Shown piece by piece: positions 1 through 35,356 of a stretch of 35,356 nt of DNA. The position numbers were made by a program, and so were the translations under genes. The notes below the pieces were generated by a model, which was given only the letters and a program-made list of their open reading frames with translations, was not told the DNA's origin and ran no database searches. Origin of the DNA: Lachnospiraceae bacterium (GTDB lineage: Bacteria; Bacillota; Clostridia; Lachnospirales; Lachnospiraceae); assembly GCA_024696945.1 (NCBI GenBank), contig JAILGF010000186.1, positions 1-35,356 of the forward strand, in the 5' to 3' direction. Within the stretch, counting starts at the first letter, position 1; every line of letters starts with the position of its first letter.

Positions 1-1
1 A

Positions 2-1285
2 CGCGGGTTCATGTTCATGTCCTTCTGCTTCAAGGCAGCATGCCTTTTCATGTTTGCGGCCGTTATATATTTCATTTCATGCAGAAGCAGGAACCTGCCC
101 GGGCTGGCGGTCAGGCTAACGGCAGTATTCGGTATGGAGGGTGCGGCGTATTTTGCCATACCGGGGAACAGTATCTGGGGACTGTTCAGATATATCAATG
201 TATTCGGCGAGCTTGACACCGCAGGGCTCCTTGGTGACTACGTCAATCTGGACTTTTTCGGACGTCCCGTATGGTATCTGCCCGCATACTGCATCTTTGT
301 ACTGCTTGTCATTGCGGTTTTTTCCGTCCTGGGAATAGCAGCATACGGCAGCATGCAGCCAATACCTTCGGGCACGGGACTTAAGTTCTTCAGGCTTCCA
401 GCGAGGACGTCGTCTGTGCCTGCAAATGAGATGTACAGGTATTTTATCTGTGAGCATATGCTCATGATCCTTATAGCGTTCGCTGTCATGCGGGCTGTAA
501 CCTTCAGCCCCGTAAAGGAAACCTTCGCCATGCAGGAGGACGTTTATTACAAGCAGTATATGCTGAAACTCGAAGGCATGTATTCCGGGGAAAAGGAAGA
601 AGAGCTGGCGGGCGAGGACAGGCTTTATGCCGAGATGACTGAAAAAGCAGATACAGCGGCTGCATCTACGGACGATGTCATGGTACAGTCGCTTATCTGG
701 TCAAAGTACAGGGATGAGACGGAGCATTTCTCCGTCCTCGGCAAGGTCAGGGAACAGGCAGGTTACCTTAAGGAAAAGGAAGGTGCCTTCCTGTACGACC
801 AGGGATACCGGATACTCTCGGGCGAGGATTCCGGAAAGGAACAGAACATGCTCCTGGCAGCCTTTGCAGGCCTTATGATGGTGATCTGCAGTGCGTTCAT
901 GTACGGCCCCGATTATCAGGCGGGAACCGAGAAGATGATCCGGGCGACGGAAAGAGGCAGGGCATATCTTTTTGTAAGGCGTGAACTGATAGGAACGTTC
1001 ACCCTCATGTTAATCTTTGCAGCCATTTATATACCGTACACCTTTAGCGTCCTGGCTGCCTATGGCTCACAGGGCCTGGATTTCCCGGCCTGTTCGCTGC
1101 GCTGCCTTGAATGGTGTCCTCACTGGCTTACGATAAGAGGGTACCTTATAGGGCTGAACATGGTTAGATTCCTTATCCTCTGGGCCGGAATGAACCTTAT
1201 GTGGTATATTTCCACAAAGGTCAGGAGCCTTGGATATACCTTCTGTATAGGAGTGGGAATCGTTGTGGCGATTATAATGATGTAG
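2..1285 (+). CDS. Membrane protein, probable ABC-2-type permease (5' end outside window)
   Basis: The frame is open to the left edge, so the true start lies upstream and at least 427 residues are visible. There are hydrophobic segments near the N-terminus, one before a long charged central region (about residues 175-270, rich in Glu, Lys and Asp), and several in the C-terminal third, the last running to the stop codon. This layout (membrane segments, large soluble loop, membrane segments) resembles ABC-2-type permeases that sit beside Firmicute ABC ATPases, but no partner ATPase is visible and no family motif proves it. Codons are clearly richer in G and C than in the genes from 1.5 to 7 kb, marking a compositional border just after the stop. 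Confidence is good for a coding membrane protein and low for the transporter role. Confidence 0.6.
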   Translation, partial: RGFMFMSFCFKAACLFMFAAVIYFISCRSRNLPGLAVRLTAVFGMEGAAYFAIPGNSIWGLFRYINVFGELDTAGLLGDYVNLDFFGRPVWYLPAYCIFVLLVIAVFSVLGIAAYGSMQPIPSGTGLKFFRLPARTSSVPANEMYRYFICEHMLMILIAFAVMRAVTFSPVKETFAMQEDVYYKQYMLKLEGMYSGEKEEELAGEDRLYAEMTEKADTAAASTDDVMVQSLIWSKYRDETEHFSVLGKVREQAGYLKEKEGAFLYDQGYRILSGEDSGKEQNMLLAAFAGLMMVICSAFMYGPDYQAGTEKMIRATERGRAYLFVRRELIGTFTLMLIFAAIYIPYTFSVLAAYGSQGLDFPACSLRCLEWCPHWLTIRGYLIGLNMVRFLILWAGMNLMWYISTKVRSLGYTFCIGVGIVVAIIMM

Positions 1286-1340
1286 CGAAGAAATTTTTTA
1301 TTTTTTCAATAATAGTATGTTCAATAGGTGCTATAAAACC

Positions 1341-1541
1341 GTTTGCCTTCTGATTCTAAATATGATAATATTGATTCGTTGAGAAAATATATTGAGAAGG
1401 ATTTAGTAGGTTTTGTTTTGATTTTTGGGCTTATGTTTCTTCTACATATACTATTTACGAGGCGGCTTCAGACGCGGCAGATGTTGATATAGATAAGCCT
1501 ATTCAGTTTACAGGAGATACAAGCTATAATGGATATTTCTA
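1341..1541 (+). pseudogene. Possible frameshifted gene remnant between the GC-rich gene and the AT-rich island
   Basis: Two open stretches in different frames look like one broken reading frame. From about 1351 a frame reads SDSKYDNIDSLRKYIEKDL and continues hydrophobic. From about 1420 a second frame reads DFWAYVSSTYTIYEAASDAA, then DVDIDKPIQFTGDTSYNGYF, ending at TAA 1539-1541. Neither has a start codon with a ribosome binding site. The second frame overlaps the first codons of the next gene. The remnant is inferred from residue composition only; the parent family is not recognised. The rest of 1286-1528 is AT-rich and holds nothing else I can support. Confidence 0.3.
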
Positions 1542-1999
1542 CTGGTAATAAAATTCCCATAAAAAAAATCATTATTCTATTAGTTATTATCGTTATAGTC
1601 GTGATAGGACTTATGTTGTTTTTTAGAGATATAATTCCTTATGATAGTAAAACAAATGTAAAAGTTTATTATGAAGATTGCTCATCTGGAGAAGTAGTAG
1701 GCCGTGAACTTCATCTTAATGAGAATGATCTTAAATATCTTCTTGATGAGATCAATAGATATGGATGGCGGCTATCATCAGATACGATTAAAGAGATTTT
1801 CGGTGAACGATATGTTATAGAATCTGACGATGGTACATCTATACAGATCAATGCTAAAACCTATAGCAATAAAAAGAATAGGACATATATGTTTGTTTGG
1901 AAGAGTAACTATCGTTACACCAAAGGAACATATATGGATGCTGATGTCCTTGATATTTTGAATCGTGCTAAAGAGGTGGCATTTGCTGATAATGATTAG
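1529..1999 (+). CDS. Small membrane-anchored protein of unknown function
   Basis: A 156-residue protein with a short polar N-terminus, one strong hydrophobic segment (about residues 13-32, rich in Ile and Val) and a hydrophilic domain of about 120 residues that should lie outside the cell. The start ATG is preceded by AGGAGA at a normal distance. No catalytic motif is visible. The domain has an alternating, strand-like pattern with several Tyr and Lys residues, and I do not recognise the family. It lies just upstream of an ABC transporter unit but is separated from it by a hairpin terminator at 2055, so it is probably its own transcription unit. Codon use is AT-rich, like the following genes. 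Confidence 0.7.
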   Translation: MDISTGNKIPIKKIIILLVIIVIVVIGLMLFFRDIIPYDSKTNVKVYYEDCSSGEVVGRELHLNENDLKYLLDEINRYGWRLSSDTIKEIFGERYVIESDDGTSIQINAKTYSNKKNRTYMFVWKSNYRYTKGTYMDADVLDILNRAKEVAFADND

Positions 2000-2054
2000 A
2001 AATATAATATGTTGGAATAACAAGAATAAATACTATACACTTGAAGTGCACACC

Positions 2055-2092
2055 AAAGGCATGGAATTATTCCGTGCCTTTATATTCTTTTT
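2055..2092 (+). terminator. Rho-independent terminator
   Basis: Arms AAAGGCATGGAAT (2055-2067) and ATTCCGTGCCTTT (2069-2081) pair with one G-U and are followed by a T-rich run to 2092. As the arms nearly meet, the real loop is probably 5-7 nt and the stem about 10 bp. It ends the small anchored-protein gene and sits only 3 bases before the Shine-Dalgarno of the next gene. Confidence 0.75.
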
Positions 2093-2106
2093 GTAAGGAG
2101 AACGAC

Positions 2107-3372
2107 ATGTTTTTGTTTAACGAACTGATCATATATATGAAAAAAGGGTTCTTAATAACATGTGTTATTATTACCTGTATAGCTACGGCTATTGTGCTCT
2201 CAAATCTCACTACACTAATTGTACATGAAGCAGAAACGGACTTGCAGGAATATAATGAAACATATGCTGATGGGAAATACTATGGTATTGGCGATAAGTT
2301 AATGGGTGATGTTGAGGATGTTTTTGTTAAACAGGATAATTGCATTGATATATTAATAAATATGAACAATTGGCTGCACAATAATAAATATTTTAAATAT
2401 TTTGAGGGACGGGCCGATCAAATATCATATATCAGTAATGAGATAGAGGGTGAGTTCAAGGATACATACAATGATATACTGAATGCGTTCTGGCTTGGAC
2501 CGGATGACATTGAACATTTTGAGATAAAAACATGTGAAGGAAGCATATTTAAAGAAACAGACTTTTATCATAATAAAAGTTTGACAAATGAACCGGGAAG
2601 ATTGTGTGATGGGGAACTGCCTATTGTTATGGGATGTAGATTCCGTAATAAGTATGAGGTTGGCGATACTTTAGACATATACAACTTTTTCTATGTCGGC
2701 AAAGCTAAAATCATCGGCTTCCTTGAAGCAAACAGTAAAACTGTTGATTCAAACGGAAATATTTATGTCCTGGATGACAGTGTAATACTGCCGTTCTTTA
2801 CAGATTTTTCAGGAGAGGAAAGTAGTATTTATATGCGCTGTCTTTTCCTTCAGAAAAACAATGGAAAGTTATATTCGAAACTTACCGCTGAGGATCTTCA
2901 GGATATGGTTAATGAATATATGTCATATTTAGGGATTACTGGAGCATATTTTGTATTTGGAGCGAAAAACCAATGGCAGGTTGTGTTTGCAACAAATCTT
3001 GATAATATGATAAATGATATAGGAAAAATCGCTATCGGGATTACTGCTTTTTCATCAATTACACTGGCAATTTTTTTGTTTGTAAAAATAAAGAAGTCCG
3101 AAAGATATTTTGGTATAATGGCTATCAATGGTTTCAATAAAAATCAGATAAGATATCTTGTCCTTTTAGAAGTTCTTATGATTATTACAATGTCACTTGT
3201 ATTAGGAATTGCTATAACAGGATTAATTCATGATATAAGTTACCAGGAGTATGATGTTAATTACCTTAAAGGTCTGTTTCCTCTGGTTATTACAGGAATA
3301 GCCGGATTTGTTATTGGTGAGTTTAATATTGAGAATCAGGAATTATCAAGCCTTATCAGCAGGAAGGAGTAA
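2107..3372 (+). CDS. FtsX/MacB-type ABC transporter permease
   Basis: A 421-residue permease of the FtsX/MacB (ABC-3) fold. It has one N-terminal membrane segment (about residues 12-37), a long extracytoplasmic domain of roughly 250 residues, and three C-terminal membrane segments. Family knowledge: such permeases couple ATP hydrolysis to movement of their outer domains, often in lipoprotein or antimicrobial-peptide handling, rather than carrying solutes across the membrane. I chose ATG 2107 because AAGGAG lies six bases upstream; the frame stays open to a TTG at 2041, but that stretch contains the preceding terminator. The next gene, the ATPase, starts two bases after the stop, so the two are surely co-translated. 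The substrate cannot be told. Confidence 0.85.
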   Translation: MFLFNELIIYMKKGFLITCVIITCIATAIVLSNLTTLIVHEAETDLQEYNETYADGKYYGIGDKLMGDVEDVFVKQDNCIDILINMNNWLHNNKYFKYFEGRADQISYISNEIEGEFKDTYNDILNAFWLGPDDIEHFEIKTCEGSIFKETDFYHNKSLTNEPGRLCDGELPIVMGCRFRNKYEVGDTLDIYNFFYVGKAKIIGFLEANSKTVDSNGNIYVLDDSVILPFFTDFSGEESSIYMRCLFLQKNNGKLYSKLTAEDLQDMVNEYMSYLGITGAYFVFGAKNQWQVVFATNLDNMINDIGKIAIGITAFSSITLAIFLFVKIKKSERYFGIMAINGFNKNQIRYLVLLEVLMIITMSLVLGIAITGLIHDISYQEYDVNYLKGLFPLVITGIAGFVIGEFNIENQELSSLISRKE

Positions 3373-3374
3373 CT

Positions 3375-4037
3375 ATGTTATTAGAACTGATTGATATACA
3401 TAAGTCGTATAAAATTCATGGAAGGAAGACGGAAATTCTTTCAGGAATATCGTTTTCTGCTGAAAAGGGAGAAATGATAGCCATTATGGGAGAAAGCGGT
3501 GCAGGGAAAAGTACATTGCTTAATATAGCAGGAGGAATCCTGAGGGCTGATTCAGGGAAACTAATATATGATTCAGATGAAATAAATATAGCATCAAAGA
3601 AAGAACTTGATTTATACAGAAGAGAGCATATCGGATTTATTGTACAGGATTTTGCATTGATATCTGATAGAGATGTCGAAGAGAATATTGCAATCCCTCT
3701 AAGAATCAGGAAGATTAATAGATCTCAGCGTTCGATTATAATATCGCAGGCGTTGATGGAAGTTGGGCTTAAAGGGGAGGAAAAAACGTATCCTTGCATG
3801 ATGAGCGGCGGTGAACAGCAGAGAGTAGCAATAGCCAGAGCATTGGCGACAGATCCTGACATTATACTCGCTGACGAACCAACAGGTTCATTGGATAGTG
3901 AAAATGCCGATAATGTTTTGAATTTACTCAGAATGGTCTGTGAAAAGGGTAAAACGGTAATAATTGTAACACATGATAAAGAAGTCGCTTCGAGATGCAA
4001 CCGGATTGTGAAGATAGAAAGACGGAGAAGGGATTGA
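3375..4037 (+). CDS. ABC transporter ATP-binding protein, LolD/MacB family
   Basis: A 220-residue ATPase with all family motifs in order: Walker A GESGAGKST (residues 39-47), Q-loop FIVQDF, signature MSGGEQQRVAIARAL, Walker B IILADEPTGSLD and H-loop VTHD. The length and the LADEPTGSLD string fit the LolD/MacB/FtsE group that energises FtsX-type permeases. It is located in the cytoplasm at the membrane. It starts two bases after the upstream permease, with GGAAGGAG as ribosome binding site, and is followed five bases later by a second membrane component. Together the three genes should encode one heteromeric transporter. Function as an ATPase is certain; the role of the complex is not. Confidence 0.95.
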   Translation: MLLELIDIHKSYKIHGRKTEILSGISFSAEKGEMIAIMGESGAGKSTLLNIAGGILRADSGKLIYDSDEINIASKKELDLYRREHIGFIVQDFALISDRDVEENIAIPLRIRKINRSQRSIIISQALMEVGLKGEEKTYPCMMSGGEQQRVAIARALATDPDIILADEPTGSLDSENADNVLNLLRMVCEKGKTVIIVTHDKEVASRCNRIVKIERRRRD

Positions 4038-4042
4038 ACTGA

Positions 4043-4966
4043 GTGAAGAAAAAAATCATCCTGTTTTTGTATTTCAGTGTTATTTCATATATAGTTATCA
4101 ATGTTTCGGGCTATGTGGAGAAATTACATTTGAACGATAATTATTCGGAACGTCCAATTATGACGGATTCGGTATTTTTTGTTATAAATTCCGAATCCGA
4201 ATATGTTGATCTGAGTTTTATTAAAGAAAATTCAGACATAGATGATTTCACACTGTTGAGTACAGACGAAGAAGATCAGCAAAAGTATCATGTTATCTTT
4301 TCTAAGGGGGAATATGATGTTTTCTATGGGAAACTACCTAAAAACTGGGATTTTGATGGTACTGAGCAGGGAGCAATAATCGGGAAATCAAGAGATATTT
4401 CTGATACTAGAATAATAGCGTATATTGATGACGATGGAGTATATGCCAGAGAACATGCAGTATTTTTGTTAGACGCACAAATTTCAGATGTGGCGACAAA
4501 TGCAATATTTGTAATTGCCAGTGGGAAAGAAGAAAAAGCTGAAAAGAATTATGAAGTTTTTTCTGAATTATGTAAAAACCATGGTATTGAAATGGTGCCG
4601 GTATATATGCAGTCTGCTATATTCGGAAAGTATTCAGAAAATGAACCGGTACTATATTTAATTGTTGCAGTGCTTTGGGCAGTAATACTATTTATGGCCT
4701 TTGTTTCATCTCATTTATGGTTCGTGTCAAATAAAAACTATTATAGGGTACTTTATATGTTTGGGCATGAACACCCTTACATTAGGGTGCTGGCAGACTT
4801 TGTTCTTATAAGTACTCTGGCATACATTTCCCAAGTGGTTATTTATTTATTGCTGAGTGATTATAGTATTTTTCTTTTAAAGAATTCTATCCTGTTTTCA
4901 ACAGGTGTATTTTACAGTCAATATTTAGTTTTGCTGCATTATCCGAAATGCTATAGAATGCTATAG
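4043..4966 (+). CDS. Second FtsX-like membrane subunit of the ABC transporter
   Basis: A 307-residue protein starting at GTG 4043, with GGAGAAGGG upstream, inside the same operon as the ATPase. It has an N-terminal membrane segment, an outer domain of about 190 residues, and three hydrophobic segments near the C-terminus. This is the same topology as the 421-residue permease, with a shorter outer domain. I infer that the two form an asymmetric pair around the ATPase dimer. No conserved motif settles the family. The 3' end carries a 10-bp tandem duplication (AATGCTATAG twice) that changes the last residues and the stop codon. It could instead be a dedicated immunity or sensor subunit. Confidence 0.65.
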   Translation: MKKKIILFLYFSVISYIVINVSGYVEKLHLNDNYSERPIMTDSVFFVINSESEYVDLSFIKENSDIDDFTLLSTDEEDQQKYHVIFSKGEYDVFYGKLPKNWDFDGTEQGAIIGKSRDISDTRIIAYIDDDGVYAREHAVFLLDAQISDVATNAIFVIASGKEEKAEKNYEVFSELCKNHGIEMVPVYMQSAIFGKYSENEPVLYLIVAVLWAVILFMAFVSSHLWFVSNKNYYRVLYMFGHEHPYIRVLADFVLISTLAYISQVVIYLLLSDYSIFLLKNSILFSTGVFYSQYLVLLHYPKCYRML

Positions 4967-5011
4967 AAGCTAAAAAAAATTTTGTCCCGATTTGCGTTCT
5001 TGTGCGTATAT

Positions 5012-5017
5012 TATAAT
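5012..5017 (+). promoter_or_regulatory. Possible -10 box for the first ECF operon
   Basis: TATAAT lies in the 123-base gap before the sigma gene. No -35 hexamer with 16-18 bp spacing is convincing (TTGCGT at 4992 is only 14 bp away), so a vegetative promoter or a self-recognised ECF promoter are both open. Confidence 0.35.
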
Positions 5018-5089
5018 AGAGGGTGAAAAATCGGTTATAAAACATTAAAATAATATGATGAAGATTAGAATTAGGTACTGGAGATTATA

Positions 5090-5656
5090 ATGGTATCGGA
5101 TAATTCAAAAATGAGCTTTTCAGAATTATATGATACATACAGCAGATTAGTAATGGTGATAGCTTTACGAGTACTTAAAGAAAAAGAGCTTGCGGAGGAC
5201 GCTTTCCAATCTGCTTTTATTTGTATTGCCCAAAATTTGGATCAGATACTTGCAGAACCGGATAAAGTTAAAAATACAGTATCTAAAATCGCCAGGAATT
5301 CAGCAATAGATATATTAAGACGGACTATGTGTATAAGAAAACACGAAGTACCTTTCCCGGAAGAAAAAGAAAATACAAAATCAGAAAAAAGCAGAAAAAC
5401 AGTTAAAGGCCTTAGGACAGAATCCTTTGAAGAAAAAATTTTCTATAAGATAGACAAGGCATTACTTTTGAAATCACTGAATGATCTTGATGAAGAACAT
5501 TCAATTTATATTTATGAATACTATTACAAAAAAATGTCATATGAACAGATTGCGGAAAAACATGGATTAAGTAAAGAAGCAGCAAAAAAGCGGGTATATA
5601 GAAGCATTGATAAATTGAAGGAAATATTTAGAAGAAAGGAGAGAGGAATGAAATGA
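5090..5656 (+). CDS. ECF-type RNA polymerase sigma factor (first of two)
   Basis: A 188-residue sigma-70-family protein of ECF size. Region 2 lies near residues 10-80 (LYDTYSRLVMVIALRVLKEK, then AEDAFQSAF). A charged linker rich in Lys and Glu follows, and region 4 lies near 120-180 with the helix-turn-helix YEQIAEKHGLSKEAAKKRVY. It directs core polymerase to a small regulon. The start ATG has GGAG six bases upstream. The next gene encodes a single-pass DUF4367 protein, the usual arrangement of ECF sigma factor and membrane partner in Lachnospiraceae. Target promoters are unknown; the flanking transporter and secreted protein are candidates. Identification as an ECF factor is strong. Confidence 0.9.
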   Translation: MVSDNSKMSFSELYDTYSRLVMVIALRVLKEKELAEDAFQSAFICIAQNLDQILAEPDKVKNTVSKIARNSAIDILRRTMCIRKHEVPFPEEKENTKSEKSRKTVKGLRTESFEEKIFYKIDKALLLKSLNDLDEEHSIYIYEYYYKKMSYEQIAEKHGLSKEAAKKRVYRSIDKLKEIFRRKERGMK

Positions 5657-5691
5657 ATATTGTTTCGTCAAAAACGAATAAAAATACATAT

Positions 5692-5699
5692 GGGGGGGG
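5692..5699 (+). repeat. G8 homopolymer serving as Shine-Dalgarno of the anti-sigma-like gene
   Basis: Eight consecutive G bases stand six bases before the start ATG at 5706, in otherwise AT-rich DNA. They provide the only purine-rich ribosome binding site. A small hairpin (TTCGT 5664-5668 with ACGAA 5674-5678) lies just upstream. Directly after the tract, ATG AAA TGA at 5701 forms a two-codon frame overlapping the real start. Confidence 0.6.
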
Positions 5700-5705
5700 T
5701 ATGAA

Positions 5706-6419
5706 ATGAACTGCAATAAGGAAGATTCGGGCGAAAGCTTTAATCAAGTTATAAGACAGTTTTATGACGAGCCTGATCTGTCCGAAGAAGAGGAACTGTT
5801 AGTTGAGGAAATGCTTCAAAACGCTGAGAAAAAAAGAATAAAAGAGAACTGCCTTCAGATAATCGGTGAAAAAGAAACTGAAAAGAAAAACAAAACAATC
5901 CGAATCGGAAGGTTGCATCTTAGCCGAGTTGCCTGCTTTATTATAGTTATTATAATTATTTCAGCGATAGGAGGATATGCATATGCAGCTGTTATAAGAC
6001 ATATAAAAAGTATAGAAGTCAAAAACTATAAAACACACGGAGAAGTCGAGGTTGAATACAATGATAATGGTGAGACTGTTACTTTGGATGAAATTGAGGA
6101 TTATTATCAGCCGGTATGGGTACCGGATGGATACCATTTAGATTCTGAATTTAAAACGGATCTTTCATATCGTATTGTATACAGGCTTAATGTAAGAAAT
6201 AGAATAATATACAAACAGACTTTATCTGAAGTTAATGTACATTATAGTACTGAGGATGGGATACACGAAAGCGTATCTTTTGGTTATTTTACCGGTGAAT
6301 TTATTACTACAAAGGATGTTAATTATTTAATTGTAACTGATGGAACTTATCTATATAGTTTGGATGGTTGTATTAATAAAGATACTATGATAAAGATGCT
6401 TTACGATTATAATAATTAA
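5706..6419 (+). CDS. DUF4367 membrane protein, probable anti-sigma factor
   Basis: A 237-residue protein with a cytoplasmic N-terminus of about 75 charged residues, one membrane segment (about residues 76-98, IIVIIIISAIGGYAYAAV) and an outer domain of about 135 residues. The outer part contains YQPVWVPDGYHLDSE, typical of DUF4367, a domain common in Firmicute proteins paired with ECF sigma factors. By context it should bind the upstream sigma factor through its N-terminus and respond to an envelope signal through the outer domain. No zinc-finger anti-sigma motif (HxxxCxxC) is present, so the inhibitory role is inferred. Translation starts after an unusual G8 tract. The next gene follows 30 bases later. 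Confidence 0.75.
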   Translation: MNCNKEDSGESFNQVIRQFYDEPDLSEEEELLVEEMLQNAEKKRIKENCLQIIGEKETEKKNKTIRIGRLHLSRVACFIIVIIIISAIGGYAYAAVIRHIKSIEVKNYKTHGEVEVEYNDNGETVTLDEIEDYYQPVWVPDGYHLDSEFKTDLSYRIVYRLNVRNRIIYKQTLSEVNVHYSTEDGIHESVSFGYFTGEFITTKDVNYLIVTDGTYLYSLDGCINKDTMIKMLYDYNN

Positions 6420-6449
6420 AACTATAAAATGTTAAAGGATGGATTGATT

Positions 6450-6887
6450 ATGAAAAAAACATTGTTATACAAAAGACTGATTTGCGGCTTGTTTTCTATG
6501 TTGATATTTGTTTTGATTCAATATAATGTTTTATCTAAGGCAGACGAATTAGATATTCCTGAAGAAGAGGTTATAGAAGAGCCGTATGTGGTTATAAGTT
6601 CGGCTGATTGTAGGGTGTCAATTACTTCTGGCACCGCAACTGTGACAACACAAGTTGAAGGCAAATCTGGAACTATTTATACAAGTGTAAATGTTTACCT
6701 AGAAAAATATACAGGGAGTTCATGGCAGTCATATGCGTCGTGGACACATAGTAGCGGTTCAGAATTGGGAAGCTCTGATTCGACCACGGTATCTCATGGT
6801 ACATATAGAGTTCGAATGACCGTATATGCGACAGGATTTCTTGGAAGCGAAGAATTTGATGTAACTGGAAACACGGTAGTATATTGA
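6450..6887 (+). CDS. Small secreted protein of unknown function
   Basis: A 145-residue protein with a classic signal peptide (MKKTLLYKR, a hydrophobic core, likely cleavage after LSKA near residue 31). The mature part begins acidic (DELDIPEEEVIEE), then becomes a Ser/Thr/Gly/Tyr-rich beta-type domain of about 95 residues, resembling small Ig-like or fibre-like secreted domains. It has one Cys in the mature region. I chose ATG 6450 over the in-frame 6429 because AAAGGATGG lies correctly before it and it begins the signal peptide. It is the third gene of the first ECF operon, and may be an output or ligand of that system. I do not recognise a named family with certainty. Confidence 0.7.
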   Translation: MKKTLLYKRLICGLFSMLIFVLIQYNVLSKADELDIPEEEVIEEPYVVISSADCRVSITSGTATVTTQVEGKSGTIYTSVNVYLEKYTGSSWQSYASWTHSSGSELGSSDSTTVSHGTYRVRMTVYATGFLGSEEFDVTGNTVVY

Positions 6888-6950
6888 GACGATTAAGGTA
6901 TATTTATTAATATGTTTTAGCGACACCTTTTACTATTGAAACATAGTCCC

Positions 6951-6979
6951 TTGATTTTAAAGATATGGGGTAGTATAAT
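6951..6979 (+). promoter_or_regulatory. Sigma-A-type promoter of the lipoprotein gene
   Basis: TTGATT (6951-6956), exactly 17 bp, then TATAAT (6974-6979), 35 bases before the start ATG at 7015. Confidence 0.75.
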
Positions 6980-7014
6980 ATTGAATATATAACCAATAAG
7001 GGAGATGATGTTTC

Positions 7015-8079
7015 ATGAAGAAATGTGGCATAATAAGCGTTATTATCATGTCGCTTATTCTCGTTTCGTGCAGTGGCACCGATCCTGCTGATGAAAAAAC
7101 AAACCAAACAGAACAGGTGTCACCTTCTGTGAACGAACAGGATAATACTGATATTTCTGCAAACCCGAACGATACAGATACTTCAGAACACCTCTATAAT
7201 ACCCTGCCGTCCTGCATGATGATAGATGGTGACTGTTTTGTTATAACAAGTGATCTGGATGAAGATTATTCAGATTATATAGCTGGTGAGATCAGTAATT
7301 TTATCGGCGCAACTGACAGAATGCCGGAAAAAAACGGGGATACCAATTTCCAGCCGTTTGCCGGAACAAAATATGCCGTTAAGGATGGAAAATACTATTT
7401 GTTTTATCAGTACCGATGGCATGAACTGTATAATCTTTCACAGGAGAGCAGGGATTCATATGCGGAAAACCCTTCTTCACGGGAGATGCCTATAGATGAA
7501 GCATATCCAACAGGCAAAAACATAGTTCTGGACGGAAAGGAATATGCCGTATATAAGGTGGATTATAGCAAGTCCTTAGCCAGCTTATACAGCAATTTGT
7601 ACACTGACTATGAGAGATTATATAATGACTCGGATCTGATAGTTAAAGGTAAATTTACAGGTGAAGCTGAAAAAGAGACGGTCACTCTGTACGATATATG
7701 TGACGGGAAATATAAAGAATACCGCGGAGCCTCCTATAACGTCTTCCATATTGATGAAGTAATCAAGGGCGACGTAAAGGGAAATGATATAAAGATAAAA
7801 CAAAATTATTTCGTTGATGAAGCCAATGACAGAATAATCACATACTCTGAACTGACACCTATGGAAAAGGGCAGCGAGTGGGTATATTTCCTGAAAAATG
7901 ACTCAAAAGGTGATTATTATTATCTGTCCGGAGATTATACCTGCAGATATCCTTTGAATAAGCAGATAACAGAAGAAAAAATAATTGCCGGAGAATATAC
8001 ACCGGAACAGCTTGGTGTATATGATGTAAATCTATTTCTGAACACACTTCCGATTTATAATGAGTTGATGAGGAGATAG
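7015..8079 (+). CDS. Lipoprotein of unknown function
   Basis: A 354-residue protein with a lipoprotein signal peptide: MKKCGIISV, a hydrophobic core and lipobox LVSC, so the mature N-terminal Cys is residue 20 and should carry lipid on the outer face of the membrane. A Thr/Asn/Asp-rich linker (about residues 25-60) is followed by a soluble region. Around 195-330, a block with YNVFHIDEVIKGD, IKIKQNYF and GSEWVYFLK has the pattern of small all-beta domains seen in many Clostridia surface proteins, but I cannot name the family. It has its own promoter (6951-6979) and a GGGAG ribosome binding site. It may be a sensor or scaffold at the cell surface. Coding and lipidation are well supported. Confidence 0.8.
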   Translation: MKKCGIISVIIMSLILVSCSGTDPADEKTNQTEQVSPSVNEQDNTDISANPNDTDTSEHLYNTLPSCMMIDGDCFVITSDLDEDYSDYIAGEISNFIGATDRMPEKNGDTNFQPFAGTKYAVKDGKYYLFYQYRWHELYNLSQESRDSYAENPSSREMPIDEAYPTGKNIVLDGKEYAVYKVDYSKSLASLYSNLYTDYERLYNDSDLIVKGKFTGEAEKETVTLYDICDGKYKEYRGASYNVFHIDEVIKGDVKGNDIKIKQNYFVDEANDRIITYSELTPMEKGSEWVYFLKNDSKGDYYYLSGDYTCRYPLNKQITEEKIIAGEYTPEQLGVYDVNLFLNTLPIYNELMRR

Positions 8080-8125
8080 AGAATAAAAAAACACACTAAT
8101 CTTTCTGAAAATCATTAAAAATTAC

Positions 8126-8154
8126 TTGCAATGCAGTTCAATTTCGGCTAAAAT
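8126..8154 (+). promoter_or_regulatory. Sigma-A-type promoter of the AAA ATPase/DUF4143 gene
   Basis: TTGCAA (8126-8131), 17 bp, TAAAAT (8149-8154), 35 bases before ATG 8190. The -10 box overlaps the left arm of an inverted repeat. Confidence 0.75.
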
Positions 8155-8179
8155 GTAACCACAGTACAAATTAGCCGAA
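8143..8179 (+). repeat. 9-bp inverted repeat overlapping the promoter and Shine-Dalgarno
   Basis: TTCGGCTAA (8143-8151) and TTAGCCGAA (8171-8179) are perfect inverse copies 19 bases apart. The left arm covers the start of the -10 box and the right arm runs into AAGGAG. As the left arm lies upstream of the expected transcription start, a DNA operator is more likely than an RNA hairpin. Confidence 0.7.
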
Positions 8180-8189
8180 GGAGCCGCTT

Positions 8190-9413
8190 ATGAATTATAT
8201 AACAAGAAGCCTTGAAAAAGTAGTTGAAGAAGTCACAAAAGAATATCCTGTGGTGTTGGTTACCGGACCAAGGCAGGTTGGCAAGACTACTATGTTGCAG
8301 AAATTGATGGATGGAACGTCAAGAGGATATGTTTCTCTTGATGACCTGAATGAGAGAAGTCTTGCGAAGAATGATCCGGAGCTTTTTCTTCAGCTCCATA
8401 AGCCGCCGATACTGATAGATGAGGTACAGTATGCACCGGAACTGTTCACATATATAAAAATATCCGTGGACAAGAAACATAAACCCGGGGACTTTTGGTT
8501 GACAGGATCACAAGCTTTTAAGCTTATGAGAGGTGTCCGAGAATCACTGGCCGGAAGGGTAGCCGTGCTTTCATTGACTTCTCTTTCACAGGCTGAGGTA
8601 TATGGAGGAAAAACCGAGCCATTCTCAGTTGATATAGAATTATTATCCGATAGGGCGGTAGAAAGGGCGAAGGCTGATACAAGGGAAATATTTGAAAGGA
8701 TTTTTCGTGGTTCGATGCCGGCTATAGTAAGCGGTCAGAATAGTAACAGCCAGATCTTTTACAGCAGTTATCTTTCTACTTATATTGAAAGGGATATAAA
8801 GGAAATTTCTGACACAATTGATTCCTTGAAATTCCTCAGGTTCATCACTGCGGCTGCAGCCAGGTGCGGACAGATGACGAATATTGCCGACATAGCCAGG
8901 GATGCTGACATTAACCAGAAACAGGCAAAGGATTGGCTTGGGATACTTGAAACTCTGGGAATCATTTTTACGTTGCCGACTTATTCGAACAATCTCTTAA
9001 AAAGACTTGTCAAGACTCCTAAGATATATTTCTATGATACCGGGCTGGTTTGTTACCTTACCAAATGGAGCAGTCCCGAAACATTGGAAAGCGGGGCAAT
9101 GAATGGGGCAATTCTGGAAAATTATGTTGTCGCAGAAATAAGAAAGTCCTATCTTAATTGCGGGAAAGAGCCTTTCATGTATTATTATAGAGATAAGGAT
9201 GCAAAAGAAATAGACATTGTCTTAGAGCATGACGGTGTTCTTAATCCGATTGAAATAAAGAAATCATCAAATCCCGGAACCGACCTGATTAAGGTGTTCG
9301 GTCTGCTTGATAAGGCATCAGTACCACGCAAGAAAGGTGCTGTAATCTGTATGAAACCGGAACTATCAGCTATTGATAGGGATAATTATATTGTGCCGGT
9401 TTGGTTGATTTGA
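8190..9413 (+). CDS. AAA family ATPase with C-terminal DUF4143 (nuclease-like)
   Basis: A 407-residue protein of the widespread AAA_14/DUF4143 family. Walker A is GPRQVGKT (residues 26-33) and Walker B is PILIDEVQ (Asp77-Glu78). A helix-rich middle with a possible wHTH (residues about 225-255, NIADIARDADINQKQAKDWL) leads to the DUF4143 tail. There EIDIVLEHDG followed by PIEIKKSS gives Asp342, Glu355 and Lys357, the spacing of a PD-(D/E)XK nuclease core. The cellular role of the family is not established; mobile-element and toxin-antitoxin-like roles have been suggested. It is a single gene between its own promoter with inverted repeat and a terminator at 9481. Family assignment is strong, nuclease activity is inferred. 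Confidence 0.9.
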   Translation: MNYITRSLEKVVEEVTKEYPVVLVTGPRQVGKTTMLQKLMDGTSRGYVSLDDLNERSLAKNDPELFLQLHKPPILIDEVQYAPELFTYIKISVDKKHKPGDFWLTGSQAFKLMRGVRESLAGRVAVLSLTSLSQAEVYGGKTEPFSVDIELLSDRAVERAKADTREIFERIFRGSMPAIVSGQNSNSQIFYSSYLSTYIERDIKEISDTIDSLKFLRFITAAAARCGQMTNIADIARDADINQKQAKDWLGILETLGIIFTLPTYSNNLLKRLVKTPKIYFYDTGLVCYLTKWSSPETLESGAMNGAILENYVVAEIRKSYLNCGKEPFMYYYRDKDAKEIDIVLEHDGVLNPIEIKKSSNPGTDLIKVFGLLDKASVPRKKGAVICMKPELSAIDRDNYIVPVWLI

Positions 9414-9440
9414 TTGATCTTTTTTATTGAAAGTGGCACT

Positions 9441-9482
9441 ATGAAGAAGAAAAAAATTGGAATAACAAGACCTTGGAAGTAG
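9441..9482 (+). other. Possible 13-codon mini-ORF ahead of a terminator
   Basis: ATG 9441 opens a frame encoding MKKKKIGITRPWK, and its stop codon overlaps the first base pairs of the terminator stem at 9481. There is no good ribosome binding site. A promoter-like TTGATC-17 bp-CACTAT lies at 9414-9442, directly over the start codon, which argues against translation from that promoter. It is listed because the layout recalls an attenuator. Confidence 0.15.
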
Positions 9483-9518
9483 AGGAGGCAGGGAACATTT
9501 CACTGTCTCCTCTTTTTT
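9481..9518 (+). terminator. Rho-independent terminator after the AAA ATPase gene
   Basis: Arms AGAGGAGGCAG (9481-9491) and CTGTCTCCTCT (9503-9513) pair over 11 bp with one G-U, and a T run follows to 9518. Confidence 0.9.
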
Positions 9519-9540
9519 ATGTGACATATTGATAAAAAAC

Positions 9541-9569
9541 TTGTCTTATATAGTATAAGGTCTTATAAT
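9541..9569 (+). promoter_or_regulatory. Promoter of the second ECF sigma/serpin operon
   Basis: TTGTCT (9541-9546), 17 bp, TATAAT (9564-9569). The expected transcription start near 9576 falls in the Shine-Dalgarno CGGAGG (9575-9580), so the mRNA leader before the ribosome site would be almost absent. An upstream, weaker start from TTGATA at 9529 is possible. Confidence 0.55.
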
Positions 9570-9582
9570 AAAATCGGAGGAC

Positions 9583-9600
9583 AGTATGCCGCGGCATACT
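9583..9600 (+). promoter_or_regulatory. Perfect 18-bp palindrome between Shine-Dalgarno and sigma start codon
   Basis: AGTATGCCGCGGCATACT equals its own reverse complement. It lies between CGGAGG (9575-9580) and the sigma ATG at 9608. As RNA it can fold into a 7-bp stem with a CGCG loop, which would cut the Shine-Dalgarno-to-start distance from 27 to 9 bases. It could equally be an operator for a dimeric regulator. Confidence 0.75.
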
Positions 9601-9607
9601 ACAAAGT

Positions 9608-10171
9608 ATGGATGATAATGATATAATCGACTTATACTGGAAAAGGGACCAGAAGGCAATTACATATACAACACAAAAATATGAGAGCTATTGCTATAAA
9701 ATAGCTAACAATATACTTGACAGCAGAGAGGATTCGGAGGAGTGCGTAAACGATACCTGGCTCACTGCCTGGAATGAAATGCCGCCAAAACGGCCGAATT
9801 ATCTGAAACTATTCTTGGCGAGAATTGTCAGAAACATAGCTGTAAATGTGCTGGAAGCCAGGATGGCAAAGAAGCGTTTTGGAAGAGAGACATTACTGCC
9901 ATTGGAGGAGCTATCAGAATGCGTAGGAGACGGAAAGAGTATTGAAGATGAGCTTGAAGCTAAAGAACTTGAAAATTGCATAGGAAGATTTGTTTCTGAG
10001 CTTCCTGAACGCGAAGGGAACCTCTTTACGAGAAGATATTTTTTCTCTGAAAGTATTAAAGCAATAGCAAAGGGATATGGTCTTACACCTCACAATGTTA
10101 CCGTAATCCTTGGGAGGACAAGAAGTAAGCTTAGAGAGTATCTGAAGCAGGAGGGATATTTGAATGAATAA
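9608..10171 (+). CDS. ECF-type RNA polymerase sigma factor (second, serpin-linked)
   Basis: A 187-residue ECF sigma factor. Region 2 lies in the first 80 residues (DSREDSEECVNDTWLTAW is a typical 2.2-2.4 string) and region 4 near 130-180, with a helix-turn-helix in AIAKGYGLTPHNVTVILGRT. It recruits RNA polymerase to target promoters. ATG 9608 is the first possible start in frame; no ATG, GTG or TTG occurs between the upstream stop near 9569 and it. The ribosome binding site CGGAGG is 27 bases away with a perfect palindrome between, an unusual layout. Its end overlaps the start of the serpin gene by eight bases, so the two are translationally coupled. Confidence 0.92.
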   Translation: MDDNDIIDLYWKRDQKAITYTTQKYESYCYKIANNILDSREDSEECVNDTWLTAWNEMPPKRPNYLKLFLARIVRNIAVNVLEARMAKKRFGRETLLPLEELSECVGDGKSIEDELEAKELENCIGRFVSELPEREGNLFTRRYFFSESIKAIAKGYGLTPHNVTVILGRTRSKLREYLKQEGYLNE

Positions 10172-11783
10172 CAGTGATCTATATAGAGGCATGAATGGTA
10201 TAAGTGACGAAATACTTGAGAGAAGTGAAAAAAGTTTTAAAAAGCAGGGAAATTTTCCTGCAAAATGGGGACTTATAGCAGCTGTCATACTGCTGGCGGC
10301 AATTGCAATATCGCTCATCTTGATTTTTAAGAACATCGATAAAGAATCTGAAAGTACAGATGATATAACAAACGTAGAGAAGACAGCAAACAACGAGAAT
10401 ATAAAAAATAATGATAAAATAACTAATACAGAGAAAATTGATAATAATGCGACTGAAAACAAGATAAATAATGAAATTTTGCTGGCTGACCATCAGGTAA
10501 TGGTAGCTGAATATCCGGCACAATTGATGAGACCCAAGATGGAGGATTATGAGAACGAAAACGGTGAGTTGGATTTTCATAAGTATATAGAGGCTCTCGA
10601 AAAATGGGAAAGTGATTTAAATGAAGTATACAGCCAAAACAGGGATGAAAATGAAACAAAGATTCTGGAAAACAGCAGGGCAGCACTATGGTCATTTACT
10701 AAAAAATCCCTGGGGGCTTTTTTGGATAGTGAAAATCATGAAAACAGAATTTTTTCTCCGTTAAATATATATATGGCCATGGGACTTTTGGCAGAGTCTT
10801 CGGCTGGGAACACTAGGGAACAGATTTTGGGTGCGTTGGGTATCAATAGTATTGAAGAACTTAGGCCTATGATAAAGAATACCGTGAAGCATATATACAA
10901 GGATGACGGAGCTGCAAAGACGATTCCGGCTTCATCCATATGGCTTAGGGATGACATGGAGTATAATACCGACACATTAGAGAGTCTTGCAAAGAACTAT
11001 TATACATCTTCTTTTACCGGGAAAATGGGAACGGAAGAGTATTCTAATGCTTTTCGGGCATGGTTAAACGACAGGACGGATAATCTCCTAAATGATAAGA
11101 TAAATAACCTTGAGTTAAACGATTCGGTTGTTGTGGCTTTAGCTTCAACTTTACTCTTTAGCGCAAAGTGGAATGACAGTTTTGATCCCGAACAGACCAG
11201 GAAGGATATATTCCATGCAGCGGACGGGGATATAGAATGCGATTTTATGAATCAGAATATTGATGCTCTTACATATTACTGGGGAGATCATTTTGGCGCG
11301 GTCAATATGTATTTGGGCGGTAATGATAACTATATGATGCTGATACTGCCGGATGAAGGTTATGATGTTAATGAACTGCTTAAGGATGAACAGATGCAGT
11401 CCTTTATTGAAGATAGCCAGCATTATGCTCAAAATAAGGCTCTTCAGGTAAATATATCCCTGCCTAAGTTTGATGTGGCTTCGAGTATGGATATTTCTGA
11501 AGCATTGATGAAACTTGGAGTTACTGATGCCTTTGATGACCGAGTGGCCGATTTTAGTCCACTGTTTAAAAATGGTGAAAATATATGTATAGATAAAGCA
11601 GAACATGGGGTGAGGGTCATTACTGATGAAGAGGGCGTAAAAGCAACATCTTATATGGTTTTTTTAGGCTATGGAGCGGCTTTCTTTGAAGAGAAGATGG
11701 ATTTTGTGCTCGACAGACCGTTCATATTTGTCATAAATAATAACTATGGGCCACTTTACATCGGTGTAGTGGAAAAACCTTAA
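10164..11783 (+). CDS. Membrane-anchored serpin with anti-sigma-like N-terminus
   Basis: A 539-residue protein. Residues 1-34 form a short cytoplasmic part (GISDEILERSEKSF) like the N-termini of proteins partnered with ECF sigma factors in Lachnospiraceae. One membrane segment follows (35-55), then an Asn/Lys-rich linker (60-105) and a serpin domain (about 165-539). Serpin signs are SPLNIYMAMGLLAESSAGNT, ASTLLFSAKWNDSFD, LPKFDVASSMDI, the hinge EEGVKATS (Glu489-Glu490-Gly491) and the C-terminal DRPFIFVI. Counting from the hinge puts P1-P1' at Ala505-Ala506, suggesting elastase- or subtilisin-like target proteases. The outer serpin should trap proteases; coupling to the sigma gene suggests that trapping or cleavage is signalled inward. 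The serpin call is certain, the sensor role is inference. Confidence 0.92.
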   Translation: MNNSDLYRGMNGISDEILERSEKSFKKQGNFPAKWGLIAAVILLAAIAISLILIFKNIDKESESTDDITNVEKTANNENIKNNDKITNTEKIDNNATENKINNEILLADHQVMVAEYPAQLMRPKMEDYENENGELDFHKYIEALEKWESDLNEVYSQNRDENETKILENSRAALWSFTKKSLGAFLDSENHENRIFSPLNIYMAMGLLAESSAGNTREQILGALGINSIEELRPMIKNTVKHIYKDDGAAKTIPASSIWLRDDMEYNTDTLESLAKNYYTSSFTGKMGTEEYSNAFRAWLNDRTDNLLNDKINNLELNDSVVVALASTLLFSAKWNDSFDPEQTRKDIFHAADGDIECDFMNQNIDALTYYWGDHFGAVNMYLGGNDNYMMLILPDEGYDVNELLKDEQMQSFIEDSQHYAQNKALQVNISLPKFDVASSMDISEALMKLGVTDAFDDRVADFSPLFKNGENICIDKAEHGVRVITDEEGVKATSYMVFLGYGAAFFEEKMDFVLDRPFIFVINNNYGPLYIGVVEKP

Positions 11784-11798
11784 AAATATTTCTTTTGA

Positions 11799-11827
11799 TT
11801 GACATTTGTCGCCGGAAGTGGCACTAT
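11799..11827 (+). promoter_or_regulatory. Possible promoter of the decarboxylase gene
   Basis: A perfect TTGACA (11799-11804) lies 17 bp before CACTAT (11822-11827). An alternative -10, TATATT at 11825, has 20-bp spacing. The same AAGTGGCACTAT string with TTGA at the same distance occurs at 9414-9442. Confidence 0.45.
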
Positions 11828-11880
11828 ATTCTAGTGATTGGTTCTGGCGATTTATTTTTTTGAAAAGCAGGGAGTTCAGC

Positions 11881-13284
11881 ATGACAACACCGATATTTGA
11901 TTTTGTTAAAAGCTATGCGGATAAAAATCCTGTCAGGGCACATATGCCCGGGCATAAGGGTAGGGGTATTTTTGATGCCTATAAATATGATATAACGGAG
12001 ATAGACGGAGCGGACTATCTTTCAGAGGCTTGCGGGATTATTGGGGAAAGTGAGAGAAATGCGTCCCTTATATTTGGATGTGATACCTTTTATTCAACGG
12101 AGGGTTCTTCACTCTGTATCCGCGCAATGCTTTTTATGATAAAGAAAAAGGCTGAATGCGAAAAGAGAATTCCGCGTATTCTGGCGGGGAGGAATGCACA
12201 TGCTTCATTCGTAAATGCATGTGCACTGCTTGAAATAGACATTGACTGGATCATGCCGCTTAAGTCAGAGTCGTACGAGAGCTGTACTATAACAGCGAAA
12301 GATGTTGAGAACTGTCTTTCGGGTAAGGACGCATTGTATATTACAAACCCCGATTACCTTGGCAATGTGTCGGATATAGCGGGACTGGCAGAGATCTGTC
12401 ATAGACACGGTATTCTTCTTATTGTTGATAATGCTCACGGAGCGTATTTGAAGTTCTTAGACAGATCACTTTTCCCTATTGATCTCGGCGCTGACATGTG
12501 CTGTTCTTCGGCTCACAAAACACTGCCTGTTCTTACAGGAGGGGCTTATCTGCATATTAACGGGAATGCTGACAGCTTTTTTAAGGGAAATGCACATCAG
12601 GCTCTTTCGATTTTTGCCTCCTCAAGTCCGTCCTATCTTATTTTACAGTCGTTAGATCTCTGTAATGATTTCCTTGAGAACGAAGCAATAAAGAAAAAGG
12701 CTTTTATTAAGACTACCGAACGTGTCAGTCGGCTTAAGAACAGCTTGAAGAAATCAGGTTTCACCTTAGTCGGAGATGAACCGTTGAAGCTTACAATAAA
12801 GTTTTCTAATAATCGTGATATATTGGGGATTGATCGTTATCCTGCCGATATTCTAAAAGATGAGGGAATCTATGTGGAGTATCATGACAGTAACCATCTG
12901 GTCATGATGTTTAGTCCTTTGAATACGGAAGAGGAATATGAACGGATAGAAAGTGCATTTAAAAAATTGTCCGGAGAGAAATATAGTACAGAGCCGGATA
13001 CAAATTTAAACATAGACCGGGAAAGAGACCAAGATAAAAACCAAGGGAATAGTTTGGAAAATAATAATAGAGAAAGAATGTTAAAACCCGTGCAAAGTAT
13101 GGATTTCAAGAGTGCAATGCTTGCAGTTTCGGAATATGTGGAGGCTAAGGACAGCATAGGAAGGATCATGGCTCGCCCGGTTCTTTCATGTCCGCCGTGT
13201 GTTCCTATATATATGTACGGAGAAGTGATAGGAGAAGATATTTTAAAATACTATACCGGGAAGGTTGCAGTGGTAAAAGAATAG
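11881..13284 (+). CDS. Orn/Lys/Arg decarboxylase family protein
   Basis: A 467-residue PLP-dependent enzyme of fold type I. The N-terminus carries HMPGHKGRG, diagnostic for the major Orn/Lys/Arg decarboxylase domain. The middle has LLIVDNAHGAYL (Asp contacting the cofactor) and SSAHKTLPVLTGGAYLH, in which Lys213 should form the Schiff base. A hydrophilic insertion of about 30 residues (rich in Asn, Asp, Arg) separates the C-terminal domain. The size fits short Gram-positive forms (YaaO/SpeA-like) that decarboxylate arginine or lysine in the cytoplasm for polyamine synthesis; substrate cannot be told. I chose ATG 11881, with GGGAG upstream, over the longer frame from 11806, which overlaps the promoter. 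It follows the serpin gene, with no clear terminator between. Confidence 0.9.
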   Translation: MTTPIFDFVKSYADKNPVRAHMPGHKGRGIFDAYKYDITEIDGADYLSEACGIIGESERNASLIFGCDTFYSTEGSSLCIRAMLFMIKKKAECEKRIPRILAGRNAHASFVNACALLEIDIDWIMPLKSESYESCTITAKDVENCLSGKDALYITNPDYLGNVSDIAGLAEICHRHGILLIVDNAHGAYLKFLDRSLFPIDLGADMCCSSAHKTLPVLTGGAYLHINGNADSFFKGNAHQALSIFASSSPSYLILQSLDLCNDFLENEAIKKKAFIKTTERVSRLKNSLKKSGFTLVGDEPLKLTIKFSNNRDILGIDRYPADILKDEGIYVEYHDSNHLVMMFSPLNTEEEYERIESAFKKLSGEKYSTEPDTNLNIDRERDQDKNQGNSLENNNRERMLKPVQSMDFKSAMLAVSEYVEAKDSIGRIMARPVLSCPPCVPIYMYGEVIGEDILKYYTGKVAVVKE

Positions 13285-13304
13285 ATTTTTGGCGTAATTG
13301 CAGA

Positions 13305-13340
13305 TTACATGCAGAATAATTGATAATAATTTGCATGTAA
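13305..13340 (+). repeat. 9-bp inverted repeat upstream of the radical SAM promoter
   Basis: TTACATGCA (13305-13313) and TGCATGTAA (13332-13340) are perfect inverse copies with 18 bases between. They end five bases before the -35 box, a typical place for an activator or operator. Confidence 0.6.
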
Positions 13341-13345
13341 AGTGC

Positions 13346-13374
13346 TTGATAAAGAAAAGCATATCTGATAATAT
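13346..13374 (+). promoter_or_regulatory. Sigma-A-type promoter of the radical SAM operon
   Basis: TTGATA (13346-13351), 17 bp, TAATAT (13369-13374), 35 bases before ATG 13409. Confidence 0.6.
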
Positions 13375-13408
13375 TCATAGAAAGCAATTGAAAGGAAAGG
13401 TGCTTATA

Positions 13409-14791
13409 ATGATACCTTCAAAGAGAGAGTACAATTATGTAAAAGAACATTTCAACGAGGTTCATCATACAACGGTGAATCCCGAGGGCCCCGGTGTAGT
13501 CAGGGTTCATCTGGTCCCGCCCAAATACAGCGAGAAGGATATAGGATCGAGCCTGGCGATAATAAACGGACACGATATTGTTCCGGTAAATGTTTCCTGG
13601 AGCATACTTCTTACCGCATTTATTGAAGAGGTTAATAAATACAGCGGACGTACCGTTACCGACGACGAGGTTGAAACCATACTTGACAATACCTGCCGGA
13701 TCGTTTCGAAGGTATATCCTTTGGTAGGAAAGAACCGCTTCAGAAAAGATATCATAAAGATAATGAATGCTTTTAAGCAGATTGCTTACGGCGAGAAGGT
13801 TGATGAAGAAATCGGTTACATGAGCATAGGTGAATATGCGGATAAGATGACGGCTCCTCACAGAATGGACCTCATGGTAAGCGCAATGACAAAGGATGGT
13901 ATGTGGCATTGCAATCAGAAGTGTGTTCACTGCTATGCAGCAGGCCAGGAGCAGTCTTCCGAGAAGGAACTTGTTACTGAGGCATGGAAGGAAATTATTG
14001 ATAAGTGCAGGGAGGTTAAAATTCCTCAGCTTACCTTCACGGGCGGCGAGCCTACCATGAGGGAAGACATTATAGAGCTTATAGAATATGCTAAGTGGTT
14101 CGTGACAAGACTTAATACGAACGGTATCAATCTTACGAAGGAGTTTTGTGAGAAGCTTAAGGGTGCATCCCTTGACAGCGTACAGATTACCTTCTATTCA
14201 TATAACGAAGATGTACATAATAGGCTGGTTGGAGCCCAGAGGTATTCGGATACTTTAGCCGGTATCGAAAATGCAATAGAAGCGGGGCTTAACGTGAGCA
14301 TCAATACACCGCTCTGTACTCTGAACCGTGATTATGTTGAAACATTAAGATTCTTACATGACAAGGGGATTGAGTACGTAACCTGCTCCGGACTGATTAC
14401 TACGGGAAACGCAAGGAAAGAGGAATCCGAAAACCTTCAGCTTTCAAATGCCGAGGTAAGGGAAATACTTTTGGAGGCAGTTAAGTATTGCTACGAAAAC
14501 GGTATGGAGATAAGCTTTACTTCTCCCGGATGGGTGGATGACAAGTTCTGTAAGCAGCTTGGAATTCCTACTCCGAACTGCGGTGCATGCCTCAGCAATA
14601 TGGCTATCACACCTGCCGGCAACGTTGTTCCGTGCCAGAGCTGGCTGTCGGATAAGCCGCTAGGAAATATGCTGAAGGACAAATGGAAGGATATCTGGGA
14701 GAACCCGGTTTGCAAGGAGAGAAGAGAGTTTTCAACAAAGATGAGATGTGAGTGCCCTCTTAGGATTATCAAGGGCGGAGCATCCTGCTGA
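13409..14791 (+). CDS. Radical SAM protein with SPASM-like C-terminal cysteines, probable peptide-modifying enzyme
   Basis: A 460-residue radical SAM enzyme. The cluster motif CNQKCVHC (Cys168, Cys172, Cys175) binds a 4Fe-4S cluster and SAM; FTGGEPTMRED (Gly212-Pro215) is the SAM-contact motif. C-terminal cysteines at 391, 394, VPCQSW, MRCECPLR and the very last residue 460 suggest one or more auxiliary clusters, as in SPASM enzymes that modify peptides or proteins. The first 165 residues are a separate helical domain (INGHDIVPVNVSW and following) that could bind substrate like the RRE/PqqD domains, an unproven guess. Start ATG 13409 has AAAGGAAAGG upstream. Twelve bases after the stop begins a membrane protein with a repeated Cys-Ala tail, the likely substrate. 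Confidence 0.9.
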   Translation: MIPSKREYNYVKEHFNEVHHTTVNPEGPGVVRVHLVPPKYSEKDIGSSLAIINGHDIVPVNVSWSILLTAFIEEVNKYSGRTVTDDEVETILDNTCRIVSKVYPLVGKNRFRKDIIKIMNAFKQIAYGEKVDEEIGYMSIGEYADKMTAPHRMDLMVSAMTKDGMWHCNQKCVHCYAAGQEQSSEKELVTEAWKEIIDKCREVKIPQLTFTGGEPTMREDIIELIEYAKWFVTRLNTNGINLTKEFCEKLKGASLDSVQITFYSYNEDVHNRLVGAQRYSDTLAGIENAIEAGLNVSINTPLCTLNRDYVETLRFLHDKGIEYVTCSGLITTGNARKEESENLQLSNAEVREILLEAVKYCYENGMEISFTSPGWVDDKFCKQLGIPTPNCGACLSNMAITPAGNVVPCQSWLSDKPLGNMLKDKWKDIWENPVCKERREFSTKMRCECPLRIIKGGASC

Positions 14792-14803
14792 AAGGATTAA
14801 AAA

Positions 14804-16009
14804 ATGAAAAGGATTATTAAAAGATTATCGATAGTTTGCTGCATTGTAATGGCGGTGATACTGGTAAGTCCGGTATTTTCCGTTAAAACATATGCAAAGG
14901 AACTGGATTACATACATGAATATACCATCACGGCCGAGGTAATGAACGACGCTAAGGTAAAGATGACCTACCATATCGACTGGGAGGTTCTTGATTCAAC
15001 CTCGGAAGGTCCCCTAGAGTGGGTAAAGATCGGTGTTGCAAACAAGCATGTAACGAATATTTACGGTCTTACAAGCAATATCAAGAGTATTAAATATTCT
15101 TCGGATGGCGGAAGCTACATTAGGATCGATTTTAAAAAGAATTATTACAAGGGCGACAGGGTAAGCTTTGATTTTGAGATCGTTCAGGATTATATCTATG
15201 AGATGAATAAGCTCAAGGAAGGCGAGACCGTTTATGAGTTCACTCCCGGTTGGTTCGATGACATTAAGGTCGGAAAGATGACTCTTAAATGGAAAAATGA
15301 TAAGGCTGAGAGCTGGTCACCCGCAGGGAAGGTTGACGATGGTTATCTCACTTGGGAAAAAAAGCTCGGAAAGGGTGATACCTTTACGGTTCAGATCACT
15401 TACCTGAACAGTGCTTTTAATTTCGATACCTCAAAAACGATCGTACAGCCCGAGAAGGACTATACAGGTCTGATGATGTTCTTTGTTTACGGTACGATAA
15501 TAGCATTGACCATAGTATTTACGGTTTTCTCTACATATAAGAGCAGATACAACAATACTGCAAATATGGGCGGAACCACAAAGAGGACGGTTAAGAGGAC
15601 CAAGGTTGTTTATTACTCAGCATGTCCTTCCTGCAGCGCTCCGAAAAAAGAAGGCAGCGACAACTGTGAGTACTGCGGAAGAAGCCTGATCCAGAGCGAG
15701 GAGGTACTTGAAGAAAAGGAGATAAAGGAACTGGATAAGTCCTTGCGGTCAAATAAGAACAATGAAGGACTATATCGTTTTACTGATTCATCCAATACAT
15801 ATATGAGGGTGCATGTTTCACATGTATATGTTCCTACTCCTACATCTTACGGAGCTTATCACCATGGACATAGCAGCGGCTGTGCTTGTGCATGTGCGTG
15901 CGCATGTGCCTGTGCCGGTGGCGGAAGAGCAGGATGCTCGACCAAGGACTTCTATAACACGGGACTTAAGCTGAGACAGCTGCAGCTTAAAAAGAGTGCA
16001 AAGAAATAA
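14804..16009 (+). CDS. DUF2207-like membrane protein with zinc ribbon and (Cys-Ala)6 tail, putative radical SAM substrate
   Basis: A 401-residue protein with a signal peptide (cleavage near KTYAKE, about residue 32), an outer beta-rich domain of about 190 residues resembling the N-terminal part of DUF2207 proteins, and a membrane segment (about 222-244). A cytoplasmic part follows with a zinc ribbon (CPSC then CEYC). Then come a Tyr/His-rich stretch and six Cys-Ala repeats (Cys360 to Ala371), then GGGRAGC (Cys378) and a basic tail. The repeat uses TGT and TGC with all four Ala codons, so it is kept by selection on protein, not by DNA slippage. Twelve bases after the radical SAM gene, it is probably that enzyme's substrate. 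A terminator follows. Function unknown. Confidence 0.85.
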   Translation: MKRIIKRLSIVCCIVMAVILVSPVFSVKTYAKELDYIHEYTITAEVMNDAKVKMTYHIDWEVLDSTSEGPLEWVKIGVANKHVTNIYGLTSNIKSIKYSSDGGSYIRIDFKKNYYKGDRVSFDFEIVQDYIYEMNKLKEGETVYEFTPGWFDDIKVGKMTLKWKNDKAESWSPAGKVDDGYLTWEKKLGKGDTFTVQITYLNSAFNFDTSKTIVQPEKDYTGLMMFFVYGTIIALTIVFTVFSTYKSRYNNTANMGGTTKRTVKRTKVVYYSACPSCSAPKKEGSDNCEYCGRSLIQSEEVLEEKEIKELDKSLRSNKNNEGLYRFTDSSNTYMRVHVSHVYVPTPTSYGAYHHGHSSGCACACACACACAGGGRAGCSTKDFYNTGLKLRQLQLKKSAKK

Positions 16010-16019
16010 CCTAAAGACA

Positions 16020-16056
16020 GGGACCGGTTCTAAGGCACAGAACCGGCCCTTTTTTC
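16020..16056 (+). terminator. Rho-independent terminator of the radical SAM operon
   Basis: GGGACCGGTTCT (16020-16031) pairs with AGAACCGGCCC (16039-16049) with one bulged A, followed by a run of T to 16056. Confidence 0.92.
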
Positions 16057-16072
16057 TTTCTAAAAAAAACGA

Positions 16073-16101
16073 TTGACCTTTTCAAATATCTTTGCTAAAA
16101 T
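16073..16101 (+). promoter_or_regulatory. Sigma-A-type promoter of the MATE gene
   Basis: TTGACC (16073-16078), 17 bp, TAAAAT (16096-16101), 37 bases before ATG 16138. Confidence 0.8.
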
Positions 16102-16137
16102 GATAAATTGGTTTATTGTGGAGGCATGAAGAGAGTC

Positions 16138-17553
16138 ATGAAATTATATAAGAAGGATCCTCAATTTTATAAGAGTGTATTCAAGCTGGCACTGCCTATA
16201 GCGTTCCAAAGCCTTATAACAACGGGCGTAAATATGCTGGACAACATTATGGTGGGTCAGCTGCAGGACGAAAAGATAACGGCGGTTGCTCAGGCAAACG
16301 TATTTATTGGAATATATCATATTTTATGTATGGGTCTCGGTATGGGAGCATCAGTGCTTGTTTCACGTTACTGGGGAATGAAGAATTCCGAGAACGGAAA
16401 TAAGGCTGAGGCGGAACATGCACTGAAGCAGACAGTAACATTAATGCTGAGACTTGCCATGGGACTGGCTGCACTGTTTGCAATAGCTACAGCTGTTATG
16501 CCAAAGGCTATTATGTCAATATATACCGACAACCCGGTTATTAAAGAGTTCGGTGCAAATTACTTTAAGTACTCAATACCTACATATTTCTTCCTGGGAG
16601 CATCACTGGTTACAACGATAGTTCTCAGAAGCGTGGGTCAGGTTAAGCTTCCGATGTTCGTTTCCATAGGTGCATTCTTCGTAAATATGGGCGCAAACCA
16701 TACCTTTATTTTCGGTCATTTCGGAGCTCCGAGAATGGAAGAGCAGGGTGCAGCATTAGGAACTCTTATCGCAAGAATTTTTGAAGCCTCCTGCATTATG
16801 ATCTATTTCCTTTGTATTGACAAGAAGATCGGTTTCAAGGTCAAGGACATGCTCCTAAAGACCAGGAATCTTATCGGAGAGTATTTCAGAATTTGTATTC
16901 CGGTACTTATAAGCGACGGTATTTTGGCTATAGGAAACAGTACAGTAGCAAGCGTTATCGGTAAGCTGAGCGATCAGTTCGCGGCAGCAAATTCCATCAC
17001 AGCAACCACTCAGCAGCTCAGTACCGTAATGATACAGGGCGTATGTCAGGCCGGAGCTATTGTTACCGGTCAGACCCTTGGAAGCGGCGGAAAGGAAAAG
17101 ACACAGGAGCAGGGCTGGCTGTTCCTCGGACTTGGATTTGCACTCGGTGCCGTATCTGCCGGAATATTGATGATCATCTGCAATCCTATCATCAACAGTT
17201 ATACCGGCGCAGGTGAAGAGGTTAAGTCGATTGCAAGGGATCTGATGAATGCAATAAGCCTGATAATTGTTTTCCAGGCAACCAACAGTATTATGACGAA
17301 GGGCGTGCTGCGTGGAGGCGGCGATACCAAGATGCTGATGATCGCCGACAATATCTTCCTGTGGGCTTTGTCAATCCCGCTGGGTTATTTAGCAGGTTAT
17401 ATTCTGAAACTTGATGTGTTCTGGGTATATTTCTTCCTAAAGATCGACCAGATCACAAAGACCATATGGTGCGTGATCAGACTCCGCAGCGGTAAGTGGA
17501 TTAAGAAGATTACCACAGGAAAGAATTCGACTGAGCTTGCTGTAAAGAACTGA
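16138..17553 (+). CDS. MATE family efflux transporter
   Basis: About 471 residues with roughly twelve hydrophobic segments in two similar halves. Family strings include LPIAFQSLITTGVNMLDNIM near the N-terminus, AQANVFIGIYHILCMGLGMG, ANSITATTQQLSTVMIQGVCQAG and KGVLRGGGDTKM. MATE proteins export organic cations, drugs or metabolites against a sodium or proton gradient. The start is uncertain: ATG 16126 sits only one base from GGAGG, so I prefer ATG 16138, which has that GGAGG 13 bases upstream and AGAGAG nearer. It has its own promoter and is followed 55 bases later by the cellulase gene. Substrate unknown; family assignment strong. Confidence 0.93.
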   Translation: MKLYKKDPQFYKSVFKLALPIAFQSLITTGVNMLDNIMVGQLQDEKITAVAQANVFIGIYHILCMGLGMGASVLVSRYWGMKNSENGNKAEAEHALKQTVTLMLRLAMGLAALFAIATAVMPKAIMSIYTDNPVIKEFGANYFKYSIPTYFFLGASLVTTIVLRSVGQVKLPMFVSIGAFFVNMGANHTFIFGHFGAPRMEEQGAALGTLIARIFEASCIMIYFLCIDKKIGFKVKDMLLKTRNLIGEYFRICIPVLISDGILAIGNSTVASVIGKLSDQFAAANSITATTQQLSTVMIQGVCQAGAIVTGQTLGSGGKEKTQEQGWLFLGLGFALGAVSAGILMIICNPIINSYTGAGEEVKSIARDLMNAISLIIVFQATNSIMTKGVLRGGGDTKMLMIADNIFLWALSIPLGYLAGYILKLDVFWVYFFLKIDQITKTIWCVIRLRSGKWIKKITTGKNSTELAVKN

Positions 17554-17608
17554 TTTCATTTGGACGAAAGCATAGCTTTAAGGAAGTATAAGAAGGGAGA
17601 ATTGCAGT

Positions 17609-20143
17609 ATGGCTGATAATGAAAAGACAACAAAAAGCGGTAACGATAAGAAAAAGTACATTATTATCGCCATAGCAGCGGTAGTTGTTCTTGCTTTGGG
17701 TATTGTTATCGGTGTGGTTATAGGCGGTTCGGGGAAGAAATCGAACGATGGACAGACAAACCCTTCAGGCAGCGTTGAAACACTTGTCGATAACTCTCAG
17801 AATAAGAATTCGGATAGTACACAGAACAATTCACAGGATGAAAATCAAAACAGTATTGGTTATGAAAACCAAGACAATAAGAATACATCTTCAGGTGATT
17901 CACAAGGTAACGATAACAGTTATATAGATAATAACAATTCAAGTGATACAAGTAACGATGATGGCCCTTATACGACACCTGTAGAAAATAGCCATTATGA
18001 GGATGAAAACAATGGAAATACGTCCGATAACGGCAAAAATGACCAGGACAATGCTTCTGATAATACCGATAAGTCAGAGAATACTGACAAGTCCGATAAG
18101 GGAAATGCATCAGATGATGGCGGCAAGTCAGATAAAAATGATAAATCGGATAAAGGCAACACTTCCGAAAAAAATGATGGATCAGACAAGAATGACAAAA
18201 CCGACAAGAACGATAACGGAAATAACGGTAAATCTGATGACAATAACGGAAGTTCAGATAACGGCAGTATTGTAGATAATACTGATAAAAACGGTAAATC
18301 CGATGATAAGAATACCAATAATGATGGTAACAACGGTTCATCCGATGATAAAAATACCGATAACAACGACAAGGATTCTGATAACAAGAATTCACCAGAT
18401 GACAAAAACACCACAAAGGGCGGTTATGTTCTGACATATACGGTTGACAACTCTTGGGCAGACGGAAGCACCAACATGTTCGGTGTTCAGCTGGGAATTA
18501 CAAACAACACTGATAGCGCAGTTAAGGGCTGGAAGCTTGTTCTTGATATTGAAGGATTGGCTTCTGTCAGTGGTTGGAACGGAACATTCACAACAGACAA
18601 GAATATAATGACCATTACCGATGCCGGATATAACAGCGATATCTATGCAAGCGGAACGATAGTTATAGGCTGCAATCTCGGAACCACCGCAAGTAAGGTT
18701 AATATCAAATCTGCAAAGCTGAACGGAACAGCCATGACTATAGTCAGCGGCAAGGTTGACCAGAACGATCCGGGACTCAAGAACGAGGACAAGAACGGAA
18801 ACGGTGGCAACAATGGTGGCAACAATGGCGGAAATAACGGAGGTAACAACGGCGGAAACGGTTCCGGTTCCGATAAACAGGGACAGGACCTGATCGACGA
18901 GATAAAGGAAAACACCAAGGGCAAGAAGGGTGATGACTGGCTCTATACCGACGGAAAGAACATCATAGACAAGGACGGAAAGAAGGTTTGGATCACAGGT
19001 CTTAACTGGTTCGGCTACAACACAGGAACCAATACCTTCGATGGATTGTGGAACAGCCAGCTGGCACCTACTGTAAAGGCTATTGCAGACCACGGCTTCA
19101 ATCTTATACGTGTTCCTATTTCAGCACAGCTTATTAATCAGTGGTCGGAGGGAGAGTATCCGAAGGCAAATTACAACAACGCTTACAATACAGAGCTTAA
19201 CAGCATGAACAGCTTGGAGATATTCGATTACTTCTTAGCACTTGCGGAAGAAAACGGTATCAAGGTAATGCCCGATATCCATTCTGCTGAGACCAATGCT
19301 TCAGGCCATAATGTTAACCTTTGGTACACCGATAAAGTTAAGGTTAACGATTACTATCATGCGTTAGAGTGGATGGCAGCCAGGTATAAGGACAATGACA
19401 CCATCATCGCTTTTGACCTTAAGAACGAGCCTCATGGAAAGCCTTATGAGGGCGACGGTGCAGCCATCTGGAACGATTCAAAGAAGGCCAACAACTGGAA
19501 ATATGTGGCAGAAACAGCCGCAGCAAAGGTACTTGCAAAGAACCCGAACCTTCTGATCATGGTAGAGGGAATTGAAATCTACCCTATTGACATTAAGAAG
19601 AATTCGGATTATAGTTCTACAAACGATAAAGATTATTACTTTAACTGGTGGGGCGGTAACTTAAGAGGTGTTGCCGATTACCCTGTAGATCTTGGCAAGT
19701 ATCAGAACAAGCTGGTTTACTCGCCTCATGACTATGGTCCTACGGTTTACGAGCAGCCATGGTTCGAAGGCAAATATACATATGATAGTCTTATGAAGGA
19801 CTGCTGGCATGACAACTGGTTCTTTATTTACGAGAAAAACATTGCTCCTCTGCTCATCGGTGAGTGGGGCGGATTCATGAGGGAGCCCAACCTTACATGG
19901 ATGACATACATGAGGAAGCTTATCAAGACATATCATCTGAATCACACCTTCTGGTGCCTCAATGCGAACTCGGGAGATACGGGCGGATTGCTTCTGGATG
20001 ATTTCACCACTTGGGATACTGAAAAGTACAACTTCGTGAAAGAGGTACTCTGGCAGCAGAACGGAAAGTTCGTAGGACTTGACCACGAAGTACCGCTCGG
20101 AAAGAACGGAATTACCCTGAAAGAAGCAAAAGGAAGCCTTTGA
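17609..20143 (+). CDS. Membrane-anchored endo-beta-1,4-glucanase, CBM2-like plus GH5 (subfamily 1-like)
   Basis: 844 residues. Residues 1-16 are charged, then an uncleaved-looking membrane anchor (17-41) is followed by about 225 residues of Asp/Asn/Lys/Ser/Gly-rich low complexity. A CBM2-like domain (about 271-373, with GWKLVLDI, SGWNGTF and SDIYASGTIVIGCNLG), a Gly-Asn linker and a GH5 catalytic domain (about 443-835) complete it. Catalytic acid/base Glu607 lies in DLKNEPHG and nucleophile Glu752 in IGEWGG. EGIEIYP, FNWWGGNLRGV, YSPHDYGPTVY and SGDTGGLL resemble the GH5_1 endoglucanase of Acidothermus. It should cut cellulose while tethered to the cell by its N-terminus. The long hydrophilic linker probably spans the wall. 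GGGAG precedes ATG 17609. Confidence 0.95.
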   Translation: MADNEKTTKSGNDKKKYIIIAIAAVVVLALGIVIGVVIGGSGKKSNDGQTNPSGSVETLVDNSQNKNSDSTQNNSQDENQNSIGYENQDNKNTSSGDSQGNDNSYIDNNNSSDTSNDDGPYTTPVENSHYEDENNGNTSDNGKNDQDNASDNTDKSENTDKSDKGNASDDGGKSDKNDKSDKGNTSEKNDGSDKNDKTDKNDNGNNGKSDDNNGSSDNGSIVDNTDKNGKSDDKNTNNDGNNGSSDDKNTDNNDKDSDNKNSPDDKNTTKGGYVLTYTVDNSWADGSTNMFGVQLGITNNTDSAVKGWKLVLDIEGLASVSGWNGTFTTDKNIMTITDAGYNSDIYASGTIVIGCNLGTTASKVNIKSAKLNGTAMTIVSGKVDQNDPGLKNEDKNGNGGNNGGNNGGNNGGNNGGNGSGSDKQGQDLIDEIKENTKGKKGDDWLYTDGKNIIDKDGKKVWITGLNWFGYNTGTNTFDGLWNSQLAPTVKAIADHGFNLIRVPISAQLINQWSEGEYPKANYNNAYNTELNSMNSLEIFDYFLALAEENGIKVMPDIHSAETNASGHNVNLWYTDKVKVNDYYHALEWMAARYKDNDTIIAFDLKNEPHGKPYEGDGAAIWNDSKKANNWKYVAETAAAKVLAKNPNLLIMVEGIEIYPIDIKKNSDYSSTNDKDYYFNWWGGNLRGVADYPVDLGKYQNKLVYSPHDYGPTVYEQPWFEGKYTYDSLMKDCWHDNWFFIYEKNIAPLLIGEWGGFMREPNLTWMTYMRKLIKTYHLNHTFWCLNANSGDTGGLLLDDFTTWDTEKYNFVKEVLWQQNGKFVGLDHEVPLGKNGITLKEAKGSL

Positions 20144-20148
20144 TCACA

Positions 20149-20190
20149 CTGTCATCCTGAGGAGCCGTAGGCGACGAAGGATCTTTGAAG
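20149..20190 (+). repeat. REP-like repeat of the GTCATCCTGAG...GAAGGATCTT class
   Basis: The stretch begins CTGTCATCCTGAGGAGC and ends GACGAAGGATCTTTGAAG, matching from memory a dispersed palindromic repeat found between genes in many Firmicutes and other bacteria. TCCT and AGGA arms make an imperfect hairpin. It lies between cellulase and pncB and may act on mRNA ends. Confidence 0.6.
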
Positions 20191-20207
20191 GAATAGGAGA
20201 ATAAAAA

Positions 20208-21413
20208 ATGAGACTCAATCCAATTATTGTATCATTGCTTGATACGGACCTTTACAAATTCAACATGAACCAGGTTATGTTCCACAAGCACCCCGATCTT
20301 ATCGGTGAATATGTGTTTAAGTGCAGAAACGAGGATATAGTATTCACTCAGGAGATGTTCGACGAGATAAATGAGCAGATCGATTATCTCTGTACGCTTA
20401 CCTTCAACAAGGAAGAGCTTGATTACCTGCGTTCCATCCGTTTCATAAAGAGGGATTATGTAGAATTCTTAAGACTCTGGCACCCTATAAGGGACTATGT
20501 TTATACAGAGCTTAAGGATAACGGAGAGCTTATTCTTAAGGTTGACGGACCTCTTTTCTCAGCTATGCAGTTCGAGATATACCTTCTTGAAATCGTAAAC
20601 GAAGTATATTTCAGAATGAGCTACGATTACATAAACCTTCGCAGGGCGGCAGAGGAAAGACTTAGCCAGAAAATTGAGGATTTCAACAGTGGTAAATATA
20701 CCTTCAGTTTCGCTGAATTCGGATGCCGCAGAAGGCTTTCGAGAGAATGGGAGGATGAAGCAGTCAGACGTCTTTGTACCGAGACAAAGCAGTGTGTAGG
20801 TACTTCAAACGTTTATCTTGCAATGAAGTACAATGTAAAGCCCATCGGAACCTTCGCTCATGAATTTGTTCAGATGTATCAGGGCATAGATACCATTCCG
20901 CTGGCTTATACGAACCACTATGCAATGCAGGATTGGTACGATGAGTACAAGGGCGATAACGGAACCGCTCTTACCGACACTATTACAACGGACCTCTTCC
21001 TCATGGATTTTGACAGATCTATGGTAAACAACTACACCGGTGTACGCCACGACTCAGGTGACCCTTACGAGTGGGGAGAGAAGATAATTGCTCATTACAA
21101 GAAATATGGTGTGGATCCCAAGACCAAGGTCCTTCTTTTCAGCGACAGTCTTGATTTTGACAGGGCACAGGCCTTATATGAGTACTTTAAGGACAGAACA
21201 AAGGTAAGCTTCGGTATCGGAACCTTCGTATCAAACGATACTAACGAGGATGCCTTAAATATAGTTATCAAGCTTCAGTACGTAAACGGAAGACCTGTAG
21301 CAAAGATAAGCGATGCACCCGGAAAAGCAATGTGCTCCGACGAGGCATACTTAGAATATCTGAAGAGTGCGGTCAAGTTCAGGATCGACAGGGAAAAACA
21401 AAGAATCTTTTAA
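20208..21413 (+). CDS. pncB: Nicotinate phosphoribosyltransferase
   Basis: A 401-residue enzyme that joins nicotinate to PRPP, with ATP, to give nicotinate mononucleotide in NAD salvage (cytoplasm). Family landmarks in order: LLDTDLYKFNMNQVMF at the N-terminus, AEFGCRRRLSREWEDEA, GTSNVYLAMKY, the active-site His region GTFAHEFVQMYQG, VRHDSGDPYEWGEK for phosphate binding, LLFSDSLDFDRA and FGIGTFVSND. The length is normal for the PncB-type enzyme. GGAG lies nine bases before ATG 20208. No riboswitch-like fold or NiaR-type operator stands out. It follows the cellulase after a REP-like repeat and is closed by a strong terminator. Confidence 0.95.
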   Translation: MRLNPIIVSLLDTDLYKFNMNQVMFHKHPDLIGEYVFKCRNEDIVFTQEMFDEINEQIDYLCTLTFNKEELDYLRSIRFIKRDYVEFLRLWHPIRDYVYTELKDNGELILKVDGPLFSAMQFEIYLLEIVNEVYFRMSYDYINLRRAAEERLSQKIEDFNSGKYTFSFAEFGCRRRLSREWEDEAVRRLCTETKQCVGTSNVYLAMKYNVKPIGTFAHEFVQMYQGIDTIPLAYTNHYAMQDWYDEYKGDNGTALTDTITTDLFLMDFDRSMVNNYTGVRHDSGDPYEWGEKIIAHYKKYGVDPKTKVLLFSDSLDFDRAQALYEYFKDRTKVSFGIGTFVSNDTNEDALNIVIKLQYVNGRPVAKISDAPGKAMCSDEAYLEYLKSAVKFRIDREKQRIF

Positions 21414-21423
21414 TAAAAAGCAT

Positions 21424-21463
21424 AAAACGAGGTGTTTGAATTCAGTTCAAACACCTCGTTTTT
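21424..21463 (+). terminator. Strong rho-independent terminator after pncB
   Basis: A perfect 17-bp stem: AAAACGAGGTGTTTGAA (21424-21440) with its inverse copy at 21446-21462, loop TTCAG. As A runs flank one side and T runs the other, it can act in both directions. Confidence 0.95.
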
Positions 21464-21532
21464 AACATTAATAAACGTTAAAAACCATTGCATGGCAGTA
21501 CAAAATAATACTGTCCAAAAGCAAATAAAACA

Positions 21533-21561
21533 TTGCACCTAACAGCGTTTTTTGGTATAAT
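21533..21561 (+). promoter_or_regulatory. Sigma-A-type promoter of the MBL-fold gene
   Basis: TTGCAC (21533-21538), 17 bp, TATAAT (21556-21561). Transcription should start near 21568, after the ATG at 21565, so translation must begin further down. Confidence 0.75.
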
Positions 21562-21597
21562 TTTATGTATCTGAAAGAGAAAGGACAAAGACCGGCA

Positions 21598-22632
21598 TTG
21601 AAACCAATTATCCCGTTTCTGTCATTAATAGGATTAACAGAAGCGATATTTCATTTCTATCCTCCGTTTGGAGCAAATATATCGGAGAAGGATCTCGCGA
21701 AATATCGTAAGAGAACCCCATATATTAAGGGAAACCGTTTTATTTATCCCGATGAATGGAATCTTGACGGGATGAGCAAAAATAAGAAGCTTTCAAAGAA
21801 CAGGACCGTTCCCAAAAACAAAATCCGGGCTTCCGTTCCGGACCTTTCATCATGCCATGGAGATGATTATAAATTCACATGGTTCGGGCATTCCTCGGTT
21901 CTGCTGCAGACGGAAGGGATGAACATTTTTATAGATCCTGTATTACGGGAAAGGTTTTTCCCATTGCCGGGGTTGGGACCTAAAAGATTTTCGGAGATGC
22001 CCATAAAACCGGACGATATTCCCCATATAGATGTGGTCCTTATAACCCATGACCATCATGACCACTTGGAACCGAGAACACTTAAGGCCTTGGACCGTAA
22101 AACGGACAGATATATCGTTCCTCTCGGTGTTGAAAAGCATCTCATAAAATGGGGTATCGACAGCAACAAGATAGTTAACCTCGCATGGTGGGAGAGCACC
22201 CATCATAAATCAATCGAATTTACATGCACGCCTGCAAGACATTTCTCGGGCAGAAGGCTTACCGGACAGAAAAGGACCGAATACTGCTCTTGGGTTATCA
22301 GTACTTCCAAACACCGGATCTTTGACAGTGGCGACGGCAGTGTAGGAAAACATTTCGAGATGATACATGAACGTTTCGGAAATTTTGATCTGGCATTCAT
22401 GGAATGCGGACAGTATAACGAAAAGTGGCATTACAGCCATATGTATCCCGAGGAATCGGTGCAGATGGCAAAAGCTGTAGGTGCAAAGGTATCTGTACCG
22501 GTCCATTGGGGGTCGTTCGTATTGTCCGAGCATGGATGGGATGATCCCATAAGGCGTTTTATGAAAGAGGCAGATTGTAAGGGGCTGAAGATAATTACTC
22601 CAAACATCTGTCAGACAGTCAACAGGCATTGA
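21598..22632 (+). CDS. MBL-fold metallo-hydrolase, NAPE-PLD/UlaG-like
   Basis: About 344 residues. The metallo-beta-lactamase motif THDHHDHLE (HxHxDH) and the later ARHFSGR, FDSGDGSVGKHF and VPVHWGSF supply the metal-binding His and Asp residues of the family. FTWFGHSSVLLQ and IFIDPVL before them are typical of the UlaG/NAPE-PLD branch, which hydrolyses phosphodiester or related bonds; the substrate is unknown. I chose TTG 21598 with AAGGA upstream because the in-frame ATG 21565 lies only four bases after a good -10 box and would be outside the mRNA; if another promoter is used the protein has 355 residues. A hydrophobic N-terminal stretch (PIIPFLSLIGL) could attach it to the membrane. Confidence 0.85.
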   Translation: MKPIIPFLSLIGLTEAIFHFYPPFGANISEKDLAKYRKRTPYIKGNRFIYPDEWNLDGMSKNKKLSKNRTVPKNKIRASVPDLSSCHGDDYKFTWFGHSSVLLQTEGMNIFIDPVLRERFFPLPGLGPKRFSEMPIKPDDIPHIDVVLITHDHHDHLEPRTLKALDRKTDRYIVPLGVEKHLIKWGIDSNKIVNLAWWESTHHKSIEFTCTPARHFSGRRLTGQKRTEYCSWVISTSKHRIFDSGDGSVGKHFEMIHERFGNFDLAFMECGQYNEKWHYSHMYPEESVQMAKAVGAKVSVPVHWGSFVLSEHGWDDPIRRFMKEADCKGLKIITPNICQTVNRH

Positions 22633-22657
22633 TGGTTTCGGAAAATGAGGAAAAATC

Positions 22658-23134
22658 ATGAGTGAAATACAGAAATTAAAAGAAATAGTAGAGAAACTGA
22701 GAAGCGAGGACGGCTGTCCTTGGGATAGAGTTCAGACACATATGAGTCTAAAGCCCGAATGCATTGAGGAAGCAGCGGAGGTCGTATGCGGAATAAACAT
22801 TCTGGAAAAGACCGGAAATGCTGAAAACTTAAAAGAAGAACTCGGGGACCTTCTGCTCCAGGTTATGTTCCACTCTGTACTGGCAGAGGAGGAAGGGCTT
22901 TTTTCATTTGAAGATGTTGTAAAAACTGTATCCGAAAAGATGATCCGACGTCATCCTCACGTTTTCAGCGGTGCAACTTTTGCATCCGAAGAAGAACGCA
23001 AAGCCTCCTGGGAAAATATAAAGCAGGAAGAAAAGAAGGGCAAGCAGAATTACGACGTATATCTTCCCGAGGCATTTGAAGAAGCAAGGGATCTGATACG
23101 CAAGGCTGAAGAGCGAAAAGGGTTCACTAAATGA
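22658..23134 (+). CDS. mazG: MazG family nucleotide pyrophosphohydrolase
   Basis: 158 residues, a single-domain MazG. GCPWDRVQTHMSL at the N-terminus, EEAAEVV and EELGDLLLQVMFHS form the EExxE...ExxD magnesium site; KMIRRHPHVFSG is also standard. The enzyme cleaves nucleoside triphosphates to the monophosphate and pyrophosphate, clearing aberrant nucleotides or tuning the ppGpp response. E. coli MazG is longer with two repeats; this short form is common in Firmicutes. It starts 25 bases after the MBL-fold gene, probably in the same operon. The last base of its stop codon is the first base of a 17-bp palindrome. Confidence 0.93.
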   Translation: MSEIQKLKEIVEKLRSEDGCPWDRVQTHMSLKPECIEEAAEVVCGINILEKTGNAENLKEELGDLLLQVMFHSVLAEEEGLFSFEDVVKTVSEKMIRRHPHVFSGATFASEEERKASWENIKQEEKKGKQNYDVYLPEAFEEARDLIRKAEERKGFTK

Positions 23135-23192
23135 TTATATTTTTCTGGAAAGGAACAAAAAGTGCTGATTCCAGAAAAATATAATTAATTTT
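23134..23192 (+). repeat. Palindromic repeat copy 1 (17-bp arms)
   Basis: ATTATATTTTTCTGGAA (23134-23150) and its exact inverse at 23169-23185 enclose an 18-base loop. The tail TAATTAATTTT is shared with copy 2. The T-rich end could also terminate transcription of mazG. Confidence 0.85.
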
Positions 23193-23217
23193 TTATTGAT
23201 TTTTTACTTGAAATTTG

Positions 23218-23275
23218 TTATATTTTTCTGGAAAGAAGTAAAAAGTATCAATTCCAGAAAAATATAATTAATTTT
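23218..23275 (+). repeat. Palindromic repeat copy 2 (16-bp arms)
   Basis: TTATATTTTTCTGGAA (23218-23233) and its inverse at 23252-23267 enclose an 18-base loop, 83 bases after copy 1. The two loops differ at seven positions, all transitions, while the arms are unchanged. It ends 62 bases before the ATPase start. Confidence 0.85.
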
Positions 23276-23336
23276 GCAAGCAACAGGGGCAAGCAGGTTA
23301 CTGATTAGAAGATTGGCCTGCAGTAAGGTAAAGAAT

Positions 23337-24794
23337 ATGATCATAGGTAGAAAACAAGAGATAAGAAAACTTAATGAACTATATTTTAGCAAAAAAGCTG
23401 AATTGATAGCTGTGTACGGAAGAAGAAGGGTTGGTAAAACATTCCTGATAGATGAGGTGTTTGAAGGTAAGATTACTTTTCAACATTCTGGTCTTTCTCC
23501 TATTGAAGCAGAACAGTCAGAAAACTATGATGGGAAGAGCAGGATGAAGGACCAATTAAAACATTTCTGCCGTTCTCTAGAAAGAGCCGGATTGAAAAAT
23601 GTTAAAGTTCCGGAGTCATGGCTGGATGCCTTCTATATGCTTGAGGACCTCCTTGAAGAAAAGAATGGTAAAAACAGCAGGATTTTGGTATTCATTGATG
23701 AAATCCAATGGCTTGATACTCCAAAATCAGGTTTTATGACCGGCTTTGAAGCTTTTTGGAATGGATGGGCGTGCCATAAAAAAAATGTAATGGTCATTGT
23801 TTGCGGTAGCTCTAGCTCCTGGGTACTTGACAAACTAATAAATAATCATGGAGGACTTTACGACAGAGTTACCTGTGAAATGCAGCTTTTGCCATTCTCC
23901 TTAAAAGAATGTGAAGATTATTTTAAATCCAAAGATTTTATTATCTCTAGATATGATATCGTTCAATCATATATGATGTTAGGCGGAATACCGTATTATC
24001 TTGAATATTTCAGTAGGGAGAAGAGTCTTGCACAGAATATTGAAGCTGTTTTCTTTGAAGAGAAGGCACCGCTTAAATATGAATTTGATCGTTTATTTAG
24101 TTCATTGTTTGTAAATCCTGATGTTATGAAGAACATCATTATAGCCCTAAATAGGAAATCTGCAGGTTTTACGAGACAGGAATTGCTTAAGGAAACAGGA
24201 TTGAATGATAGCGGCGAATTTTCAAAGTTTTTAAAAGCACTTATTTCTGGAGGGTTTATTATAAGATATATCCCTTTCGGAAGCGGAAAAAGAGATGAAT
24301 TATATAAACTCGCTGATCCGTTCTGTATTTTTTACCTGAAGTTTGTTAAGGATAATCAGGGTAAAAAGATTAAATGGACAAATCTGGAATCCACAAATCA
24401 GGTTACAGTCTGGAAAGGATTGGCATTTGAAAATGTATGTTTTAACCATGTTAAGCAGATAAAAGCAGCGTTGGGAATTGCCAATGTATCTACAGAGGAA
24501 TCGCTTTGGTCAAAACGCGGCTCGGAAGAAGAAAAAGGAACTCAGATTGACATGGTTATAAAGCGTAAGGACAATGTTTTTAACATGTGCGAGGCAAAAT
24601 TCTTAAGCAACTTTTTTGCGGTTAATAAGAATTACCATTTTGTTTTGGATGACAGAAGAGAGCTATTATCATCTATAATACCTAAAAAGGCGGTTGTACA
24701 CAATACTTTGATCACAACCTATGGATTAAAACATAATGAGTATTCAGGGGATTTTGTAAGTGTAGTTCTCATGGATGACCTTTTTGCTTTTTGA
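23337..24794 (+). CDS. Archaeal-type ATPase (ATPase_2/DUF234 family), nuclease-like C-terminus
   Basis: A 485-residue protein. FIGR-like start IIGRKQEIRKLNEL, Walker A GRRRVGKT (28-35), Walker B ILVFIDEIQ (Asp121-Glu122) and the sensor-like VIVCGSSSSW define a STAND-like P-loop ATPase of the group first named from archaea. A winged-helix stretch (about 280-330, SAGFTRQELLKETGL) follows. The DUF234-type tail has GTQIDMVIKRKDN then CEAKF (Asp405, Glu419, Lys421), a PD-(D/E)XK-like core. The biological role of the family is unknown. I chose ATG 23337; an open frame back to TTG 23274 has no ribosome site. Two tandem palindromes stand directly upstream, and may be its binding sites. Confidence 0.88.
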   Translation: MIIGRKQEIRKLNELYFSKKAELIAVYGRRRVGKTFLIDEVFEGKITFQHSGLSPIEAEQSENYDGKSRMKDQLKHFCRSLERAGLKNVKVPESWLDAFYMLEDLLEEKNGKNSRILVFIDEIQWLDTPKSGFMTGFEAFWNGWACHKKNVMVIVCGSSSSWVLDKLINNHGGLYDRVTCEMQLLPFSLKECEDYFKSKDFIISRYDIVQSYMMLGGIPYYLEYFSREKSLAQNIEAVFFEEKAPLKYEFDRLFSSLFVNPDVMKNIIIALNRKSAGFTRQELLKETGLNDSGEFSKFLKALISGGFIIRYIPFGSGKRDELYKLADPFCIFYLKFVKDNQGKKIKWTNLESTNQVTVWKGLAFENVCFNHVKQIKAALGIANVSTEESLWSKRGSEEEKGTQIDMVIKRKDNVFNMCEAKFLSNFFAVNKNYHFVLDDRRELLSSIIPKKAVVHNTLITTYGLKHNEYSGDFVSVVLMDDLFAF

Positions 24795-24838
24795 TTTGCT
24801 GGAACCATAAACAACTCTCTTTAAAGGAGTGAACAAGT

Positions 24839-25150
24839 ATGGAGTATAAGTATAGAATTACTTTGGCAGATGATTCATCGGATTGGATATATATACATAG
24901 CAATGATGATACTGATTGCGACTCTACGGATTCATTCGTGGCTCTGCTTAAAATGATCTGTACTGACACTAACGGAAAGATAGAAGAAGTTGGGGATTAC
25001 CAATATAAGATAAAAGGGGATGGGATAGGTTTGATATATCAATGGGATAGCTGTTTTGGTATTGTTGCCGTCTGTCCACCTGAAATCTCAAAGACTCAGG
25101 CAATTGATTTTTTGAGTAGATACATGAGTGATTTTGCATCATGTTTGTAA
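24839..25150 (+). CDS. Hypothetical protein, 103 residues
   Basis: A small acidic soluble protein with AAAGGAG at the right distance from ATG 24839. It has no signal peptide or membrane segment. The sequence begins with strand-like YKYRITLAD and contains IYHSND-type polar turns, three separated Cys residues and a C-terminal helix (KTQAIDFLSRYMSDF). I do not recognise a family. It lies between the ATPase gene and a histidine phosphatase gene, all on the plus strand with short gaps, so it may be co-transcribed with either. Coding is supported by the ribosome site and by codon use. Confidence 0.65.
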   Translation: MEYKYRITLADDSSDWIYIHSNDDTDCDSTDSFVALLKMICTDTNGKIEEVGDYQYKIKGDGIGLIYQWDSCFGIVAVCPPEISKTQAIDFLSRYMSDFASCL

Positions 25151-25185
25151 GTTTGTATTAGTTAAGTGTTTGGGTGGAGGTTAAA

Positions 25186-25887
25186 ATGAGACTGCTTTTG
25201 GTACGACATGGGGAACCGGATTATGAGAAAGACTGCCTGACGGATTTGGGGTTTAAGCAGGCTGAAATAGTCGCCAAACGTCTTTTGGATGAGGGAATTG
25301 AAGGAATATATTCTTCTCCCATGGGAAGAGCCAGACAAACGGCCGAACCGTTCGCACGTCTCTCAGAAATTAAGGCTGTGCATATTCTCGATTTTATGCG
25401 GGAAATAAGATACGGCAGAGAAGATGCATTATACCAGAGCGGAAATCCATGGATAGTTTCAATGGAGCTTATGAGCAAGGGCAAAAACTTACAGGACCCG
25501 AACTGGAGAGAGCTTCCGGAATTTGTTGATAATACCGCAACCGTTGATATAGACAATGTTATAAGAGGCACGGACGAATGGCTGGCATCGTTAGGGTATG
25601 AGCGTGAAGGATTGTATTATCGCTGTAAAACAGAAGATGACAGAAAGAGGACATTTGTATTGTTCAGTCACGGTGGTTCTTCAACCGCCTTCCTTTCACG
25701 TGTTTTGAACATACCGTTTCCGCATCTATGTATGGTTTTGGGCTTCATTCAGCATACTTCTATTTCAGTACTCAGATTTGACCGACGTCCGGGAAGTCTT
25801 TGTATGCCAATATTAGAGGTGGCAGCTGAGGCACGACATTTACATGATTCTGTTTTTGATACCGAAAATTGCAAAATGATAAACTAA
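25186..25887 (+). CDS. Histidine phosphatase (phosphoglycerate mutase-like) family protein
   Basis: 233 residues. The N-terminal LLLVRHGEPDY contains the RHG motif with catalytic His8. SSPMGRARQTAEP supplies the second Arg, and FVLFSHGGSSTAF the second catalytic His. These enzymes remove phosphate through a phospho-His intermediate; the substrate here is unknown (sugar phosphates, alpha-ribazole phosphate and others occur in the family). ATG 25186 is preferred over the GTG at 25174, which falls in the Shine-Dalgarno GGAGG. It is the first of a closely spaced group with HAD, EamA and HD-domain genes. Confidence 0.9.
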   Translation: MRLLLVRHGEPDYEKDCLTDLGFKQAEIVAKRLLDEGIEGIYSSPMGRARQTAEPFARLSEIKAVHILDFMREIRYGREDALYQSGNPWIVSMELMSKGKNLQDPNWRELPEFVDNTATVDIDNVIRGTDEWLASLGYEREGLYYRCKTEDDRKRTFVLFSHGGSSTAFLSRVLNIPFPHLCMVLGFIQHTSISVLRFDRRPGSLCMPILEVAAEARHLHDSVFDTENCKMIN

Positions 25888-25925
25888 ACAACACAAACTG
25901 CATTTTTTCTTTGGAGGAATACAGA

Positions 25926-26603
25926 ATGATAAAAGCAGTAATATTTGATATGTTTGAAACACTTATAACTCTCTTTGAGGGAAGAACGTATTTCGGAGAG
26001 AATATTGCTCAGGATTTTAAAATTCCTTTACCGGAATTTGCTAAGGAATGGCATGCTACCGAACGTGACAGAAGCATAGGAAAATATACTATAGAGGAAG
26101 GCATAGCAGTTACACTCAAAAGATTGGGAGCGTATTCGGAAGATAAGGTTAAATATGCAGCGGGAAAGCGCCGGGAGGCTTTGGGTGATACATTTTCAAA
26201 TATACCGGAGGATTCTGTACAGCTTCTGAAAAAGCTTCATGAGAAAAATGTTTTAGTAGGATTGATTACAAATACATTTTCGGATGAGAGGGACATGATC
26301 AGAGAATGCAAACTGTTTCCTCTGTTTGATGCCGCAATGATTTCTTATGAACAGGGAGTATGCAAACCCGATCCTGCTATATACCGAAAAATGCTTGATG
26401 CTTTAAAAGTCAAACCCGAAGAGTGCTTATATGTAGGTGATGGCGGTTCCCGGGAATTATATGCGGCAAGAGATATAGGCATGAATGCCGTTCAATGCAC
26501 CTGGTTCCATGACAGAGCGTTCGAGCCGCATGTACCGTGTCCTCTGCTTGACGAGTTCCCTCATGCAGATAAACAATCTGATATATTGAAATATCTGGAT
26601 TAA
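25926..26603 (+). CDS. HAD family hydrolase
   Basis: 225 residues of HAD subfamily I. The nucleophile Asp8 lies in VIFDMFETLIT; motif II is GLITNTF, motif III Lys in CKPDPAIYRKML, and motif IV GDGGSRELYAARDIG. The residue two after the nucleophile is Phe rather than the usual Asp of HAD phosphatases, a state also seen in haloacid dehalogenases, so phosphatase activity should not be assumed. ATG 25926 with GGAGG upstream was chosen over the 25869 start, which overlaps the previous gene. It lies 38 bases after the histidine phosphatase and 27 before the EamA transporter. Confidence 0.85.
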   Translation: MIKAVIFDMFETLITLFEGRTYFGENIAQDFKIPLPEFAKEWHATERDRSIGKYTIEEGIAVTLKRLGAYSEDKVKYAAGKRREALGDTFSNIPEDSVQLLKKLHEKNVLVGLITNTFSDERDMIRECKLFPLFDAAMISYEQGVCKPDPAIYRKMLDALKVKPEECLYVGDGGSRELYAARDIGMNAVQCTWFHDRAFEPHVPCPLLDEFPHADKQSDILKYLD

Positions 26604-26630
26604 GAGAAAAATTGCTATGTCGGGTGCTTT

Positions 26631-27524
26631 ATGAAAAATAAAAAAATAATTGGCAATGCTTTATTGACACTGGTAGCGATCATATGGGGAACCGCCTTTG
26701 CTTTTCAAAGAGTCGGAATGGACCATATTGAACCCATAACTTTCACTGCTTCCAGGATGTCTCTTGCAGCTGTTTTCATAGGTATTGTGTCGTTAATAAA
26801 GAAGAGCAATACAGAAGATGTTTCACAGAAAGAAAATTATAATAAAAACACGATCGTCGGGGGAATATGCTGCGGGTGTTTCTTAGCTTCTGCAAGTATA
26901 TTTCAGCAGATGGGGATTGTATATACCACCGCCGGAAAAGCCGGGTTTATTACGGCTTTATATATGCTGCTAGTACCGATTATAAGCTTTGTTTTATTTA
27001 AGAAACGAAACACACTTCTTGTATGGCTTGCTGTACTATTGGGCATTGCGGGTATGTATCTGCTATGCATGACAGAGAGCTTAGAACTATCGAGAGGAGA
27101 TGCACTAATAGGAATATGCGCATTGCTGTTCAGCGGGCATATACTGTGTTGTGATCATTTTGCAGGCAGGGGAAACCCAATAAAAATATCTGCAATACAG
27201 TTTCTGACTACAGCCATAATATCATGGGTATTTGCCTTCATAATGGAAAAACCGAATATTGAGACTATTTTAGAGGCCGTAATCCCGATCGTTTATTGCG
27301 GGATTGTATCAGGAGGGATCGGATATACCCTGCAGATGGTTGCTCAAAAATATACCGATCCAACGGTTGCGTCGCTTTTAATGAGCTTAGAGTCGGTATT
27401 CGCTGTTATTGCCGGAGTAATAATCCTGAATGAACGCATGAGCGGAAGAGAACTGCTGGGCTGCATTATTATGTTTGCTGCCATTATTATGGTTCAGATA
27501 CCATTGCCCAAAAGGAAACAATAA
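26631..27524 (+). CDS. DMT superfamily (EamA) transporter
   Basis: 297 residues with about ten hydrophobic segments in two EamA repeats. Markers are LVAIIWGTAFAFQRVGMD at the N-terminus, FLASASIFQQMGIVYTTAGK in the first half, and YTLQMVAQKYTDPTVASLLM, then ESVFAVIAGVIILNE, in the second. EamA proteins export amino acids or other metabolites; the cargo is unknown. It begins 27 bases after the HAD gene with only a weak ribosome site, so translational coupling is likely. The length is normal for the family. Confidence 0.92.
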   Translation: MKNKKIIGNALLTLVAIIWGTAFAFQRVGMDHIEPITFTASRMSLAAVFIGIVSLIKKSNTEDVSQKENYNKNTIVGGICCGCFLASASIFQQMGIVYTTAGKAGFITALYMLLVPIISFVLFKKRNTLLVWLAVLLGIAGMYLLCMTESLELSRGDALIGICALLFSGHILCCDHFAGRGNPIKISAIQFLTTAIISWVFAFIMEKPNIETILEAVIPIVYCGIVSGGIGYTLQMVAQKYTDPTVASLLMSLESVFAVIAGVIILNERMSGRELLGCIIMFAAIIMVQIPLPKRKQ

Positions 27525-27564
27525 GTATTTAGGCGATTTGCACTAATTATGGGAGGGGAAATGT

Positions 27565-28473
27565 ATGGAAGCGTTTTATTTAGAAAAGAGGCTGAAAGAA
27601 AAAAATCCCGATCTTCATAAGCGGATGACCGATGGTATTTCTGTACTATACACAATGCTTAACAAATACGCCGTAAGATTCCCGTACTATACGGATCATT
27701 CAATGCTCCATAGTATGGATATAATTGAATTCTGTAATGAGCTTATAGGTCCGGAACAGATACAGAAGCTTCTTCCGGAAGAATGTTATGTGTTGCTTAT
27801 GGGTGCTTATCTGCATGACATCGGCATGTGCATAAGTCATAAAGACTTTCTGGAGTTTTCAGAGACTTTAGAACGGACGAAACAGGAATTCCCTCATAAG
27901 ATAGATAATGAATCCGAAATCGTAAGATTATTTCATCAAGAGTATAGCGGTTTATTTATAAACAAATATGCGGATTTATTTGACATTCCTGAGCCGGGTT
28001 TGGTTAAGGCAATTATTCAGATATCACGAGGTCACAGGAAAGCAGATCTTTTCGATAAAGATGAATATGGTGATATAAATATAAAGAGTGGATCAATCAG
28101 GACATCATATCTTTCTGCCGTTTTACGGCTTGCCGATGAAATGGATGTTGCATCTACACGCAACCCCGAGCTTCTGTTTGGTTCATTATCGATAGATGTT
28201 GAAAATCAGAAAAAGGTTTTTGGCATTCATGAATCAATCCAAAGAGTAGAAGTAAAGGATGATATGATAATTTTATACAGTATGCCAAAGTCACAGGAAT
28301 ATATACCGATGGTCTGGAATCTCAGTCAAAAAATACAGGATAATCTTGATTATTGCAGGACCGTTGCAGAAAAAACGTCTGACTTGAGGATTTCCCAGAC
28401 AAAAGTGGTTATAAAGCCTGAAAAAGTCGGAAATCCCGGGACGAAAGACAGCTTTACCTGGAATAATGTTTAA
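27565..28473 (+). CDS. HD-domain metal-dependent phosphohydrolase-like protein
   Basis: 302 residues. The HD core is visible: YTDHSMLHSMDIIEF (first His), YLHDIGM (the HD pair), GHRKAD (further His) and LADEMDVAST (last Asp). It lacks a signal peptide and membrane segments. The order and spacing resemble the HD domains found next to GHKL or HSP90-like ATPase domains, but here it stands alone with a C-terminal region of about 100 residues of mixed strands. A nucleotide substrate is likely but unproven. GGGAGGGG lies before ATG 27565. Confidence 0.82.
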   Translation: MEAFYLEKRLKEKNPDLHKRMTDGISVLYTMLNKYAVRFPYYTDHSMLHSMDIIEFCNELIGPEQIQKLLPEECYVLLMGAYLHDIGMCISHKDFLEFSETLERTKQEFPHKIDNESEIVRLFHQEYSGLFINKYADLFDIPEPGLVKAIIQISRGHRKADLFDKDEYGDINIKSGSIRTSYLSAVLRLADEMDVASTRNPELLFGSLSIDVENQKKVFGIHESIQRVEVKDDMIILYSMPKSQEYIPMVWNLSQKIQDNLDYCRTVAEKTSDLRISQTKVVIKPEKVGNPGTKDSFTWNNV

Positions 28474-28483
28474 GCATATATGC

Positions 28484-28565
28484 TGTGCACCATTAACAGT
28501 GACACTGATTATATTGTTGATTGAGGATAAAAAGAATCTATGAATTTATGAGGAAAAAGCAGTGA
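28484..28565 (+). pseudogene. Internally deleted copy of the alpha/beta hydrolase gene (leader fused to tail)
   Basis: Bases 28484-28533 match the leader of the intact hydrolase gene (31223-31279), including an exact 21-base block (28513-28533 with 31259-31279). Bases 28529-28551 match exactly the last codons of the same gene (32049-32071, encoding KRIYEFM). The two blocks meet in a run of A, so the body of the gene has been lost between short A-rich homologies. A short in-frame relic from TTG 28521 to TGA 28563-28565 overlaps the GTG start of the polymerase. Confidence 0.7.
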
Positions 28566-30076
28566 AATCATATATCGCAATAGATTTAAAATCTTTTTAC
28601 GCATCAGTGGAATGTGTGGAAAGAAAACGTGATCCACTGACGACAAACCTTCTTGTGGCAGATGCATCGAGAACGGAAAAAACCATCTGCCTGGCTGTAT
28701 CACCCTCATTAAAAGCTTATGGTCTGGGTGGAAGATGCCGTTTGTTTGAAGCGATACAGAAGGTTAAGGAGGCAAATGCATATCGAAGAGTAAATGCTCC
28801 GGGTGGAAAATTTAAAGGGAAGTCGGATTCTGCTGCGGAATTGAATGCAAATCCGTCCATGGAAATAGATTTCATCATAGCACCTCCTCAAATGAAAAAG
28901 TATATGGAAATAAGCACACATATCTACGATATATACCTAAAATATGTGGCTCCTGAGGATATGCATGTGTATTCGGTTGACGAGGTATTTATCGATGCAA
29001 CTGATTATCTGAAGCTTTACGATATGTCAGCACATGACCTTGCTATAAAAATGATCAGGGATGTTTTGGCAGATACTGGGATTACTGCTACAGCAGGTAT
29101 AGGTACGAACATGTATCTTGCCAAAATCGCCATGGACATAGTTGCAAAGCATATGCCGGCAGATAAGGACGGAGTGCGTATTGCGGAATTGGATGAAATG
29201 TCTTACAGAAAGCTCCTTTGGAACCACAGACCGCTTACCGATTTCTGGAGAGTCGGAAGAGGATATGCAAAACGTCTAGAAAAACTTGGGCTAATGACCA
29301 TGGGGGATATAGCCCTTTGCTCAGTAGGAAAAGCAAATGAGTATTATAACGAGGACTTGTTATATAAAACTTTTGGCGTTAATGCCGAACTTCTGATAGA
29401 TCATGCATGGGGATGGGAACCCGTTGAGATAAAGGATATAAAGGGTTATGTTCCCGAAAACCATTCTTTAAGTCAGGGTCAGGTGCTTTCGGGACCTTAT
29501 CCATTTGATAAGGGAAGGCTTATAGCAAGGGAAATGACGGATCTTTTATCGCTGACCTTAGTTGAGAAAAAGGTGGTCACAAATCAGATGGTGCTTACAG
29601 TAGGTTATGATATAGAAAACCTGTCCGATCCGGAAAGAGCGGCAGCTTATAAAGGAGAGGTTGAGACTGACCGTTACGGACGCAGTGTTCCCAAATCGGC
29701 ACACGGTTCGATAAATCTTGGAGAATATACTTCTTCAACCTCAGCCATGCTCGATGCAGTCACGAAGCTTTACGAAAGAATTGTGGATCCGGCTCTTACC
29801 GTTCGCAGAATGTATGTGGTTGCAAACAATATCATTCCCGAGGATAAAATACCGGTTCCCACCTATGAGCAGCTTGATCTTTTTACGGATTATGAAGCTT
29901 TAGAAAGAGAAAAGGAAAAGAAACGTCAAAGCAAAGAAAAGGAACGGAATATCCAGAATGCGATAATTGAAATAAAGGAACGTTACGGAAAATGTGCTAT
30001 GCTCAGAGGAATGAACCTTGAGGAAGGGGCTACCACCATAGAAAGGAACAGCCAGGTGGGTGGGCATAAAGCATAA
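28562..30076 (+). CDS. Y-family DNA polymerase (UmuC/UvrX-like)
   Basis: 504 residues, a translesion polymerase. IDLKSFYASVE holds metal-binding Asp8 and steric-gate Tyr13; YSVDEVFID holds Asp140-Glu141; AGIGTNMYLAKIAMD and the following thumb-type DFWRVGRGYAKRLEKLG are standard. QLDLF near residue 437 is a clamp-binding motif. The C-terminus (RYGKCAMLRGMNLEEGATT then GGHKA) is typical of Firmicute UvrX-like enzymes that work with YolD proteins. It starts at GTG 28562 with AGGA upstream; the start region is made from the tail of a deleted hydrolase gene. No clear LexA-type box was seen. It forms an operon with the next gene. Confidence 0.93.
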   Translation: MKSYIAIDLKSFYASVECVERKRDPLTTNLLVADASRTEKTICLAVSPSLKAYGLGGRCRLFEAIQKVKEANAYRRVNAPGGKFKGKSDSAAELNANPSMEIDFIIAPPQMKKYMEISTHIYDIYLKYVAPEDMHVYSVDEVFIDATDYLKLYDMSAHDLAIKMIRDVLADTGITATAGIGTNMYLAKIAMDIVAKHMPADKDGVRIAELDEMSYRKLLWNHRPLTDFWRVGRGYAKRLEKLGLMTMGDIALCSVGKANEYYNEDLLYKTFGVNAELLIDHAWGWEPVEIKDIKGYVPENHSLSQGQVLSGPYPFDKGRLIAREMTDLLSLTLVEKKVVTNQMVLTVGYDIENLSDPERAAAYKGEVETDRYGRSVPKSAHGSINLGEYTSSTSAMLDAVTKLYERIVDPALTVRRMYVVANNIIPEDKIPVPTYEQLDLFTDYEALEREKEKKRQSKEKERNIQNAIIEIKERYGKCAMLRGMNLEEGATTIERNSQVGGHKA

Positions 30077-30090
30077 AAACGGTGTATGAC

Positions 30091-30501
30091 ATGGATAAAT
30101 ACGATGATATAATAAACCTTCCGCATCATGTTTCTAAAACCAGGAAAAGAATGACCATGGATGCAAGGGCAGCTCAGTTCTCCCCATTCGCAGCTCTTAC
30201 CGGTTATGATGATGAAATAGATGAGATGGCCAGACTGACGGAAGAGCAGATGGACATATCTTTTGACGATGAAAAACTAGAAGGTCTCGATAAAACTATT
30301 TCCTATCTGGAAGAGCATGCAAAAGAAAATGTGCCGATAATTGTGGAGTATTTCGTCCCTGATAAAAAGAAAAACGGCGGAGAGTATGTTAAACTGCAAG
30401 GCATATTTAAACGCATTGATATTGAAGACGGAATGCTTATGTTTACAGACGGACATAAGATATTGCTGAAGGATATTTATAATATCCGGATTGAAGCTTG
30501 A
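30091..30501 (+). CDS. YolD-like protein
   Basis: 136 residues. RMTMDARAAQFSPFAALTGY near the N-terminus is the hallmark of the YolD-like family, followed by a helical stretch and a small beta domain (GIFKRIDIEDGMLMFTDGHK). YolD proteins sit next to Y-family polymerases in many Firmicutes and plasmids and are thought to assist or restrain them. ATG 30091 is chosen over the GTG at 30082; both lie within 15 bases of the polymerase stop, so translation is coupled. Family assignment is strong, mechanism unknown. Confidence 0.9.
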   Translation: MDKYDDIINLPHHVSKTRKRMTMDARAAQFSPFAALTGYDDEIDEMARLTEEQMDISFDDEKLEGLDKTISYLEEHAKENVPIIVEYFVPDKKKNGGEYVKLQGIFKRIDIEDGMLMFTDGHKILLKDIYNIRIEA

Positions 30502-30531
30502 CACGATAATACTAAAAGGTATGGTACTTTT

Positions 30532-31218
30532 ATGAAATACTCAGATAAGTTTGTAATTAAATCTATGGATGGGTTGATCAAGCTCATAGATGAAGTAGGC
30601 TTTGTTCCATTCTTTGCAAATGAGATAGACGGTTTTTCTTTGGAGGAGCACATAGACCATAAGTGTTGGTATGATGGAAGCGATCCATGGGAGGCATGGG
30701 AATGGAAGGGACCTGTCATCAGAAAAACTAAAGGTGCTTACGGGAAGTTTTTAAAAGGAAAAGCAATGTATATAAGTCAGAAATGGTTTCCTGATTTTGC
30801 TAATTTCCGTAGGGATGGATACGATTTTGACGCCAGATATGAGGATGGTTTGGCTTCACGTAATGAAAAGGAATTATATGAGCTCCTTGATGAAAATGCT
30901 CCGATTATGTCTAAAAGCCTAAAAAGAATCGGAAGTTATTGTAAGAATGGGAAAAAAGGATTTGACAGTACGATAACAAAGCTTCAGAAATTGGGCTATG
31001 TTGTTATAAGTGATTTCTCAAAGGCGATTGATAGATCGGGACAGGAATATGGCTGGGGAATAGCAGAATATTCGACTCCGGAGAAATATTTTGGAAAATC
31101 ATTCATAGATAAAGTTTATGAGTGTACACCTAAAGAATCATATGAAAAGATAATAAAACACTTTAAAAAGATTCTTCCAAAAGCAACAGAGGAACAGCTT
31201 TCTAAGATACTGAAATAG
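30532..31218 (+). CDS. AlkZ-related protein
   Basis: 228 residues, cytoplasmic. VGFVPFFANEIDGFSLEE, WEWKGPVIRK, AYGKFLKGKA, WFPDFANFRRDGYDFDARYE and YGWGIAEYSTPEKYFG match, from memory, a Clostridia family labelled AlkZ-related (winged-helix proteins distantly similar to the interstrand-crosslink glycosylase AlkZ/YcaQ). The catalytic QxQ motif of true AlkZ is not seen, so glycosylase activity is doubtful. Its position after a translesion polymerase and YolD supports a DNA-damage theme. ATG 30532 is 30 bases after the YolD stop. Confidence 0.65.
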   Translation: MKYSDKFVIKSMDGLIKLIDEVGFVPFFANEIDGFSLEEHIDHKCWYDGSDPWEAWEWKGPVIRKTKGAYGKFLKGKAMYISQKWFPDFANFRRDGYDFDARYEDGLASRNEKELYELLDENAPIMSKSLKRIGSYCKNGKKGFDSTITKLQKLGYVVISDFSKAIDRSGQEYGWGIAEYSTPEKYFGKSFIDKVYECTPKESYEKIIKHFKKILPKATEEQLSKILK

Positions 31219-31222
31219 AGCT

Positions 31223-31278
31223 TGTGTACCAAGCACTGATAACTGTAACACTGATTGAATTGTTGATTGAGGATAAAA
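31223..31278 (+). repeat. Leader sequence shared with the polymerase upstream region
   Basis: This leader of the alpha/beta hydrolase gene is repeated at 28484-28532 with few changes and one 7-8 base gap. It contains the ribosome site TTGAGGA. Confidence 0.7.
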
Positions 31279-32079
31279 ATGAGTGAAATAAAAAAATGTG
31301 TTACAAAAGACTTTGAAATGGAGTACTTTGTATTTGGAAACGGTCCGAATAATTTTGTAATAATTCCGGGACTCAGTGTACAGAGTGTAATGGGTGCTAA
31401 GGATTCGATAGAAGAAGAATACAAAATTATGACAGCAGACTTTACTACATATGTTTTTGACAGAAGGAAAAGTCTGCCCGGTAAGTATTCTATTCATGAA
31501 ATGGCTGAAGATACTGTATTAGTTATGAATCAGCTCGGCTTAAGTGATATATATCTTTTCGGAGCTTCCCAAGGGGGGATGATATCCATGGATATAGCCA
31601 TTCATCATCCGGATCTTGTTAAGAAGCTTGTCTTGGGATCAACCTCTTCACATGTAAATCCAAAACAGATGGGCATCATAGAAAAGTGGATAGATTATGC
31701 GGAAAAAGGAGATGTAATAAATCTCTCGTTAAATTTTGGAGAAGTATTATATCCTAAAGATGTGTTTGAGCAATATAGGGATTATTTTATAGAAAACGGT
31801 AAAACATTTACAAAAAGTGAATTAAAAAGATTTATAGTTCTGGCTGAGGCAATTAAAGATTATGATCTGTCGAAGCAGGTAAAAGATATTCAATGCCCGA
31901 CATTGGTTATCGGGTCGTATGAAGATGCGGTTCTTGATTCCGACGATACCATGGAAATAGCACAGAACCTTGATTTCAGATCTGATTTTAGGCTGTTTAT
32001 GTATAAAGGATATGGTCATGCTGCTTATGATACTGCTCCTGACTATAGAAAAAGAATCTATGAATTTATGAAGATGTAA
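31279..32079 (+). CDS. Alpha/beta hydrolase
   Basis: 266 residues. The nucleophile elbow GASQGGM holds the catalytic Ser, preceded by FVIIPGLSVQSVMG (oxyanion region). The C-terminal GYGHAAYDT holds the catalytic His, and LVIGSYEDAVLD the likely Asp. There is no signal peptide, so it acts in the cytoplasm on a small ester, amide or similar substrate that cannot be named. ATG 31279 has TTGAGGA correctly placed. The gene has a relic twin upstream of the polymerase. Confidence 0.9.
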   Translation: MSEIKKCVTKDFEMEYFVFGNGPNNFVIIPGLSVQSVMGAKDSIEEEYKIMTADFTTYVFDRRKSLPGKYSIHEMAEDTVLVMNQLGLSDIYLFGASQGGMISMDIAIHHPDLVKKLVLGSTSSHVNPKQMGIIEKWIDYAEKGDVINLSLNFGEVLYPKDVFEQYRDYFIENGKTFTKSELKRFIVLAEAIKDYDLSKQVKDIQCPTLVIGSYEDAVLDSDDTMEIAQNLDFRSDFRLFMYKGYGHAAYDTAPDYRKRIYEFMKM

Positions 32080-32137
32080 ATTATGTTTTTACTAAATCGT
32101 ATGGAAGTTTAGTTTTGAAGCTAATTGAGGAAACATT

Positions 32138-32749
32138 ATGCTTAACAGAGAAGATATGCTGGAATTGACAAGGAGAATGAATCTGTCAAGAAACTGCTTC
32201 TTCAGGATCGCAGGAAGCTACAGAGATAAGGAAGGTATTGATGAAGGAAGCTTTAATACTTCATTCCTAAAACTGAACCAGAGAGATAAAATAAAAAATA
32301 TTGAGATAGCTAAAACCGTGGTGTTTGCCGAAACCAATGTAGAATTACAGGAGTTTGATATAACGGGGAAAGACGGTAACAAGGCAGAATTCAGGAGTAT
32401 GCTGGAGGCTCTGAAGGAGTGTGGGCTTAAAAACGATGCGCTGCTTGATGTTTTTTATGATATAATGAGTGAAAGATATGTAACACAATTCAAGCCGGAA
32501 AATGATTTTGGCATATTCATGTTTTATGGTTCTTATGATATTAAGGTTAAAGCCTCTGATAAAGAATACATGGATGACTCCGAGGAGGTGTACAGTTTCT
32601 TGATCTGTGCTGTCTGTCCGGTATATGATGACTATGATCCGGGCTTGCCGGAATGTGGGTTTCTTTATCCTTCATTTAAGGACAGGAGTATGGATGCGGA
32701 GCATATTGCTGTTATGGGTGAAACAAAGTTCATGCCGTGTAAATTATGA
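32138..32749 (+). CDS. DUF4317 family protein, shortened
   Basis: 203 residues. The N-terminus (REDMLELTRRMNLSRNCFFR, then IAGSYRD), the middle DVFYDIMSERY and EEVYSFLICAVCPVYDDY, then CGFLYPSFKDRS, follow the pattern of DUF4317 proteins of Clostridia. Those are, from memory, close to 400 residues, so the C-terminal half is missing here and the last 19 residues do not fit the pattern. A genuine short form or a truncated gene are both possible. Function of the family unknown. It starts 58 bases after the hydrolase, with TGAGGA upstream. Confidence 0.75.
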   Translation: MLNREDMLELTRRMNLSRNCFFRIAGSYRDKEGIDEGSFNTSFLKLNQRDKIKNIEIAKTVVFAETNVELQEFDITGKDGNKAEFRSMLEALKECGLKNDALLDVFYDIMSERYVTQFKPENDFGIFMFYGSYDIKVKASDKEYMDDSEEVYSFLICAVCPVYDDYDPGLPECGFLYPSFKDRSMDAEHIAVMGETKFMPCKL

Positions 32750-32752
32750 TTT

Positions 32753-32914
32753 GTGAAGGAAAATCCCCTTTTGCTGGTCGGCCATATTGTAGGCAGTACG
32801 CTGGTTATTTGTCTTATAAGCTTTGCTATTTATATGGTTTATGATATGATAACCAGACCTATTTTTAACTTGATCGATAGGAAGTGGAAAAATAAGAGGA
32901 AATATGAGGTATAA
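32753..32914 (+). CDS. Possible small single-pass membrane protein, 53 residues
   Basis: A frame from GTG 32753 (or TTG 32751) to TAA 32912-32914 encodes one hydrophobic segment (LVGHIVGSTLVICLISFAIY) followed by a basic tail (RKWKNKRKYEV), the positive-inside layout of a small membrane protein. It starts four bases after the DUF4317 stop. There is no clear ribosome binding site, so coupled translation would be needed. It may also be the tail of a once longer protein. Confidence 0.4.
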   Translation: MKENPLLLVGHIVGSTLVICLISFAIYMVYDMITRPIFNLIDRKWKNKRKYEV

Positions 32915-32946
32915 TGTTGTTTAATAAATAAGTCATGGAGGCAGGT

Positions 32947-33018
32947 ATGATAAAGAAGCTCGATTTTGAACTGCCGGATGAATAAGTATTTTGGACTAAA
33001 GTGACAGAAAGAGAGGTA
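32947..33018 (+). pseudogene. Short broken frame ahead of the fucosidase
   Basis: After GGAGG, ATG 32947 encodes MIKKLDFELPDE and stops at TAA 32983; reading on in frame gives VFWTKVTEREV and a second stop at 33018. The composition looks coding on both sides of the first stop, suggesting the start of a gene broken by a nonsense change. Alternatively it is a 12-codon leader peptide. With the preceding small frame it accounts for the 273-base gap. Confidence 0.3.
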
Positions 33019-33022
33019 TAGG

Positions 33023-34489
33023 ATGGCGGCGACTTTTGAACCTACTTTTGAATCATTGAGGACATATGAATGCCCGGAATGGTTCAGAGATGTAAAATTC
33101 GGGATATGGAGCCATTGGGGGCCGCAATCGGTTCCCATGTGCGGAGACTGGTATGCCAGAAATATGTATATCCAGGGAACGGAGCAGTACGAATATCATC
33201 TAAGGACATATGGACATCCTTCAAAGTTTGGTTATAAGGATATCTGTGCCTTATGGCATGCCGAAAACTTTGACCCTGATGCCCTGATGGAAAAGTATTT
33301 TAAGGCAGGAGCCAGATACTTTGTAGCACAGGCAACACATCATGACCATTTCTTTAACTTTAGATCAAAATATAACCGTTTTAACAGCCTAGAGGTAGGC
33401 CCGCACAAGGATATATGCGGAATGTGGAAGGCAGCAGCAAAGAAATACAACCTGCCTTTCGGAATGACGGAGCATCTGGGAGCTTCATTTTCCTGGTGGC
33501 GTTCAAATAAGGGAAGTGACACCTATGGCCCGTATGCAGGGGTTCCATATGATGGAAACGATCCTGCTTACAGGGACTTTTATCATGACAATTATGAACA
33601 TGTGACAAAGCCCGGCGAGGATGACAGTAAATGTTTGTGGCTCACTAAAAACGAGAAATTCCATGAATACTGGCTTAACGTCATGAAGGAGATAATTGAC
33701 GGATATCAGCCTGACCTGCTCTATTCTGACAGTTGGCTTCCGTTTGAGGAAGAAAACAATCTGGAAGACAAAAATGACAATCTGTACAGGTATGGCCTTG
33801 AGGCAGTTTCATATCTGTATAATTCAACCATAGAGCGTTATAGTAAAAATACCGCAGTATATACTCAAAAGCACCGCGACGAAAGAATATACAAGGTCGG
33901 TGTGCTTGACATGGAACGAAGCCAATTGCCTGATATCAGCCCCGTACCCTGGCAGTCTGAGACCTGTATAGGCGGATGGTTCTATGACAAAAAGGCACAT
34001 TATAAGACTCCTAGACATATTATTGATATTTTGATCGACAGCATTGCAAAAAACGGAACATTACTTTTAAATATCCTTCAGCGTCCTGACGGAACCATTG
34101 ACGAACAAGCAGACTGGATACTTTCAGAACTGGCAGATTGGTTTGCGATAAACAGTGAAGCGGTATATGGTACCAGACCTTTCAGAGTTTCCGGCGAAGG
34201 TCATTCTCATGTTATTATCGAAGGCTTCCGCGAAGAGCAGGTTGACTGGCAGGATGATGATTTCCGTTTTGTTCAGAAGGACGGTAATGTTTATGCCTTT
34301 ATCATGAAAGGCGACCATAATAAAACTGCGGTCATCAAATCACTTAAACCGGAGGAAACAGTTAAAAATATTGAATACTTAGGAATCGGACCGGTGCAAT
34401 TTGTTCAGCACTCCGGAGTTGTTATAGTGGATCTTCCTGACAGAAGAGATACACATATGCCGGGAGTATTAAAAATATCTTTAGAATAA
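33023..34489 (+). CDS. Alpha-L-fucosidase, GH29
   Basis: 488 residues. WFRDVKFGIWSHWGPQSVP, the His pair in QATHHDHFFNF, FGMTEHLGASFSWW and PDLLYSDSWLPFEE follow the GH29 fold, the last holding the probable nucleophile Asp. SIAKNGTLLLNI and EAVYGTRPF are also typical of the family. A C-terminal beta domain follows. There is no signal peptide, so the enzyme should act inside the cell on imported fucosylated oligosaccharides. AGAGAGGTATAGG precedes ATG 33023. No fucose transporter or catabolic genes lie within the window. Confidence 0.92.
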   Translation: MAATFEPTFESLRTYECPEWFRDVKFGIWSHWGPQSVPMCGDWYARNMYIQGTEQYEYHLRTYGHPSKFGYKDICALWHAENFDPDALMEKYFKAGARYFVAQATHHDHFFNFRSKYNRFNSLEVGPHKDICGMWKAAAKKYNLPFGMTEHLGASFSWWRSNKGSDTYGPYAGVPYDGNDPAYRDFYHDNYEHVTKPGEDDSKCLWLTKNEKFHEYWLNVMKEIIDGYQPDLLYSDSWLPFEEENNLEDKNDNLYRYGLEAVSYLYNSTIERYSKNTAVYTQKHRDERIYKVGVLDMERSQLPDISPVPWQSETCIGGWFYDKKAHYKTPRHIIDILIDSIAKNGTLLLNILQRPDGTIDEQADWILSELADWFAINSEAVYGTRPFRVSGEGHSHVIIEGFREEQVDWQDDDFRFVQKDGNVYAFIMKGDHNKTAVIKSLKPEETVKNIEYLGIGPVQFVQHSGVVIVDLPDRRDTHMPGVLKISLE

Positions 34490-34502
34490 ACAGAGGTTGT
34501 TA

Positions 34503-35114
34503 ATGGGTATAGTAATATCAAAATTATCTGAAACAGATTTAACCGACGATATTATTGATAAAGTCTTGTACGATGGGTTAGAGGATACCGGAGGAGATGC
34601 GGACTGCATTATTGTGCTCGGTAGTAAAAAGGCATCCAAATACCGCATTCCGGTCGCAGTCAATGCGTATAAACAAGGCCGATCATCAAAAATAATATTG
34701 TGTGGAGGATCGGTCAGAGACTTTGACACCGGGAAAATGAGCGAAGCAGAGCATATGTGCATAATGGCGGAAAGCTTAGGCGTAAAGAGAGATGACATTA
34801 TCCTGGATGATATATCTCAGAATACGGTGGAGAATATACTTCAATCACTGGTTTTATTACAAAGACATTTTTGGTTGAACAGTGTTAGAAGAGTGCTGCT
34901 TGTCACAGCCTCATATCATATGCGTAGAAGCTTTCGGATTGCAAAATATCTTTTCCCGGAGCATATAGAGATCATTCCTTGCCCCGTGAGTGATGACAAC
35001 ACGGGCAGGGATAACTGGATGAACACGGATCTGGGACGTGAAAGAGCTACAACTGAAGTTAAAAAATTGATTACTTTTGTAAAAAACGGTGTTTTTCCGG
35101 ATTTTGAGGTATAA
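34503..35114 (+). CDS. YdcF family (DUF218) protein
   Basis: 203 residues. DCIIVLGSKKASKYRIPVAV, KIILCGGSVRD, EAEHMCIMAESLGV, DISQNTVENI and LLVTASYHMRRSFRIA are the standard DUF218/YdcF blocks. There is no membrane segment, unlike the SanA/ElyC branch, so it is probably cytoplasmic. E. coli YdcF binds SAM but the role is unknown. ATG 34503 with AGAGG upstream is preferred over TTG 34497. It follows the fucosidase after 13 bases and precedes the broken PAP2 gene by 6, so the three formed one operon. Confidence 0.88.
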   Translation: MGIVISKLSETDLTDDIIDKVLYDGLEDTGGDADCIIVLGSKKASKYRIPVAVNAYKQGRSSKIILCGGSVRDFDTGKMSEAEHMCIMAESLGVKRDDIILDDISQNTVENILQSLVLLQRHFWLNSVRRVLLVTASYHMRRSFRIAKYLFPEHIEIIPCPVSDDNTGRDNWMNTDLGRERATTEVKKLITFVKNGVFPDFEV

Positions 35115-35120
35115 GAATCT

Positions 35121-35216
35121 ATGGATATAGATATTTTGTTGGGTTTACAGGATTTCAGAAATGGAGCGGGAAGCTGTTTAGCGGATTTCTTATCCAAGAT
35201 GACATATTTCGGAGAA
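35121..35216 (+). pseudogene. PAP2-family phosphatase gene, cut after 32 codons
   Basis: The first 32 codons (DIDILLGLQDFRNGAGSCLA, then DFLSKMTYFGE) resemble the N-terminus of PAP2 superfamily membrane phosphatases of Lachnospiraceae. From 35217 the DNA is the end of an insertion element and the frame runs on as unrelated sequence to a stop near 35321. The active-site motifs of PAP2 would lie downstream, beyond the window. Confidence 0.6.
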
Positions 35217-35356
35217 GTGAACTACTCGGCTACAAGTAACCGAGCTTCCTGCTTCAACCACTACTGCGTTGGCTACGATATACATAACTCAGCGTCTTAC
35301 ACAGTGTCCACAGGCGTATAAGTTAGGACAGTTCCTGCCCTACGGAATATTTGGCT
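35217..35356 (-). mobile_element. End of an IS200/IS605-type element (tnpB side), continuing past the right edge
   Basis: The boundary begins GTGAACTACTCGGCTA. A stem-loop, CTCGGCTA (35225-35232) with TAACCGAG (35237-35244) around CAAG, lies next to it, as at the tnpB end of IS605-type elements in Clostridia. Read on the minus strand, hairpin then GTAGTTCAC is the usual 3' end, where the guide RNA (omega/reRNA) scaffold meets flanking DNA. The other end lies outside the window. Confidence 0.65.
35297..35356 (-). CDS. tnpB: TnpB C-terminal end (partial)
   Basis: On the minus strand the frame is open from the window edge for 19 codons and ends at TAA (35297-35299). The visible residues SQIFRRAGTVLTYTPVDTV resemble the C-terminal tails of IS200/IS605 OrfB (TnpB) proteins, which often end in a GTxxxTPVxT string. 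TnpB is an RNA-guided nuclease that helps the element persist. Only 19 residues are visible, so the call leans on the neighbouring hairpin and boundary. A guide RNA overlapping 35217-35296 would be expected. Confidence 0.5.
   Translation of the reverse strand, partial: SQIFRRAGTVLTYTPVDTV

Follow-up and report, generated by a model that had tools for sequence, protein, structure and literature searches.

A radical SAM/SPASM enzyme and a predicted membrane protein carrying a Cys-Ala tail, encoded by neighbouring genes in a Lachnospiraceae bacterium, form a real two-gene system. We analysed the forward strand of contig JAILGF010000186.1 (assembly GCA_024696945.1; 35,356 nt, the whole stretch being referred to below as the window). 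We infer that the enzyme acts on the tail and forms a thioether there, specifically one with an S-C(alpha) bond. On balance we lean towards a mechanism in which the enzyme docks on the follower segment behind the tail motif and crosslinks the Cys-Ala repeat by S-C(alpha) thioethers, with the modified tail staying anchored in the membrane.

The enzyme frame starts with ATG and is separated from the tail-protein gene by 12 bases (14792-14803), the spacing that an earlier note on this DNA had given. That note had also described a radical SAM gene with CxxxCxxC at Cys168-175, and the translated frame contains C168-x3-C172-x2-C175. Its remark that the last residue of the enzyme is Cys was correct for the window (Cys460), but this residue is found in only 6 of 69 alignment rows. 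The promoter-like and terminator-like sites flanking the pair are listed in the table. Nine promoter-like sites were found against a mean of 6.4 in shuffled sequences, a count that by itself is no evidence, and the three terminator-like hairpins of the region compare with a mean of 2.2 in shuffles, that is, they are about equally common in shuffled sequence.

Features of the gene pair in the window (positions in nucleotides; residues are those of the encoded protein)
Feature	Positions	Strand	Basis or remark
Promoter-like site TTGATA-17-TAATAT, TG before -10	13346-13374	+	Weak; upstream of the pair
Radical SAM/SPASM-domain enzyme gene, 460 aa	13409-14791	+	Reading frame; PF04055 and PF13186 over curated cut-off
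Predicted RiPP-recognition-element-like domain, enzyme residues 31-130, three strands then three helices	13499-13798	+	Predicted model
CxxxCxxC (C168, C172, C175), radical SAM [4Fe-4S] site	13910-13933	+	Conserved in 69/69 rows
SPASM/twitch-type C-terminal region, residues 391-449; conserved C391, C394, C409, C435, C449	14579-14755	+	
Tail-bearing membrane protein gene, 401 aa	14804-16009	+	Reading frame, predicted structure
Predicted signal peptide or signal anchor, residues 1-32	14804-14899	+	Prediction
Predicted outer beta domain, residues 33-210	14900-15433	+	Prediction, fold match
Predicted membrane helix, residues 221-252	15464-15559	+	Prediction
Zinc-ribbon-like motif C274, C277, C288, C291	15623-15676	+	Invariant in 73 rows
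(Cys-Ala)6 repeat, residues 360-371, proposed modified core	15881-15916	+	
GGGRAGC, residues 372-378	15917-15937	+	G374-R-A-G-C378 invariant in 73 rows
Follower segment STKDFYNTGLKLRQLQL, residues 379-395, proposed enzyme docking site	15938-15988	+	
Terminator-like hairpin, then T run	16024-16046	+	3' of the tail-protein gene

Relatives of the membrane protein are encoded at 60 loci in named genomes, and each of these tail genes contains the motif. The enzyme gene lies directly upstream on the same strand in 58 of them, the other two (L041 and L061) being cut at a contig edge. The median distance between the genes, with start codons picked by script, was -4 bases over 48 loci and was within 50 bases in 45. 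The earlier note had proposed co-occurrence as a check. Enzyme and tail occurred together in all 58 uncut named loci and in three genome samples, in which thresholds of E 1e-60 for the enzyme and 1e-10 or 1e-8 for the membrane protein were used: both proteins were found in 17 of 24 genomes of the genus sample, 25 of 348 of the family sample and 5 of 291 of the class sample, and each time in the same genomes. The class-sample query for the membrane protein was a distant homologue (L123), and the samples overlap, with at least the bacterium's own genome in common. A tail that is common without the enzyme, named in that note as the refuting case, was looked for in the genus, family and class samples and was not found. 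Where the enzyme was found in family genomes, the tail motif adjoined it in 24 of 24 loci besides that of the window. No orphan tail was seen: a query with the last 48 residues, which missed two true carriers, matched 23 of 348 family genomes, all within the 25.

A few records were incomplete. In G235 the enzyme gene has one in-frame stop and the membrane-protein gene runs off the contig; P0241, which is longer and identical over the 331 residues of G235, ends with the tail. The two genes of G196 lie on separate contigs (C122 and C115), with 399 bases between the enzyme gene and a contig end, and a contig end truncates the tail gene in both G646 and G649. Single in-frame stops in enzyme genes, reflecting decay or assembly error, were seen in L007, G235 (C79, 13010-14326) and G651 (C48, 4684-6024). 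Records titled Eggerthellaceae, Atopobiaceae and Coriobacteriaceae (L022, L045 and L057; G+C 58-59%) contain the complete pair, and in the enzyme tree, built from 48 of the 60 loci plus the window and with a root drawn for display only, they form one supported group among Bacillota. Transfer of the gene pair between phyla is, on this sequence evidence, likely but not proved.

The tail reads (CA)6-GGGRAGC-STKDFYNT. The six Cys-Ala units and GGGRAGC were both present as the earlier note had described, but they are not the C-terminus: 23 residues come after GGGRAGC, of which the eight residues STKDFYNT are strongly conserved. A chance repeat was rejected, as TGYGCNTGYGCNTGYGC matched four times in the window, all within the repeat, against no match in 100 shuffles, and the tail is conserved. 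Across 73 aligned proteins, the invariant columns were C366-A-C-A-C370, G374-R-A-G-C378, K381 and F383. The mean pairwise identity over 49 proteins was 97% in the tail core, compared with 49% in the outer domain and 65% in the enzyme. The printed codons of the repeat confirmed that Cys and Ala codons are mixed, and the selection on protein suggested on that ground was upheld by the 60 loci, each matching the core once, in which one core is spelled by 58 distinct DNA sequences. Because the search pattern left just two core positions free (G or S), this count shows DNA variety only; the conservation of residues rests on the alignment.

The core consists of Cys, Ala, Gly and one Arg, with Ser or His ahead of it in many members. 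Unbroken CA units before GG (or SS) numbered five in 150 of 191 distinct matching proteins and ranged from one to six. A second tail form, ...SSCACACACASSGRAGCSVKDFF or SVKEFF, was found in 7 of the 60 loci, and a divergent branch with other linkers and an outer domain only 25-28% identical still ended in CACACACAGGGRVGCSERGYQVLHWL or a near form. Two of 120 close proteins (P0025 and P0027) differed by one residue within the repeat. The strict motif was absent from 7 of 30 distant proteins: P0249, P0253 and P0254 are short and end before the tail, P0246 ends inside it, no tail was read in P0248, P0266 has GGGKVGC, and P0270 is a TPM-domain protein without a Cys tail. As a separate observation, G241 (L122, 5782-7709) has two tandem tail genes followed by one enzyme gene; in the repeat of the second, Tyr replaces one Cys (CACACAYACACA), which offers a natural test of the importance of individual Cys.

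The earlier description of the second protein as secreted or anchored agreed with its predicted signal or anchor helix and single membrane helix, an arrangement that places the tail, by prediction, on the cytoplasmic side of the membrane. The fold of the outer beta domain resembles ribophorin I/OST1 and the N-terminal domain of M1 aminopeptidases and is distantly DUF2207-like. The membrane helix and the hinge are variable (mean consensus fraction 0.29 and 0.49), the zinc ribbon and an inner beta segment are conserved as well, and tail residues 350-376 are predicted to be disordered (pLDDT < 50). Of 70 tail-protein frames, all but three encode 309-488 aa; two of the exceptions are cut and the third has 649 aa. 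The protein matched no Pfam and no NCBIfam model; a SCIFF/ranthipeptide precursor was rejected, as 0 NCBIfam families were matched. A search of solved structures with the tail-protein profile gave weak matches only (best E 0.0055). The bacterium's own genome encodes one full copy, and two weak partial matches there lack the tail.

The enzyme is of a known kind, the radical SAM peptide maturases. CxxxCxxC and a PF04055 match of 90.3 bits (cut-off 29.5) assign it by sequence to the radical SAM superfamily, and a PF13186 match of 35.7 bits (cut-off 21.5) places it, by that criterion, in the SPASM subclass. The SPASM seven-Cys motif is CX9-15GX4C-CX2CX5CX3C-C. This canonical pattern is not conserved in the enzyme alignment (69 rows), in which CX12GX4C (C391-C409) is present and, farther on, only C435 and C449 are kept, together with C394. 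The available text of PMC8172795 gives the motif in its RumMC form. Four enzymes were left out of the alignment: L007, L015 (a 352-aa frame), and L046 and L048 (contig edges). The best profile match of known structure was SkfB (1.8e-16, residues 166-431), which also came first in the Foldseek ranking and tied for first by Z; the fold further matches CteB, anSME and EpeE. The match to TIGR04403 (SkfB sactipeptide maturase) was 64.5 bits, under the cut-off of 300, and none of the other radical SAM families reached its cut-off among the best 25 of 55 matching NCBIfam models. A prokaryotic viperin (NF038283, 59.3 bits against a cut-off of 180) and a defence system (PADLOC pVip, 64.6 bits) were rejected: both matches cover the barrel part alone, and the tail protein had no match in the latter search.

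A RiPP recognition element is defined, in the accessible text of PMC12710340, as a strict order of three strands then three helices, a winged-helix unit. The predicted model of the enzyme has this beta3-alpha3 order in its N-terminal domain (strands 31-36, 48-52 and 56-60; helices 62-78, 85-102 and 108-126), preceded by an extra strand at 19-23. Its winged-helix packing is backed solely by the alignments with SuiB and SkfB, from residue 31 onward; the CteB alignment starts at residue 145 and gives the domain no backing. The PF05402 (PqqD-like) profile did not match residues 1-160 at E up to 10, and such domains diverge strongly. Recognition of the segment after GRAGC by this domain would be expected to make the two diverge in parallel. 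We compared enzyme residues 31-130 with tail residues 379-393 in 49 pairs (48 of the 60 loci plus the window). Their distances correlated at 0.61, and the partial correlation was 0.50 when the barrel, SPASM region, outer domain and zinc-ribbon region were controlled, a value reached in 0 of 500 permutations; the partial correlations of those four parts with the follower ranged from -0.09 to 0.09. When the six members with the second tail form, which make up one fully supported enzyme clade, were removed, the partial correlation fell to 0.20 (2 of 500 permutations), with 0.11 for the barrel (44 of 500), indicating that much of the signal comes from one event. This co-divergence supports, but does not show, docking of the enzyme on the follower segment via its N-terminal domain.

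In the mechanism favoured here, the N-terminal recognition domain would dock on the segment after GRAGC in the cytoplasmic tail, and the enzyme would join Cys sulfurs of the repeat to Ala alpha-carbons as thioethers. The modified tail would remain on the membrane protein and may give an outward-facing sensor or scaffold an inner end that is stiff or binds metal. The pairing, the predicted inside tail and the peptide-maturase match all speak for the earlier note's reading that the enzyme modifies an anchored tail, though the note had not discussed the segment after GRAGC, which looks like the recognition site. An S-C(alpha) thioether is more plausible than other thioethers because the partners available in the core are mainly Ala and Gly. 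The accessible part of PMC8172795 describes a Cys5-Ala12 S-C(alpha) bond in ruminococcin C1 and, as a counterpoint to Cys-Ala links, the rejection by AlbA of Ala replacing its own acceptors. The tail might instead undergo another radical reaction (ranthionine-type S-C(beta) linkage, Ala epimerisation, or conversion of Cys to formylglycine or otherwise), which we judge unlikely, if not strongly so: the same pairing evidence applies, and CteB, anSME and EpeE are among the fold matches, but SkfB is the best profile match and leads in Foldseek. The ranthionine acceptors known so far all bear a functional group (PMC8326336 and PMC8172795, as far as their available text goes), and PapB makes no Cys-Ala link when Ala replaces Asp (PMC8172795, same limit), whereas the core beside Cys is mainly Ala and Gly; a single formylglycine site leaves the run of several CA units unaccounted for.

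The strict co-occurrence and adjacency with a peptide-maturase-type enzyme make it improbable that the tail is unmodified and binds metal through CxC, like metallothionein, or an iron-sulfur cluster, while the enzyme acts on another pathway substrate. The inner part of the protein has both CxC repeats and a zinc-ribbon motif, which would suit such a role, but the neighbourhoods (frames of at least 70 aa) offer no common gene as another substrate, and the non-Cys residues G374, R375, A376, G377, K381 and F383 show the same invariance as the Cys. Across 72 loci there was indeed no third gene common to the neighbourhoods, the top families reaching 17, 13 and 10 loci, with many of these neighbours belonging to one set of related loci. 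Nor was a protease or exporter common to them; this, together with the conservation of the rest of the protein, makes it most likely that a modified tail stays attached. A carrier role, with a housekeeping protease freeing the modified tail as a peptide in classical RiPP style, therefore seems very remote. The predicted disorder of the tail and the variable hinge as a link would fit it, but a membrane protein of 300-490 aa whose outer domain is conserved would make an unusual leader, and the zinc ribbon and inner beta segment are conserved too.

Other candidates were rejected. A classical RiPP cluster, with a short precursor and a protease and exporter nearby, does not fit the long tail proteins and the lack of a common third gene. 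Of 72 related loci, one contains a relative of the downstream MATE transporter gene (16123-17553) and none a relative of the upstream decarboxylase gene. ABC-transporter-like ATPases, named by eye from sequence, occurred in 8 of 72 loci, and at most three frames from the tail gene in 3 of 70. A viral-contig scan with the tail-protein alignment gave 600 pattern matches, none of which was confirmed, and a phage origin was set aside.

We compared the pair with known systems. SuiB, the streptide synthase (PDB 5v1s/5v1t), is 14% identical to the enzyme and joins Lys to Trp by a carbon-carbon bond in a short peptide. SkfB (PDB 6efn; 19% identical) resembles the enzyme in having an N-terminal recognition domain, a radical SAM barrel and a C-terminal auxiliary-cluster region; unlike the pair, it acts on a short peptide and clusters with putative protease and export genes (PMC8172795, in the text available). 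The CteB/PapB ranthipeptide maturases and SCIFF systems likewise put a radical SAM/SPASM enzyme beside a Cys-rich substrate and are common in Clostridia, but their substrates are short free peptides and their acceptors Asp, Thr, Asn and Glu. QhpD, whose substrate is a soluble exported subunit and not the tail of a membrane protein, links Cys to Asp or Glu, whereas Cys-Ala links are proposed here. Like the pair, it works on a protein, putting thioethers into a subunit rather than a free peptide, and it is the nearest precedent for a protein substrate (PMC8326336 and PMC11002830, judged from their accessible parts). DUF2207 proteins (PF09972) share an outer N-terminal domain with the tail protein; the scores of P0266, L054 and P0267 (22.3, 14.6 and 13.3 bits) were all under the cut-off of 24.4, the window protein had no match, and its own genome had no DUF2207 match at E 0.01. 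We know of no CA tail in DUF2207 proteins.

Radical SAM peptide maturases have mostly been studied as makers of free peptides, and the enzyme described here, which is of that kind, is paired with a large membrane protein. The proposed substrate, the inner tail of a membrane protein in a two-gene unit, appears new, as it was found in no paper searched. A literature search, as far as its sources went, found no such system described, and a text search found no paper in which 'GGGRAGC' occurs together with 'radical SAM'; this coverage leaves out most subscription papers and preprints, and absence in print is not proved. If the tail is modified, radical SAM maturase chemistry would also build permanent parts of membrane proteins, and if it is crosslinked by the enzyme, the chemistry would have an unusual, permanently anchored target. 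We tentatively consider it possible, though short of probable, that the pair exemplifies a new class of modification by radical SAM enzymes: a cytoplasmic (Cys-Ala)n tail would be zipped into a permanent thioether ladder, a rigid or metal-binding cofactor on a membrane receptor, and recognition would rely on a C-terminal follower instead of a leader. The two-gene system is small enough for direct testing, and the pair occurs in gut and rumen bacteria, in records titled as two phyla.

Two further stretches of the window were recorded. At 9608-11783 (+), the gene of an ECF-like sigma factor, with a Sigma70_r2 match above its cut-off, overlaps the beginning of a second gene. The 539-aa product of the latter combines a short N-terminus with a hydrophobic segment at about 36-56 and a serpin domain at 178-539 (E 6.7e-58), so that a protease inhibitor occupies the expected place of an anti-sigma factor. 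At 17609-20143 (+), the translation reads as a large membrane-anchored cellulase-like protein with a long linker rich in Asn, Asp, Lys, Ser and Gly.
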